From positions 1 to 64,000 of the forward strand of contig NZ_LMOH01000030.1 in the NCBI RefSeq assembly GCF_001423245.1: a stretch of 64,000 nt of DNA, read 5' to 3'. The first letter of the stretch is position 1. Each line of letters begins with the position of its first letter. Under the pieces are notes generated by a model, which was not told where the DNA came from, made no database searches, and worked only from the letters and a program-made list of their open reading frames with translations. Below are positions 1-64,000 of the stretch, in pieces. The position numbers and the translations under genes were made by a program. This DNA comes from Aureimonas sp. Leaf324 (GTDB taxonomy: Bacteria > Pseudomonadota > Alphaproteobacteria > Rhizobiales > Rhizobiaceae).

Positions 1-52
1 GCCACACCTCCGGTCGGGCTACGCCCTCCCTACGATGCGGCCCGCGCCGTCC

Positions 53-94
53 GTCTCATCCTGATTGACGCCCAGTCTCATCCTGTTTGTCGCC
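53..94. repeat. 22-bp near tandem repeat at the 5' end of the AAA+/M41 gene
   Basis: GTCTCATCCTG occurs at 53-63 and again at 75-85, and the following nine bases match at seven positions. That gives 18 of 20 identical bases with a period of 22. The period is not a multiple of three. The same LIL peptide is therefore encoded in frame 1 by the first copy and in the frame of the downstream gene by the second. The gene may once have started upstream in the other frame. Confidence 0.6.
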
Positions 95-1882
95 GCGCAG
101 AAGGCCGACCGCACCAAGTCGGTCGACGTCGTAGTGCCAAGTCTCCAAAGCCATCGCAGCACCTGCTGGCTCTATGACACGCCCGACGACGTCCCGGCGT
201 TCCTCGCGACCATCGCGGACGGCGTCGCCGCCATTCCCGTGCCCGACAGCCGCCTGCTCCTAGCGATGGCCTCGCGCGTGCGGGCCATCGAGCCGATGGG
301 TGCCCGCGAGATTGAGGACGTTATGTCTGTGCCCTGGCACCTCCTGACGTCCCTCGTGGAGGGCGGGCGCTCGTTCCGTGCCGCGGCCGGGCTGGCCAAG
401 CGCGTCGAGGCGGCGCGCTCGGCTGAGCCGACGGGCCGGGATACCGAGGTTGCACCGGAAAAGAATTCCGATGCGGCGGGCGACACGTACGGAGTTTCCG
501 ACGGGCCGACGCTCGACGAGCTGCCCGGCCTCGGCGAGGCCGCCGAATGGGGACGGACCCTCTCGGTCGACCTCGCGGACTACAGGGCCGGCCGGATCGG
601 TTGGGGCGAGGTCGACCGGGGCGCGCTCCTGCACGGACCGCCGGGGACGGGCAAGACCACGTTCGCAAGGGCGCTCGGACGCACGTGCGGCGTCCCCGTC
701 CACGTCCACAGCCTCGCGCGCTGGCAGGCAGCGGGCTACCTCAACGCCCTGCTGAAGGCCATGCGTACCGCCTTCTCCGAGGCGATCGCGGCCGCTCCGT
801 GCATCCTGTTCGTCGACGAACTCGACTCGTTCGGCGACCGGGCGAACGTCGACGACCACAACGCGCGGTACACGAGGGAGGTCATCAACGCCTTTCTGGA
901 GTGCCTCGACGGCGCCGAGGGACGGCCGGGCGTCGTCGTCGTCGGCGCCACCAACCACCCGCACCTGATCGACCCCGCGATCCGCAGGGCCGGTCGCCTC
1001 GACAGGGAGATCGCCATCCCCATGCCGGACGCGGACGCGCGGGAGCGGATCCTACGCTTCCACCTGCGGGGGGATCTCCCGGGCGCGGACCTCACGGAAG
1101 TCGCGGACGCCATGGACGGGAAGAGCGGCGCCGACCTCGAGATCCTCGTCCGCGGAGCACGGCGGACGGCCCGAACCGCGCGGCGCCCCATGGAGCATGG
1201 CGACCTCGTGCGCGCCCTGCCGCCGGCCGTCCGGCTGACCGACGCGGCCTTCAGGCGGGTGTGCGTGCACGAGGCCGGTCACGTCGTGGTCGGGCAGGCG
1301 CTCGCCGCCGCGTCGGGGTCCGTCCCGGTGCGTGCCGTGGTCCGGCGCGAGCTTCGGGGTCCGAACGGCAACCGGACGGAGTTCACGCTCGAGCGCGGGG
1401 GAGAAGGGACGCTGGCCTCATACCTTCACTTGGTGACGACGATGCTCGGGGGGACGGCTGCCGAGCTCGAAGTGTTCGGCGAGTCGAGCGAGCTCAGCGG
1501 CGGGGCGCCGGATTCGGACCTCGCGAGGGCGACGAGGCTCGTCGCCCACATCGAGTTGGACCTCGGTCTCGGCGGCACGCTGGCCACGACGGGGATGACG
1601 TCCGACTACGAGGTCGCCCGGTGCCTCCGTCAGGACCGGGCGTTCGGGCGCCGCGTCGAGCGGACGCTGGCCGAATGCCTCGACCGTGCTCGTGGATTCG
1701 TCAGGGAACGACGGACCGACCTCGAGGCCGTTGCCGAGCGCCTAGAGATGCACGGTGTGTGGCATGCCGCGACGGGACTGCATTCCCTTCCTGCTGCCCC
1801 GGTCAAGGGGGCGGGGGAAGGCCAGCCGGCCGCTTCGCGTTCCGACAGGAGACGGGGCACGCCTCGCGCGGTTCCGGGCTGA
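65..1882 (+). CDS. FtsH-like AAA+ ATPase with M41-type zinc protease domain, no membrane anchor
   Basis: Predicted 605-residue ATP-dependent protease related to FtsH. The AAA+ module has Walker A GPPGTGKTT (about residues 181-189), Walker B ILFVDE (237-242), a sensor-1 ATN (285-287) and arginine-finger residues in RRAGRLDR (297-304). The M41 part has the zinc motif HEAGH (392-396), the FtsH-type LGGTAAE, and a third ligand, probably D475, in the GGAPDSDLARAT segment. True FtsH has two N-terminal transmembrane helices. Here only a short hydrophobic stretch is present, so the protein is probably cytosolic. The N-terminal 150 residues are an unassigned domain that could select substrates. The start is uncertain: TTG at 65 follows an in-frame stop at 62-64, has no clear ribosome site, and sits inside a 22-bp near-duplication. 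It precedes a reverse transcriptase gene on the same strand. The AAA+/M41 family assignment is firm; the biological role is unknown. Confidence 0.8.
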   Translation: MTPSLILFVAAQKADRTKSVDVVVPSLQSHRSTCWLYDTPDDVPAFLATIADGVAAIPVPDSRLLLAMASRVRAIEPMGAREIEDVMSVPWHLLTSLVEGGRSFRAAAGLAKRVEAARSAEPTGRDTEVAPEKNSDAAGDTYGVSDGPTLDELPGLGEAAEWGRTLSVDLADYRAGRIGWGEVDRGALLHGPPGTGKTTFARALGRTCGVPVHVHSLARWQAAGYLNALLKAMRTAFSEAIAAAPCILFVDELDSFGDRANVDDHNARYTREVINAFLECLDGAEGRPGVVVVGATNHPHLIDPAIRRAGRLDREIAIPMPDADARERILRFHLRGDLPGADLTEVADAMDGKSGADLEILVRGARRTARTARRPMEHGDLVRALPPAVRLTDAAFRRVCVHEAGHVVVGQALAAASGSVPVRAVVRRELRGPNGNRTEFTLERGGEGTLASYLHLVTTMLGGTAAELEVFGESSELSGGAPDSDLARATRLVAHIELDLGLGGTLATTGMTSDYEVARCLRQDRAFGRRVERTLAECLDRARGFVRERRTDLEAVAERLEMHGVWHAATGLHSLPAAPVKGAGEGQPAASRSDRRRGTPRAVPG

Positions 1883-2312
1883 GGGGCGGCCGGGACGGTC
1901 GACGGCCTCGGCTTGCCCGATCCCCGTGCGGCGGCGCGGAACCCGGGAGCCCCGGCTCTTGACGTGCGCGGTCGTGGCCCGTCGGTGGTATCGCCCCAGG
2001 AATCGTGGACAGCGAAGGATTCAATCCTCGGATCGAATCCTTGCAGGGCGATCCATTCGTCACCAAATCCTTGCCATCGCGGGCGCAAGGCCCGCGAGTC
2101 ATGGGTTGACCCTGTCAAGGGCCGGCGACGAGATCAGGTCGATGAACAACGAGATCATCTCCTTGGTTGGTTCGCCGGACTGTTCCGGCAGGACGGCCAG
2201 AAGTCCGATGAGGACGGCACGGCCAGCATACCTCAGCATGTCGAATGACTGGCAGCATGAGAGGCTCCTCCGGGGTCTCGCCTAGAGACGGCAAGGGCGT
2301 CGGGTAGACGGA
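1883..2312 (+). ncRNA. Candidate structured non-coding RNA upstream of the reverse transcriptase
   Basis: This 430-nt spacer holds no convincing gene but a run of inverted repeats. AAGGATTC at 2015-2022 pairs with GAATCCTT at 2035-2042. CGCGGGC at 2078-2084 pairs with GCCCGCG at 2090-2096 over a GCAAG loop. TTGAC at 2106-2110 pairs with GTCAA at 2114-2118. GCCGGA at 2174-2179 pairs with TCCGGC at 2184-2189 over CTGT. GTCTC at 2275-2279 pairs with GAGAC at 2285-2289. A 9-nt direct repeat ACGAGATCA lies at 2128-2136 and 2149-2157. A TTGACG at 1959-1964 could be a -35 element, but no good -10 follows at 17 bp. Some defence reverse transcriptases (DRT2, DRT9 and others) use an adjacent structured RNA as template or cofactor; this spacer fits that arrangement. 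The boundaries and the RNA itself are inferred. Confidence 0.4.
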
Positions 2313-3782
2313 ATGCCATCCCGACCGACGTCCCTTCTCGCTCCGCCCCGGCCCTGGTCGATGCCGCGCGACAGGCTCAAGCGTTACCCGCACTTCGACA
2401 GCCCCCTCAGCCCCGAGGCGGCCACGGCGCTGGCGACCGACCCGGTGGCGGTGGCCCGGCACCCCTTCCGTCCGCTGCTCCTCTTCCAGGACGTGAAGCG
2501 GTACTTCCGGAGGCACGGACAGCCACGCAAGCCGCCGAAGAAGCGGCCGATCCGCTTCGCGGCCCGCGGCGACGCCTACATCTACATGCGCTACCGGGAC
2601 TGGCTGTCGTGCCTCTACGAGGAACGCCTGGGATCGCTGGACCTCGGCGACGCCGTCGCGGCTTACAGGCGGGTGAGGAGCCCGTACCGACGCGGCAACA
2701 AGTGCAACATCGACTTCGCGTACGACGCGATCGGGCACATCCGGCGCCTGCGCGACTGTCACGTGCTGTGCCTCGACATCAAGAGCTTCTTCGAGAGCCT
2801 CGACCATGCCCGGCTGAAGGAGGTCTGGGCGTCGTTGCTTGGGGTCGGAGACCTGCCTCCCGACCACTACCGCGTCTTCCGCAGCCTGACGAACTACGTC
2901 GAGGTCGACCAGCTAGAGGTGTACCGACGGCTGGGCTTCTGGGGATGGAAGGCTGTCCGTAACCGAGGGGACCTCGTCGAGGGCTACCTGGTCGACCGAC
3001 GGCAGATACCGACCCAGCTTTGCGACGCGCGGACGATGCGTGAGGTGGTGTTTGGCGAGGGAGGCAAGCACCCAAAAATCGCGGTCAGGCGGACCGAGAG
3101 CTACGGCATCCCCCAGGGAACCCCGATCTCGGACCTCCTCGCGAACATGTACATGCTGGACTTCGACCGGGACATGAAAACGCTCGCGACGTCGCTCGGC
3201 GGTCACTACAGCCGCTACAGCGACGACATCCTGTTCGTGGTGCCCGCCGACGCGGTGGCACCCTCGGTCCTCGAAAGGACAGTGTCGGACGCGATCAGCC
3301 TCCAGGGCGACGAACTCCGCATCGCCGAGGCCAAGACGTCCGTCCATCGGTTCGCCCCGGACGGCGACACGCTGAGCTGCGTGGCCGTCGGAAGCACCCC
3401 GCCGAACAAGCGGTTCGAGTATCTCGGCTTCCGCTTCGACGGGCGCAACGTGCGCCTTCGCGACTCCACGCTCTCGGTCCTCCGCCAGAAGATCGCCGGA
3501 ACGGTCCGTCAGGAGGCCGTCGCCCAGTCCAGACGGTACCGGTCGCGCACGACCGACGAGATCTGTGACCGCTACGACTACCGGAGGATCTACGAGCGGT
3601 ACGGACGCGTCCGAGACTTCGAGGACGTGACCGACAAATCGGGTTGGACGTTCTGGACGTACGTCAAGCGCATTGAGGAGGTCATGGGGCCGGACGCGCG
3701 CCCGATCCTCCGTCAGTTGCGGAACCAGAAGGCGCAGATCCGCGAGCGCTTCAAGCACTACGTGGAGAAGGACAGGGCGTGA
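2313..3782 (+). CDS. Reverse transcriptase of the DRT/UG defence type
   Basis: The 489-residue protein has a complete reverse-transcriptase core. Motif A is VLCLDIKSFFESLDH (151-165, catalytic D155). Motif B is GIPQGTPIS (265-273). Motif C is RYSDD (301-305), with serine in the usual YxDD position. A YLGF box lies at 370-373. About 130 N-terminal residues and a basic helical tail of about 110 residues flank the core. There is no maturase domain X or HNH endonuclease, which argues against a group II intron. I see no retron-type VTG box. The overall layout resembles stand-alone UG/DRT antiviral enzymes, with DRT2-like the closest by eye. The start at 2313 has a weak site; ATG at 2361 (MPRDRLKRY) is an alternative. 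The gene is flanked by long structured spacers. Reverse transcriptase activity is well supported; the DRT subclass is an inference. Confidence 0.88.
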   Translation: MPSRPTSLLAPPRPWSMPRDRLKRYPHFDSPLSPEAATALATDPVAVARHPFRPLLLFQDVKRYFRRHGQPRKPPKKRPIRFAARGDAYIYMRYRDWLSCLYEERLGSLDLGDAVAAYRRVRSPYRRGNKCNIDFAYDAIGHIRRLRDCHVLCLDIKSFFESLDHARLKEVWASLLGVGDLPPDHYRVFRSLTNYVEVDQLEVYRRLGFWGWKAVRNRGDLVEGYLVDRRQIPTQLCDARTMREVVFGEGGKHPKIAVRRTESYGIPQGTPISDLLANMYMLDFDRDMKTLATSLGGHYSRYSDDILFVVPADAVAPSVLERTVSDAISLQGDELRIAEAKTSVHRFAPDGDTLSCVAVGSTPPNKRFEYLGFRFDGRNVRLRDSTLSVLRQKIAGTVRQEAVAQSRRYRSRTTDEICDRYDYRRIYERYGRVRDFEDVTDKSGWTFWTYVKRIEEVMGPDARPILRQLRNQKAQIRERFKHYVEKDRA

Positions 3783-4187
3783 CGCCGAGGCCGGAAGCGA
3801 GGGGCCGGCATCCGGAACGCACGCCGCTGAAGCGGAAAGGTGGAGCGCCCGCGTCTGCGGGACGGGGGCCGGTTGGAGCGATGGCGGAACTACCCATCGG
3901 GAGCCCAGTCGGCCCAACCGGTTTCGGACGAGAAGGCCCAATCCCTTCCATCGGTTCGCCAAATCCCTTCCATCGGGAAGTGCAACTCCTTTCACGACGA
4001 TCCGAACGCCCCTCCGGAAGCCGCCTTGACGAGGCGTCGGCCGCCGCGGCCTCAAGCTGCGGGGGGCATGGCCACCTCGCACGGCCGGTAGCAACATGGG
4101 TCGAGACAGAAGGGGCGACGGGGTCGATTCTTTCGGTTGAGGCGGTCACCGACCCTTGGCATCGATGTCCCCTACGAAGGGTAGCCG
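3783..4187 (+). other. Structured intergenic spacer after the reverse transcriptase
   Basis: No gene is supported in this 405-nt spacer. It contains a nested stem: CCGGTTGG at 3869-3876 pairs with CCAACCGG at 3914-3921. Inside it CGATGG at 3879-3884 pairs with CCATCG at 3894-3899 over a 9-nt loop. A smaller stem precedes it, CCCGC 3848-3852 with GCGGG 3857-3861. A further stem, GGGTCG 4121-4126 with CGACCC 4150-4155, lies just before the next gene. Two copies of a 15-nt repeat lie at 3940-3954 and 3962-3976. It could be a second RNA, a 3' extension of the reverse transcriptase transcript, or the leader of the next gene. Confidence 0.5.
3940..3976. repeat. Two copies of AATCCCTTCCATCGG, period 22
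   Basis: Exact 15-nt copies at 3940-3954 and 3962-3976. A third copy of the last 14 bases is inside the following gene at 4957-4970. A degenerate copy, CCAAATCCTTGCCATCG, lies at 2064-2080 upstream of the reverse transcriptase and matches 15 of 17 bases of the second copy with its flank. The shorter core CAATCC(C)TT also appears at 5147-5154 and 5165-5173 near the gyrB junction. Confidence 0.75.
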
Positions 4188-5018
4188 ATGAACGACAACC
4201 GACTCTCGGACCTCACCATCGAGTGGGCGAAGCCATCGACCTGGGTCGACGACATCGGAAGATGGGTCGGCCAGCGCTTGAAACCGGGCGGCACGGAGCG
4301 TTTGGCCCGGCGACCCCGGAAGCTGCATGCTTGCGACGATACGGAGTGGTTGTACCAAGTCGGAAAGGCATCCCGAGCCGACCTCGGCGACCTGCTGGAC
4401 GAAATGGCGAACGACCTCGCCGCTGCACGCGCCATCGTCTTCCATGGCACCCGGGTCGACGATCCCGGCTGCTTCTCGAAGGAAGGTCTAAGGGTCAACG
4501 ATCCCGACGCCCTCGAAAGACGGGTTCGCGAACTCCTCCGCGAGGAGCCCGAACTTGCCCGGCGTTACCCGGATCCCGACAGGCTTCTCTCGACGTTCGA
4601 GGACAGGGGCCGGGACGCTGGACGCCTGTTCCTGGCGTTGGACGACCGAAGCCTCCTCGACGGAGGGGGACATTACCTGCTGTACGGCAGCGAATGGCTA
4701 CAGACGTTGTTGGGCTGGGATGCTCACCCCGTGATGCGCCGTCGCGGCCATCCGACGATCGTGCGTGCCGCCCTGCCACTCGATTCGGTCTCGGCCGGAG
4801 TGCGCAACGAACTGGCAGCCAAGCTGCTGTTGGAGTGGGCTCGCCGAACGGCGATCCGGACCGTCGAAGTGCCGAAACTCGATTTCTCGTTCTGCCTCAG
4901 AGGCGACCTACCGCCTTCCGCGATACTGGGACACGAGCATCCGGCCGAAATCGAGGATCCCTTCCATCGGGTCGTCTGGAAAACCGAGAATCGCACATGC
5001 CCGGATTGCAGTCCGTGA
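4188..5018 (+). CDS. Uncharacterised protein with ADP-ribosyltransferase-like motifs
   Basis: I do not recognise this 276-residue protein with certainty. ATG at 4188 has a good ribosome site (GAAGG at 4176-4180). It has no signal peptide or membrane segment, so it should be cytosolic. The most distinctive parts are FHGTR (85-89) followed about ten residues later by KEGL, and HYLLYGSE (162-169), then a GHPTIV strand at 187-192. An early H-G-T, then H-Y, then a late acidic residue recalls the H-Y-E layout of ADP-ribosyltransferase folds. That resemblance is by eye only. The C-terminus carries a CPDC pair (271-274) that could bind metal. It lies about 400 nt after the reverse transcriptase on the same strand and could be an effector or toxin of the cassette, or an unrelated passenger. 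Confidence 0.6.
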   Translation: MNDNRLSDLTIEWAKPSTWVDDIGRWVGQRLKPGGTERLARRPRKLHACDDTEWLYQVGKASRADLGDLLDEMANDLAAARAIVFHGTRVDDPGCFSKEGLRVNDPDALERRVRELLREEPELARRYPDPDRLLSTFEDRGRDAGRLFLALDDRSLLDGGGHYLLYGSEWLQTLLGWDAHPVMRRRGHPTIVRAALPLDSVSAGVRNELAAKLLLEWARRTAIRTVEVPKLDFSFCLRGDLPPSAILGHEHPAEIEDPFHRVVWKTENRTCPDCSP

Positions 5019-5193
5019 GACTTAAGCGACCCGAAGCGGTCGCGGGTCGCGGAAACGATAGGATGCGTAAGGCCGACGCTTTGGCACCGGGTTCTACCGA
5101 CACCAAAGCTGGCTTCCAGTCAGCGTATTCCCGTTAGCGGAAGCCCAATCCGTTACAGACCGAGTTCAATCCCTTCCCGCCACACAGGTCCCG
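5019..5193. other. Right boundary of the accessory region against gyrB
   Basis: This 175-nt spacer lies between the third accessory gene and the gyrB stop codon. It contains two further copies of the CAATCC core motif (5147-5154, 5165-5173). I see no strong hairpin with a T-run that would terminate gyrB transcription leftwards, and no tRNA-like attachment site. It is the probable junction between the accessory region and the core chromosome. Confidence 0.4.
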
Positions 5194-7755
<2,562 letters not shown>

Positions 7756-7806
7756 TCAGCACTTTCGGCGATCCCGGCGCCCTTTCGCCGGCGCCGCGCG
7801 GTTCCC

Positions 7807-9222
7807 ATGTCAGCCGTTCCGATTCACCGGAGCATCGCCCCGATGGCCGCGCTTTCCGACGCCTTTCTCGCGCCCGCCCCGCGCCCCCGGCCACGCCCGC
7901 TCTCGACGCCCGCCTTCATCTGGACGGCGATGCGCAACCCGATCGAGATCTGGGGCGAGCGGGCCTATCGCGAGCGGGTCCTGCGCAACGACTGGCTGCG
8001 CGTGCCCACCGTCATCGTCAACGACCCGGCCGCGATCCGGCACTGCCTCGTCGACAACGCGGCGAACTACGCTATGCAGCCGCTGCGCCAGCGCGTGCTG
8101 CGGCCGATGCTGCGCGACGGGCTTCTCACCGCCGAGGGCGAGCTCTGGCGCCGCACGCGCCGGGCGATGGCACCGGTCTTCACGCCGCGCAATGTCGGCG
8201 GGCTCGCCGCTATCATGGCCACGCGCTCGCAGGCCTTCGCCGATCGGCTGGGGACAAGCGAGACGGATGGCCCACGCGACGTCGCCAGCGAGATGACGCT
8301 TCTCACCTACGACATCCTGCAGGCGACGCTCTTCACCGATGCGATCGCCGGCGAGCCGGCCGAGTTCGCCCGCGCGATGGACGACTTTCTCCACCGCATG
8401 GGCCGCATCGACCCGCTCGACCTTCTCGACGCACCCGCCTTCCTGCCGCGCATCGGCCGCATCCTCGGCCATCGTTCGACGACCTATTTCCGGCGCCTGA
8501 TTACCGAGACGGCCGAGCGCCGCCGCGCCCTGATCTCGGCCGATCCGGCATCCGCGCCGCGCGATCTCCTGACGCTTCTTCTCCAGACCGAGGGCCTGTC
8601 GGCGTCCGAGGTCGAGGACAACATCATCACCTTCATCGGGGCGGGCCACGAGACCACGGCGCGCGCGCTCGGCTGGACGCTCTACCTCCTCGCCAGCGCG
8701 CCCGCCGAGCGCGACAAGGTCGAGCGCGAACTCGACGAGCGGCTGCCGGGCCTACCCGACCCCAGCGACTGGGCCGACGCCCTGCCCCGCACGCGCGCCG
8801 CGCTGGAGGAGGCCATGCGCCTCTACCCGCCCGCCCCTTCGCTCAACCGCATGGCGATCGAGGCCGACACGGTGGCGGGCATCGAGGTGCCCGCCGGCGC
8901 CTCGCTCCTCGTGATGCCTTGGCTCGTCCATCGCCACGAAGCCCTGTGGGAGCGGCCGGGGCACTTTCTTCCCGAGCGCTTCAGCCCGGAGAATCGCGGG
9001 CGGATCGACCGCTTCCAGTACATTCCCTTCGGCGTCGGCCCGCGCGTGTGCATCGGCGCCTCGTTCGCCCTTCAGGAAGGCGTGATCGCGCTCGCCTGCC
9101 TGATGCGCACGCTGCGCTTCGACTATGCCGGCGCCCGGCCGCCCCACCCCGTCCAGAAGATCACCGTGCAGCCGCGCGGCGGCCTGCCGATGCGGGTGAC
9201 GCGTCGCCGGGCGTCGCCCTGA
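7807..9222 (+). CDS. Cytochrome P450
   Basis: A soluble bacterial P450 of up to 471 residues, a haem-thiolate monooxygenase whose substrate cannot be read from sequence. The I-helix motif AGHETTA supplies oxygen-activating residues. The K-helix ExxR is EEAMR, within [15 protein letters not shown]. The haem loop is [17 protein letters not shown] with the axial cysteine at residue 415. No N-terminal membrane anchor is present. The start is uncertain. ATG 7807 lacks a clear ribosome site, while ATG 7843 has CGGAG about ten bases upstream and begins MAALSDAFL. No ferredoxin or reductase gene is adjacent, so electrons must come from partners elsewhere. It is divergent from gyrB. Confidence 0.93.
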
Positions 9223-9455
9223 CGCGGCCCAATCGAAGATCGCCGTGCGGGTGGACCTTGATTTCGGCGGCGAAAGAGGCCATTGACACGCGATCGTTTG
9301 CCTGCCGACCGCGACGGACGTGGCTTCTCCTTCCGGGGAAGAGCCCCGAGCCTTTCGGCTCCGCCGCCGACGGACGAATGAATGTAGAACCGCCGGGTCA
9401 TCCCGGACATCAACCCACGGGGTTCGCAACCCCGGCCCGTATCGAAAGGATGCCC

Positions 9456-9710
9456 ATGAAGGTCGACGTTCGCGACAACAATGTGGAACAGGCGCTGCGC
9501 GCTCTGAAGAAGAAGCTCCAGCGTGAGGGCGTCTTCCGCGAAATGAAGGAGCGCCGGGCTTACGAGAAGCCGTCCGAGCGTCGCGTTCGCGAGAAGCAGG
9601 ATGCCATCCGCCGCACCCGCAAGGCCGCCCGCAAGCAGGCCCAGCGCGAGGGTCTGCTGCCGGCGCCCAAGAAGGCCGTCCGTCCGGGCGCTCCGTCCCG
9701 CGGGGCGTAA
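9456..9710 (+). CDS. rpsU: Small ribosomal subunit protein bS21
   Basis: An 84-residue bS21, a basic protein of the 30S subunit near the anti-Shine-Dalgarno region. It opens with [20 protein letters not shown], a form typical of alphaproteobacteria, and ends in a lysine/arginine-rich tail. ATG 9456 was preferred over ATG 9450 because GAAAGGA at 9444-9450 is then correctly spaced (5 nt) and family members start here. It is a single-gene unit followed by a strong terminator. Confidence 0.96.
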
Positions 9711-9729
9711 AGCCTGGTCGAATGAATGG

Positions 9730-9765
9730 AAAAGGGCGGCGGATCGCAGGATCCGCCGCCCTTTT
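9730..9765 (+). terminator. Intrinsic terminator after rpsU (works in both directions)
   Basis: Arms 9730-9745 and 9750-9765 pair perfectly over a GCAG loop. The paired A-run and T-run at the two ends let it act for rpsU on the plus strand and for the convergent MscS gene on the minus strand. Confidence 0.92.
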
Positions 9766-9783
9766 CGTTTGCGCGTCGGGGCT

Positions 9784-10734
9784 TCATCCCCTCGCGGTGG
9801 TGACAACCCCTTGAGAAGGCGTTTCCGGCCGGTCGTTGACGAGGGTGGGATTGGCGGCCGGCGCCTCGTCCTGCCCGAGATAGCGCGAGGGGTCGTTGTC
9901 AGCCGGCACGATGCGCTGGATCGCTCGCGGCTCCTGCCCCTCGCCGAACCGCTGGAGGAACCGAGTGCGGATCGCCTCGGCGATGCGCCGCTGGGCGGTC
10001 GCCGTTTCGCCTTCCGTGACGCGCCCGCGCAGCACCAGGATCTGTGCATCCACCGTCAGCTGGTCGAGAAAGGCGACGGGCTCGCTGAGCCGCCCGTCCG
10101 CGCTCTCCTGTTGCCACGCCTCGATCAGCGCCTGGCGCGCCGCCTCGAACGGCATGTCGCGCGGCACGGTCACGGCCCAGGCGAGAAGCCGCGAGGCCGC
10201 GCGCGAATGATTGCGCATCCAGACGTTCCAGAGCGTCGAGTTCGGGGCGAACACGAAGAGGCCGTCGAAGGTCTCGAGATGCGAGACGAAGAGGCCGATC
10301 TGGTGGACGCGCCCCGCGAAGGTCTGCGTCTCGATGTAGTCGCCGACGCGAAACGGGCGCAGCCACAGGAGCATGATGCCGGCCGCGATGTTGGTGAGCG
10401 TTCCCTGAAGCGCCAGACCGACGGCCAGACCGGCCGCGCCGAGCACCGCGAGCAGCGAGGTCATCTGCACCCCGACCTGGCCGAGCGCGATGATCAGGGT
10501 CAGGATGACGACCACGTAGCGCACGATCGCGACCAGCGGCTCTCGCACGGTCTGGTCGACCTTGGTCGACACGCCGAAGGCGCGGGTGACGAGGTTGGCG
10601 AGCCGCCCGGCCAGGAACAGGCCGACGGCGAGAATCAGGATCGCGGCGATGAGGTTGGGCAGGAAGGCGGCGGCCTCGGAGGCGAGGCGCGCCAGAAAGG
10701 TGTGCGAGGTCTCGAGCGTTTCCTGGATGGGCAT
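9784..10734 (-). CDS. Small-conductance mechanosensitive channel (MscS family)
   Basis: A 316-residue MscS-type channel that releases solutes under membrane tension. Three predicted helices are followed by the pore helix region LGAAGLAVGLALQGTLTN, with the Gly/Ala packing typical of TM3. The conserved PFRVGDYIE, then the beta domain, follow. The C-terminal cytoplasmic vestibule is followed by a variable tail of about 40 residues. The start ATG 10734 (MPIQETLETSH) was chosen over 10788 because the upstream extension is low-complexity and not membrane-compatible. It is a single gene, convergent with rpsU. Confidence 0.92.
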   Translation of the reverse strand: MPIQETLETSHTFLARLASEAAAFLPNLIAAILILAVGLFLAGRLANLVTRAFGVSTKVDQTVREPLVAIVRYVVVILTLIIALGQVGVQMTSLLAVLGAAGLAVGLALQGTLTNIAAGIMLLWLRPFRVGDYIETQTFAGRVHQIGLFVSHLETFDGLFVFAPNSTLWNVWMRNHSRAASRLLAWAVTVPRDMPFEAARQALIEAWQQESADGRLSEPVAFLDQLTVDAQILVLRGRVTEGETATAQRRIAEAIRTRFLQRFGEGQEPRAIQRIVPADNDPSRYLGQDEAPAANPTLVNDRPETPSQGVVTTARG

Positions 10735-10820
10735 TCCGGTCGGTCCGTTTCGGCTGGGTCGCAGCGGGCGCGCTCCCTCCCGAAGCACCCATCCCTAGAA
10801 AGGACGCCCGGCCGAAAAGG

Positions 10821-10846
10821 AAAGGGCCGCCCGGCGGCGGCCCCTT
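10821..10846 (-). terminator. Terminator after cysK
   Basis: GGGCCGCC at 10824-10831 pairs with GGCGGCCC at 10836-10843. On the minus strand the hairpin is followed by a TTTCCTTTTC tract. It lies just downstream of the cysK stop. Confidence 0.7.
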
Positions 10847-10869
10847 CCGTCAATTCGTTGCGTCGGCCA

Positions 10870-11898
10870 TCAGATCGACGGCGTGCCGCGCGGCGGCTCC
10901 TTCGGCTCCCCCTCGTCGACGAGCCCCTCGAAGAGGGCGGTCGAGAGGTAGCGCTCGGCAAACGACGGGATGATCACGACGATCGTCTTGCCGGCGTTCT
11001 CCTCGCGCTGGCCGACGCGGATCGCCGCGGCGAGCGCCGCCCCCGACGAGATGCCGACCGGCACGCCTTCGAGGCGCGCCACGAGCCGCGCGGTCTCGAA
11101 CGAATCCTCGTTGGAGACGGTCACGACCTCGTCGTAGATCTCGCGGTCGAGGATCGGCGGCGCGAAGCCCGCGCCGATGCCCTGGATCTTGTGCGGTCCC
11201 GGCGATCCGCCCGACAGGACGGGCGAGGCCTCGGGCTCGACGGCCACCACCTGCAGGCCGGGCTTGCGGCTCTTCAGGACCTGCCCCGTGCCGGTGATCG
11301 TGCCGCCCGTACCGATGCCGGAGACGAAAATGTCGACACCGCCCGCGGTATCGTTCCAGATCTCCTCGGCCGTGGTGACGCGGTGGATCTGCGGGTTGGC
11401 GGGGTTCTCGAACTGCTGCGGGATCACCGCGTTCGGAATCTCGGCCTTCAGCTCCTCGGCCTTGGCGATCGCGCCCTTCATGCCGCGCGCGCCCTCGGTG
11501 AGCACGAGCTCGGCGCCGAGCAGGCGCAGCATCTTGCGGCGCTCGATCGACATCGTGTCGGGCATGGTCAGGATCAGCTGGTAGCCCTTGGCGGCGGCCG
11601 CGAAGGCGAGCGCGATGCCCGTGTTGCCCGAGGTCGGCTCGATCAGCGTGTTGCGGCCCGGCTGGATGGTGCCGGCCGCCTCCAGCGCCTCCAGCATGGC
11701 GACGCCGATGCGGTCCTTCACGGAGGCGATCGGGTTGAAGAACTCGAGCTTGGCGACAAGGTGCGCCTTCACGCCCTTCTCGCGCGCCAACTTGTCGAGG
11801 CGCACCAGCGGCGTGTCGCCGATCGTGTCGAGGATGGAATCGTAGATCCGGCCCCGGCCATGGGTGCGCGCGGTGGTCTCGCTCGTCGGATTGTCCAT
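10870..11898 (-). CDS. cysK: Cysteine synthase A (O-acetylserine sulfhydrylase)
   Basis: A 342-residue PLP enzyme joining sulfide to O-acetylserine to make cysteine. The PLP lysine is in [11 protein letters not shown]. The substrate loop is [15 protein letters not shown] and the phosphate loop is [19 protein letters not shown] near the C-terminus binds the PLP ring nitrogen. The C-terminus ends in Ile (GTPSI), which matters because CysE docks its own Ile tail elsewhere and CysK tails vary. The N-terminal 20 residues are poorly conserved. It stands alone with its own terminator. Confidence 0.95.
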
Positions 11899-12166
11899 GG
11901 GATGCGCGTCCTCTTCTGGTTGCCCGGCGCTGTCGCGCTTGTCGGCAGTCTAAGCCGAACCGCCCGCGCGACACAGCCCGCGCCACGCGTCCGAGCGGCC
12001 GCTGCGGGCAATATTGTGCCCCGCAGGCGCCGCGTCGAGGAATGATCTTCGTCCCCAGCCATGACAAGCGGTTGAACGGGCATCGGCGCAATTCGACACG
12101 ATGGGTTCACGCCCCTGCAAGGCGCTGGCCTCAGGCTAGGGGCCAAGACCGCTGCAAGGGCATGCC

Positions 12167-13006
12167 ATGCGACAGACCTCGATCGACGATCTCGTCCGCT
12201 TCTCGATGGAGCTTCTCGGCCTCACGCTGACCATGGGTGCGATCATGGTGATCGCCGCCTTCTACGCCTTCGACGGGTTCGGCCTTCCGGCCACGCGCTC
12301 GACGCTCCTGTTCTGCCTCTTCGCGTTCTTCGGCTGCGCGCTGCCGCTGCAGATCTATGCGGCCGCGCGCATCGCGGGCCTGCGCCGGCAGAACGAGCGG
12401 CTGCACCATGCAGCGACGCGCGACGGGCTGACGCAGGTTCTCAACCGCACGGCCTTCAAGCGCGCGGCCGAAGCCGAGATCGGCGCGACCGGCCGCCGGC
12501 GCGCGCGCGACGCCGTCCACCACACGCTGCTGATCCTCGACGCCGATCATTTCAAGAAGATCAACGACCGGCTCGGCCACCATGTCGGCGACGAGGCGCT
12601 GACGGCGATCGCCGCCACCTTGCGCCGCTCGGTGCGCCAGGACGATCTCGTCGGGCGGCTCGGCGGCGAGGAGTTCGCGATCCTCCTGAAGGACGCGAGG
12701 CTGGAGGAGGCGCGGATCGTCGCCGAGCGCCTGCGCCGTGCGATCGAACGGCTGGAGGTCGGCCCGGCCGACCGGCGCACGCGCTTGTCGGTCTCGGCCG
12801 GGGGCGTCGCCTTTCGCGGCCCCGTCGCGTTCCAGGCGCTCTACAAGATGGCGGACGCCAACCTCTACCAGGCGAAGCGGACCGGCCGGAACCGCGTCGA
12901 GCTCACGCGCCTCGGCGCCCTCGCGCGCGGGGCCACGATCGAGGGCAAGCCGGTGGAACGGCGCCTGCGCGAGGCCAAGGACGCGCGCCGGATCACGGCA
13001 CGCTGA
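12167..13006 (+). CDS. Membrane-anchored GGDEF diguanylate cyclase
   Basis: A 279-residue protein with two N-terminal transmembrane helices (about residues 15-37 and 45-66), a short coiled linker, then a GGDEF domain. The domain has the DGLTQVLNR opening, the metal residues in LILDADHFKKIND, and the active loop GGEEF. These are the residues needed to make c-di-GMP from two GTP. There is no RxxD product-inhibition site at the normal place before GGEEF (DDLVGRLGGEEF is read instead). The two short helices leave almost no periplasmic sensor, so the signal is unknown. A basic tail of about 40 residues follows the cyclase domain. Confidence 0.93.
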   Translation: MRQTSIDDLVRFSMELLGLTLTMGAIMVIAAFYAFDGFGLPATRSTLLFCLFAFFGCALPLQIYAAARIAGLRRQNERLHHAATRDGLTQVLNRTAFKRAAEAEIGATGRRRARDAVHHTLLILDADHFKKINDRLGHHVGDEALTAIAATLRRSVRQDDLVGRLGGEEFAILLKDARLEEARIVAERLRRAIERLEVGPADRRTRLSVSAGGVAFRGPVAFQALYKMADANLYQAKRTGRNRVELTRLGALARGATIEGKPVERRLREAKDARRITAR

Positions 13007-13013
13007 TCGCAGG

Positions 13014-13631
13014 CTATGCCCGGCGTGCCAGCGTCCAGACCGCAGCTCCGGCCAGAAACAGGGCGGCGCTGCGGTTGAGACGCGCCAGCATCGCGGGCCG
13101 CCGCAGGAAGCCGCGCGCCCGCGCGGCGAGCGCCGCATAGGGCGTCATGACCATGACGAGCACCGCCGTCGTCAGCAACGCGAGGACCAGGTAGTCGGTC
13201 AGGGTGACGTGCCGGAGGTCGACCAGCGTCGGCACGAGAGCGAGGTAGAAGGCGATCGTCTTCGGGTTTCCGAGCGTCACCACGAGACCGGCCAGAAAGC
13301 TTCGCGAGGCGCGCTCGTTCGTCAAGGCGGACACCTGCGTCCCATCGCCGGCCGAGCGCCACAGGCACCAGGCCAGCCACAGGAGATAGGCCGCGCCGCC
13401 GTACCGCACGAGCACGAACAGGCTTCCGAGCATGTCGGCCACGAGCGCCAGCCCGAACACTGCCGCCGACAGGTAGACGAGATCGCCGATCACGAGACCG
13501 GCGGCAAACGCCATACCGTGGCGAAAGCCGGCGCCGAGCGCCCGCGCCACCAGCGCCACGACGCCGGGACCGGGCACCGCCGCCGCGATGCCGAGCGCCA
13601 GCGCATAAGCCAGGAAACCCGCCGGCGTCAT
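13014..13631 (-). CDS. LysE/RhtB-family amino-acid exporter
   Basis: A 205-residue membrane protein with about six hydrophobic helices. It starts MTPAGFLAYALALGIAAAVP and continues with the [20 protein letters not shown] signature of the LysE/RhtB family. It has the second-half GNPKTIAFYLALVP motif. Members export amino acids such as homoserine, lysine or threonine; the substrate here is not predictable. Its start is 5 bp from the dut stop, so it is probably the last gene of the coaBC-dut operon. It converges with the GGDEF gene. Confidence 0.92.
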   Translation of the reverse strand: MTPAGFLAYALALGIAAAVPGPGVVALVARALGAGFRHGMAFAAGLVIGDLVYLSAAVFGLALVADMLGSLFVLVRYGGAAYLLWLAWCLWRSAGDGTQVSALTNERASRSFLAGLVVTLGNPKTIAFYLALVPTLVDLRHVTLTDYLVLALLTTAVLVMVMTPYAALAARARGFLRRPAMLARLNRSAALFLAGAAVWTLARRA

Positions 13632-13636
13632 CGCGC

Positions 13637-14092
13637 CTACCTCCCCGTCGAACCGAAGCCGCCAGCCCCGCGCAACGAGGCCGACACCGTCTCCACCGTC
13701 TCGAACACGGCCTGCACCACCGGGGCGACCACGATCTGTGCGATGCGCTCGCCGCGCGTGATGGTGAAGGGCTCGGCCCCGAGATTGACGAGGATCGCCA
13801 TCACCTCGCCCCGGTAATCGCTGTCGACCGTGCCGGGACTGTTGAGGACGGTCACGCCATGGCGCGCGGCGAGCCCGGAGCGCGGGCGCACCTGCACCTC
13901 CCAGCCGTCCGGAATGTCCATCACAAGGCCCGTCGGCACCAGAGCGCGCCCCTGCGGCTCCAGCACCAGCGGCTCGGCGAGCGCGGCGCGGATGTCGGCG
14001 CCGGCCGCGCCCGCCGACTGGTAGGCGGGCAGGTCGAGGCCTTCGGCATGGGGCAGGCGGCGGATGCCGATCCGGGGTCGCGTGGTGCTCAT
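13637..14092 (-). CDS. dut: dUTP diphosphatase
   Basis: A 151-residue trimeric dUTPase hydrolysing dUTP to dUMP, which keeps uracil out of DNA. The five motifs are present: AGADIRA, RPRSGLA, the [11 protein letters not shown] substrate loop, RGERIAQIV, and the P-loop-like GAGGFGSTG at the C-terminus. The ATG overlaps the coaBC stop by 4 nt (14089-14092), implying translational coupling. The coaBC-dut pairing is common in bacteria. Confidence 0.97.
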
Positions 14093-15300
14093 GGTGTGCC
14101 GGTTTCGGCCAATCGCCGCGCGATGTCCAGCGCCAGCCGGTCGGCAACCTCCCCCTTCGGCATGCGCGGCCATTCCTCGACACCGTCGCGCGAAACGAGC
14201 CGCACCGTGTTCGCCTCGCCGCCCATGACGTCGCCCGACACGTCGTTGGCGACGATGAGGTCGGCGCCCTTGCGCTCGAGCTTGGCGGCCGCGTTTTCGA
14301 GGAGATCGCGCGTTTCGGCGGCGAAGCCGACCACGAGCGCCGGGCGGCGCGACCCCGTGCCGACCGTGCGCAGGATGTCGGGGTTCTCGACGAGGCTGAG
14401 TGCGGGCGGTCCCTCCGTGCCCTTCTTGATCTTGTGGGCGGCATCGCCCTCCGTGCGCCAGTCGGCGACGGCCGCCACGAACACGGCGGCATCGGCGGGG
14501 AGCGCCGCCTCGACCGCCGCCAGCATCTCGCGCGCCGTCTCGACATGGATCGTCGACACACCCGGCGGATCGGCGAGCGCCACCGGGCCGGACACCAGCG
14601 TGACGCGCGCACCGAGCCGCGCGAGGCTCGCCGCGATCGCATGTCCCTGTCGCCCGGACGAGCGGTTGGCGATGTAGCGGACGGGATCGATCGGCTCGTG
14701 GGTCGGCCCGGACGTGACGAGGACATGCCGGCCGGCGAGCGGTCCGGTGCCGGTCGCAAGGATCGCCTCGGCGGCAGCCACGATCTCCAGCGGCTCGGCC
14801 ATCCGCCCCTCGCCGCTCTCGCCGCTCTCGGCCATCTCGCCGCGGTTCGGACCGACGAAACGGAGGCCGTCGCGCCGGAGCGTCTCGAGGCTCCGACGGG
14901 TCGCGGGGTGTGTCCACATCGCCGGGTTCATGGCGGGTGCCAGCAGCACCGGCGCGCGGGTCGCAAGCAGGATCGCGCCGGCGAGATCGTCCCCGATGCC
15001 GGCCGCCATCTTGCCCATGCGCGTCGCGCTCGCCGGCGCGAGGATGACGAGGTCGGCGCCGCGCGCGAGGCGGATATGGCCGACGTCCTGCTCGTCGTCG
15101 CGGTCGAACAACTCGCCGTAGACCTTGGTGCCGGCCAGCGCGCCGACCGACAGGGGCGTGACGAACTCGCCCGCCGCGCGCGTCATCACCGGCGTCACCT
15201 TCGCTCCCCGCTCGCGCAGGCGCCGGATGAGGTCGAGCCCCTTGTAGGCCGCGATGCCGCCGCCGATGACGAGGAGGATGCGTTTGTCGGCAAGGGTCAT
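14089..15300 (-). CDS. coaBC: Bifunctional phosphopantothenoylcysteine decarboxylase / phosphopantothenate-cysteine ligase
   Basis: A 403-residue fusion catalysing two consecutive steps of coenzyme A synthesis. The N-terminal CoaC flavoprotein has the IGGGIAAYK start, [17 protein letters not shown] and the PAMNPAMW active-site clamp. The C-terminal CoaB part starts near [18 protein letters not shown], then [12 protein letters not shown] and the nucleotide-binding VGFAAET. The stop overlaps dut and the start overlaps the upstream toxin gene, both by 4 nt. The whole run is therefore probably one transcript. Confidence 0.97.
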
Positions 15301-15692
15301 GGCGGGCTCGCAAGGGCGGAGCGGACATCGGTGTGGATGAAGTCGTCGCCCTTGAAGAGCAGCGGCGCGTCGAGCGCGTAGGAGGAGCAGTCGCCCAGGT
15401 TAAGCTTGGCTGGATGCCCGCTTCCCCGCCCGAAGCGCATCGCGCATGGAAGCGCGACATCGGCTTGGGTGCGATCGAACGGAACGATGCCAACCCTCAA
15501 GTCGGCTATCACCGCGGTAAGCCGCCTCAGGCCGTCAGGCCCCAGGCGTCGGAGTGTCAGAATCTGCAATTCGACCTGAGAGACAGCGGACAGGAACACG
15601 CTTTCGGCCTGGACTGCCGCCGCCAGAAGGTCAACAGCCTCAGGTTCGCCATTGAGGATTGCAAAGAGCCCCGACGTATCGACAACGATCAC
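15297..15692 (-). CDS. PIN-domain toxin (VapC/FitB type)
   Basis: A 131-residue PIN-domain protein, probably a magnesium-dependent RNase toxin. Acidic residues expected in the active site are visible: D in [10 protein letters not shown] in [10 protein letters not shown] in [11 protein letters not shown] and the final D in [16 protein letters not shown] 15692 was chosen because it forms a GTGA overlap with the antitoxin stop and gives the usual start just before VVDTS. An upstream GTG at 15707 would add five residues. Its stop overlaps the start of coaBC. The housekeeping gene is thus translated directly after the toxin. Confidence 0.88.
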
Positions 15693-15961
15693 TCCAGGAA
15701 ATCCCACATCGCGTCAGATTCCGCCTTCCAGTCGATCGGCTGAACCGGCCTGCGCGCATAGGACAGAAGGCGCTGAACGCGCGCCTCCTTCTCCTCTTCC
15801 GTGAGCGGCACCGGTTTACTTACGGTGATCGGTGCCCCCACAAGCGCCTCCGCCAAGATGCGCTCCGCCTCTTGAGAAACGGACAAACCGTGTTCGGCTG
15901 CACGCTGGCGCAGCTTCCGCTCCACAATGGGATCGAGCGCCTCGATTAGAATAGTGTCCAC
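15689..15961 (-). CDS. Antitoxin of the VapB/FitA type
   Basis: A 90-residue protein from a GTG start with GGGAG at good spacing. The N-terminal 40 residues (ILIEALDPIVERKLRQRAAE, then a short GLSVSQEAERIL helix) look like the ribbon-helix-helix DNA-binding part of FitA antitoxins. The C-terminal acidic and aromatic tail ([20 protein letters not shown] region) would wrap the PIN toxin. It overlaps the toxin start by 4 nt, the usual arrangement for such pairs, and would repress its own promoter. Confidence 0.85.
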   Translation of the reverse strand: MDTILIEALDPIVERKLRQRAAEHGLSVSQEAERILAEALVGAPITVSKPVPLTEEEKEARVQRLLSYARRPVQPIDWKAESDAMWDFLE

Positions 15962-16015
15962 GGTCCACTCCCATCTGTCACGACAGGCAAGGCAAGGCCT
16001 CGGAGTTTCCTCACC

Positions 16016-17602
16016 CTATCCGAAGGTCAGCTGCCAGGCGATCACCACAAGCGCGATGGCGGAGGCCACTTGCGCGATGTGGCTGATGATGAGGCCGGTG
16101 CGCGATTCCTTGGCGAGCTCCATCAGGTCGTCGTCGTTGATGTGGATGCCGTTCTCGATGAGGTCGGGCATGTTGTTGGCGAAGACCTCGAGGCCGGCCG
16201 CAAAGTCCGGGAAGCGGTGGATCACCCGGCCGATCGCCTCCAGCCCCCGCTTGGCGTCGCGCAGCCTGGCCGCGGGGCCGAGCTCGGAGACGATGTAGTC
16301 GGTCACCACCGGCTCGGCGGCTTCCCACATGTTGAAGCGCGGGTCGTAGGAGCGCGCGACGCCCTCCACCACCACCATCGTCTTCTGCAGGAGCACGAGT
16401 TCGGGCCGCGTCTGCATGTCAAAGAGCTCGGTCACCTCGAAGAGGAGGGTGAGGAGGTGCGCCATGGAGATGGTCTCGGCCGGCTGGCCGTGGATCGGCT
16501 CGCCGATCGCGCGCAGCGCCTGCGCGAAGGACAGGACGTCCTGCGTGCGCGGCACGTAGCCCGCCTCGAAATGCACCTCGGCGACGCGCTGGTAGTCGCG
16601 GCGGATGAAGCCGTAGAGGATCTCGGCGAGGAAGCGGCGGGAATCGGCGGTCAGGCGGCCGACGATGCCGAGATCGACCGCGACGATCGTCCCGTCCGGC
16701 ACCACGAAGAGGTTTCCGGGATGCATGTCGGCGTGGAAGAAGCCGTCGCGCATCGAATGGCGCAGGAAGGACTGGACGAGATCGACGCCGAGGCGCGGCA
16801 GGTCGTGCCCCGCCGCGCGCACCGCCGCCACGTCGTTCATCTTGATGCCGTCGATCCACTCCATCGTCAGGACGTCGCGGCCCGTGCGCTCCCAGTCGAT
16901 GCCGGGCACCCGGAAATGCGGATCGTTCGCGACGTTGTCGGCCATTTCCGACGAGGCCGCCGCCTCGAGACGAAGGTCCATCTCGATGCGGGTCGACTGG
17001 GCGAGCGTTTCCACCACCGCGACGGGACGCAGGCGGCGCGAGGAGCGCACGAAGGTCTCCAGGACGCGGGCGATGAAGGCGAAGGCCTCGAGCTCGCGCC
17101 GGAAGCGCACGCGCACGCCCGGCCGGATGACCTTGACCGCGACGTCGCGATACGCGCCGTCCCGCGTCAGGACGCGCGCCTTGTGGACCTGCGCGATCGA
17201 TGCGGCGCCCACCACGTCGCCGAACTCGACGAACAGGTCGTCGATGCGCCGGCCGAGCGTCACCTCGATGTCGCGGATCGCCTGCTCGCGCGGGAACGGC
17301 GGCACCTTGTCCTGCAGCTGGCTGAGCTCCAGCGCGATCTCGGTGCCGACGATATCGGGGCGCGTCGCCAGGAACTGGCCGAGCTTGACGTAGGAGGGTC
17401 CCAGCCGGTTGAGCGCCTGGCTGAGGCGGTCCGAGCGCGCCGCGCGCCGGGCCGAGCGCCGCGCCATCAGGCCTGCCAGGCGATGGGCGAGAGCGGCCAT
17501 CGGCGGCAGGCCCTCGGCGGGCAACGCCGAGAACACGCCCTCGCGCACCAGGATATAGACCGCCCGAAGAAGGGCGAAGGTGCCTGTGATGGGGTTGCTC
17601 AA
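16016..17602 (-). CDS. ubiB: Ubiquinone biosynthesis atypical kinase UbiB
   Basis: A 528-residue UbiB/ADCK-family protein needed for ubiquinone synthesis and thought to act through ATPase activity on lipid intermediates. The family marker KxGQ appears as YVKLGQFLATRPDI. The A-rich loop, AAASIAQVHKA, replaces the normal P-loop. The kinase residues VDLGIVG (DFG-like), HADMHPGN and EWIDG are present. A hydrophobic C-terminal segment (LIISHIAQVASAIALVVIAW) anchors it in the membrane. It starts 3 bp after ubiE. Confidence 0.96.
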   Translation of the reverse strand: MSNPITGTFALLRAVYILVREGVFSALPAEGLPPMAALAHRLAGLMARRSARRAARSDRLSQALNRLGPSYVKLGQFLATRPDIVGTEIALELSQLQDKVPPFPREQAIRDIEVTLGRRIDDLFVEFGDVVGAASIAQVHKARVLTRDGAYRDVAVKVIRPGVRVRFRRELEAFAFIARVLETFVRSSRRLRPVAVVETLAQSTRIEMDLRLEAAASSEMADNVANDPHFRVPGIDWERTGRDVLTMEWIDGIKMNDVAAVRAAGHDLPRLGVDLVQSFLRHSMRDGFFHADMHPGNLFVVPDGTIVAVDLGIVGRLTADSRRFLAEILYGFIRRDYQRVAEVHFEAGYVPRTQDVLSFAQALRAIGEPIHGQPAETISMAHLLTLLFEVTELFDMQTRPELVLLQKTMVVVEGVARSYDPRFNMWEAAEPVVTDYIVSELGPAARLRDAKRGLEAIGRVIHRFPDFAAGLEVFANNMPDLIENGIHINDDDLMELAKESRTGLIISHIAQVASAIALVVIAWQLTFG

Positions 17603-17605
17603 AGG

Positions 17606-18385
17606 CTAGAGCTTCCAGCCCGAATGGATCGCCGCGATGCCGCCCGTGAGATTGCGGTGCGTCACGCGCTCGAAGCCGGCGCGCCGGATCGCCGCCTCGA
17701 AGTTCATCTGGTTGGGGAAGCGGCGGATCGACTCCACGAGATACTCGTAGGAGGCGCGGTCCTTGGCGACCGCTCCGCCGATCGCGGGAATCGCCTTGAA
17801 GCTCCAGAGGTCGTAGATCCGGTCGAGAACCGGCAGATCGACCTCGGAAAATTCGAGGCACAGGAAGCGCCCGCCGGGCTTCAGCACGCGATAGGCTTCC
17901 GCGAGCGCCAGATCGATGCGCGGCACGTTCCGGATGCCGAAGGCGATCGTGTAGGCGTCGAAGCTGTCGCCCGGAAGCTTGAGGTCCTCGGCGTTGCCCT
18001 CGACGAAGGCGAGGTTGCCGGCGAGGCCGCGCTTCTCGGCGCGCTCGGCGCCGACCTGCAGCATCGAGGCATTGATGTCGAGGACGGTGCCCTCGGCCGC
18101 GCCGCGCGAGGCGTCGACGATGCGGAAGGCGATGTCGCCGGTGCCGCCCGCCACATCGAGGAAGCGCCAGCCCGGCCGGCGCGAGGGCGCGAGCCACTGC
18201 ACCATGGCGTCCTTCCAGACACGGTGCATGCCGGCCGACATCAGGTCGTTCATCAGGTCGTAGTTCGAGGCGACGCGGTGGAACACCTCGTTCACGCGGG
18301 CCTGCTTCTCCTCGCGGCTAGAAACCGTCTCGAAACCGTAGGAGGTTTCCATGCCCTCCGTTGCGCCGACGCGGGTTCGCGACAT
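17606..18385 (-). CDS. ubiE: Ubiquinone/menaquinone C-methyltransferase UbiE
   Basis: A 259-residue SAM-dependent methyltransferase adding a C-methyl group to the quinone ring. The class I fold is visible as [15 protein letters not shown] (motif I), [10 protein letters not shown], and the conserved [25 protein letters not shown]. The start ATG 18385 ([12 protein letters not shown]) has AGAGG nine bases upstream; the longer reading frame to 18505 adds low-complexity sequence and was rejected. It is the first gene of the ubiE-ubiB operon and diverges from mutM. Confidence 0.96.
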
Positions 18386-18525
18386 GCTGATCGACCTCTC
18401 GAGTATTCGGGCACCCAGGCGGCGTGGCCCACGGGCGGACCCATAGCGGAACGGGCGCGGGCACGCCATGTCTTGTGGCGCGCCCCGATCCGGGGCGCGT
18501 CCCATGCCGGAGATGATAAGCAGCG

Positions 18526-19425
18526 ATGCCCGAATTGCCAGAGGTCGAGACGGTCCGCCGCGGGCTGGCGCCGGTGATGGAAGGGGCGCGGATCGCCCGC
18601 GTCGAGACGCGGCGGGGCGACTTGCGCTTTCCCCTCCCCGACCGTTTCGCCGCCCGCCTCGAGGGCCGGCGCATCCTGTCGCTCGGGCGGCGGGCGAAGT
18701 ATCTTCTGGCCGAGATCGAGGGCGACCTCATCCTCGCCATGCATCTCGGCATGTCCGGCTCGTTCCGGATCGAGGGGATCGACGGGACGGGCGGGGGCGA
18801 GCCGGTGGCGGGCGCGGCCTTCCATCTCGCGCGTTCCGAAGACCGCCTGCACGACCACGTCCTCTTCCATCTCGACACGCCCGCCGCGCGCATCGTCTTC
18901 AACGACCCGCGGCGCTTCGGCTACATGAGCCTGATCGAGGCGGGATCACGCGACACGCATCCGCATTTCCGCGCGCTCGGCATCGAGCCGACCGGCAACG
19001 CGCTGTCGGGCGAGGCGCTCGCCCCACGCCTCAAGGGCAAGGCGGCACCGCTGAAGGCCGCGCTCCTCGACCAGACGATCATCGCGGGCCTCGGCAACAT
19101 CTACGTCTGCGAGGCCCTGTGGCGCGCCCGCCTGTCGCCGCGCCGCCTCGCCGGCACGCTCGTCAAGGTCGACGGCCGACCGATCCGCCGCCTCGACGAA
19201 CTGGCGCTCCATATCCGCGAGACGATCCGCGACGCGATCGAGGCCGGCGGCTCGACCTTGCGGGACTATCGCCAGGCGGACGGCGCGCTCGGCTATTTCC
19301 AGCATCGATTCTCGGTCTACGACCGCGAGGGCGAGCCCTGCCGGCGCGAGGGCTGCCGGGGCATCGTCCAGCGGATCGTGCAGTCCGGTCGCTCGACCTT
19401 CTTCTGTCCGGTCTGCCAGCGGTGA
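18526..19425 (+). CDS. mutM: Formamidopyrimidine-DNA glycosylase
   Basis: A 299-residue base-excision repair enzyme removing 8-oxoguanine and ring-opened purines. The catalytic N-terminus is [14 protein letters not shown], with Pro1 after Met removal as nucleophile and E2 as catalytic acid. The helix-two-turn-helix has [18 protein letters not shown]. The C-terminal zinc finger has two CxxxC/CxxC pairs (PCRREGC and FFCPVCQR). The next gene starts inside its stop codon. Confidence 0.97.
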
Positions 19426-19760
19426 CGGACCGCTATCCGCGCACCCCGGACGGACGCTATTTCGTCGCCCGCGGCCGGCTCTGGCGCTCGTCCGACCCCG
19501 GCCTTTCCGAGGCAGACCGGGAGGCGGCCGTCCACGACCTGATGGACGCCCGCCGCGCCGTGCGCGATGCGGCGGACGACGAAGAGCGCCGCAAGGCCCG
19601 GCGCGCAGTCGATGCGGCCAAGCGCGCGCTCGGCGAGCGCGGCCCGGTCTGGTGGGCGGACGGCGCGCGCGACTGGACGCGCTTTGCGCCGAAGAACACG
19701 CCCTATGCCGGGTGGTTCTCGGGGCTCTCCGCCCCTGAGCGCGAGGCGGCCGGCGGCTGA
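19422..19760 (+). CDS. Conserved small hypothetical protein coupled to mutM
   Basis: A 112-residue charged, soluble protein. GTG 19422 overlaps the mutM stop (GTGA), so it is probably translated by ribosomes finishing mutM. It opens [20 protein letters not shown], followed by an acidic/basic helical middle and a tryptophan-rich end ([13 protein letters not shown], then YAGWFSGL). This type of protein is found in other alphaproteobacteria without assigned function. The coupling to a repair glycosylase suggests, but does not show, a linked role. Confidence 0.8.
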
Positions 19761-19818
19761 GACGCTTGGCGGCATCGCCGCCCGCCCCTATCCTTGGCCG
19801 GACAACGGGAGGACGAGC

Positions 19819-20592
19819 ATGGACTACACGAGCATCAAGGTGGAACGCCGCGGCCGGGTCGGCTGGATGGTGATCGACCGCCCGAAGGCGCTGAACGCCC
19901 TGAACACGCAGGTCCTCACCGAGCTTCTCCATGCGTCCGACACGTTTGCGGCCGATGCCGAGATCGGCGCGGTGGTGCTCACCGGCTCCGAGCGGGCCTT
20001 TGCGGCGGGGGCCGACATCAAGGAGATGCAGCCCTTCGGCTTTGCGGAGGCCTACCTCTCCGACTTCGCCAGCGGCTGGGATCGCTTCGCGAGCGCCCGC
20101 AAGCCGATGATCGCGGCGGTCGCGGGCTATGCGCTCGGCGGCGGCTGCGAGGTCGCGATGATGTGCGACTTCATCATCGCGGCCGAATCGGCGAAGTTCG
20201 GCCAGCCCGAGATCACGCTCGGCGTCCTGCCCGGCATGGGCGGCACGCAGCGCATGGCACGCGCCATCGGCAAGGCGAAGACCATGGACCTCTGTCTCAC
20301 GGGCCGGATGATGGACGCCGCGGAAGCAGAGCGCTCCGGCCTCGTCGCGCGCGTCGTGCCCGACGCCGAGCTCCTCGCGGAAGCCCAGAAGGTCGCGGAG
20401 ACGATCGCCGGCTTCTCGCTGCCCGCCGCGATGATGGCCAAGGAGGCGATCACCAGAGCCTTCGACACGACGCTGACCGAGGGGCTGCGCGCCGAACGGC
20501 GCCTCTTCGCCGCCGCCTTCGCGCTGGAGGACCAGAAGGAGGGCATGGGCGCCTTCGTCGAGAAGCGGAAGCCGAACTTTCGTCATCGCTGA
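19819..20592 (+). CDS. Enoyl-CoA hydratase
   Basis: A 257-residue crotonase-fold enzyme adding water across trans-2-enoyl-CoA, normally in beta-oxidation. The oxyanion hole segments are [11 protein letters not shown] and [15 protein letters not shown]. The two catalytic glutamates fit in the ALGGGCEVA and [15 protein letters not shown] segments (rat hydratase Glu144 and Glu164 equivalents). Length is standard. GGGAGG at 19807-19812 gives a strong ribosome site. It is a single gene, separated from rpsT by a promoter. Confidence 0.95.
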
Positions 20593-20612
20593 CGCGTTGA
20601 GCCCAGCGCCCG

Positions 20613-20641
20613 TTGACGAGGCGGGCGCTTGATCCTATAAG
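20613..20641 (+). promoter_or_regulatory. rpsT promoter
   Basis: TTGACG at 20613-20618 and TATAAG at 20636-20641 are separated by exactly 17 bp, a near-consensus housekeeping promoter. It would give rpsT a leader of about 150 nt. Confidence 0.75.
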
Positions 20642-20795
20642 CGCGCCAGATTTCAGGCGGCACCACGGTGCGGCCTTTCGCGCCTTGCCGCTCGGGTTCT
20701 CGTTCGGCTTGGCGGCTTCACGCTGAAACCATTCGCGCGGAGACAGGCGGCCCGGTTGGCCGTTCGGTTCCGCGTCAAGCCGAGAGAGACTGAAC

Positions 20796-21065
20796 ATGGC
20801 CAATACGCCGTCGGCCAAGAAGGCCGCCCGCAAGATCGCCCGCCGCACCGCGATCAACCGCGACCGTCGTTCGCGCGTTCGCACCTTCCTTCGCAAGGTC
20901 GAGGAAGCGATCCTCTCCGGCGACAAGGCTGCGGCCCAGGCCGCCTTCAAGCTGGCCGAACCGGAGCTGGCGCGTGCGGCCTCCAAGGGCGTGATGCATC
21001 GCAACACGGTGTCCCGCAAGATCTCGCGCCTGTCGAGCCGCGTGAAGGCCGTCGGCGCCGCCTGA
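20796..21065 (+). CDS. rpsT: Small ribosomal subunit protein bS20
   Basis: An 89-residue basic bS20, a primary 16S rRNA binder early in 30S assembly. The family start [20 protein letters not shown] and the long helical remainder are intact. It has its own promoter and terminator. Rhodanese-dnaA follows after a 600-bp spacer. Confidence 0.97.
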
Positions 21066-21095
21066 TCGGCTCCCGCGACATCTCCTGACGATCTC

Positions 21096-21126
21096 AAAGG
21101 CCCGGAGCGCCCGCTCCGGGCCTTTT
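21096..21126 (+). terminator. rpsT terminator
   Basis: AAAGGCCCGGAGC (21096-21108) pairs with GCTCCGGGCCTTT (21113-21125) over GCCC, ending in TTTT. Confidence 0.92.
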
Positions 21127-21742
21127 CCGATTCCGGCTCCAGCCCGGTCGATGGCCGGGAACCGACAAATCCACCTGTCACCCACTTGTCACGCAAGCGT
21201 GGCGCGATAGCCCGCAGCGGCTTTGCCCGAGTCAGCGTTTCATCAACGATTGCAAGGGCTTGGCGAAGGGTCTGCCACGGGGCCCGCGAGCCCGGCCGAC
21301 GCTCGGGCGAGTCGCATGAGTCAAGCCGGAGTCGGAAAAAGAATCCCGGCTTCAGACCTGCGACCAAATCGCGGCCGAACCGTGCCGTGAATCTCCCTGT
21401 GAATCAGGCGATTGCCGTTTGACGCCCGAAATCGGGCATGTCCGACTCGCCACAGTTCAGCCACGGTCAGGTCGCGAGCGCCGATTCAAAGCTTGCCCGA
21501 AGCTGGGCTGTTCCGTAGCTTTTGCCTCACGACAAGAGTGCCGGACGACGAAGGCTGGGGACAAGGGGCGTTTTCCAGAACTTGTAGGGGGACCCGCGAC
21601 AGACCGGGTCGTCCAGGCGCTTTCCGTTAATCGATGAGTATCACCCGGTCGCTCGTGCCTGGCATAGGCGCGGCAGGGTGAATTTCGTTCCGCGTTTCGC
21701 TGCGACCGGCTGTTTCCGGCGCGGCGTGTTGGGAGTTCGTAG
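21127..21742. other. Long non-coding spacer before the rhodanese-dnaA operon
   Basis: No gene is supported in these 616 bp. The only structure noted is a 7-bp inverted repeat, AAGCCGG at 21323-21329 with CCGGCTT at 21346-21352. The block at 21555-21590 (a TGGGGACAAG followed by TTTTCCAGAACTTGT) loosely resembles degenerate DnaA boxes, with at least two mismatches to TGTGGATAA. There is no canonical TTATCCACA cluster or AT-rich unwinding element. It probably holds the dnaA promoter and perhaps DnaA autoregulatory sites. Confidence 0.4.
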
Positions 21743-22177
21743 ATGAGCCGTTCCTACAAGGGCGACGTGTCGGCCGAGGCGTGCTGGTCGGCGCTTCAGT
21801 CCGATCCCCAGAGCTTCCTGATCGATGTCCGCACGTCGGCCGAATGGAATTTCGTGGGCTTTCCGATGGTGCCCGAAAACGGCCAGGACGCGCTGTTCGC
21901 GGAATGGCAGACCTATCCGACGATGGCCGTCGATCCGCGCTTTGCCGAGCGCGTCGGCGCCGCCGTTCGCGCCGCCGGCGGGTCGGAGGGTTCCAAGCTC
22001 TATTTCCTCTGCCGCTCGGGCGCCCGCTCCATGTCGAGCGCCGCGGCGATGACCGCGGCCGGTTTCACCGACTGCTACAACATTCTCGACGGCTTCGAAG
22101 GCCCGCCCGATGCCGACGGCCACCGCGGCCAGGTCGCGGGCTGGAAGGCGGCCGGCCTGCCCTGGAGGCAGAAATGA
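21743..22177 (+). CDS. Rhodanese-like sulfurtransferase
   Basis: A 144-residue single-domain rhodanese. The active-site loop is LCRSGARS with the catalytic cysteine, and [15 protein letters not shown] is the CH2-type motif. Such proteins carry sulfur as a persulfide or act as redox sensors; the acceptor is unknown. Its stop TGA overlaps the dnaA start (ATGA at 22174-22177), so the two are translationally coupled. Confidence 0.93.
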
Positions 22178-23742
22178 CCGCTCTTCAGACCGGCGGCCGT
22201 TCGTCTCCCCCCGTTGCCGGCGCCCGCACCCGCGCCTTTCCCTCCACCCCCAGCCGTGCGGCTCCCGCCGCACCCGCGAACGGCGAGACTTCCATGGCAG
22301 CACCGGCACGCGACGAGACGGCGATCCTCGATCGCGTGAACGCCCGTCTCAAGGCGCAGCTCGGCCCCGACGTCTTCGCCTCCTGGTTCGCCCGCCTGAA
22401 GCTCGAGCATGTCGGCAAGGGCGTCGTCCAGCTGTCGGTCCCGACGGCGTTTCTGAAGTCGTGGATCAACGGGCATTACCGCGACCTCCTCCTGCAGATC
22501 TTCGCCGAGGAGGTGCCGGGCACGCTCAAGGTGGACGTCGCCGTCCGCTCGGCCGTGCGCGGCGCCAGCGTGCCGCCGCCGGCCGCCAATGCCGACCAGC
22601 CGACTGCGGTCCTGAGCACCATGCGCGCGGCGGGAAGCGCCGTCCCGCGCGTCGCCGCACCGGCCGAGCGCACGGCACCCGCCGAGGGCGCGCGCGCCGA
22701 GTTCGGCTCGCCGCTCGACCCGCGCTACGTCTTCTCGAGCTTCGTCGAGGGCGCGTCGAACCGCGTGGCGCTGGCCGCCGCCCGCTCGATCGCCGAGAAC
22801 GGCCCGCAGTCGGTGCGCTTCAACCCCCTGTTCCTTCACGCGTCGGTGGGACTCGGCAAGACGCACCTCCTCCAGGCGATCGCCAACGCGGCCGTCGCCC
22901 GCGAGGACAAGCCGCGGGTCGTGTACCTCACGGCCGAATACTTCATGTGGCGCTTCGCCACCGCGATCCGCGACAACCAGGCGCTCGACTTCAAGGAGAA
23001 CCTGCGCGGCATCGACATCCTGATCATCGACGATATGCAGTTCCTGCAGGGCAAGTCGATCCAGCAGGAGTTCTGCCACCTCCTCAACGCGCTGATCGAT
23101 TCGGCGCGGCAGGTGATTGTGGCGGCCGACCGCCCAGCCTTCGAGCTCGAATCGCTCGACAGCCGCGTGCGCTCGCGCCTCTCGGGGGGCGTCGCCATCG
23201 AGATGGTGTCGCCGGACTACGAGATGCGCCGCGGCATCCTCGCCTCGCGCGTGTCGGCGATGAAGGCGGGCGACCCGAGCTTCGCCATCCCCGAGACGGT
23301 GGTGGACACGATCGCGCGCCGCGTCGTCGGCTCGGGGCGCGATCTCGAGGGCGCCTTCAACCAGATCGCCTTCCGCCATGCCGTCGGCCAGCCGCTGTCG
23401 GCCGAGCATCTCGACGACCTCCTCAATCAGCTGACGCGGGCCGGCGGCGAGAAGCGGGTGCGCATCGAGGACATCCTGAAGTTCGTCTCGCGCCACTACA
23501 ACGTGTCGCGCACCGACATCCTGTCCGCCCGGCGCACGCGCACGATCGTGCGTCCGCGCCAGATCGCGATGTATCTTGCCAAGACCATGACGCCGCGCTC
23601 GCTGCCCGAGATCGGCCGTCGCTTCGGCGGGCGCGACCACACGACGGTGCTCCATGCCGTGCGCAAGATCGAGGCGGAGCGCTCCAAGGACGAGAAGCTG
23701 TCGGAGGAGCTCGACGTCATCCGCCGCATGATCGAGGAATGA
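22174..23742 (+). CDS. dnaA: Chromosomal replication initiator DnaA
   Basis: A 522-residue DnaA that binds origin boxes and opens oriC. Domain I begins near [22 protein letters not shown] variable Ala/Pro linker follows. The AAA+ domain has [11 protein letters not shown] (Walker A) and [13 protein letters not shown] (Walker B). Domain IV ends with [16 protein letters not shown], the DnaA-box-binding signature. The first 45 residues before domain I are an unusual, low-complexity extension. ATG 22174 has GGAGG at 22164-22168 and overlaps the rhodanese stop. Internal starts (for example MAAPARDE) are possible. Confidence 0.97.
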
Positions 23743-23762
23743 GGTCTCCCGCCTGACCCGTG

Positions 23763-23793
23763 CCGCCGGAAACGCAAGGTTTCCGGCGGTTTT
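23763..23793 (+). terminator. dnaA terminator
   Basis: CCGCCGGAAAC (23763-23773) pairs with GTTTCCGGCGG (23779-23789) over GCAAG, followed by TTTT. It separates dnaA from dnaN transcription. Confidence 0.9.
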
Positions 23794-23893
23794 CCTTTGC
23801 GCCCGCCGGCCTTTGCTCTAAAACGTCGGGACCTTTTCTGAATGGGGTTCGGCGGGCTCGTCGCCCTTTCGACCCTGCGAACGGTTGTCGTCC

Positions 23894-25012
23894 ATGCGTA
23901 TCATCATCGAGCGGTCGAACCTCCTGAAGTCGCTGAGTCACATCCAGCGCGTGGTGGAGCGGCGCAACACGATCCCGATCCTGTCCAACGTCCTCCTGAA
24001 GACCGAGGATGGGGCGATGCGCCTGAAGGCGACCGACCTCGACATCGAGATCACCGAAAGCGTGCCGGCGAGCGGCGACGTGCCGGGGGCCACCACGGTG
24101 CCCGCCCACCTCCTCTACGACATCGTCCGCAAGCTGCCCGATGGTTCCGAGGTGAAGCTCGAGACCACCGGCGACGGCGCGCAGATGACCGTCTCGGCCG
24201 GGCGCTCGACCTTCCGCCTCCAGTGCCTCCCCGAGGCCGACTTTCCCGACATCACCGCCGGCGCCTTCACCCACGCCTTCACGCTAAAGGCCGCCGATCT
24301 CGCGCGGCTCGTCGAGCGCACGCAGTTCGCGATCTCCACCGAGGAGACGCGCTACTACCTCAACGGCATCTTCCTCCACACGATCGAGACCGGCGGCGCG
24401 CTGACGCTGCGCGCGGTGGCGACCGACGGCCATCGCCTGGCGCGCGCCGAGATGCCGGCGCCCGCGGGCTCGGAAGGCATGCCCGGCATCATCGTGCCGC
24501 GCAAGACCGTGACCGAGATCCAGAAGCTGCTCGGCGAAGGCGCCGAGACCGTGTCGATCGAATTGTCGGACTCCAAGATCCGCTTCTCGCTCGGCGCCGT
24601 GGTGATGACCTCGAAGCTGATCGACGGCACCTTCCCCGACTACCAGCGCGTCATCCCGACCGGCAACGACAAGGCGCTGACGCTCGATCGCCAGAGCTTC
24701 TCGGCCGCCGTCGACCGCGTGTCCACGATCTCGTCGGAGCGCGGACGCGCGGTGAAGCTCGCGCTCTCGGGCGGCCAGCTCGTCCTCACCGTCAACTCGC
24801 CGGACGCGGGCACCGCGACCGAGGAACTGCCCGTCGGCTACGAGGCGGAGGAGATCGAGATCGGCTTCAACGCCCGCTACCTCCTCGACATCACCGCCCA
24901 ATTGTCCGGCGACAGCGCCGTGTTCATGATGGCCGATCCCGGCTCGCCGACCCTGATCCGCGACGGCGGCGACGAGGGCACGCTCTACGTCCTGATGCCG
25001 ATGCGCGTCTGA
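23894..25012 (+). CDS. dnaN: DNA polymerase III beta subunit (sliding clamp)
   Basis: A 372-residue beta clamp that tethers polymerase III to DNA. It starts MRIIIERSNLLKSLSHIQRV, with NTIPILSNVLL, the conserved TDGHRLA and the C-terminal LYVLMPMRV that forms the protein-binding pocket. Three repeated clamp folds are implied by the length. ATG 23894 was taken over an in-frame TTG at 23885. recF follows after 20 bp, so dnaN-recF-moeB is probably one operon. Confidence 0.98.
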   Translation: MRIIIERSNLLKSLSHIQRVVERRNTIPILSNVLLKTEDGAMRLKATDLDIEITESVPASGDVPGATTVPAHLLYDIVRKLPDGSEVKLETTGDGAQMTVSAGRSTFRLQCLPEADFPDITAGAFTHAFTLKAADLARLVERTQFAISTEETRYYLNGIFLHTIETGGALTLRAVATDGHRLARAEMPAPAGSEGMPGIIVPRKTVTEIQKLLGEGAETVSIELSDSKIRFSLGAVVMTSKLIDGTFPDYQRVIPTGNDKALTLDRQSFSAAVDRVSTISSERGRAVKLALSGGQLVLTVNSPDAGTATEELPVGYEAEEIEIGFNARYLLDITAQLSGDSAVFMMADPGSPTLIRDGGDEGTLYVLMPMRV

Positions 25013-25032
25013 CGCGGCGCATCGCCGCGCCG

Positions 25033-26184
25033 ATGGACCCCACCCGCGATGCCCGGATCCGCGTGACCGGGCTCGGCCTCGTGGACTTTCGCAACTACGA
25101 GACGCTGAACCTTGTCATCCGCTCGCGCTTCGTCGTGCTCCACGGCGACAACGGCTCGGGCAAGACCAACCTCCTGGAAGCCCTGTCGCTCCTGTCGCCC
25201 GGCAAGGGACTGCGCCGCGCCGCCTATGGCGAGATCGCACGCAGCACGGGCGGCGCGGCGACCGGCGGCTTTTCCGTGCGCGCGCGCCTCGCCGCGCCGG
25301 TTCCGGAGGACGAGCCGACCGACGTCCTCACCCTGGTGCGGCCCGACGAGGGCACGCCCGCACGGATCCTGCGCATCGACGGCACCACCGCGCGTTCGAG
25401 CGACGAGCTTCTCGACGTCCTGCGCGTCGTCTGGCTGACGCCGGCAATGGACGGGCTGTTCACCGGCCCCGCCACCGAGCGCCGCCGCTTCCTCGACCGC
25501 ATGGTGCTGACCGTCGATCCCGAGCACGGGCGGCGCACGCTCGACTACGAGAAGGCCATGCGCGGGCGCAACCGCCTCCTCACCGAAGACCGGCTCGACG
25601 ACCGCTGGCTCGCCGGCATCGAGCGGCAGATGGCCGAGCTCGGACTGGCGATCGCGCTGGCGCGCGCCGATCTCGTCGCCCGCCTCGCGGGCCTCCTCGA
25701 TGCCGCCTCCGCCTCGCCCTTCCCGGTGGCCGAACTCGGTCTCCAGTCCGGCTACGACGACCTTCCCCTCGAAGGCGCGGCGGTCGATCTCGAGGATCGC
25801 GTCGCGGAGCGCCTCGCACGCCGGCGGATGGTCGACCGCGCCGCCGGCCGCACGCTGGAAGGTCCCCATCGCGGCGACCTCGCCGTCACGCACCGCGCCA
25901 AGGCGATGCCGGCCGCGCTCTCCTCGACCGGCGAGCAGAAGGCGCTCCTGATCGGTCTGGTGCTCGCCCATGCGCGCCTCGTCGAGGCGGCGTCCGGCAT
26001 GGCGCCCGTCCTCCTTCTCGACGAGATCGCCGCCCATCTCGATCCCGGCCGCCGGGCCGCCCTCTTCAACATTCTCGACGAACTCGGCGTCCAGTCCTTC
26101 CTGACCGGCACCGACGCCGCGCTGTTCGAAGCGCTGGACGGGCGCGCGCAGATGCTCCTCGTCGCCAACGGAGCCGTGACATGA
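25033..26184 (+). CDS. recF: DNA replication and repair protein RecF
   Basis: A 383-residue SMC-like ATPase acting with RecO and RecR at single-strand gaps. The Walker A is HGDNGSGKTNLLEALSLL, the ABC signature region is SSTGEQKALLIGLVLAH, and the Walker B is PVLLLDEIAAHLD. FRNYETL near the N-terminus is the family landmark. Its TGA overlaps the next start (ATGA, 26181-26184). Confidence 0.96.
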   Translation: MDPTRDARIRVTGLGLVDFRNYETLNLVIRSRFVVLHGDNGSGKTNLLEALSLLSPGKGLRRAAYGEIARSTGGAATGGFSVRARLAAPVPEDEPTDVLTLVRPDEGTPARILRIDGTTARSSDELLDVLRVVWLTPAMDGLFTGPATERRRFLDRMVLTVDPEHGRRTLDYEKAMRGRNRLLTEDRLDDRWLAGIERQMAELGLAIALARADLVARLAGLLDAASASPFPVAELGLQSGYDDLPLEGAAVDLEDRVAERLARRRMVDRAAGRTLEGPHRGDLAVTHRAKAMPAALSSTGEQKALLIGLVLAHARLVEAASGMAPVLLLDEIAAHLDPGRRAALFNILDELGVQSFLTGTDAALFEALDGRAQMLLVANGAVT

Positions 26185-26963
26185 CGCTCTCTCCATCCCC
26201 TCCCCCGCTTTCCGCCGACGAGCTCGGCCGCTACGCCCGCCATATCGTTCTGCCCGAGATCGGCGGGCCGGGGCAGCAGAAGTTGAAGGCCGGGCGCGTG
26301 CTCCTCGTCGGCGCCGGCGGCATCGGCTCGCCGGCCGCGCTCTATCTTGCGGCGGCCGGCGTCGGCACGATCGGCCTCGTCGACGACGACCACGTGTCCC
26401 TGTCGAACCTCCAGCGCCAGGTGCTGTTCGAAACCGGGGACCTCGACCGGCCGAAGGTGGAAGCCGCCGCCGAGGCGCTGGGTCGGCTCAATCCGCACAT
26501 CGCGGTCGATGCCCATCCTGTCCGCCTCGATGCGGCGAACGGACCGGCCCTCGTGTCGCGCTACGACGTCGTCGTCGACGGCTCCGACAACTTCGCGACG
26601 CGCTTCCTCGTCGCCGATCTCTGCGAGGCCGCCGGCGTCCCGCTCGTCACCGTCGCGGTTCAGCGCTTCTCCGGGTCGCTGACGACGCTCGTGCCCCATC
26701 GGGCCGGTCCGGACGGGCGGCTCTCGCCCCGCTACCGCGACCTCTTCCCCGAGCCGCCGCCGGAGGGCACCGTGCCGACCTGTGCCGAGGCCGGGATCCT
26801 CGGCGTCGTCACTGGGATCATGGGCACGATGGGCGCGGCGGAGGCCATCAAGCTCGTGGCCGATGTCGGCGATCCGATGGTCGGGCGGCTGCTCCTCGTC
26901 GACATCCTGCGGATGCGTTTCGAGGAAATCCGCTACCGCCGCCCGGCCGATCCATCGCCCTGA
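26181..26963 (+). CDS. moeB: Molybdopterin-synthase adenylyltransferase-like ThiF-family protein
   Basis: A 260-residue E1-like adenylyltransferase. MoeB activates the C-terminal glycine of MoaD with ATP; ThiF does the same for ThiS. Visible signs are RYARHIVLPEIGGPGQQKL, the nucleotide loop GAGGIGSPAALYLAAAGVG, the Arg/Asn residues in NLQRQVLF, and TCAEAGILGVVTGIMGTMG with the conserved cysteine. The zinc CxxC pairs of many MoeB proteins are not seen. ThiF-like function therefore remains possible. It overlaps recF. Confidence 0.9.
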   Translation: MTLSPSPPPLSADELGRYARHIVLPEIGGPGQQKLKAGRVLLVGAGGIGSPAALYLAAAGVGTIGLVDDDHVSLSNLQRQVLFETGDLDRPKVEAAAEALGRLNPHIAVDAHPVRLDAANGPALVSRYDVVVDGSDNFATRFLVADLCEAAGVPLVTVAVQRFSGSLTTLVPHRAGPDGRLSPRYRDLFPEPPPEGTVPTCAEAGILGVVTGIMGTMGAAEAIKLVADVGDPMVGRLLLVDILRMRFEEIRYRRPADPSP

Positions 26964-27131
26964 GCCCATGCCGCTGCGGAAGTCGTCAGGGGTCCTGACG
27001 GACGATCTTCGTTAGCCTTAAGTCGAGATACTGATCACGGGCCCGTGATTCTCTCGAATTGCGACTGTATCCTTCCCCCATTGTTCACCGACGTTCTGCT
27101 TAAGTCTGCGGAACGAGATGGGGAGAAGACG

Positions 27132-28538
27132 ATGAAGCCGATCGCGGTACTGGGAGCGGGTCTCGCCGGACTGACGGCCGCGGCCGAACTCAAGCGACGC
27201 GGCCTGCCGGCGGTGGTGTTCGAGGCGGGCAAAGCGGTCGGCGGCATGGCGGCCTCCTTCAAGGATGCCGAGGGCTTCTCCTACGACTACGGCGCGCATT
27301 TCATCTCCAACCGGCTCGCCAAGGCGCTCGGCGCCGAGGACATCTGCCGCACGGTCCGTCACTACGGCGAGGCGGTGCATATCGACGGCCGCGACCGCAG
27401 CCATCCGTTCGGGCTGATGGCCGAGCCGCGATTTCTGGCAAGCGCGCTGAAGAGCCGTTTCGCGAGCCAGCCGAAGACGCCCGCTGCCAACGCCGAGGAC
27501 TGGATGCGCCGCTCCTACGGCGACGCCATGGCCGAGGAGGTGGCGATGCCGTTGGTCGAGGCGTGGTCGGGCGCCCCGGCGCGCGAGCTCTCGTCCTCGG
27601 TCGGCGAGAAGTTCGGCAACAGCATCGTCAAGTCGCTCTATCTCAGCGCCGCCGCCAAGGTGACGCGGCGCGCCGTGTGCAACGGCTACACCCGCACGAT
27701 GCCGGAGGGCGCGGGCGTCTATCACGTCTATCCCGAGGGCGGCCTCGCCCGGATGCTCGAGCCGATCCTGCGCAAGCTCGACGGCGCCGTGCGCCTCCAG
27801 TCGCCGGTCGAGCGCATCCTCGTCGACAAGGGCCGGGTCGTCGCGGTCCGCAGCGCGGGCGCCGAGATTCCCGTCTCGGCGGTCATCTCCACCGCGCCGG
27901 TCAACGTCCTGCCGCGGCTCGTCGAGGGCACCGACGCGCTGAAGCCGCTCGCGGCGTTCCGCTACCGGCCGATGATGTTCGTGAACCTCCGGTTTTCCGG
28001 TCGCGCCATCCTGCCGAACACGATGGTCTGGGTGCCGGACCGCAGCCAGCTGTCGTTCCGCCTCACCGAGGCGCCGATCTCGATGCCGTGGCTGGCGCCC
28101 GAGGGCAAGACGCTGATCACCTTCGACATCGGCTGCGAGGTCGGCGACGCACGGTGGACGATGAGCGACGAGGACCTTGCCCGCACCTGCCTCGACCAGA
28201 TCTGCGCGCTCTACGGCGAGGAGCTTCGCGGGCGGTATCTCGGCGCCGGCGGCACGATCCGCACCCCGATCTCCTACCCCGTCTATCTCGGCGCCTACGA
28301 GACCGAGCGCCGCCTCTTCTCCATGTCGACCGGCGTCGACGGCCTCTACAGCGTGGGACGCAACGGCGAATTCGCCCACATCCTGATGGAGGACGTGTTC
28401 TGGCGCACGATCCGGCGGATGGAGGACGTCGCCCGCTACGTGGCGGCCCCGTCCGAAGGCAGCCAGCCTGCCGTATCCCTGGAGGAGCGTCTCGCGGGGC
28501 TCGGTCTCTCGGCTCCCGGACTGTCGCAGCCGGCCTGA
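27132..28538 (+). CDS. FAD-dependent amine oxidase / protoporphyrinogen oxidase-like protein
   Basis: A 468-residue flavoprotein. The Rossmann start AVLGAGLAGLTAAAELKRRG and VVFEAGKAVGGMAAS form the FAD dinucleotide site. A C-terminal SVGRNGEFAHILMED is consistent with FAD closing. The middle domain is of the NAD(P)-binding amine-oxidase type seen in HemY-like and desaturase-like enzymes. The substrate cannot be deduced; sugar-mutase-like or carotenoid-type roles are equally open. The start ATG 27132 has GGGGAGAA upstream. Confidence 0.85.
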   Translation: MKPIAVLGAGLAGLTAAAELKRRGLPAVVFEAGKAVGGMAASFKDAEGFSYDYGAHFISNRLAKALGAEDICRTVRHYGEAVHIDGRDRSHPFGLMAEPRFLASALKSRFASQPKTPAANAEDWMRRSYGDAMAEEVAMPLVEAWSGAPARELSSSVGEKFGNSIVKSLYLSAAAKVTRRAVCNGYTRTMPEGAGVYHVYPEGGLARMLEPILRKLDGAVRLQSPVERILVDKGRVVAVRSAGAEIPVSAVISTAPVNVLPRLVEGTDALKPLAAFRYRPMMFVNLRFSGRAILPNTMVWVPDRSQLSFRLTEAPISMPWLAPEGKTLITFDIGCEVGDARWTMSDEDLARTCLDQICALYGEELRGRYLGAGGTIRTPISYPVYLGAYETERRLFSMSTGVDGLYSVGRNGEFAHILMEDVFWRTIRRMEDVARYVAAPSEGSQPAVSLEERLAGLGLSAPGLSQPA

Positions 28539-28700
28539 GACGCGCGCTCCGATCAGCTTCAGGCAAGGGGTTGTTAACCCCGATGCGCGATCATGGCGGA
28601 GCGTCGGGCATACGGGTTATCTTTTGAAAAGATCCTTGTGCGCCCGGCCACCCGGCTCCGCCGGGCCAAAGCCGTCCCGCATGTCCGGAGCCCTCCCCCC

Positions 28701-29282
28701 GTGTCCCGCTCGTCCCTTCTCGCCTCGATCGCCCTTGCCCTTCTCGCCGCCCTGCCGTCGGTCGGCGCGGTACAGGCCCAGTCGCCGGCCGCCGCCGCGA
28801 CGCCGCCGGTCGCAGCCGCCGCCGAGGAAGGCGAGGATGCCGAGATGCAGCGCAAGCTGCCGCTGCCGCGCTTCGTGTCCTTGAAGTCCGCCCGCGTGAA
28901 CCTTCGCGTCGGCCCCGGCAAGGACTATGCGGTGTCCTGGCTCTACCTGAAGCCCGGCCTGCCGGTGGAGGTGATCCAGGAATACGACCTCTGGCGCCGC
29001 ATCCGCGACAGCGAAGGCACCGAGGGCTGGGTCTACCATTCGCTCCTGTCGGGCGAGCGCACGGCGCTGGCGGCTCCCTGGCTGAAGGGCAAGACGCAGG
29101 CGACCATCACCATGCACCGGTCCGCCGCGACCGACGGACCGATCGTCGCCGAGATGGAGCCCGGCGTTCTGACCAAGGTGCGCGAGTGCTCCTTCGGCTG
29201 GTGCGAGGTCGAAGCCTCCGGCCGCCGCGGCTTCGTCACGCAGAAGGAAATCTGGGGTGTCTACCCCGACGAACGATTCTGA
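28701..29282 (+). CDS. Exported SH3-domain protein
   Basis: A 193-residue predicted secreted protein. The hydrophobic segment LLASIALALLAALPSVGA with a following AQ-type cleavage site is a signal peptide. Two bacterial SH3 repeats follow: SLKSARVNLRVGPGKDYAV through EGWVYHSLL, and a second at ATITMHRSAATDG through GRRGFVTQKEIWG. SH3b domains bind cell-wall or peptide ligands. GTG 28701 was chosen because it gives a normal signal peptide. The longer frame starting at 28593 adds 36 basic residues. Confidence 0.8.
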   Translation: MSRSSLLASIALALLAALPSVGAVQAQSPAAAATPPVAAAAEEGEDAEMQRKLPLPRFVSLKSARVNLRVGPGKDYAVSWLYLKPGLPVEVIQEYDLWRRIRDSEGTEGWVYHSLLSGERTALAAPWLKGKTQATITMHRSAATDGPIVAEMEPGVLTKVRECSFGWCEVEASGRRGFVTQKEIWGVYPDERF

Positions 29283-29311
29283 GGCGCCTCGTCCCCCCGC
29301 CTCGAAACGAG

Positions 29312-29346
29312 GAAGGCCGGCCATCCCACCAGGATCGCCGGCCTTC
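29312..29346. terminator. Shared terminator between the SH3 gene and irr
   Basis: GAAGGCCGGC (29312-29321) pairs with GCCGGCCTTC (29337-29346) over a 15-nt loop and is followed by TTCGTTT. The two genes converge here. Confidence 0.75.
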
Positions 29347-29374
29347 TTCGTTTAGAACCAAGGGCGCGCGAGCG

Positions 29375-29854
29375 TCAGCCGAGCGACTTGGATCCCGTCT
29401 TGCGGCGCAGTCGCACCACGACGTCCACGTTGACGATCTCCATGCCCTCGGGCGGCTCGGGCAGGTTGTCGATCGTGATCGTGCCGTCGGGAATATCGAT
29501 CATCGTGTTGTCGGCCTCCACGAAGAAGTGGTGGTGGTCCGACGTGTTGGTGTCGAAATAGGTCCGCTGGCCCTCGCCCGAGAGCGGCCGCACGAGGCCG
29601 GCGTCGGTGAACTGGTGCAGCGTGTTGTAGACGGTCGCCAGCGACACCGGCTCGCCCGCCTTGTGCGCTTCCTCGTGCAGCTCTTCCGCCGACAGGTGAC
29701 GGTCGCCGGCGCCGAAGATCAGGTTGCACAGCGCCACGCGCTGGCGGGTCGGCCTGAGACCCGAGGCGCGCAGGCGCTCGAAGACGCAGAAGCTCTGGGC
29801 CCGACCGGCCATACGCGCGTCCGCTGTCGCGAGGGGCTTCGCCCGATTGTCCAT
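29375..29854 (-). CDS. irr: Iron response regulator Irr (Fur family)
   Basis: A 159-residue Fur-family regulator. Irr controls haem and iron genes in rhizobia and their relatives and responds to haem. The winged-helix part contains RLRASGLRPTRQRVALCNLI and SLATVYNTLHQF. The conserved HHH motif is in SDHHHFFVEADNTMID. The N-terminal haem regulatory motif of the Bradyrhizobium protein is not present. Start choice: ATG 29854 (MDNRAKPLATADARM). The gene diverges from a secreted protein gene and the fab operon, as in other Hyphomicrobiales. Confidence 0.93.
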   Translation of the reverse strand: MDNRAKPLATADARMAGRAQSFCVFERLRASGLRPTRQRVALCNLIFGAGDRHLSAEELHEEAHKAGEPVSLATVYNTLHQFTDAGLVRPLSGEGQRTYFDTNTSDHHHFFVEADNTMIDIPDGTITIDNLPEPPEGMEIVNVDVVVRLRRKTGSKSLG

Positions 29855-29935
29855 CACGTCGACCACCGAAAACCTGACTCTTTCATTCACCTTTAGACGA
29901 GCGTCACACGCCGCCGCAAGGCCTTGCTGCGATTC

Positions 29936-29964
29936 AATATAGTCGGATTTCGCACCGCGAACAA
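29936..29964 (-). promoter_or_regulatory. Candidate irr promoter
   Basis: On the minus strand TTGTTC (complement of 29959-29964) and TATATT (complement of 29936-29941) are 17 bp apart. Position before irr is plausible. Match at -35 is partial. Confidence 0.35.
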
Positions 29965-29973
29965 CGCGGCGCC

Positions 29974-30429
29974 TCAAGGGGCGGCGCATGCGGGCGCGAG
30001 CGCCGCGATCGCCCGGCTCGATCCGGTGAGCGGCAGGCGGACATGACCCGCCGGGCTCGACACTTCGAGGCTCTTGCCGCGCTTGAGGGCGCCGAGCAGC
30101 CCGACCGCATCGCCCGCGTCCAGCGTGCGCACGAAGCGCGAGCCGCCGCCCGCCCCCTCCGGCTCGACGCGCGCCGAGCCGGAATAGGCCATGCCGTCGA
30201 CGGAGAGGACCAGCGTCACCGGCCGATCGGCCGGGAAGCGCGCCCCGTTGCCGGCCGCCGTGACGCCGAGCCGCCCTTCGGGCAGGCAGGCGATCTCGGC
30301 ACCCGCCGGACGGCCTTTGAGGGCGAAGTAGGCGCGCGCCCCCTCGCCCCGGCCGCTCGCACGCCATTCCTGCGAGAGCGCCGGGACGGCCGAGCCTGTG
30401 AGGACGAGCAGCACGAAAAAGACACGCAT
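29974..30429 (-). CDS. Exported hypothetical protein
   Basis: A 151-residue protein with a signal peptide MRVFFVLLVLTGSAVPALSQ and no recognised domain. The mature part is a single compact domain with two cysteines (IACLP and the final PACAAP) that may form a disulfide. TTGGAG lies six bases before ATG 30429. Gene order (fabA divergent, irr downstream) is conserved around it in part. Function unknown. Confidence 0.78.
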   Translation of the reverse strand: MRVFFVLLVLTGSAVPALSQEWRASGRGEGARAYFALKGRPAGAEIACLPEGRLGVTAAGNGARFPADRPVTLVLSVDGMAYSGSARVEPEGAGGGSRFVRTLDAGDAVGLLGALKRGKSLEVSSPAGHVRLPLTGSSRAIAALAPACAAP

Positions 30430-30587
30430 ATCGGCTCCAAGGTGAGGACGCCCGGCGCGAAACCGTGACACCTCTCTAGACGTTAACGCATTTGCCCTCG
30501 GGCGCTCGCGTGGTAAGGGCCGTCCCGCGATCGATTTGATACAAGTTGGAACGGCGGCGGCATACCGTTCCCCAACCGGACGGATCA

Positions 30588-31121
30588 ATGGACACGGTGA
30601 AGACCTATTTCGGCAAGGACGAGATTCTGGCATGCGGCCGGGGCGAGCTCTTCGGCGCGGGCAACGCGCAGCTCCCCCTGCCGCCGATGCTGATGTTCGA
30701 CCGGATCACCGAGGTCACCACCGACGGCGGCGAGTTCGGCAAGGGTTCGATCCGCGCCGAGTTCGACGTCTCGCCCGACCTCTGGTTCTTCGACTGCCAC
30801 TTCAAGGGCGATCCGGTGATGCCGGGCTGCCTCGGCCTCGACGCGCTCTGGCAGCTGACGGGCTTCTATCTCGGCTGGCTCGGCGAGCCCGGCCGCGGCC
30901 GCGCGCTCGGCGTCGGCGAGGTCAAGTTCACCGGCCAGGTGACGCCCAAGGTCAAGCTCGTGGAATACGGCGTCGACTTCCGCCGCGTGATGCGCTCCAA
31001 GCTCAAGCTCGGCATCGCCGAGGGCTGGATGAAGGCGGATGGCGTCGTCATCTATCAGGCGAGCAACCTGCGCGTCGGCCTGTTCCAGGACGAGCAGGCG
31101 GACGAGACGGTCGGCGGCTGA
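30588..31121 (+). CDS. fabA: 3-hydroxydecanoyl-ACP dehydratase/isomerase
   Basis: A 177-residue hot-dog fold enzyme that makes the double bond for unsaturated fatty acids. The catalytic His is in [13 protein letters not shown], and the active Asp is in [11 protein letters not shown]. Start ATG 30588 ([19 protein letters not shown]) gives the family length. An upstream in-frame ATG at 30546 was rejected. It begins the fabA-fabB-fabI operon. Confidence 0.97.
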
Positions 31122-31178
31122 CGCCGCCTGCTCATCGAAGACAACGGGTCCTTGGAGACCCTTGCAAGGGAGTTTGCC

Positions 31179-32402
31179 ATGCGGCGCGTCGTCGTGACCG
31201 GAATGGGCATCGTGTCCTCGATCGGCAACGATCTGAACGAGGTCACCGCCTCGCTGCGCGAGGCGAAGTCGGGCATCAGCTTCGCCCAGGACTTTGCCGA
31301 CAACGGCTTCCGCTGCCGCGTCTGGGGCAAGCCCGAGATCGACGTCTCGGACATGGTGGACCGGCGCGCCATGCGCTTCCTCAGCCAGGGCGGCGCCTGG
31401 AACCACGTCGCCATGAAACAGGCCATCGCCGATTCCGGCCTGCCCGAGAGCGACGTGTCCGGCAACGAGCGCACTGGCATCATCATGGGCTCGGGCGGTC
31501 CCTCGACGCGCACGCTGATCGAGGCCGCCGACATCACCCGCAAGAACAACAGCCCCAAGCGCATCGGCCCCTTCGCCGTGCCGAAGGCGATGTCGTCGAC
31601 GGCGTCCGCCACGCTCGCGACCTGGTTCAAGATCCACGGCGTCAACTACTCGATCTCGTCGGCCTGCTCGACCTCGGCGCATTGCATCGGCAACGCCGCC
31701 GAGATGATCCAGTGGGGCAAGCAGGACGTGATGTTCGCCGGCGGCCACGAGGACCTCGACTGGACCATGTCGAACCTTTTCGACGCGATGGGCGCCATGT
31801 CCTCCGATTTCAACGACCGCCCGTCGGTCGCCTCGCGCGCCTACGACAAGAACCGCGACGGTTTCGTGATCGCCGGCGGCGCGGGCGTCGTGGTGCTCGA
31901 GGAATACGAGCGGGCGGTGGCGCGCGGCGCCAAGATCTACGCCGAGCTCGTCGGCTACGGCGCGACCTCGGACGGCTACGACATGGTCGCCCCGTCCGGC
32001 GAGGGCGCGATCCGCTGCATGCGGCAGGCGCTGTCCACCGTGAAGGGCCGGGTCGACTACGTGAACACGCACGGCACCTCGACGCCGGTCGGCGACTCGA
32101 AGGAGATCGGCGCGATCCGCGAGGTATTCGGCGACGACATGCCGTACGTCCAGTCGACCAAGTCGCTGACCGGCCATTCGCTGGGCGCGGCGGGCGCGCA
32201 GGAAGCGATCTACTCGCTCCTGATGATGCAGGCCGGCTTCATCGGCGAAAGCGCCCATATCGAGGAACTCGACCCAGAGTTCGAGGGCGTGCCCATCGTG
32301 CGCAAGCGCATCGACGACGCCAAGGTGGACATCGCCCTGTCCAATTCGTTCGGCTTCGGCGGCACCAACGCCACGCTCGTGTTCCAGCGCGTCGGCGCCT
32401 GA
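31179..32402 (+). CDS. fabB: 3-oxoacyl-ACP synthase I
   Basis: A 407-residue condensing enzyme elongating unsaturated acyl chains. The Cys-His-His triad is visible in [23 protein letters not shown] and [17 protein letters not shown] 31179 ([14 protein letters not shown]) has AAGGGAG upstream. It lies between fabA and fabI in the standard alphaproteobacterial order. Confidence 0.97.
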
Positions 32403-32415
32403 GGAAGCTTCCCTG

Positions 32416-33258
32416 ATGACCGGACTGATGACGGGCAAGCGCGGCCTCGTGATGGGCGTCGCCAACCACAACTCGATCGCCTGGGGCGCGGCGCGCTCGC
32501 TCGCCGCCCAAGGCGCCGAGATCGCCTTCAGCTACCAGGGCGAGGCCTTCGGCAAGCGGCTTCGGCCGCTCGCCGCCGAGATCGGCTCCACCCTCCTCGT
32601 CGATTGCGACGTCGAGGACATCGCCTCGGTCGACAACCTCTTCGCCACGCTCGAAAAGGCGTGGGGGCGCATCGACTTCGTGGTTCATGCCATCGGCTTT
32701 TCCGACAAGAACGAGCTGAAGGGCCTCTACGCCGACACGACGCGCGAGAACTTCACGCGCACCATGGTGATCTCCTGCTTCTCGTTCACCGAGGTCGCCA
32801 AGCGCGCGGCCGCGATCATGAACGAGGGCGGCTCGATGGTGACCTTGACCTACGGCGGGTCGATGCGCGTCATGCCGAACTACAATGTGATGGGCGTCGC
32901 CAAGGCCGCGCTGGAAGCCTCGGTGCGCTATCTGGCGGCCGATTTCGGCCCACGCGACATCCGCGTCAATGCCGTTTCGGCCGGCCCCTTGCGCACGCTC
33001 GCGGGCGCGGGCGTCTCCGACGCGCGCCTGATGCTGAACTACCAGCGCCGCAACTCGCCGATGCGCCGCAACGTGACGCACGAGGAGGTCGGCAACTCGA
33101 CGCTCTACCTCCTGTCCGACCTGTCGCGCGGCGTCACCGGCGAGGTCCACTACGTCGATGCCGGCTACAACATCATGTCGATGCCCGCGCTCGACGAGCT
33201 GAAGGCGCAGGAGCGCCGGGCCGAGATCGCCGGCGAGGTCGACGCCACCGCCGGCTGA
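32416..33258 (+). CDS. fabI: Enoyl-ACP reductase (NADH)
   Basis: A 280-residue short-chain dehydrogenase-like enzyme reducing the enoyl-ACP double bond, the last step of each elongation cycle and the target of triclosan. The nucleotide loop GVANHNSIAWGAA and the catalytic Tyr and Lys in YNVMGVAK (Y-x6-K spacing) fit. It is 13 bp after fabB. Confidence 0.96.
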   Translation: MTGLMTGKRGLVMGVANHNSIAWGAARSLAAQGAEIAFSYQGEAFGKRLRPLAAEIGSTLLVDCDVEDIASVDNLFATLEKAWGRIDFVVHAIGFSDKNELKGLYADTTRENFTRTMVISCFSFTEVAKRAAAIMNEGGSMVTLTYGGSMRVMPNYNVMGVAKAALEASVRYLAADFGPRDIRVNAVSAGPLRTLAGAGVSDARLMLNYQRRNSPMRRNVTHEEVGNSTLYLLSDLSRGVTGEVHYVDAGYNIMSMPALDELKAQERRAEIAGEVDATAG

Positions 33259-33265
33259 CCGGTCT

Positions 33266-33922
33266 TCAACCCTGGCGGAGACGCTCGCCGATCTCCGCCA
33301 TCGAGCCTGCCACATGGTCGGCGCCCGCCGCCCGAAGCGCCTCCGCAGCCGCCGGCCCCATGTGGCTCGCGCCGGTATAGCCGATGGCCGTCATTCCGGC
33401 GGCCTTGGCGGCGGTGATCCCGAAGCGCGAATCCTCGATGACGACGCAGCGGCGGGGATCGGCACCCATGCGCGCGCTCGCGTGAAGGAAGAGGTCCGGC
33501 GCCGGCTTGCCGCGCCGGACTTCGGACGCCGAAAACACCGCATCGTCCGCAAAGTACGCGGCGAGTCCGGTCACGCGAAGGCTGAGGCGCAGGCGGTCGG
33601 GATGCGAGGACGAGGCGACGCAGCGGCGAAGCTCCGAGGCGGCGAGAAGGTCGACGACGCCCTCGCAGGGCCTCAGCCGCTCGCGAAACACCGCCGCCGT
33701 CGCCGGCCAGAGATCGGCCTCCGTGCCCGGCGGTAGCGTCCGGCCCGTCACGGCGGCGAGCGCCGCCAGTCCGTCCACCGTCTTCATGCCGATGATGGTG
33801 GCAAAAAGCTCGCCCGACACGTCGATCCCATGCGCCCGGTGCAGCGCGATCAGCGCCTCGCCGGCCAGATGCTCGCTGTCGACGAGCACGCCGTCGCAGT
33901 CGAAGATGACGAGATCGGGCAT
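33266..33922 (-). CDS. HAD-family phosphatase
   Basis: A 218-residue haloacid dehalogenase-type hydrolase. Motif I is FDCDGVLVDSE with the nucleophile Asp; motif II is ASSSHPDRL; motif III/IV is the GKPAPDLFL and VIEDSRFGI pair. The cap is of the four-helix subtype seen in beta-phosphoglucomutase and phosphoglycolate phosphatase relatives. The substrate is unknown. Converges with fabI and starts 8 bp after the hydrolase stop. Confidence 0.9.
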   Translation of the reverse strand: MPDLVIFDCDGVLVDSEHLAGEALIALHRAHGIDVSGELFATIIGMKTVDGLAALAAVTGRTLPPGTEADLWPATAAVFRERLRPCEGVVDLLAASELRRCVASSSHPDRLRLSLRVTGLAAYFADDAVFSASEVRRGKPAPDLFLHASARMGADPRRCVVIEDSRFGITAAKAAGMTAIGYTGASHMGPAAAEALRAAGADHVAGSMAEIGERLRQG

Positions 33923-33930
33923 GACCCCTC

Positions 33931-34611
33931 TCAGGCGAAGCGCGCGCGGATCGCGGCGGCGACCCGCATCGGCGCCTCGAGGCTCGGCAGGTGGCCGCAT
34001 TCTTCCAGAAGGACGAACTCGGCGTCCGGCATGGCCTCGGCCATCGCGCGGCCGGCGTCCGGCGCGGAGAAGCTGTCCGCCTCGCCCCAGACGAGCAGCG
34101 AGCGGCAGGCGAGGCGGGAAAGGTCCGCCGTGCGGTCGGGCCGCGTCATCAGCGCCTCGTTCTGGGCGAGCAGCCGGTCGGTGCCGGCGCGCGCCGCCAT
34201 CGCACGGAAAATGTCGGCCGCCTCCTGGCCGCGCCCGTCCGGCTCGAACACGATCGCGCGCGCCATCTCCTCCAGCATGTCGGCACCACCGTCCGCCTCG
34301 ATCGCCGCCCTGCGTCGGTCGAACGGCTCCCGGCTCGCCGGCCCCTGCGGCGCCGCGCCCATGACCACGAGGCCCCGGACCAGCGAAGGCGCGGCCAGCG
34401 CCGCCTCGCGCGCGACATGCCCGCCGAACGACGTGCCGGCGACGATGAACGGCTTGCCCTCCGCCGCGTCCACGACCTCGCGGGCGCAGGCCGCCATGTC
34501 GGGCGCGGCCGGCACCACCGTGCGGCACTCGAAGTCGGGCCGCAGGAGCGCGATCAAAGGCTCGTAGAGATCGCCGTCGCAGGCGAAGGCGGGCACGAGG
34601 ATCAGGCGCAT
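33931..34611 (-). CDS. Alpha/beta hydrolase
   Basis: A 226-residue alpha/beta-fold hydrolase. The nucleophile elbow is GTSFGGHV with Ser; the acid is likely D in GEADSF, and the His is in EECGHLPSLE. The substrate is unknown. ATG 34611 with GGAG five bases upstream was preferred over GTG 34617. Probably cotranscribed with the HAD phosphatase. Confidence 0.88.
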   Translation of the reverse strand: MRLILVPAFACDGDLYEPLIALLRPDFECRTVVPAAPDMAACAREVVDAAEGKPFIVAGTSFGGHVAREAALAAPSLVRGLVVMGAAPQGPASREPFDRRRAAIEADGGADMLEEMARAIVFEPDGRGQEAADIFRAMAARAGTDRLLAQNEALMTRPDRTADLSRLACRSLLVWGEADSFSAPDAGRAMAEAMPDAEFVLLEECGHLPSLEAPMRVAAAIRARFA

Positions 34612-34757
34612 GGACACTCCGACGGTCGGGATGGATGCCCTGATCTAGGGCACGGGCATGCGGATGCGATGACAGCCCCGCCGTTGCCGCCGGGGCGGCG
34701 CGGGTCTAAAGCGAAGGCGAAACGCCCCTCCCCCACCCTACGCTCACGGAACCCATC

Positions 34758-35810
34758 ATGCAGCAACGACCGCTCGGGCGCACGGATCTGCGCGTCAGCC
34801 GGATCTGCCTCGGCACCATGACCTTCGGCGAACAGAACACGGAAGCCGAGGCGCACGAGCAGCTCGACCGCGCCGTGGAGCGCGGCGTCAACTTCCTCGA
34901 CGCGGCCGAGCTCTACCCGATCCCGCCCAAGGCCGAGACGCAGGGGCGCACGGAGGCCTATATCGCCTCGTGGCTGAAGGCGCGCGGCAACCGCGACCGG
35001 CTGGTCATCGCGACCAAGGTGGTCGGGCGCTCCACCTCGACCTGGTTCCGCGCCGACGGCTCCGAGCCGCGCCTCGACCGGCGCAACGTCGTCGAGGCCG
35101 TCGAGGGGTCGCTGAAGCGCCTCGGCACCGACTGCATCGACCTCTACCAGATCCACTGGCCGGACCGCCCGACCGCGGGCTTCGGCTCGGTGCCGACGCG
35201 CTGGACGACGCCCGACCCCGTCGCGGACGAGGTGGCGATCGAGGAGACGGCCGCGGTCTTCCAGGACCTGGTGCGGGACGGCAAGATCCGCCACGCCGGC
35301 CTGTCGAACGAGAGCGCCTGGGGCACGATGCGCTGGCTGACGCTGGCCGACGCTGGAAAGGCGCCGCGCATGGCGAGCATCCAGAACGCCTACAACCTCC
35401 TGAACCGCACGTTCGAGACGGCGCAGGCCGAGATCGCCGTGCGCGAAGGCGTCGGCCTCCTCGCCTACTCGCCGCTGGCGCAAGGGTACCTCACCGGCAA
35501 GTATGCCGGCGGCGCACTGCCTGCGAGCTCGCGCAAGGCCCTGTTCGACCGGCTGCAGCGCTACGAGAAGCCGGGCACCGCGGAGGCGGTCGACGCCTAT
35601 GTGGCGCTCGCGCGCGCGTTCGGCCTCGCACCCGCCACCTTCGCCAACGCCTTCGTACTGGCGCAGGACTTCGTGACGGCCTCGATCATCGGCGCGACGA
35701 CGATGGCGCAGCTCGACGAATCCCTCGCCGCCGAGGACGTCGCGTGGACCGCGGAGATGCAGGACGCGGTGGACGGCCTGCATCAGCGCTACGGCAACCC
35801 GGCGCCTTGA
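34758..35810 (+). CDS. Aldo/keto reductase (Tas-like)
   Basis: A 350-residue NADP(H)-dependent oxidoreductase of the AKR superfamily. The start MQQRPLGRTDLRVSRICLG, the Asp/Tyr pair in NFLDAAELYP, the Lys in VIATKVVG and the His in LYQIHWPDRP make the catalytic tetrad. The insert near residues 120-140 resembles Tas proteins. The aldehyde or sugar substrate is unknown. Converges with ohrR. Confidence 0.9.
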   Translation: MQQRPLGRTDLRVSRICLGTMTFGEQNTEAEAHEQLDRAVERGVNFLDAAELYPIPPKAETQGRTEAYIASWLKARGNRDRLVIATKVVGRSTSTWFRADGSEPRLDRRNVVEAVEGSLKRLGTDCIDLYQIHWPDRPTAGFGSVPTRWTTPDPVADEVAIEETAAVFQDLVRDGKIRHAGLSNESAWGTMRWLTLADAGKAPRMASIQNAYNLLNRTFETAQAEIAVREGVGLLAYSPLAQGYLTGKYAGGALPASSRKALFDRLQRYEKPGTAEAVDAYVALARAFGLAPATFANAFVLAQDFVTASIIGATTMAQLDESLAAEDVAWTAEMQDAVDGLHQRYGNPAP

Positions 35811-35814
35811 GCCG

Positions 35815-36285
35815 TTAGTCCCCGACGGGAGCGGCGGCATCCGTGCCCCGCCCGGCCACCGCGTCGCGCAGCTGCCGCGCATCCGCGGTCATCTCCCGCA
35901 GCCGGTCGAGCGACAGTCCGGCCGCGGCTACCAACGCCTCTCCGAGGCAGCGGCTGCGGTCGGCGAGATCCCGGCCAGCCTCCGTCAGCCGCACGATGAC
36001 CTGACGCGCATCGACCGTGTCGCGTTCGCGCGTCACGAAGCCTGCCGTCGCAAGCCGCGTCACCAGCGGGGTCATCGTGCTCGGCTCGAGGTCGAGCCGG
36101 GCCGCGAGGTCGCCGACGCGCTGACCGTCCGCCTCCCACAGGACCGACAGCGTCAGGTACTGCGGGTAGGTGATGCCCCACTCGTCGAGGATCGGCTTGT
36201 AGAGCCGGCCGATTGCCATCGACGCGCCGTAGAGCGCGAAACACAGATGGTCGTCGAGCGGGAGCGGCGAGTTCGCGCGCGTCAT
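35815..36285 (-). CDS. ohrR: Organic hydroperoxide-sensing MarR-family regulator OhrR
   Basis: A 156-residue MarR regulator. The early cysteine is in DHLCFALYGASMAIGRLYKP, matching the reactive cysteine of OhrR, which releases DNA when oxidised by organic peroxides. The winged helix includes LEPSTMTPLVTRLATAGFV. Divergent from ohr, with two matching palindromes between them. Confidence 0.95.
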   Translation of the reverse strand: MTRANSPLPLDDHLCFALYGASMAIGRLYKPILDEWGITYPQYLTLSVLWEADGQRVGDLAARLDLEPSTMTPLVTRLATAGFVTRERDTVDARQVIVRLTEAGRDLADRSRCLGEALVAAAGLSLDRLREMTADARQLRDAVAGRGTDAAAPVGD

Positions 36286-36316
36286 GGCTTCAGCCTCGGT
36301 CCGGTGCGGTTTTTAT

Positions 36317-36382
36317 TTATCACGATAGTTTTCCGCTGGACAGGGGTCGGGCCGGCCTCTAGGTTGGCGTTTATCGCGATAA
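36317..36382. promoter_or_regulatory. Probable OhrR operators
   Basis: TTATCGCGATAA (36371-36382) is a perfect palindrome and TTATCACGATAG (36317-36328) matches it at 10 of 12 bases. They flank the two transcription start regions between ohrR and ohr and are separated by 54 bp centre to centre. Binding by OhrR is inferred from position and symmetry. Confidence 0.7.
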
Positions 36383-36410
36383 CCAATTGCGCCAACGAGG
36401 AGAAGGTTCC

Positions 36411-36839
36411 ATGCCTGTCGACACGATCTACAAGACCCGCGCCACGGCCTCCGGCGGCGGCCGTGACGGCCACGTCCGCTCCGAGGACGGCAACCTCGAC
36501 CTGAACCTCGTCGTCCCCAAAGAGATGGGCGGACCGGGCGGCGACGGCGCCAACCCGGAGAAGCTGTTCGCCGCCGGCTACTCCGCCTGCTTCCTCGGCG
36601 CCATGCGCGCCGTGTCCTCGAAGGTCGGCGTGAAGGTGCCGAACGATGCGACGGTGACCGCCGAGATCGGCTTCGGCCCGCGCTCGGAAGGCGGCTACGG
36701 CATCACCGCCGACCTCACGATCTCGCTGCCGGGGCTCGACCGCGCCGACGCGCAGAAGCTCGTCGACACGGCGCATCAGGTCTGCCCCTATTCCAATGCG
36801 ACCCGCAACAATCTCGACGTCGGCCTGACCATCGTCTGA
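36411..36839 (+). CDS. ohr: Organic hydroperoxide reductase Ohr
   Basis: A 142-residue thiol peroxidase that reduces fatty-acid and other organic hydroperoxides. The two redox cysteines are in AAGYSACFLGAM and QVCPYSNATRNN. The catalytic Arg is in the N-terminal TRATASGGGRDGHVRSEDG. ATG 36411 has GGAGAAGG. Induced by peroxides through OhrR. Confidence 0.97.
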   Translation: MPVDTIYKTRATASGGGRDGHVRSEDGNLDLNLVVPKEMGGPGGDGANPEKLFAAGYSACFLGAMRAVSSKVGVKVPNDATVTAEIGFGPRSEGGYGITADLTISLPGLDRADAQKLVDTAHQVCPYSNATRNNLDVGLTIV

Positions 36840-36860
36840 CCGCATCGCCATCGTGCATTG

Positions 36861-36895
36861 AAAAGGCCCCGGCGGACGCTCCGCCGGGGCCTTTT
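36861..36895 (+). terminator. ohr terminator
   Basis: AAAAGGCCCCGGCGGA (36861-36876) pairs with TCCGCCGGGGCCTTTT (36880-36895) over a CGC loop. Confidence 0.93.
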
Positions 36896-36926
36896 CGTTT
36901 CGCGGTGGGCCCCCATTCCGCCAACG

Positions 36927-36954
36927 AAAAGGGGCGGCCCATGGGCCGCCCCTT
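36927..36954 (-). terminator. pnp terminator
   Basis: AAGGGGCGGCCC (36929-36940) pairs with GGGCCGCCCCTT (36943-36954). On the minus strand it is followed by TTTTC. Confidence 0.88.
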
Positions 36955-36977
36955 CGATCGTCACGAGCGAGACGGGA

Positions 36978-39110
36978 TTACTCCGCGTCGTCTTCCTTGG
37001 CCTTCTTGATCTCCTCGCCGGTCGCCTGATCGACGACCTTCATGGAGAGGCGGACCTTGCCGCGCTCGTCGAAGCCCATGAGCTTGACCCAGACCTTCTG
37101 GCCTTCCTTGACGACGTCCTGCGTCTTCTGGACGCGGTCGGCGGCCAGCTGCGAGATGTGCACGAGGCCGTCGCGCGAGCCGAAGAAGTTCACGAAGGCG
37201 CCGAACTCGACGCACTTCACCACCGTACCCTCGTAGATCTCGCCGACTTCCGGCTCGGCCACGATCGAGTGGATCCACTTCTTGGCGGCTTCGATCTCCT
37301 TGCCGGAGGACGAGGCGATCTTCACGGTGCCGTCGTCCTCGATGTTGATCTTGGCGCCGGTCTTCTCGACGATCTCGCGGATCACCTTGCCGCCCGAACC
37401 GATCACGTCGCGGATCTTGTCGGTCGGGATCTGCATGACCTCGATGCGCGGGGCGAACTCGCCGAGCTCGGCGCGGGCCGAACCCAGCGCCTTGTTCATC
37501 TCGACAAGGATATGCTCGCGACCGCCCTTGGCCTGCTCGAGGGCGATCTTCATGATCTCCTCGGTGATGCCCTGGATCTTGATGTCCATCTGCAGCGAGG
37601 TGATGCCCCGGTCGGTGCCGGCCACCTTGAAGTCCATGTCGCCGAGGTGGTCCTCATCGCCGAGGATGTCGGACAGGACCGCGAAGCGCTCACCCTCGAG
37701 GATGAGGCCCATGGCGATGCCGGCCACCGGGCGCGCCAGCGGCACGCCGGCGTCCATCAGTGCGAGCGAGGTGCCGCAGACGGTCGCCATCGAGGACGAA
37801 CCGTTCGACTCGGTGACTTCCGAGACGGCGCGGATCGTGTAGGGGAAGGCTTCCTTGGCCGGCAGCATCGGGCGGATGGCGCGCCAGGCGAGCTTGCCGT
37901 GGCCGATCTCGCGGCGGCCGGGCGAACCCATGCGGCCCGTCTCGCCGACCGAGTACGGGGGGAAGTTGTAGTGAAGGAGGAACGTCTCCTTGTAGGTGCC
38001 GGTCAAGCTGTCGACGTACTGCTCGTCCTCGCCGGTGCCGAGCGTGGCCACCACCAGCGCCTGCGTCTCGCCGCGCGTGAAGAGCGCCGAGCCGTGGGTG
38101 CGCGGCAGGATGCCGGCCTCGGAGACGATCTGGCGCACGGTCGACAGGTCGCGGCCGTCGATGCGGCTCTTGGTGTCGAGGATGTTCCAGCGCACGATCT
38201 TGGCCTGGAGTTCCTTGAAGACCGTGCCGACGTCTTCCTTCGGCGCCTTCGGGTCCTGACCCTCGGGCAGGAAGTGCGCCATGACCTTCGCCTTCACCGC
38301 GTCGACGGCGGCGTAGCGCGCCTGCTTGTCGGTGTTCTTGTAAGCGTCGCGCAGCTCCGCCTCGGCGAGGCCCAGCATCTCGCTCTCGAGCGCCGAGTGA
38401 TCGGGCACCGTGTGGTTGCGCGGCTCCTTGGCGGCGTGCTCGGCGAGCTTGATGATCGCCTCGATCACCGGCTGGAAACCGCGGTGACCGAACATCACGG
38501 CGCCGAGCATCGTCTCTTCGTCGAGCTCGTGGGCCTCGGACTCCACCATCAGCACGGCATCCTGCGTGCCGGCGACCACGAGGTCGAGCTTGGACTCGCC
38601 CATCTCGTCGACATGCGGGTTCAGCTTGAACTCGCCGTTGATGTAGCCGACGCGCGCGCCGCCGATCGGGCCCATGAAGGGCACGCCCGAGAGCGTCAGC
38701 GCGGCGGAAGCCGCGACCATCGCCAGGACGTCCGGATCGTTCTCGAGGTCATGCTGCAGGACGGTGACGACGACCTGCGTGTCGTTCTTGTAGCCTTCCG
38801 CAAAGAGCGGGCGGATCGGACGGTCGATCAGGCGCGAGACCAGCGTCTCCTTCTCGGAGGGACGGCCCTCGCGCTTGAAGTAGCCGCCCGGGATCTTGCC
38901 GGCGGCGAACGCCTTTTCCTGGTAGTTGACGGTCAGCGGGAAGAAGTCGAAGCCGGGCTTGGGCGCCTTGGCCGAGACGACGGTCGCGAGCACGGCCGTC
39001 TCGCCGTAGGTGGCGAGCACGGCGCCGTCGGCCTGACGGGCGATCTTGCCGGTTTCGAGGGTCAGCGTGCGGCCGCCCCATTCGATCTCGACCTTGTGGG
39101 TATTGAACAT
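36978..39110 (-). CDS. pnp: Polyribonucleotide nucleotidyltransferase (PNPase)
   Basis: A 710-residue phosphorolytic 3'-5' exoribonuclease and part of the degradosome. Two RNase PH domains are present. The second has [19 protein letters not shown] with catalytic acids. The KH domain contains [20 protein letters not shown] and the S1 domain follows to the acidic end. ATG 39110 ([13 protein letters not shown]) is the family start; 15 upstream residues were rejected. It lies downstream of rpsO. Confidence 0.98.
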
Positions 39111-39432
39111 GCGATAGGCCTCGTGTCTGCGCCGCGACGGATCGCGGCCGGGCAAAGGGAAACGCGCATGGGCAAGACGGCGGGAGGCTTCCGGTCGCGG
39201 CGCGGCTTCAAATCAGCGGCGCCCGGGCACGATGGGTTCCCTCGGGCGCTCGGCCGTCGGGATCATGCCGGGAAGCATCCGGCAATCCTGCCCCATGAGC
39301 GTTGGGCTCTCTGGCGCGGCGCTCATTGAAGCCGCCGGCCGGGACAGGCTTTCCCCGCCGGGGCGGGAGAAGCTGGTTCGAAATGCGGGCGCGGCGCTCA
39401 AGGACCCTTGAGCGCCGCGCCGAATGACAAGT
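39111..39432 (-). other. Spacer between rpsO and pnp
   Basis: No gene is supported in this 322-bp spacer. It holds the rpsO hairpin and presumably the pnp promoter and a leader for PNPase autoregulation. I could not identify a strong promoter. Confidence 0.4.
39388..39421 (-). terminator. Terminator-like hairpin after rpsO
   Basis: Arms 39388-39403 and 39406-39421 form a perfect 16-bp inverted repeat just after the rpsO stop. Read on the minus strand only a short TTT follows. Termination may be partial, letting transcription reach pnp. Confidence 0.65.
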
Positions 39433-39702
39433 TTAGCGACGCAGGCCGAGACGGCCGATCAGCGCGGTGTAGCGCTCTTCCTCGCGCTCCTTCAGGTAGT
39501 CGAGGAGGCGGCGACGCTGGGACACCATCTTGAGAAGGCCACGACGCGAGTGGTTGTCCTTCTTGTGGCCCTTGAAGTGTTCGGTCAGGTTGGCGATGCG
39601 CTCCGACAGAAGGGCGACCTGCACCTCGGGCGAACCGGTGTCGCCTTCCTTGGTGCCGTATTCCTTCATGAGTTCGGCTTTGCGCTCGAGCGTGATCGAC
39701 AT
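39433..39702 (-). CDS. rpsO: Small ribosomal subunit protein uS15
   Basis: An 89-residue uS15 binding the central domain of 16S rRNA. It reads [20 protein letters not shown] and [14 protein letters not shown], with [18 protein letters not shown] at the RNA-binding helix. Order truB-rpsO-pnp on the same strand is standard. Confidence 0.98.
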
Positions 39703-39863
39703 CGGATATCCCTTTCTTGGAGATTTGGAGGGTCGGGACGCCCTAGCCGGGATGTCGTCCAGCCAGGGCCATGAAGCGAAGCCCGGACGGAACGGCCGGG
39801 CACGCGGGGCGGGTATAGGCGCATTCGGCGGGGAATGCCAGCCCGGAACGACGAGGGCGCGGT

Positions 39864-40850
39864 CTACCCGCGCCCGCCGAACACGCGCTTGGGGTGGAAC
39901 GAGCCCTGGTCGATCGAGCCGATCGCCACGAGCCGCCCCTGCCCGGTGGCATAGGCCTCGTCGCAGAAGGCCGGCGCGTCGCGCCCGCGCAGGAGCACCG
40001 GATTGCCCGAAAGCACCCGTCCCGCCTGGTCGTCGGTGAGCGCCACCTCGTAGAGGTCGCTGAGCGCGGTCGCCGCATCCAGCACGATCTCGTCGAGCGC
40101 GGTGAAGTCGGTGATGCGCGCGCGCGCGCCGGCCTCCCCGGCCTCCGGCGTCAGCTCTTCCAGCCCCTCTTCGGCCGCATCCATCAGTTCGTCGAGCGTG
40201 ACCATGTCGTCCTCGTCGAACGAGCCGACGCGCACGCGGCGAAGCTCGGTGATGTGGCCGAAGCAGCCGAGGTCGCGCCCGAGGTCACGCGCGATGGCGC
40301 GCACATAGGTGCCCTTGCCGCACTCGGCCTCGAAGGTCGTGGTCGAGGCGTCGGGCGTATCGACGATCGCCAGCCGGTGCACCGTCACCGTGCGCGCGGC
40401 GATCTCGACGGTCTCGCCGGCACGCGCCAGATCATAGGCGCGCTCGCCCTCGATCTTGATTGCCGAGAAGGCCGGGGGCACCTGGGAGATCTCGCCGGTG
40501 TAATTCGGCAGCAGCGCCTCGATGTCGGCGCGGGACGGACGGCGGTCGGAGGCGTTCACCACCGGACCTTCCGTGTCGTCGGTCGTCGTCTCGGCGCCCC
40601 AGGACACCGTGAACCGGTAGGTCTTCTGCCCGTCCATCACGTAGGGCACGGTCTTCGTCGCATCGCCCAGCGCGATCGGCAGCATGCCGGACGCCAGCGG
40701 GTCGAGCGTGCCGGCATGGCCCGCCTTTTGCGCGAAATAGAGCCACTTGATCTTCGAGACGGCTTCCGTGGAGCCCATGCCTTTCGGCTTGTCGAAGATC
40801 ACCCAGCCGGAAATCGGGCGGCCCTTCGGCTTCTTCCCGCGACGTGCCAT
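39864..40850 (-). CDS. truB: tRNA pseudouridine-55 synthase
   Basis: A 328-residue TruB converting U55 in the T-loop of tRNA. The catalytic motif [20 protein letters not shown] holds the active Asp. [28 protein letters not shown] and [13 protein letters not shown] are also diagnostic. The tail is longer than in the E. coli enzyme. The ATG shares one base with the rbfA stop (TAATG). Confidence 0.97.
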
Positions 40851-41269
40851 TAGTTGTCGTCCTCGTCGTCTGCCGTCCCTTGCGTGTCGCGCAGGACCTC
40901 CGGCGAGCGCAGGAGCGCGTCGATCCGGGCATAGTTGTCGAAACTGTCGTCCTGCCGGAAGCGGACCTCCGGCATGTACTTCATCTGCCTGAGCGCGGGC
41001 GTCAGCCGTCCCCGCAGGAACCGCGCATGGCCGTTGAGGGCCTGCACATAAGGGTCCACGTTGTCCTGTCCGAACACCGTGACATAGGCGGTGGCGAGCT
41101 TGAGATCGGAGCTCATGCGCACTTCCGTCACGCTGATCACGGCGTTTTCGAGGAGCGGGTCCAGGATCTCGCGACGCTGCAGGGTTTCGGTTAGGGCGTG
41201 GCGAACCTTCTCGCCCACCGACAGCTGACGCTGCGACGGCCCTTTCGGGGCTTTGGTATGCTTGGCCAT
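40850..41269 (-). CDS. rbfA: Ribosome-binding factor A
   Basis: A 139-residue RbfA, a KH-like protein helping late 30S maturation. The family segments [34 protein letters not shown] and [17 protein letters not shown] are clear. It has an acidic tail. Directly coupled to truB. Confidence 0.96.
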
Positions 41270-41321
41270 GGCTGATTGCTCCTAGGCGGGAGGCCGCATC
41301 GTCCCTTGCACGAACGCAACT

Positions 41322-41351
41322 GCAAAGCCCGGCGTCGCCGCCGGGCTTTGC
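41322..41351 (-). terminator. Strong hairpin between infB and rbfA
   Basis: GCAAAGCCCGGCG (41322-41334) pairs perfectly with CGCCGGGCTTTGC (41339-41351) over a TCGC loop. On the minus strand it is followed by AGTTGCG without a T-run. It may reduce read-through or serve as an RNA-processing site rather than stop transcription. Confidence 0.5.
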
Positions 41352-41398
41352 GCATTGGGTCCGGTCGGGCGGTCCGCTGAGGGACCGCCGTCGTGGGA

Positions 41399-44674
<3,276 letters not shown>

Positions 44675-44771
44675 TACCGCTTCCGCTTCCTGCGCGGGTT
44701 TGTCCCCCGCGCCACTATCCGTGCCTAGAGCATTTTTCAACCGTGCTCAGCCGTTGATCTTAATGGTGGCT

Positions 44772-45440
44772 TCACGAAGCCGGCGGGTGGCCGGCATCCG
44801 CTTCGTTGGTTTCCCGGGCGCCTGTGCCCCGGTAGGTCTCCAGCGCATCGAGGCGCTCGATCAGGGCCGCTCCAGCTCCACCGGGCAAGATGGCCGCGTG
44901 TATCACATTCTGGTCGCCCATGGCCAAACCGATTTCGGTGGCGGTGAGCGAGTGGTAGGCCGGCACCGGCCGACCGCCCGTCTCGGCGGCCCGCGCATGA
45001 CGCGCGCCGTCGAGCTTTCGTATTCCGTCCGCCGCGCCGTCCGAGGCATGGAGAACGGCGAGTGCCTTTCCGGCCCGCAGCGCCGCATCGACCTTGGTCG
45101 CCCCGGTCGTCAATTGCCCGGCCTTGCGGGCCAAGGCCAAGGCCCCCGCCGCCAACCGCACCAGGAGCGCGTCCAAATCGTCGGCGAGCGTTTCGGTTCC
45201 CGTCAGCTCGCGCTTCAGGGCCCGCGGCAGAAGCTTGCGCTTCATCGCCGTCTCGACCACCGCCCGTCGCGCCTCCAAATGGGCGCCGCGTCCGGGCAGC
45301 CGGCGCTTCAGGTCCGGCACGACCTGCCCGTCCGGGCCGGCGACGAAGCGGATCAGGGCGTCGGCCGGCAGCGAGCGGCGCGATACGATGCACATGCGCC
45401 CATTCATCACCGCCGCCTCCAGATCCGCGTCCTCGTCCAT
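44772..45440 (-). CDS. YlxR-family RNA-binding protein
   Basis: A 222-residue protein. The N-terminal YlxR (DUF448) domain includes RMCIVSRRSLPADALIRFV and a PGRGAHL turn. A second region (residues about 100-190) resembles the L7Ae-like extension that alphaproteobacterial members carry. The nusA-ylxR-infB context supports a role in transcription or ribosome assembly. It starts 8 bp after nusA. Confidence 0.9.
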   Translation of the reverse strand: MDEDADLEAAVMNGRMCIVSRRSLPADALIRFVAGPDGQVVPDLKRRLPGRGAHLEARRAVVETAMKRKLLPRALKRELTGTETLADDLDALLVRLAAGALALARKAGQLTTGATKVDAALRAGKALAVLHASDGAADGIRKLDGARHARAAETGGRPVPAYHSLTATEIGLAMGDQNVIHAAILPGGAGAALIERLDALETYRGTGARETNEADAGHPPAS

Positions 45441-45448
45441 TCCCTCGC

Positions 45449-47038
45449 TCAGGCCTCCTCGGCCTCCTCGTCGACCTCGCTCGCGGGTGCCTCGGGCTCG
45501 ACCCAGCCGGCCATCACGCGGGCCTGCATGATCATCGCCTCGGCGTCCTGGCGGCTCACGTCAAAGGCCGAGAGCGCGCCGGTGAACTTCTTGGTCTCGC
45601 CGTCCTTGCGCTCGGTCCAGCCGACGAGATCGTCCGCCGCGCAGCCCGCGAAGTCCTCGACGCTCTTCACGCCGTCCTCGCCGAGCGCGACCAGCATCGC
45701 CGTGGTCAGCCCCTCGATCTGGCGCAGGTCGTCCTCGACACCGAGTGCCTTTCGCTTGTCGTCGAGTTCCTTCTCGCGCTGGTCCAGGAACTCCTTGGCG
45801 CGGTTCTGGATCTCGGCCGCGGTGTCCTCGTCGAAGCCCTCGATCGAGGCGACCTCGGAATTGTCGACGTAGGCGACTTCCTCGACGCTGGCAAAGCCTT
45901 CCGACGCCAGAAGCTGGCCGACCATCTCGTCGACGTTCAGAGCATCCATGAAGAGGGCCGAGCGCTCGGTGAACTCCTTCTGGCGACGCTGCGACTCTTC
46001 CTCTTCGGTGAGGATGTCGATGTCCCAGCCGGTGAGCTGCGAAGCAAGGCGCACGTTCTGGCCGCGGCGACCGATCGCAAGGCTAAGCTGGTCATCCGGC
46101 ACCACGACTTCAATGCGCTCGGCATCCTCGTCGAGCACGACCTTGGCGACTTCCGCCGGCTGCAGCGCATTGACGAGGAAGGACGCCGCATCCGGCGACC
46201 AGGGAATGATGTCGATCTTCTCGCCCTGCAGCTCGCCGACGACGGCCTGGACGCGGCTGCCGCGCATGCCGACGCAGGCGCCGACCGGATCGACCGACGA
46301 ATCGCGGCTGACCACCGCGATCTTGGCGCGCGAGCCGGGATCGCGGGCGACCGCCTTGATCTCGATGATGCCGTCGTAGATTTCCGGCACTTCCATGGTG
46401 AAGAGCTTCGCCATGAACTGCGGGTGGGTGCGCGACAGGAAGATCTGCGGGCCGCGCTGCTCGCGGCGCACGTCGTAGACGAAGGCGCGCACGCGATCGC
46501 CGTAGCGGAAGAGCTCGCGCGGGATCTGCTCGTCGCGACGGATGATGCCCTCGCCCTTGCCGAGATCGACGATCACGTTGCCGTACTCGACGCGCTTGAC
46601 CGTGCCGTTGACGATCTCGTTCACCCGGCCGATGAACTCGTCGTACTGCTTGTCGCGCTCAGCCTCGCGCACCTTCTGGACGATGACCTGCTTGGCGGAC
46701 TGCGCCGCAATGCGGCCGAACTCCATCGGCGGCAGCTGCTCGGCGATGAAGTCGCCGGGCTCGGCGTCGGGGTTCTTGTCGCGAGCCAGGTCCAGATAGA
46801 TCTGGGTGTTAGGATCCTCGACCTCCTCGACGACTTCCAGAAGCCGCTGCAGCTTCATCTCGCCGGTCTTGGTGTTGATGTCGACGCGGATGTTGGTTTC
46901 CTGGCCGTAGCGCGAGCGGGCGGCCTTCTGGATCGCATCCGCCATCGCGGCGATCACGATCTCCCGATCGATCGACTTCTCGCGCGCCACGGCGTCCGCG
47001 ATCTGCAGAAGCTCGAGTCGGTTCGCACTGACTGCCAT
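45449..47038 (-). CDS. nusA: Transcription elongation/termination factor NusA
   Basis: A 529-residue NusA that modulates RNA polymerase pausing and Rho and antitermination complexes. The N-terminal polymerase-binding domain is followed by an S1 domain ([20 protein letters not shown]), KH domains ([22 protein letters not shown] and [16 protein letters not shown]) and a C-terminal acidic repeat region. ATG 47038 ([15 protein letters not shown]) is the family start. Confidence 0.97.
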
Positions 47039-47133
47039 GTTCACGTCTCCTGTCGAAAGCCGCCGGGCATCCAAGGCTCCGGCCCTTCGGGATGGGAGGC
47101 CGGCGCCTTCAAGCGCCGCCTCCCGTCGTCACA

Positions 47134-47742
47134 TCAATGCGCGCCGGGCTCTCCGGCTGCGTCCGGCGTCTCGTCGTCGTCCTCGATCGGCAGACCCTTC
47201 GCCTTGCGCGCGGCCTTGTCGGCCTTCAGCGACGCCGCGATGAGATCGTCGGTCAGGATCAGCCGGGCTTCGGCCAGCGCGTCGAACGGAATGTCGACGA
47301 TCCGGTCCTCGCCCTCCGACACCCCGTCGCGCTCCAGCCGGAAGCCCTCGCCCGAAACGGACAGGATATGCCCGCGGAAGCGCTTGCGGTTGGCCACGAG
47401 ACGGGTCGTCTCGAGCTTCATGAGTTGGCCGGACCAGGCCTCGAAGTCGCCGACGCGCACCAGCGGACGGTCGATGCCGGGCGAGGAAATCTCGAGGTGG
47501 TAGGCCCGGTCCATCGGATCCTCGACGTCGAGCACCGGGGAGATGCCGCGCGACACCGCCTCGCAGTCCTCGACGCTCATCGAGCCGTCCGGCCGCTCGG
47601 CCATGATCTGCAGCGTCGTGCCGTTCATCGCCGAGACGCGAATACGCACGAGGCGGTAGCCGAGCTGTTCGATCACGGGCTCGAGGAGGGCGGCGATGCG
47701 GCCTTCGAGGCCCTGTTCGGTGATGATGCGCTTGTCCGTCAC
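47134..47742 (-). CDS. rimP: Ribosome maturation factor RimP
   Basis: A 202-residue RimP for 30S maturation. Signature parts are LVRIRVSAMNGTTLQIM, SVEDCEAVSRGISPVLD and YHLEISSPGIDRPL. The C-terminus is extended by about 25 Lys/Asp-rich residues. The start is GTG 47742 with GGAG upstream. First gene of the rimP-nusA-ylxR-infB operon. Confidence 0.95.
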   Translation of the reverse strand: MTDKRIITEQGLEGRIAALLEPVIEQLGYRLVRIRVSAMNGTTLQIMAERPDGSMSVEDCEAVSRGISPVLDVEDPMDRAYHLEISSPGIDRPLVRVGDFEAWSGQLMKLETTRLVANRKRFRGHILSVSGEGFRLERDGVSEGEDRIVDIPFDALAEARLILTDDLIAASLKADKAARKAKGLPIEDDDETPDAAGEPGAH

Positions 47743-47830
47743 GAAATCTCCGGTCGTGCCTCGGGACGCTCATTGAAGCCGTCCCGCCTGCGGCGACCGC
47801 CGGATCTCCTGCCGGGGCTATGCCCCTAAC

Positions 47831-47863
47831 AAAAAAGAGCGGGACCGGAAGGACCCACTCTCA
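47831..47863 (-). terminator. Terminator after trmB
   Basis: On the minus strand AGAGTGGG and CCCGCTCT (outer arms) and an inner CC/GG pair close over TTCC, followed by TTTTTT (complement of the A-run at 47831-47836). It separates the metK-trmB unit from rimP. Confidence 0.8.
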
Positions 47864-47938
47864 CGATCGCATCGCAGAGAATTTGAACCCCATATACAGT
47901 CGAAGCGCCGCCATGGCAAGGCGAACGCCCCGCTCCCG

Positions 47939-48652
47939 TCAGAGGCGGCGGAAGGTGAGATAGGCGCCCTTGCGCCCCTCGCGGTGCGCCTTCGCCTCGT
48001 ATCGCGTGCCGGGCCAGCCCTCGTAGGGCGTGTGCCAGTCCGCAGGGCCTTCGGCCTCCCACGCGAACGCGGGGTGGTCGCGCAGGTGCTGCAGCGTCCA
48101 GTCCACATAGGTCTCGATGTCGGAGGCGAAACGGAACCGCGCGCCGGGCTTGAGCACCCGCGCCATGCGCTGGAGCGTGCGCGGGTTCACGAAGCGGCGC
48201 TTCCAGTGCTTCCGCTTCGGCCAGGGGTCGGGATAGAAGAGGTCGATCCCGTCCAGCGAGGCGTCCGGCAGCCAGTCGAGAAGCAGCGTCGCGTCGTCGC
48301 CGAAGAGACGCAGGTTCGCGCGCGGATCCTCCTCCAGCGCCACCAGCATCTTGGCCATCGAATTGACGAAGGGCTCGACGCCGATGAAGCCGGCATCCGG
48401 GTGACGACCGGATTCCAGATGCAGGTGCTCGCCGCCGCCGAACCCGATCTCGAGCCGCACCGCCTCGACGGGCGCCGAGAACAGGGTGCGAAGGTCGGCG
48501 GGCGCCCCTTGAGGGAGGTCGAGCGCCAGCGAGGGCAGCGCCTCTCGCAGGAGCCCGGCCTGCAGCGGGCGCAGCGTCTTGCCGCGCGAGCGTCCGAAGA
48601 AGTTCTCCCGGACGCGCGTGCGTTCGCCGTTCGTCCGTCGTTCAGCGGCCAA
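47939..48652 (-). CDS. trmB: tRNA (guanine-N7-)-methyltransferase
   Basis: A 237-residue SAM enzyme methylating G46 of t[16 protein letters not shown] is the SAM loop, and [20 protein letters not shown] is the family signature. It starts at TTG 48652, overlapping the metK stop by 11 nt; no ATG fits the N-terminus better. Coupled to metK, which makes its methyl donor. Confidence 0.95.
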
Positions 48653-49850
48653 GTTTCGCCTTCAGCTTGGCGACGAGGTCGGTGCGCTCCCAGGAAAACG
48701 AGCCGTCGCGGCCGGGCTTGCGGCCGAAATGGCCGTAGGCCGAGGTCTTGGCGTAGATCGGCCGGGCGAGGTCGAGATGCTCGCGGATGCCGCGGGGCGT
48801 CAGGTCCATCAGCTCGCGCAGCGCCTTTTCCAGCGCCGCCTCGTCGACCTTGCCGGTGCCGTGCAGGTCGACATAGACCGACACCGGCTCGGCGACGCCG
48901 ATCGCATAGGAGAGCTGGATCGTGCAGCGCTCGGCGAGATTGGCCGCGACGACGTTCTTGGCGAGATAGCGCGCGGCATAGGCCGCCGAGCGATCGACCT
49001 TGGTCGGGTCCTTGCCGGAGAACGCGCCGCCGCCGTGCGGGGCCGCGCCGCCATAGGTGTCGACGATGATCTTGCGGCCGGTGAGCCCGGCGTCGCCGTC
49101 CGGGCCGCCGATCACGAACTTGCCGGTCGGGTTGACGTGCCAGACGCACGTCTCCTCGATCGGCAGGCCGCTCGTCGCCTCGCGCACGAAGGGCTCGACC
49201 AGCCGGCGCACGTCGGCCGAGGTCAGGCTCTCGTCGACATGCTGGGTCGACAGGACGATCGAGGAGATCGAGACGGGCTTGCCGTCCTGGTAGCGCACGG
49301 TCACCTGGCTCTTGGCGTCGGGGCCGAGCACACCGGCTCCCCCCTCGCCCGAGCGGCGCGCCTCGGACAGGCGCTCCAGGATCTTGTGCGCGTAGAAGAT
49401 CGGGGCCGGCATCAGCTCGGCCGTCTCGCGGCAGGCATAGCCGAACATGATGCCCTGGTCGCCCGCGCCCTCGGTCGCCTTCGAGCCGGCGTCGACGCCT
49501 TGCGCGATGTCGGCCGACTGCTCATGCAGGAGGACGTCGATCTTGGCGGTCTTCCAGTGGAAGCCGTCCTGCTCGTAGCCGATCGCCTTGACGGCGCGGC
49601 GGGCGGCGGAGCGCACCTTGGAGCGGAGCTTGGGCGAATCGAGCGTCGAGCGCACCTCGCCGGCGATCACGATCCGGTTGGTGGTCGCCAGCGTCTCGCA
49701 GGCGACGCGAAGCTGCCAGGCGTCCATCTTGGCCTTGCGGGCCTCGCGGTAGAGGAGATCGAGCACCTCGTCCGAGATGCGATCGCAGACCTTGTCCGGA
49801 TGCCCCTCCGAAACACTCTCGGAGGTGAAGAAGTACTCGCCGCTGCGCAT
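48642..49850 (-). CDS. metK: S-adenosylmethionine synthetase
   Basis: A 402-residue enzyme making SAM from methionine and ATP. It has [36 protein letters not shown], and [21 protein letters not shown]. It starts ATG 49850. The 100-bp leader has some small inverted repeats, but I could not assign it to a SAM riboswitch class. trmB overlaps the 3' end. Confidence 0.97.
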
Positions 49851-49955
49851 CCGCCTGTGGTCTCTCAGCTGTTGGGACTTCGATCGGGGTCGCCGTCCCT
49901 TATCAGGGGTTCCCCGCGGCGCAAGGCTTTTCTCGCGAAGGGCCTCGGGCCCGCG

Positions 49956-50381
49956 CTACTTGGTCTCGCCGATCTCGGCTTCGGCTTCGGCCAGCGAGCG
50001 CACGAGTTCGAGGATGCGGCGCCGGACCTTCGGGTCCTGGATCTTGCCGAAGGCGCGGTTCAGCTGAATGCTTTCGGCCGACACCGGATAGTCGCTGACA
50101 AATTCGGCATCGGGCTCGTGCAGGCCCGAGGGAAGCGCGTCCTCGCCCTTGTAGCCCTCGAAGAAGAACGACACGGGGACCTGCAGCACCTCGGCGATCT
50201 TCTGCAGGCGGCTGGCGCCGACGCGGTTGGTGCCCTTCTCGTATTTCTGAACCTGCTGGAACGTGACGCCGAGCGCTTCGCCGAGCTTTTCCTGGCTCGT
50301 GCCCGTCATCGTGCGCCGAAACCGCACCCGCGCGCCCACATGCACGTCCACGGGATTTGGTTTCTTGCTCTCGATCGCCAT
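49956..50381 (-). CDS. XRE-family regulator resembling PraR
   Basis: A 141-residue helix-turn-helix regulator. The Cro/C1-type domain spans about residues 14-73 with SQEKLGEALGVTFQQVQKYE and GTNRVGASRL. The N-terminal PNPVDVHVGARVRFRRTM matches the PraR/SinR-like regulators of rhizobia, which control quorum sensing, biofilm and symbiosis genes. The same lnt-regulator-metK order occurs in those genomes. The symbol is withheld because only family-level recognition was possible. Confidence 0.9.
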   Translation of the reverse strand: MAIESKKPNPVDVHVGARVRFRRTMTGTSQEKLGEALGVTFQQVQKYEKGTNRVGASRLQKIAEVLQVPVSFFFEGYKGEDALPSGLHEPDAEFVSDYPVSAESIQLNRAFGKIQDPKVRRRILELVRSLAEAEAEIGETK

Positions 50382-50502
50382 CGATGACCCCTCGGGCGCC
50401 GCAGCCTGCCGCGACCCCAGCTGGACCGGCCCCCGCCATCCAGCACCTAACCTATACGCGGTTATTTAGATGATACGACTTAGACGAGCAATCGTGCGCG
50501 CT

Positions 50503-52110
50503 TCAAACACGGCCCGATCGGACGGATGCCGCGATCCCCAGGAGCGCGAAAAGACTGACAATTACGGCGAACGCAAGATTGCCGATGCGGGAATAGACGG
50601 TCGGCGGGCCGGCGACCGGCAGCGCGGCGTCGACCGTGCCGCCCTCCCCGAGCGAAAGACCGGCGACCGGACGCCCGACGCTGTCGGTCACCACGGAGAT
50701 GCCGGTGTTGGCGGCGCGCACCAGCGGAAGGCCGAAGGCCGCCGCCGTCAGCTGTGCCTGCTTCAGGTGCTGGTAGGGCCCGGGGGTGTGGCCGTACCAG
50801 GCATCGTTGGTGACGTTGAGGAGAAAGTCCGGCCGCGATTCGCCCGAGCCCAGGATCTCGTCGGGGAAGATCGCCTCGTAGCAGATCAAGGGCAGGAAGC
50901 TCGGACCGCCCTCGCCTGCCCGCATGACGCGGCGCGACGAGCCGGCGGAGAAGCCACCCGGAAGCATCGTCAGTTGCGTGATCCCGAGGCTCTCGAGCGC
51001 CTCCTGGAACGGCAGGTACTCGCCGAACGGCACGAGATGCAGCTTGTCGCCGGCATCGCGCACCGCGCCGCTCGAATCGATCACATAGAGCGAGTTGTAG
51101 AAGCGGGCACCGGGATCGGAGGTTTCGCCCTCGACGCGCGTCGCCCCCGCCATCAGCGTATCGGTCGGTGCCAGCGCGTCGGCGAGGCGCGTCACCGCGT
51201 CCGGGCGGTCCGTGAGGATGAAGGGAAAGGCCGATTCGGGCCAGACCACGAGGCGCCGCGTGTTCTCGGCCGCCGGTTCGCCCCCGCTCGTCAGCGACAG
51301 GAGCTTGGCGAAGTTCGCATCCGCCTCCGCCGGGTCCCACTTGTCGGACTGGAGGATCGCCGGCTGCACGATGCGCAGCGCGACGTCCGGCACGGTGCCG
51401 ACGGGGGCCTGCGACAGGTGCCAGGCACCATAGCCGGCATGCGCTGCAACGATCGCCACCCCGAAGGCGGCGGTGAGCGCACGGCCCCTCGGCGCGCCGG
51501 CGAGGAGCGCCGGCAGCGAGAACACGAAGACGGCGAGGATCGTCAGGCCGTGCAGCCCGATCAGCGACAGGCTGCCCATCAGGAGCGGGACGGGCGCGGC
51601 GAGGACGCCGAGCTCGTTCCAGGTGAAGCCGGTGAGAAGCGTGCCGCGCAGCCATTCGAAACCGGCGAACGAAGCGGCCAGAGCGAAGAGGCGGCCGGGG
51701 CCGTCGCTCCAGGCAAGGCGCGCCACGGCGGCGGCGAGGCCGTGATAGATCGCAAGCACCATGGGAAGGCCGAGAACGGCAAGCGGCAGGGCCCAGAGGA
51801 AGGCGGTGCCGCCCTGGAGCACGGCAGCGCCGAGCCACCAGAGCCCACCGAGGAAATAGCCGAAGCCGAAGCACCAGCCGATCCGGAAGGCCGGCGCGAC
51901 GCGCCTGAAGAGGCCCGCGCCCGGACGGCCGCTGGCCCCGTCGAGCAACCAGACCAGCACCGGGAACGAGAGGAAGCCGACGGCGGGAACGTTGACCGGC
52001 GCAAGGCCCAGCGTCGCCACAAGGCCGGCGGCGAAGGCCAGAAGCGCTCGCCGCCGGCCGTGGAGAAGCATGATCCGTCCGGCCAGTCTGTCCAACGTCG
52101 ATGTCCCCAC
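50503..52110 (-). CDS. lnt: Apolipoprotein N-acyltransferase
   Basis: A 535-residue inner-membrane enzyme adding the third acyl chain to lipoproteins. About seven N-terminal helices precede a nitrilase-type domain. Its Glu-Lys-Cys triad is in VVWPESAFPF, DKLHLVPFGEYLP and PLICYEAIFPDE. The start GTG 52110 lacks a strong site. A further hydrophobic helix at the end anchors the C-terminus. Confidence 0.95.
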   Translation of the reverse strand: MGTSTLDRLAGRIMLLHGRRRALLAFAAGLVATLGLAPVNVPAVGFLSFPVLVWLLDGASGRPGAGLFRRVAPAFRIGWCFGFGYFLGGLWWLGAAVLQGGTAFLWALPLAVLGLPMVLAIYHGLAAAVARLAWSDGPGRLFALAASFAGFEWLRGTLLTGFTWNELGVLAAPVPLLMGSLSLIGLHGLTILAVFVFSLPALLAGAPRGRALTAAFGVAIVAAHAGYGAWHLSQAPVGTVPDVALRIVQPAILQSDKWDPAEADANFAKLLSLTSGGEPAAENTRRLVVWPESAFPFILTDRPDAVTRLADALAPTDTLMAGATRVEGETSDPGARFYNSLYVIDSSGAVRDAGDKLHLVPFGEYLPFQEALESLGITQLTMLPGGFSAGSSRRVMRAGEGGPSFLPLICYEAIFPDEILGSGESRPDFLLNVTNDAWYGHTPGPYQHLKQAQLTAAAFGLPLVRAANTGISVVTDSVGRPVAGLSLGEGGTVDAALPVAGPPTVYSRIGNLAFAVIVSLFALLGIAASVRSGRV

Positions 52111-52215
52111 TCGCTCCGGCTCAGGCGGAACCCGTCATGCGCCGAACGGACGCACCCTCCAACGGTGGTAGAGGACGGGACTGTCGCGAAGCCTGCCGAC
52201 GGGCCTTCCTGCGGA

Positions 52216-53265
52216 TCAGCTGTCGAGCGCCGTCGCCACGCCTTCCGGGAAACGGACGATGCGCAGCCGCTTCACGCGCCGCGGATCGGCGTCCATCACC
52301 TCGATCTCGAAACCGTCGACGGCTTCCACCACCTCGCCCGGCGCCGGCATGCGGCCGAGCGCGTTGACCACGAGCCCGCCGATGGTGTCGGCGTCCTCCT
52401 CGTGGGCGCTGGTGTCGAAGTCGGCGCCGACAATCTCGCGGACCTCGTCGAGATCGGCCCGCCCGTCGGCATAGAAGACGCCGTCGCCGGCATGGGTCAC
52501 CAGCGCTTCCTCGTCGTCGTGCTCGTCCTCGATGTCGCCGACCACCATCTCGAGGATGTCCTCGAGCGAGACGAGGCCGTCGGTGCCGCCGTACTCGTCG
52601 ATCACCAGCGCCATCTGGATATGGCTCGCCTGCATCCGCTGCATCAGTTCGGCGGCGTGCATGGAGGGCGGCACGAAGAGGATCTGACGGAGAAGGCCGA
52701 GGTCGGAGATCGTGTGTGCGAGGTCGACGCGACCGAGGTCGAGGGCCGAGCGCACCGGCGCGTCGGCCGCGCCCTCCTCATGGCGGAAGCAGAGGGCGGC
52801 GCGGGTGACATGGCCGATCACGTCGCGGATGTGGACCATGCCGAGCGGGTCGTCGAGGCCGTCGCCATAGACCGGCATGCGGGAATGGCCCGTTTCCTCG
52901 AAGCGCGCCATCAGCTCGCCGAGCGTCGCGGAGGACGCGATGCCCTCGATCTCGGTGCGCGGGATCATGACGTCCTCGACGCGCACGTCGTGCAGCTGGA
53001 GGATGTTGTTGAGGAGGAGGCGCTCGTTCGGCGTGAAGCCGGAGGCCTCGGTCTCGGGCCGCGTCAGGGCCTCGGCGATCTCCTCGCGAAGCGAATGCGA
53101 GACGCGCGGGCGCAGGAACGCGACGAGCGAGTCCAGAAATCCCGGCTCGGCGGGCACCTGTGCCGCGCGCCGGGGACGGCGACTTCGCGTCTCTGCGGGG
53201 GGTTCCGACGCGACCGGCTCCTGGCCGGTCTCGTCGCCGTAGGGGGGCATACTCATGTGATTCAC
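52216..53265 (-). CDS. CorC/TlyC-type CBS-domain protein
   Basis: A 349-residue soluble protein with two CBS domains (around VEDVMIPRTEIEGI and LFVPPSMHAAELMQRMQ) and a C-terminal CorC_HlyC domain (GGLVVNALGRMPAPGEVV). Relatives are linked to magnesium/cobalt efflux or envelope integrity; E. coli YbeX is the match in this gene neighbourhood. GTG 53265 has AAGGGA upstream. Downstream of ybeY by 12 bp. Confidence 0.92.
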   Translation of the reverse strand: MNHMSMPPYGDETGQEPVASEPPAETRSRRPRRAAQVPAEPGFLDSLVAFLRPRVSHSLREEIAEALTRPETEASGFTPNERLLLNNILQLHDVRVEDVMIPRTEIEGIASSATLGELMARFEETGHSRMPVYGDGLDDPLGMVHIRDVIGHVTRAALCFRHEEGAADAPVRSALDLGRVDLAHTISDLGLLRQILFVPPSMHAAELMQRMQASHIQMALVIDEYGGTDGLVSLEDILEMVVGDIEDEHDDEEALVTHAGDGVFYADGRADLDEVREIVGADFDTSAHEEDADTIGGLVVNALGRMPAPGEVVEAVDGFEIEVMDADPRRVKRLRIVRFPEGVATALDS

Positions 53266-53277
53266 CAAGGGTCCCTT

Positions 53278-53816
53278 CTAGGTGAGCGCGTCGGCGGAAT
53301 GATCGGCGTCGGCATAGGGGTCGGCGATGCCGAGCCCGGCCAGGATCGCAATCTCGAGGGCTTCCATCTCGTCGGCTTCCGGCTCGCTCTCGTGGTCGTA
53401 GCCCAGAAGATGCAGCACGCCGTGAACGAGGAGATGACGGAAATGGTCGTCAGGGGATTTCGCTTCGTCCCGCGCCTCGCGCTCCAGCGTCTGGCGGGCG
53501 AGGATAAGGTCGCCGAGCATCGGGCCGGGCGCGTCGCCCGGCTGGAGCGGCATCATCGGGAAGGACAGGATGTTGGTCGGCTTGTCCTTTCCGCGCCATT
53601 CGGCGTTGAGGGCGCGCACGTCCTCGTCGTCCGACAGGGTGACGGAGACCTCGGTCTCGACGTCCGGGCCGAGCCCGGCTCCGGCCGCGGCGGCGAAGAC
53701 GGCCTCGCGCACCATCTCGCCGGCAGGGCGCGACAGGAGCGCCCCCCAGGCGTCGTCCTCCACCGACAGGAGGATCCGCGGCCCGGTCCGGACCGCGGCG
53801 GAAGATCGTCCGTCGT

Positions 53817-53820
<4 letters not shown>
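53278..53820 (-). CDS. ybeY: Endoribonuclease YbeY
   Basis: A 180-residue zinc-dependent RNase acting in 16S 3' maturation and ribosome quality control. The zinc motif is HGVLHLLGYDHE with three histidines. TNILSFP and GDLILA are family features. The stop and start overlap with phoH (53817-53820). Confidence 0.96.
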
Positions 53821-54847
<1,027 letters not shown>

Positions 54848-54851
<4 letters not shown>

Positions 54852-56296
54852 GCGATCTTCCTCAACTGGGGCTCGGACGCTGCCGGAGCCGAAACGACCG
54901 GCTCGGCGCCGGCGGCCATCACAGCCGGCTCGGCGCCGGCCGCCATCAATGAATTGGGGCGCGTCTCGGAAATGCGAACCGTGACGATATCACCCACCTC
55001 GCCCGCCGAGGACGGAACCACGACCGGCAGGAGGAAGGGCGAGCGGCCGATCATCTGGCCGGGGTGACGCCCCGGCTTCTCGATCAGGACCTCGGTGTCG
55101 CGCCCGACGAAGGACTCCTGGAAGGCGACCTGCTGCTCGCGGATCAGCGCCTGCAGGCGCTCCAGCCGCTCGGTCTTCACGTCTTCCGGCACATGGCCAT
55201 CCATCGTGGCACCGGGCGTTCCGGGCCGGGGCGAATACTTGAACGTGTAGGCGGCGGCGTAGCGCACGGTGCGCACGAGATCGAGCGTCGCCTCGAAATC
55301 GGCGTCGGTCTCGCCGGGAAAGCCGACGATGAAGTCGCCGGACAGGGCGATGTCGGGGCGCGCGGCGCGGATGCGGTCGAGGAGAGCGAGATAATCCGCC
55401 GCCTTGTGACGTCGGTTCATCGCCTTCAGGATCGGGTCCGAGCCCGACTGCACCGGCAGGTGGAGATAGGGCATCAGCGCGCGGAGGTCGCCGTGGGCGG
55501 CGATCAGGTCGTCGTCCATATCGCGCGGGTGCGAGGTCGTGTAGCGAAGGCGCGCAAGGCCCGGAACGGCGGCAAGCTCGCGCAGGAGGCCGGCCAGCCC
55601 GATCGGTCGGCCGGACGCGTCCGTGCCGGCCCAGGCGTTGACGTTCTGGCCGAGCAGCGTCACCTCGCGCACGCCCGCCTCCGCCAGCCGGCGCGCCTCG
55701 TCCATCACGGCCGCATAGGGCCGCGAGACCTCGGAGCCGCGCGTGTAGGGCACGACGCAGAAGGTGCAGAACTTGTCGCAGCCTTCCTGCACGGTCAGGA
55801 ACGCGGTGACGCCGCGCCGGGCGATCGCCGACCTTGCCGAGGCCGGCAGATGGTCGAACTTGTCCTCGACGGCGTAGTCGGTCTCGACCACGCGCTCGCC
55901 GCGGGCGACGCGCTTCAGCGCGTCCGGCAGGCGGTGGTAGGTCTGCGGGCCGATCACGAGATCGACGACGGGCGCGCGTTCGATGATCTCGGCGCCTTCG
56001 GCCTGCGCGACGCATCCCGTCACGCCGACGCGAAGCTCGCGGCCAACCGCTTCCCGCTCGCTCTTCAGCACGCGGATGCGCCCGAGCTCGGAATAGATCT
56101 TCTCGGCGGCTTTCTCGCGGATATGGCAGGTGTTGAGGAGCACGAGATCGGCGTCCTCGATCACGTCGGTCTGCCGGTAGCCGTCCCGCTCAAGCGCGTC
56201 GCCCATGCGCTGCGAATCGTAGACGTTCATCTGGCAGCCGTAGGTCTTGATGAAGACCTTGCGTTCGCCGCGCGCGCTCTCGTCGGTTGTGTCCAT
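54848..56296 (-). CDS. miaB: tRNA-2-methylthio-N6-dimethylallyladenosine synthase
   Basis: A 482-residue radical-SAM methylthiotransferase acting on A37 of tRNA. The first iron-sulfur cluster cysteines are in [21 protein letters not shown] and VTGCVAQ. The radical SAM CxxxCxxC is in [24 protein letters not shown] domain closes the core. The tail has a duplicated [18 protein letters not shown] segment not expected in the family. The stop overlaps the phoH start. Confidence 0.97.
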
Positions 56297-56451
56297 GCGT
56301 CCTTTGCGGGCTCCGTCCCGTCCTGCCGATCGGCGGGACGCTGGAACCCATGGGGAAGTCCTCGACGTCGCCGCACCGCCGCGCAACGCCCGCCGGCCCA
56401 GCCTTCTTCCTTCTATATCGACCCCCAGCCCGTCCGACGCAAGCGACGTTT

Positions 56452-57333
56452 TCACGTCACGGTGGTCTGTGCGGTTCGGGGATCCTGCCGAAAGCCGAGG
56501 CTGGCGAGCAGCATCCGGCGCACCTCGGCCTCGCAGCGGCGGGCCACCGCCTTGCGGTCGCTGCCGGGCGAAACGCGGATCGGCTCGCCGAACGAAATCT
56601 CGACGTCGATCGCTCCTTCGCGCAGGAAGGCCGACAGATGCGGCATCAGTTCGACCTCGCCGGGCCAGGCCGCGAGCGGGCGGCCGAAGCGCCCGAGCGC
56701 CATGCCGTTGGCGCCGACATAGGCGATCGCGACCGACTGGACGAGCACCTCGGCGGCGCTGGACGCCCTGAGTGCCGCCTGCGCCGCGCCGAAGAGCGCC
56801 GTCTTGAACGGCAGCACCGTGTTGCCGTCCGAGGTCGTGCCTTCGGCAAACAGCACCATCGCGTCGCCGGCTCCCAGCCGTTCGGCGATGGAATCGGCCT
56901 GCGCGCCGGTGCGCCCACGCGCGCCGCGCTCGACGAAGACCGTGCGCTGGAGGCGCGCCAGAAGCCCGAAGACGGGCCAGCCCTCGACGTCGGATTTCGC
57001 GATGAAGGACAAGGGCATCACCGAGCCGAGCGCCATGATGTCGGCCCAGGACTGGTGGTTGGAGACGAGAAGCAACGGGCGACCGGCAGCGGGCGCGCCG
57101 CGAACATGAACCCGCAGGCCCGCCACGCGCACCGCGATGCGCTGCCAGAGGAAGGGAAGATACCCCGCAAGCTTCCACCGGAAGCGGATCGCGAGAAGCT
57201 GCAGCGGCGTCAGGACCAGCGTCGTCAGCGCCAGAACCAGCGCGATCCCGGCCAGCCGCGCCCGCGCGACGGGATCGCGCGACGGCGAGCCCGGTTCCGC
57301 CTCGCGCGTTCCTCCGGCGTCAGTAAGGGCCAA
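56452..57333 (-). CDS. plsC: 1-acyl-sn-glycerol-3-phosphate acyltransferase
   Basis: A 293-residue membrane acyltransferase making phosphatidic acid. Its HX4D box is [14 protein letters not shown] and the glycerol-phosphate site is [16 protein letters not shown]. The N-terminal helix anchors it. Overlaps the upstream rimI by 14 nt. The tail after residue 230 is diverged, so lyso-PA versus ornithine-lipid acylation cannot be excluded. Confidence 0.92.
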
Positions 57334-57844
57334 GGGTCCGCTTCAGGATCAGGGCGTTCTGCCGCTGCCCGTCGGCGCCGACATAATAGGCCGGCCGCCG
57401 CCCGACCTCCTCGAAGCGCAGGTGCCGGTAGAGCTTGAGCGCCGGCGCGTTGGTCTCCTCGACCTCGAGGAAGAGGCTCGCGGCGCGCTCGGCATGTAGG
57501 TGCTGGAGGACGTTGTCCATCAGGAGCCGCCCAAAGCCCTTACCGCGCGCGGCGCGGTCGACGACGATCGTCAGGATCTCCGCCTCGTCGGCGGCGGTGC
57601 GGAAGAGGACGACGCCGAGCGGCCGGACGTGGCCCGTGCGCCGCACGACGAAGCCGAAGGTGCCGTTTTGGGACAGGAGCGAGGCGAATTCGTCGCCGGA
57701 CCACGGTTGCGAGAACGCCTGGCTGTGCAGCGCCGCCGCCCATTCGACGTCGTCGGCCGTCATCGGCTCGGCGACGTGATCGACCGGCGTGACGAGACTG
57801 TCCCAGAAGGACAGGGTCCAGGCCCATGGCAGATACCAGTACAT
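57320..57844 (-). CDS. rimI: Ribosomal-protein-alanine N-acetyltransferase RimI
   Basis: A 174-residue GNAT acetyltransferase. The acetyl-CoA loop is ARGKGFGRLLMDNVLQHL and the C-terminal strand is LEVEETNAPALKLYRHLRFEEVG. RimI modifies uS18 in E. coli. ATG 57844 (MYWYLPWAWTLSFW) has GGAGGAGG. The tsaB-rimI arrangement supports the name. Confidence 0.88.
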   Translation of the reverse strand: MYWYLPWAWTLSFWDSLVTPVDHVAEPMTADDVEWAAALHSQAFSQPWSGDEFASLLSQNGTFGFVVRRTGHVRPLGVVLFRTAADEAEILTIVVDRAARGKGFGRLLMDNVLQHLHAERAASLFLEVEETNAPALKLYRHLRFEEVGRRPAYYVGADGQRQNALILKRTLGPY

Positions 57845-57908
57845 GCCCTCCTCCTCCGGAAGGATCGCGGCCGGACCGGAATCGCCGGCCAAGCCACGAC
57901 TATCGGCC

Positions 57909-58613
57909 TCAAGGGTTAACGGCGCCTGTCGAAACCGCGGCCCGAAGTCCGGCCGGCGTCTGCGCCTTGGCGTCCGCTCCTCTCAAGTAGAGCGGAAGCG
58001 GGGGTGCGGCGACGGGACGGGACGCGGCAAGACGCGCGAGAGCGCGGATCGACGCCGAGCCTTCCTGGCTGGCGATGCGGGCCGCGTCGAGCCCGAGCCG
58101 TTCCGCGGCGATCACGGCGCCCGACCCGACGAGACGAAAATCGCCGGGCGCCAGCGCCGCGAGCCCGGCCAGGGCGTCGGGCGACAATGCCTGCGGCGCG
58201 GCGATCGCCCGGCCGCCCTGCGCAAACAGCGCTGCATAGACCTCGCCGCGCTTGGCGTCGTGGACGGCCAACACCGCTCCATCGCCCCAGAAAGGTTCGG
58301 CCTGCGCCTCCAGCGTGGTGACGCCGACGCTCGGCACCCCGAGCGACAGCTCGAAGCCGCGTGCGGCCGCGACCGCAACGCGGATGCCGGTGAAGGAGCC
58401 GGGACCGATGCCGACGCCGAGCTTGGCGATGTCGCCCCAGGCCGCGCCGGCCAGCGCCAACGCCTCGGCCACCGTGTCCATCAGGACCTCGGCATGGCCC
58501 CGGCCGATCACCGGATCGACCACCGACAGGATCTCGCCGTCGTCCAGGCGCAGGATCGCGGCCGAGCAGCGCTCGCCCGCCGTGTCGATCGCCAGTAGCA
58601 GGCCGCCGCTCAT
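57909..58613 (-). CDS. tsaB: tRNA threonylcarbamoyladenosine biosynthesis protein TsaB
   Basis: A 234-residue ASKHA-fold partner of TsaD for t6A37 tRNA modification. The N-terminal LLLAIDTAGERCSAAIL and the GVGIGPGSFTGIRVAVAAARG box are diagnostic. 16 bp after nfuA on the same strand. Confidence 0.95.
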   Translation of the reverse strand: MSGGLLLAIDTAGERCSAAILRLDDGEILSVVDPVIGRGHAEVLMDTVAEALALAGAAWGDIAKLGVGIGPGSFTGIRVAVAAARGFELSLGVPSVGVTTLEAQAEPFWGDGAVLAVHDAKRGEVYAALFAQGGRAIAAPQALSPDALAGLAALAPGDFRLVGSGAVIAAERLGLDAARIASQEGSASIRALARLAASRPVAAPPLPLYLRGADAKAQTPAGLRAAVSTGAVNP

Positions 58614-58629
58614 CGGACGATCCGATAGG

Positions 58630-59211
58630 TCAGGCCGCTTCCATCGCCTCCACGGCCTCGACCTCGGGCACGAAGTGGCGCAGGAGGTTCTCGATGCCGT
58701 GTTTCAGGGTCGCGGTGGAGGACGGGCAACCGGCGCACGAGCCGCGCATGTTGAGGAACACGACGCCGTCGCGGAAGCCGCGGAAGGTGATGTCGCCGCC
58801 GTCCTGCGCGACCGCCGGGCGCACCCGGGTCTCCAGGAGTTCCTTGATGGTCGAGACGACGGTCTCGTCGCCCGGCTCGAAGAACTCCTCGCCCGAATCG
58901 TCGGCTTGAGCCCCGCCCGCGGCGCCCGGCGCCATCACCGGCTCGCCCGACAGGAAGTGCTCCATCAGACCCGCGAGGATCGCCGGCTTCAGGTGCTGCC
59001 AGCCGGTCTCGTCCTTGGTGACGGTGACGAAGTCGTAGCCGAAGAAGACGCTTCGCACGCCCTCGATGCCCATCAGCTTGGCGGCAAGCTTCGAGCGCGC
59101 CGCGGCGTCCGCTGCGTCGAGGAACTCCGCCGTGCCGTTTTCCAGCACCACCCGGCCGGGCAGGAACTTCAGGGTTTGCGGATTGGGAGTGGATTCGGTC
59201 TGGATGAACAT
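58630..59211 (-). CDS. NfuA/NifU-like iron-sulfur carrier
   Basis: A 193-residue scaffold or carrier. The N-terminal Nfu domain is MFIQTESTPNPQTLKFLPGR. The C-terminal NifU-like domain carries the CxxC in RGSCAGCPSS. It delivers iron-sulfur clusters to targets. ATG 59211 was chosen on the family start, not the longer frame. Confidence 0.95.
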   Translation of the reverse strand: MFIQTESTPNPQTLKFLPGRVVLENGTAEFLDAADAAARSKLAAKLMGIEGVRSVFFGYDFVTVTKDETGWQHLKPAILAGLMEHFLSGEPVMAPGAAGGAQADDSGEEFFEPGDETVVSTIKELLETRVRPAVAQDGGDITFRGFRDGVVFLNMRGSCAGCPSSTATLKHGIENLLRHFVPEVEAVEAMEAA

Positions 59212-59385
59212 GGGCACGCCTCGGTTCAGCGGCGGAAGGTCGTGGTCTCCAGATAATCGCCGCGGGCTGCGGCCGCAAGCGAACGGCGGAAAGACGCTCT
59301 GTTCGAAAGCCAAGGCAGGCTTGCATCCGAGCGTTCCCTCAGCGATGGAACGGCCTCGCTCGCCCTCGAACCCGTTGCCTGCCCG

Positions 59386-60549
59386 ATGATCGCGCTCGCC
59401 CGACGCCTACTGCCCGACCTTCCCCCTGTCAGCTGGCAGGAGCGGCTGCGCGTCGTCCTCGGCGCGCTCGTCGGGCTGATCGTCACGGGCCTCGTCTGCC
59501 GGGCGGCGGTGGGGCCGGGCTCGGCGCTGCCGATCCTCGTCGCGCCGATGGGCGCCTCGACCGTTCTCCTCTTCGCGGTGCCGGCAAGCCCCCTCGCGCA
59601 GCCCTGGTCGATCCTCGGCGGCAACACGATCGCCGCGCTCATCGGGGTCGGCGTGCGGATGCTGGTGCCCGACCCGATGCTGGCGGCGGCCATGGCGGGC
59701 GCGGCGGCGATCCTCGCGATGCTCGTCCTGCGCTGCCTCCATCCGCCGAGCGGCGCGGTGGCGCTGACGGCGGTGCTCGGCGGACCGGCTGTCGTCGACC
59801 TCGGCTTCGGTTTCGCCCTGTGGCCGGTCGCGGCGAACTCGGCGCTCCTCCTCCTCACCGCGCTCGCCTACAACAACCTGACCGGGCGCCCCTATCCGCA
59901 CCGCGCGCCGCGCCCGGCGGCCGGGCACGCAACACAAGACCCGCCGCCGAGCGAGCGCATCGGCTTCTCGACCGCCGATCTCGACGCGGCGCTCGCCGAG
60001 ACGGACCAGCTTCTCGACATCTCGCGCGCCGACCTCGAAGCGCTTCTGCGGCGCACGGAGCTGCATTCCTTCGCGCGGCGGGCGCGGGCGACGCGCGCGG
60101 CCGACATCATGTCGCGCGATGTCGTCGCGATCTCGCCCGACGCCTCGTTCCGCGAGGCGCTTGACACCTTGCGCCGCCACCACATCAAGGCGTTGCCGGT
60201 GACCGACGACAGCGCGCGCGTCGTCGGCATCCTCACGCAGACCGACCTTCTCGACAAAGCCGCCTGGGACGCGCGCGGGCCCCGCATGGGCGCACGCGAG
60301 CGCGTGGCGCTGACGATGCGGCGCGGCCGGGCGCCGGCCGCCAGCGTCGCCGACATCATGACCGCGCCGGTGACGACGATCGGGCCGGACGAGGCGATCG
60401 CCGACGTCGTGCCGGCGATGTCGGCGCTCGGCATCCACCACCTGCCCGTCACCGGACCGGACGGACGCCTCGTCGGCATCGTCTCGCAGACCGACCTCGT
60501 CGTGGCGCTGCTGGCCGATGCCGCGCGGCGCGGGGAGACGACGGACTGA
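59386..60549 (+). CDS. HPP-family membrane protein with CBS pair
   Basis: A 387-residue protein. The N-terminal half has about five helices and the HPP signature LRCLHPPSGAVALTAVLGG. The C-terminal half is a CBS pair (RAADIMSRDVVAISPDAS and VADIMTAPVTTIGPDEA). HPP proteins include a chloroplast nitrite transporter; the CBS pair probably senses adenine nucleotides and gates transport. The substrate is unknown. It is separated from the PepSY gene by a hairpin. Confidence 0.88.
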   Translation: MIALARRLLPDLPPVSWQERLRVVLGALVGLIVTGLVCRAAVGPGSALPILVAPMGASTVLLFAVPASPLAQPWSILGGNTIAALIGVGVRMLVPDPMLAAAMAGAAAILAMLVLRCLHPPSGAVALTAVLGGPAVVDLGFGFALWPVAANSALLLLTALAYNNLTGRPYPHRAPRPAAGHATQDPPPSERIGFSTADLDAALAETDQLLDISRADLEALLRRTELHSFARRARATRAADIMSRDVVAISPDASFREALDTLRRHHIKALPVTDDSARVVGILTQTDLLDKAAWDARGPRMGARERVALTMRRGRAPAASVADIMTAPVTTIGPDEAIADVVPAMSALGIHHLPVTGPDGRLVGIVSQTDLVVALLADAARRGETTD

Positions 60550-60559
60550 CGCAAAGAGA

Positions 60560-60579
60560 GGCGGCGCCGCAGCGCCGCC
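60560..60579. terminator. Hairpin between the HPP-CBS and PepSY genes
   Basis: GGCGGCGC (60560-60567) pairs with GCGCCGCC (60572-60579) over CGCA. The genes converge here. Neither side has a long T-run. Confidence 0.6.
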
Positions 60580-60604
60580 CCTTCCCTTCACCGGTGCCGA
60601 GCGA

Positions 60605-61489
60605 TCAGCTCTCGAAGCGCTCCTTGCGCAGCGAGCCGTCGGCATTGAGCTCGATGCGCACGTCGCGGCCCGCGGCGTCCTTGGCATCGGCCTCCACGTG
60701 GTTCTTCTTCACCTCGAAGTCGCCGCCATAGGTGTAGCCGAGCTTCTCGATCGCGGCGCGCGCCGCGTCCTCGGCCATCGGCGCGACGTAGGGCTCGCGC
60801 TCGGCGAGGCGGTTGTCCTCGTCGACCTTGACCGCCCACATCTGGCCCGCGGCATCCTTGGCCGTGAACTCGGCGTGGTGCTTCTTGGTGTCGGTGAGCG
60901 TCACCTCGGTGTAGCCGGCGTCGGTCAGCGCCTTGGTCGCCGCCGCCTCGTCGACGCCGCCGCCGAACCAGCCGCGATCAACGCGCTCCTCGCGCGGGGG
61001 CGGCGGGCCGTCCTCGCCGCGGGGGCCGTGGCGCGGACCGTCGCGATCGGGACCGCGACCCGGGCCACCGGGTCCGCGCGGGCCGTCACGCTCCGGGCGC
61101 GGGCGCTCCAGCGCGATACGCTCGGCGCCGCCGACGCTGATCGAGCGGGCATCGATCTGGCCGCGCTCGAAGCGCCCGTCGACCGACACCGTGTCGCCGA
61201 CCTTCACGAGATCGCCGCGCTCGCCGCGGGGTCCGAGCTCGATCAGCGTGCGGCCGGTCGCATCCTCCAGCACGAAGCGGTTGCCGAAGACCTCGGCGAC
61301 GCGCCCTTCGAGGCGAAGATCGTTCATATCGCGCAGCTCGTTGACGGTGGCGGTGCGGGGGACGGGCGGGGCGGGAGGTGTCACGCCGGTGGTCGCGCCT
61401 TGGGCGAAGGCCAGCGTCGAGCCGGCGAGGAGCGGAACCGCGAGGGCGGCGAGGCCGAAGCGGCGCTTGGGCGAGAGGGTCGTCTTCAT
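60605..61489 (-). CDS. Exported protein with two PepSY domains
   Basis: A 294-residue secreted protein. The signal peptide is LAALAVPLLAGSTLAFAQG. A beta-rich region (VAEVFGNRFVLEDATGRTL) is followed by a Gly/Pro/Arg/Asp-rich hinge of about 40 residues. Two PepSY-type units follow: AATKALTDAGYTEVTLTDTK and AARAAIEKLGYTYGGDFEVK. PepSY proteins often act as inhibitors or regulators in the periplasm. Divergent from a two-component system, which may be its regulator or target. Confidence 0.82.
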   Translation of the reverse strand: MKTTLSPKRRFGLAALAVPLLAGSTLAFAQGATTGVTPPAPPVPRTATVNELRDMNDLRLEGRVAEVFGNRFVLEDATGRTLIELGPRGERGDLVKVGDTVSVDGRFERGQIDARSISVGGAERIALERPRPERDGPRGPGGPGRGPDRDGPRHGPRGEDGPPPPREERVDRGWFGGGVDEAAATKALTDAGYTEVTLTDTKKHHAEFTAKDAAGQMWAVKVDEDNRLAEREPYVAPMAEDAARAAIEKLGYTYGGDFEVKKNHVEADAKDAAGRDVRIELNADGSLRKERFES

Positions 61490-61628
61490 GATCGACAAAT
61501 CCTTGTCGGTTGCGGATGACGCTCCTTCTATCCCCCGGCCTGAAACCCCTCCTGAACCGCGCGGTTCAGGTTCCGTTCAGCTGTCCGGACTAGGCGGGCG
61601 GCGATCGAAACAAAGGACGACCCCTCTC

Positions 61629-62300
61629 ATGCGCGTGCTTCTGGTCGAGGACGACGCGGGCCTGGCCGCCGAGATCGCGGGCGCGCTGCGGGCCGAGAAC
61701 TTCGCGGTCGATCACGCCGACAACGGCATCGACGGCCTGCATCTCGGCGACACCGAGCTCTTCGACGCGGCGGTGCTCGACCTCGGATTGCCCGGGCTCG
61801 GCGGCATCGAGGTGCTGCGCGGCTGGCGAACTGCCAAACGCGACCTGCCGGTCCTGATCCTCACCGCGCGCGACGGCTGGAGCGACAAGGTGCAGGGGTT
61901 CAAGGCCGGGGCCGACGACTATCTCGTCAAGCCGTTCCGGGTCGAGGAGCTGGTGATGCGCCTGCGCGCGCTGGTGCGCCGCTCGCGCGGCCACGCCGAC
62001 GCGCGCATCGCCTGCGGCCCCCTCACCTTCGACGCGCAGGTCGGCACGTTCGAGCGCGACGGCCTGCCATTGAAGCTGACCGCGCTGGAATGGCGCGTCC
62101 TCTCCTGCCTGATGCTGCGCAAGGAGATCGTCGTGCCCCGCGCCGACCTCATCGAGCGCGTCTACGAGGGCGACGCCGAGGTCGATTCGAATTCCGTCGA
62201 GGTCATCATCGCGCGGCTGCGCCGCAAGATCGGCCATGCGATGATCGAGACCGTGCGCGGCCTCGGCTATCGCCTGACGGCCAGCGGGGAGCCGGGATGA
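61629..62300 (+). CDS. OmpR-family response regulator
   Basis: A 223-residue two-component regulator. The receiver has EDD near the start, the phospho-acceptor Asp in AAVLDLGLPG, Thr in LILTARDG and Lys in YLVKPF. The winged helix contains LTALEWRVLSCLMLRK and VEVIIARLRRKIG. It is close to PhoP/FeuP in layout. Its stop overlaps the sensor kinase start (ATGA). Confidence 0.95.
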   Translation: MRVLLVEDDAGLAAEIAGALRAENFAVDHADNGIDGLHLGDTELFDAAVLDLGLPGLGGIEVLRGWRTAKRDLPVLILTARDGWSDKVQGFKAGADDYLVKPFRVEELVMRLRALVRRSRGHADARIACGPLTFDAQVGTFERDGLPLKLTALEWRVLSCLMLRKEIVVPRADLIERVYEGDAEVDSNSVEVIIARLRRKIGHAMIETVRGLGYRLTASGEPG

Positions 62301-63766
62301 CGCCCCATCGCCCGCCGCCCCCTCCGCCGCATCCGCACGCCCCCCCGCCTCCACCGGCCCGCCCGCGCGCGCTGCGCGACCTGTCGCTTCGGGCACGGCT
62401 TACCCTGTCGGCAGCGCTCTTCGTGCTCACGGCCATCGTCGTCACCGGCGTCCTCATCGGAACGGTGCTGGAGCGGTTCGTGCGCGGCGAGGTCGCCGGC
62501 CGTCTCGACCTGCAGATCGCGACGCTCCAGACCGCGCTGCTCACGCCCCCGCCTCCTGACGAGCCGCGTCGCGGACGGCGCGCGCCCGAGCCGCCTTCGC
62601 TCGCGCGCGCGCTCGCCGAGGTCGACGGCGCCCCGTTCGACCGTCCGCGCGGCGACTGGTTCTGGCAGGTGGACGTGGACGGCCGGGCGCTCGCACGCTC
62701 CCGCTCGCTCGGCGGGCGCGATCTCGCCCACGACGGCGACGACGCGTTCTCGATCGGCGGCGGTCCCGACCGCCTGGACCTCGGGCGCGGCCCGAACGGC
62801 GAGGCGATCGTCCTGCGCGAGGACACCATCGATCTGCCGGGCGGGCGGGAGGCACGCATCCTCGTCGCCGCCCCGCGCGGGGCGATCGACAACCCGCTGC
62901 GCGACGTCACGCTCCAGGTGGCAGCGACCCTCGCCGGCCTCGGAGCGCTGCTCGTCGCGGCCATCTTCGCGCAGGTCCGCTTCGGCCTGAAGCCGCTCGA
63001 CCGGCTGCGCACCGCGCTCGTTCGCGTGCGCTCGGGCGAGCGCGAGACGGTGGAGGGACGCTATCCCGCCGAACTCGAGCCGCTGCAGCGCGAGCTCAAC
63101 GCGCTGATCAAGCAGGACGCGGCCAACCTTCGCCAGTCGCGGCTCCATGTCGCCAATCTCGCGCATGGTCTCAAGACGCCGCTTGCCACGCTCTCGGCCG
63201 CCGCCGAGCGCCTGCCCGATCCCGACGCGCGCGCCCGCTTCCTCGACCTCTCCGCCCTGATGGACCGGCGGGTGCGCCATCACCTCCGCCGGGCCCGCTC
63301 CGCCGCGCTGGGCGGCCCCGTGCGCCAGCGCACGGATCTCGCTGGCCATGCCGAGGACCTCGCCTCGACGCTCCGAAAGTTCGATCCGCGCGTTGCGATC
63401 GAGACGCGGCTGGCGCCCGGCCTCTTCGTCGCGGTCGATCAGGAGGATCTCGACGAGATGCTCGGCAATCTTCTCGACAATGCCTGCCGGCACGCGGCCG
63501 GGCGCGTCGTTCTGGAGACCCATCAGGAGGGCGCGCAGGCCGTGGTGCGGATCGCCGACGACGGGCGGGGCCTCTCGGCGGACGAGATCGCCGCCGTCCT
63601 CCAGCCCGGCCGCCGGCTCGACGAGACGAGACCCGGCCACGGGTTCGGCCTGCCGATCACCGCCGAGATCGCCGGCCTCTACGGCGGGCGTCTCGCGCTC
63701 GGCCGCGCGCCCGAAGGCGGGCTCGAGATGCGACTGACGCTGCCGCTCTCGGCCGCCGGCGCCTGA
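62297..63766 (+). CDS. Sensor histidine kinase (PhoQ/FeuQ-like)
   Basis: A 489-residue membrane kinase. It starts with a cytoplasmic run rich in Pro and His. Two helices (LTLSAALFVLTAIVVTGVLI and VAATLAGLGALLVAAIFAQV) bracket a periplasmic sensor of about 150 residues. The HAMP-like linker precedes HVANLAHGLKTPLATL with the phospho-accepting His, and the ATPase has NLLDNACRHA, DDGRG and the GFGLPIT loop. Coupled to the response regulator. The Pro-rich start is unusual for the family. Confidence 0.93.
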   Translation: MTPHRPPPPPPHPHAPPPPPARPRALRDLSLRARLTLSAALFVLTAIVVTGVLIGTVLERFVRGEVAGRLDLQIATLQTALLTPPPPDEPRRGRRAPEPPSLARALAEVDGAPFDRPRGDWFWQVDVDGRALARSRSLGGRDLAHDGDDAFSIGGGPDRLDLGRGPNGEAIVLREDTIDLPGGREARILVAAPRGAIDNPLRDVTLQVAATLAGLGALLVAAIFAQVRFGLKPLDRLRTALVRVRSGERETVEGRYPAELEPLQRELNALIKQDAANLRQSRLHVANLAHGLKTPLATLSAAAERLPDPDARARFLDLSALMDRRVRHHLRRARSAALGGPVRQRTDLAGHAEDLASTLRKFDPRVAIETRLAPGLFVAVDQEDLDEMLGNLLDNACRHAAGRVVLETHQEGAQAVVRIADDGRGLSADEIAAVLQPGRRLDETRPGHGFGLPITAEIAGLYGGRLALGRAPEGGLEMRLTLPLSAAGA

Positions 63767-63769
63767 CCT

Positions 63770-64000
63770 CTAGCAGAGGCTCTCGATGTCCTCGTCGGTG
63801 AGCGTCGCAGGGACGATCGTGACCGGGACCGGGAAGGCCGAGCCGGAGCCCGCCACCGCCGAGACCAGCGGCCCCGGCCCCTCGGCGGCGTCGCTCGCAG
63901 CCAGCACCAGGATCGCGATCTCGCGGTCGGCCTCGATCAGGCCGCGGATCTCGGCCACCGTCTTGCCCTCGCGCACCAGCGTCTCGGGCTCGATGCCGAC
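63770..64000 (-). CDS. Universal stress protein, C-terminal part
   Basis: The 3' end of a gene running out of the window (last 76 codons). The segment EPETLVREGKTVAEIRGLIE, then IAILVLAASD and FPVPVTIVP, is typical of a UspA-type protein with a C-terminal nucleotide-binding strand. It is convergent with the kinase by 3 bp. In related genomes a UspA gene lies beside nfuA; here the two are separated by five genes. Confidence 0.72.
   Translation of the reverse strand, partial: VGIEPETLVREGKTVAEIRGLIEADREIAILVLAASDAAEGPGPLVSAVAGSGSAFPVPVTIVPATLTDEDIESLC

What the first reader, a model, noticed from the sequence alone, without database searches (positions are those of the whole stretch)
1883..3782. 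Reverse transcriptase with a structured upstream RNA: candidate DRT-type antiphage system
Seen: an intact reverse transcriptase with motifs A-B-C (D155, GIPQGTPIS, YSDD) preceded by 430 nt with at least five hairpins and no gene. Known: DRT2 and several other UG/DRT systems pair a reverse transcriptase with an adjacent non-coding RNA that is templated, in DRT2 giving concatemeric cDNA. Inference: this spacer is the RNA partner, so the pair may be a DRT2-like or new class member in a GC-rich alphaproteobacterium.
Basis: partly seen in the sequence, partly recalled or inferred. Interest (0 to 1): 0.85.

Follow-up and report, generated by a model that had tools for sequence, protein, structure and literature searches.

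The report
Divergent DRT2 system with hidden gene
Next to a reverse transcriptase this bacterium carries an RNA whose copied-and-repeated complement would spell an endless, stop-free gene, as in the known DRT2 anti-phage systems, but with a different signal at the point where the copies are joined.

Summary
The enzyme is a Drt2-family reverse transcriptase (PADLOC 2.6e-122; predicted fold closest to DRT2 structure 9c0i). Before it lies a covarying RNA at about 2073-2343, which runs into the start of the RT gene. The published DRT2 mechanism allows a test that was not in the finding: reverse-complement the template, repeat it, and a stop-free frame with a promoter across the junction should appear. 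It does: template 135 nt (2105-2239), TTGACA and TATGCT 17 bp apart across the junction. Of 17 loci of this alphaproteobacterial clade with readable upstream DNA, all 17 have the promoter blocks (some with a mismatch) and 16 the endless frame; the full rule with exact motifs holds in 12 of 17 and in 0 of 2042 control segments. The join differs: the ACA/ACA pair of KpnDRT2 is absent and GTT/GT[T,C,A] (CTT/CTC in two relatives) stands there, its first two bases identical in 16 of 16 loci even when that was not used to choose the template. This is a new variant of DRT2. Copying, defence and Neo protein are inferred, not measured.

The parts
2073..2343 (+). predicted DRT2-type non-coding RNA (ends approximate)
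   Evidence: Conserved block in 15 aligned loci; folds better than shuffles, z -2.60, 2 of 200 as good; covarying 3' helix. 5' and 3' ends not determined.
2077..2097 (+). 5' handle hairpin (8 bp)
   Evidence: hairpins of different sequence sit just 5' of the template in many relatives (read by eye, not counted).
2105..2239 (+). predicted reverse-transcription template, 135 nt; its reverse complement is one Neo repeat of 45 aa
   Evidence: length divisible by 3, one stop-free frame across repeat junctions, the other two with 12 and 4 stops per 4 repeats.
2105..2107 (+). GTT-1, jump motif at the template 5' end (in place of ACA-1)
   Evidence: its first two bases equal those of motif 2 in 16 of 16 loci.
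2113..2118 (-). -35 element TTGACA of the promoter formed across the repeat junction
   Evidence: on the RNA strand TGTCAA in 15 of 17 clade loci, CGTCAA in L005, TGGCAA in L029.
2156..2158 (-). candidate Neo start ATG, preceded directly by AAGGAG (2159-2164); the zero spacing is atypical, a TTG 9 nt on is an alternative
   Evidence: no control was run for start codons.
2225..2230 (-). -10 element TATGCT, 17 bp from the -35 element once repeats are joined
2240..2242 (+). GTC-2, jump motif just 3' of the template (in place of ACA-2)
2261..2279 (+). hairpin like the 'buttress' of KpnDRT2 RNA (name by analogy)
   Evidence: hairpins at this place in many relatives, read by eye, not counted.
2293..2336 (+). 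long 3' hairpin like the 'tower' of KpnDRT2 RNA (name by analogy), spanning the RT start codon
   Evidence: 11 of 13 pairs with changes on both sides (4 of 500 shuffles reach this); 91.8% of cells paired against 71.3% in shuffles (0 of 500 as high).
2313..3782 (+). Drt2-family reverse transcriptase, 489 aa

Best explanation
A two-part DRT2 anti-phage system. The RT binds the upstream RNA. [quoted passage not shown] Second-strand synthesis makes it double-stranded. Each junction brings TTGACA and TATGCT to 17 bp spacing, so RNA polymerase transcribes the repeats, and a stop-free, hydrophobic, probably helical Neo protein of 45-residue repeats stops growth of the infected cell. Shown here: family, RNA conservation, template geometry, promoter geometry, endless frame. 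Inferred from KpnDRT2: RNA binding, copying, jumping, phage trigger, transcription, translation, growth arrest.
For: Drt2 family. Concatemer test: 16 of 17 clade loci have a length divisible by three (117-150 nt) and an endless frame, always in the same register to the promoter. Choosing the -35/-10 pair by promoter mismatches alone, the best pair is unique and passes length and frame in 10 of 17 loci, the window among them; it is one of 2 to 4 tied pairs in 5; it does not pass in L005 and L014. Control, full rule: exact motifs 0 of 2042 segments against 12 of 17 loci; up to one mismatch 12 of 2042 against 15 of 17. The Neo repeat is more hydrophobic than shuffled versions in 16 of 16 loci, P 0.06 or less each. 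The jump dinucleotide is identical in 16 of 16 loci with templates chosen without it, and changes on both sides together in L013 and L028. The 3' hairpin covaries.
Against: L014, from the window's own genus and in the clade by the RT tree, has the motifs but a 152-nt template with no endless frame. In this window alone a stop-free frame is not surprising (0.54 of shuffles); the force comes from the set, whose members are related. Synonymous changes are not clearly favoured in the Neo frame. The third base of the jump motif often differs between the two sites, whereas in KpnDRT2 breaking ACA homology abolished defence (PMC11100668, section 7). The CTT/CTC change is one event on the tree. The Neo start is unclear: no in-frame start codon within 45 nt after the -10 in the window, various positions in relatives. 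No transcript, cDNA or phage data.
Confidence: 0.86

Rival explanations
1. A DRT2 system whose RNA is copied into repeats, but whose effector is the repetitive DNA (or RNA) itself rather than a translated Neo protein, as DRT9 makes homopolymer DNA.
For: Synonymous changes not clearly favoured in the Neo frame; L014 keeps motifs without an endless frame; Neo start codon and Shine-Dalgarno spacing unclear in the window.
Against: Length divisible by three with an endless frame in 16 of 17 and hydrophobic bias in 16 of 16 are hard to explain without translation.
Confidence: 0.07
2. A decayed or host-regulatory RT locus: RNA and RT kept for another purpose, or no longer active.
For: One relative has a broken RT (L015/L017) and one a template without endless frame, so decay occurs in the clade.
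Against: In the window the RT frame is intact, catalytic residues are in place and template, promoter and frame are all intact.
Confidence: 0.05
3. A retron or group II intron RT with an unrelated structured leader.
For: Both are distant relatives with RNA partners; weak model matches exist.
Against: Drt2 407 bits against 59 or less for the retron and general RT models listed; group II maturase 62 bits against a cut-off of 300; fold match 5.2e-31 to DRT2 against 1.4e-9 to a group II RT; no Rfam family reaches its gathering score in the window.
Confidence: 0.01

Closest known systems
KpnDRT2, the Klebsiella pneumoniae DRT2 system (PMC12039810: main text parts 1 and 2 of 3, bioinformatics section, legends and passages seen; PMC11100668: sections 7 and 10, legends part 1 of 2 and passages seen)
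   Same: Drt2-family RT without further domain; upstream RNA of about 270-280 nt with 5' handle, template and 3' scaffold hairpins; template length divisible by three; -35 and -10 reconstituted 17 bp apart across the junction; endless hydrophobic frame.
   Different: RT 28% identical in the structural alignment and 489 aa against 425; no ACA-1/ACA-2 pair but GTT/GTC; by my reading of the published distances the junction lies about 2 nt further from the -35 element (inference); Neo start candidate 66 nt after the -10 rather than 13; RNA overlaps the RT start codon; NCBIfam Drt2 cut-off not reached.
Second alphaproteobacterial DRT2 group (L016, L025 from a Rhizobium beringeri plasmid, L031)
   Same: CGTT/CGTT at the junction, 129-nt template, endless frame.
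   Different: Separate branch of the RT tree; RT 29-33% identical to the window's.
DRT9 and DRT10 (UG17)
   Same: Class 2 RTs with an RNA partner and repetitive DNA products (PMC12632851, passages).
   Different: RT models and the DRT9 fold score far lower; protein priming and short or homopolymer templates (passages and abstract, not tested here).

Membership tests
DRT2 | Drt2-family reverse transcriptase, best match by a wide margin | tested here: met
   PADLOC 2.6e-122; all 26 aligned members match both Drt2 models; fold closest to 9c0i, TM 0.72/0.83.
DRT2 | NCBIfam equivalog cut-off for Drt2 (390 bits) | tested here: not met
   330 bits. The window lies outside the core of the named family.
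DRT2 | Upstream structured RNA conserved with the RT | tested here: met
DRT2 | Template length divisible by three with one stop-free frame in the concatenated reverse complement | tested here: met
   Met in the window and 15 clade relatives; not met in L014.
DRT2 | -35 and -10 elements 17 bp apart only across the repeat junction | tested here: met
   The 17-bp spacing was assumed in the scans; length, frame and jump motif are what test it.
DRT2 | ACA-1 and ACA-2 flanking the template (conserved among KpnDRT2 homologues) | tested here: not met
   The window RNA has one ACA and no pair 90-165 nt apart; GTT/GTC stands at the junction.
DRT2 | Neo start with ribosome-binding site 13 nt after the -10 | tested here: not met
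   No in-frame ATG, GTG or TTG within 45 nt after the -10 in the window; among 16 loci 9 have one at various distances; other candidates lie 54-84 nt after the -10.
DRT2 | Hydrophobic, helical Neo repeat | tested here: met
   Hydrophobic in 16 of 16; helix-loop-helix only at low confidence, pLDDT 66.
DRT2 | Pseudoknot in the 3' scaffold | not tested
   No pseudoknot model was built.
DRT2 | Phage-induced concatemeric cDNA, Neo protein, abortive infection | not testable with these tools
   Needs experiments.
Retron | Retron RT family and msr-msd RNA | tested here: not met
   Retron RT models listed score over 350 bits below Drt2; no Rfam match at gathering score in the window.
Group II intron | Maturase RT above cut-off and intron RNA | tested here: not met
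   62 bits against 300; no Rfam match at gathering score.

The most novel reading that the evidence does not exclude
DRT2 template jumping does not need ACA. In two separate alphaproteobacterial branches the nascent cDNA realigns on GUU/GUY (or CUU/CUC), with as few as two matched bases, at a junction shifted from that of KpnDRT2. The realignment signal is thus an evolvable matched pair, and divergent DRT2 clades of the kind in which Neo was hard to annotate hide Neo genes that appear once this junction is used.
Probability: 0.67. Interest if true: 0.6.

Novelty: new variant of a known kind. Interest (0 to 1): 0.52.

Why it matters
Tang et al. [quoted passage not shown] Here a divergent clade (RT support 100/100; whether it is one of theirs I could not check) keeps promoter, length rule and endless frame and swaps the jump signal. 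That makes an open question directly testable: which bases at the junction let the enzyme restart. It also extends the hidden, copy-made genes to GC-rich alphaproteobacteria.

Tried and rejected
Rejected: retron and group II intron. RT start at ATG 2361: considered, because many homologues start right after the RNA; three of four differences between window and L002 just upstream of it look synonymous when read by eye, which favours 2313, weakly. Selection on Neo by synonymous changes: uninformative. Rfam on the RNA alone: one chance-level match. Viral contigs: 12 pattern matches, none a relative. Phages: 3 distant hits. A positive control with KpnDRT2 itself failed: the best plasmid relative of a KpnDRT2 RT piece is 54% identical, and 398 genomes of the phylum gave 3 with a match, none close. 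That nearest one, Photobacterium (L023), has an endless 111-nt frame, but its ACA pair was not clear.

The tree left out L015, L017, L032 (broken RT), L027 and L030; L015 is counted in the clade by its RT identity (50%). L029 was left out of the RNA alignment A1, L014 of the 16. Without a clear template: L009 and L024 none; L010-L012 only candidates with two mismatches in varying places; L026 one with one mismatch.

Full report
What was checked. The window holds an intact RT frame at 2313-3782 behind a structured spacer. PADLOC and NCBIfam put the RT in Drt2 (407 and 330 bits), although the NCBIfam cut-off of 390 is not reached. The AlphaFold model (mean pLDDT 85.6) has the solved DRT2 enzyme 9c0i as best match (E 5.2e-31, TM 0.72/0.83), ahead of DRT9 (3.1e-10) and group II intron RTs (1.4e-9). 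Sequence search of solved structures agrees (9c0i at 4.4e-53).

Relatives. A scan of species genomes gave 11 loci. Whole-genome searches found a match in 5 of 151 relatives, 4 of 385 of the class, 6 of 397 of the order, 1 of 10 and 1 of 2 around two hits and, with a KpnDRT2 piece, 3 of 398 of the phylum; the counts include the window's own genome. Plasmids gave 28 records, of which I fetched 7. A midpoint-rooted tree of 27 RTs places the window in a group of 16 rows with support 100/100: named rows are alphaproteobacteria, save L007, named only Proteobacteria; the Photobacterium, Psychrobacter, Acinetobacter, Rhizobium, Ketogulonicigenium and Bacteroidota rows lie outside. The nearest are Aureimonas leprariae (78%) and Hansschlegelia plantiphila (64%). 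With L015, whose RT is broken and not in the tree, 17 loci make up the clade below.

The test. The two DRT2 papers report that the reverse complement of the template, repeated head to tail, gives a stop-free frame, a length divisible by three, and a promoter whose halves meet 17 bp apart across the junction (PMC12039810, main text part 2; PMC11100668, sections 7 and 10). I aligned upstream regions, saw conserved TGTCAA and A..ATA blocks, and computed the repeats. In the first eight loci, with boundaries set by eye, all eight lengths were divisible by three (135, 135, 135, 129, 138, 138, 117, 150) and exactly one frame was endless, in the same register each time. An automated scan of 28 locus entries (26 distinct) extended this to 16 distinct clade loci. 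The seventeenth, L014, has the motifs and a 152-nt template with no endless frame. By promoter mismatches alone, without length, frame or jump motif, the best pair is unique and passes in 10 of 17 loci, is among 2 to 4 tied pairs in 5, and fails in L005 and L014.

Chance. Stop-free frames are common in GC-rich DNA: shuffles of the window template keep frame 0 open in 54% of cases, so the window alone proves little. Over 16 loci the product of these probabilities is about 1e-8, overstated because the loci are related. With the full rule (motifs, 17-bp spacing, length, frame, jump dinucleotide) 0 of 2042 control segments of 420 nt pass with exact motifs and 12 with up to one mismatch, against 12 and 15 of 17 clade loci. 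Controls came from the window and nine loci, both strands, overlapping by half, with the real sites of the window and five clade loci left out. Neo repeats are more hydrophobic than shuffled stop-free versions in 16 of 16, the bias reported for Neo (PMC12039810).

The junction. With the two flanks placed in register, the bases 8 and 7 nt before the -35 block are identical on both sides in 16 of 16 loci, and no other position exceeds 9 of 16. The templates there had been chosen with the jump dinucleotide as one criterion, so I repeated the choice without it: it is unique in all 16 and gives the same counts. The dinucleotide is GT in 14 and CT in two (L013, L028), changed on both sides, one event on the tree. 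Motif 1 is GTT or CTT; motif 2 is GTT, GTC, GTA or CTC. L014 has GTT/GTT. The window RNA has no ACA pair; where relatives have an ACA pair 90-165 nt apart with a suitable endless frame (L005, L007, L018, L019), TGTCAA does not stand at the distance that I infer for KpnDRT2. The Rhizobium-type loci L016, L025 and L031, on another branch, have CGTT on both sides, 129-nt templates and an endless frame. That KpnDRT2 has its junction 6 nt from the -35 block is my reading of distances in the text, not a test.

The RNA. RNAalifold on 15 aligned loci finds a 3' hairpin with 13 pairs; 11 have changes on both sides (reached by 4 of 500 shuffles), and 91.8% of cells pair against 71.3% in shuffles (0 of 500 as high) and 49-62% when slid. 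No other helix was predicted from that alignment; single-sequence folds show hairpins at the 5' handle and between template and tower in many loci (by eye). In the window the tower spans the RT start codon. A candidate Neo start stands 54-84 nt after the -10 in 15 of 16 loci (L005 none, L004 a GTG), often with a partial Shine-Dalgarno match; I looked only in a set stretch and ran no control; in the window the spacing is 0 nt, which is poor. Other in-frame start codons stand within 45 nt of the -10 in 9 of 16, not in the window. A single Neo repeat is predicted helix-loop-helix with low confidence (pLDDT 66), in line with the helical Neo of the preprint.

Literature. A search for DRT2, ncRNA and alphaproteobacteria gave no paper; six other searches on DRT2 led to the papers cited. 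In the held text of PMC11100668 'GTT' and 'alphaproteobacteria' do not occur; 'alphaproteobacteria' does not occur in PMC12039810. The journal version of Tang et al. did not appear in any listing, the UG/Abi survey is not held, and supplements could not be opened, so this is not proof of absence. PMC12596737 and PMC12632851 were seen as passages only.

Verdict. A DRT2 system by enzyme, RNA, promoter geometry and hidden frame; a variant by its jump motif, uncertain start position and overlap with the RT gene. Copying, jumping, defence and Neo toxicity are inferred from KpnDRT2.

Noticed in passing
65-1882: AAA ATPase with an FtsH-like M41 peptidase domain directly upstream of the DRT2 locus; a 48% identical protein, in two frames, lies upstream in L002; no match in the other loci held, many of which have short flanks. 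Possible defence partner or mere neighbour.
   Followed up: partly
4188-5018: 276-aa ORF without any Pfam, NCBIfam or PADLOC match up to E 0.1; of 61 genomes searched only the window's own and one of the same genus have it, the latter at 63%.
   Followed up: partly
3942-3954, 3964-3976, 4958-4970: The 13-mer TCCCTTCCATCGG occurs exactly three times in the held genome, all here, on both sides of most of ORF 4188-5018.
   Followed up: no
L014 (reverse strand): A clade member from the window's genus whose template keeps the motifs but has 152 nt and no endless frame: decay or a different product.
   Followed up: partly
L002:8001-9464: The RT match of Aureimonas leprariae runs on past the stop at about 9338, so that its RT reads 445 aa in one frame.
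   Followed up: no
L020, L015, L006 just after the RNA: The 3' C-rich end of the RNA could pair with the G-rich stretch before the RT start codon, a possible control of RT translation (seen by eye).
   Followed up: no
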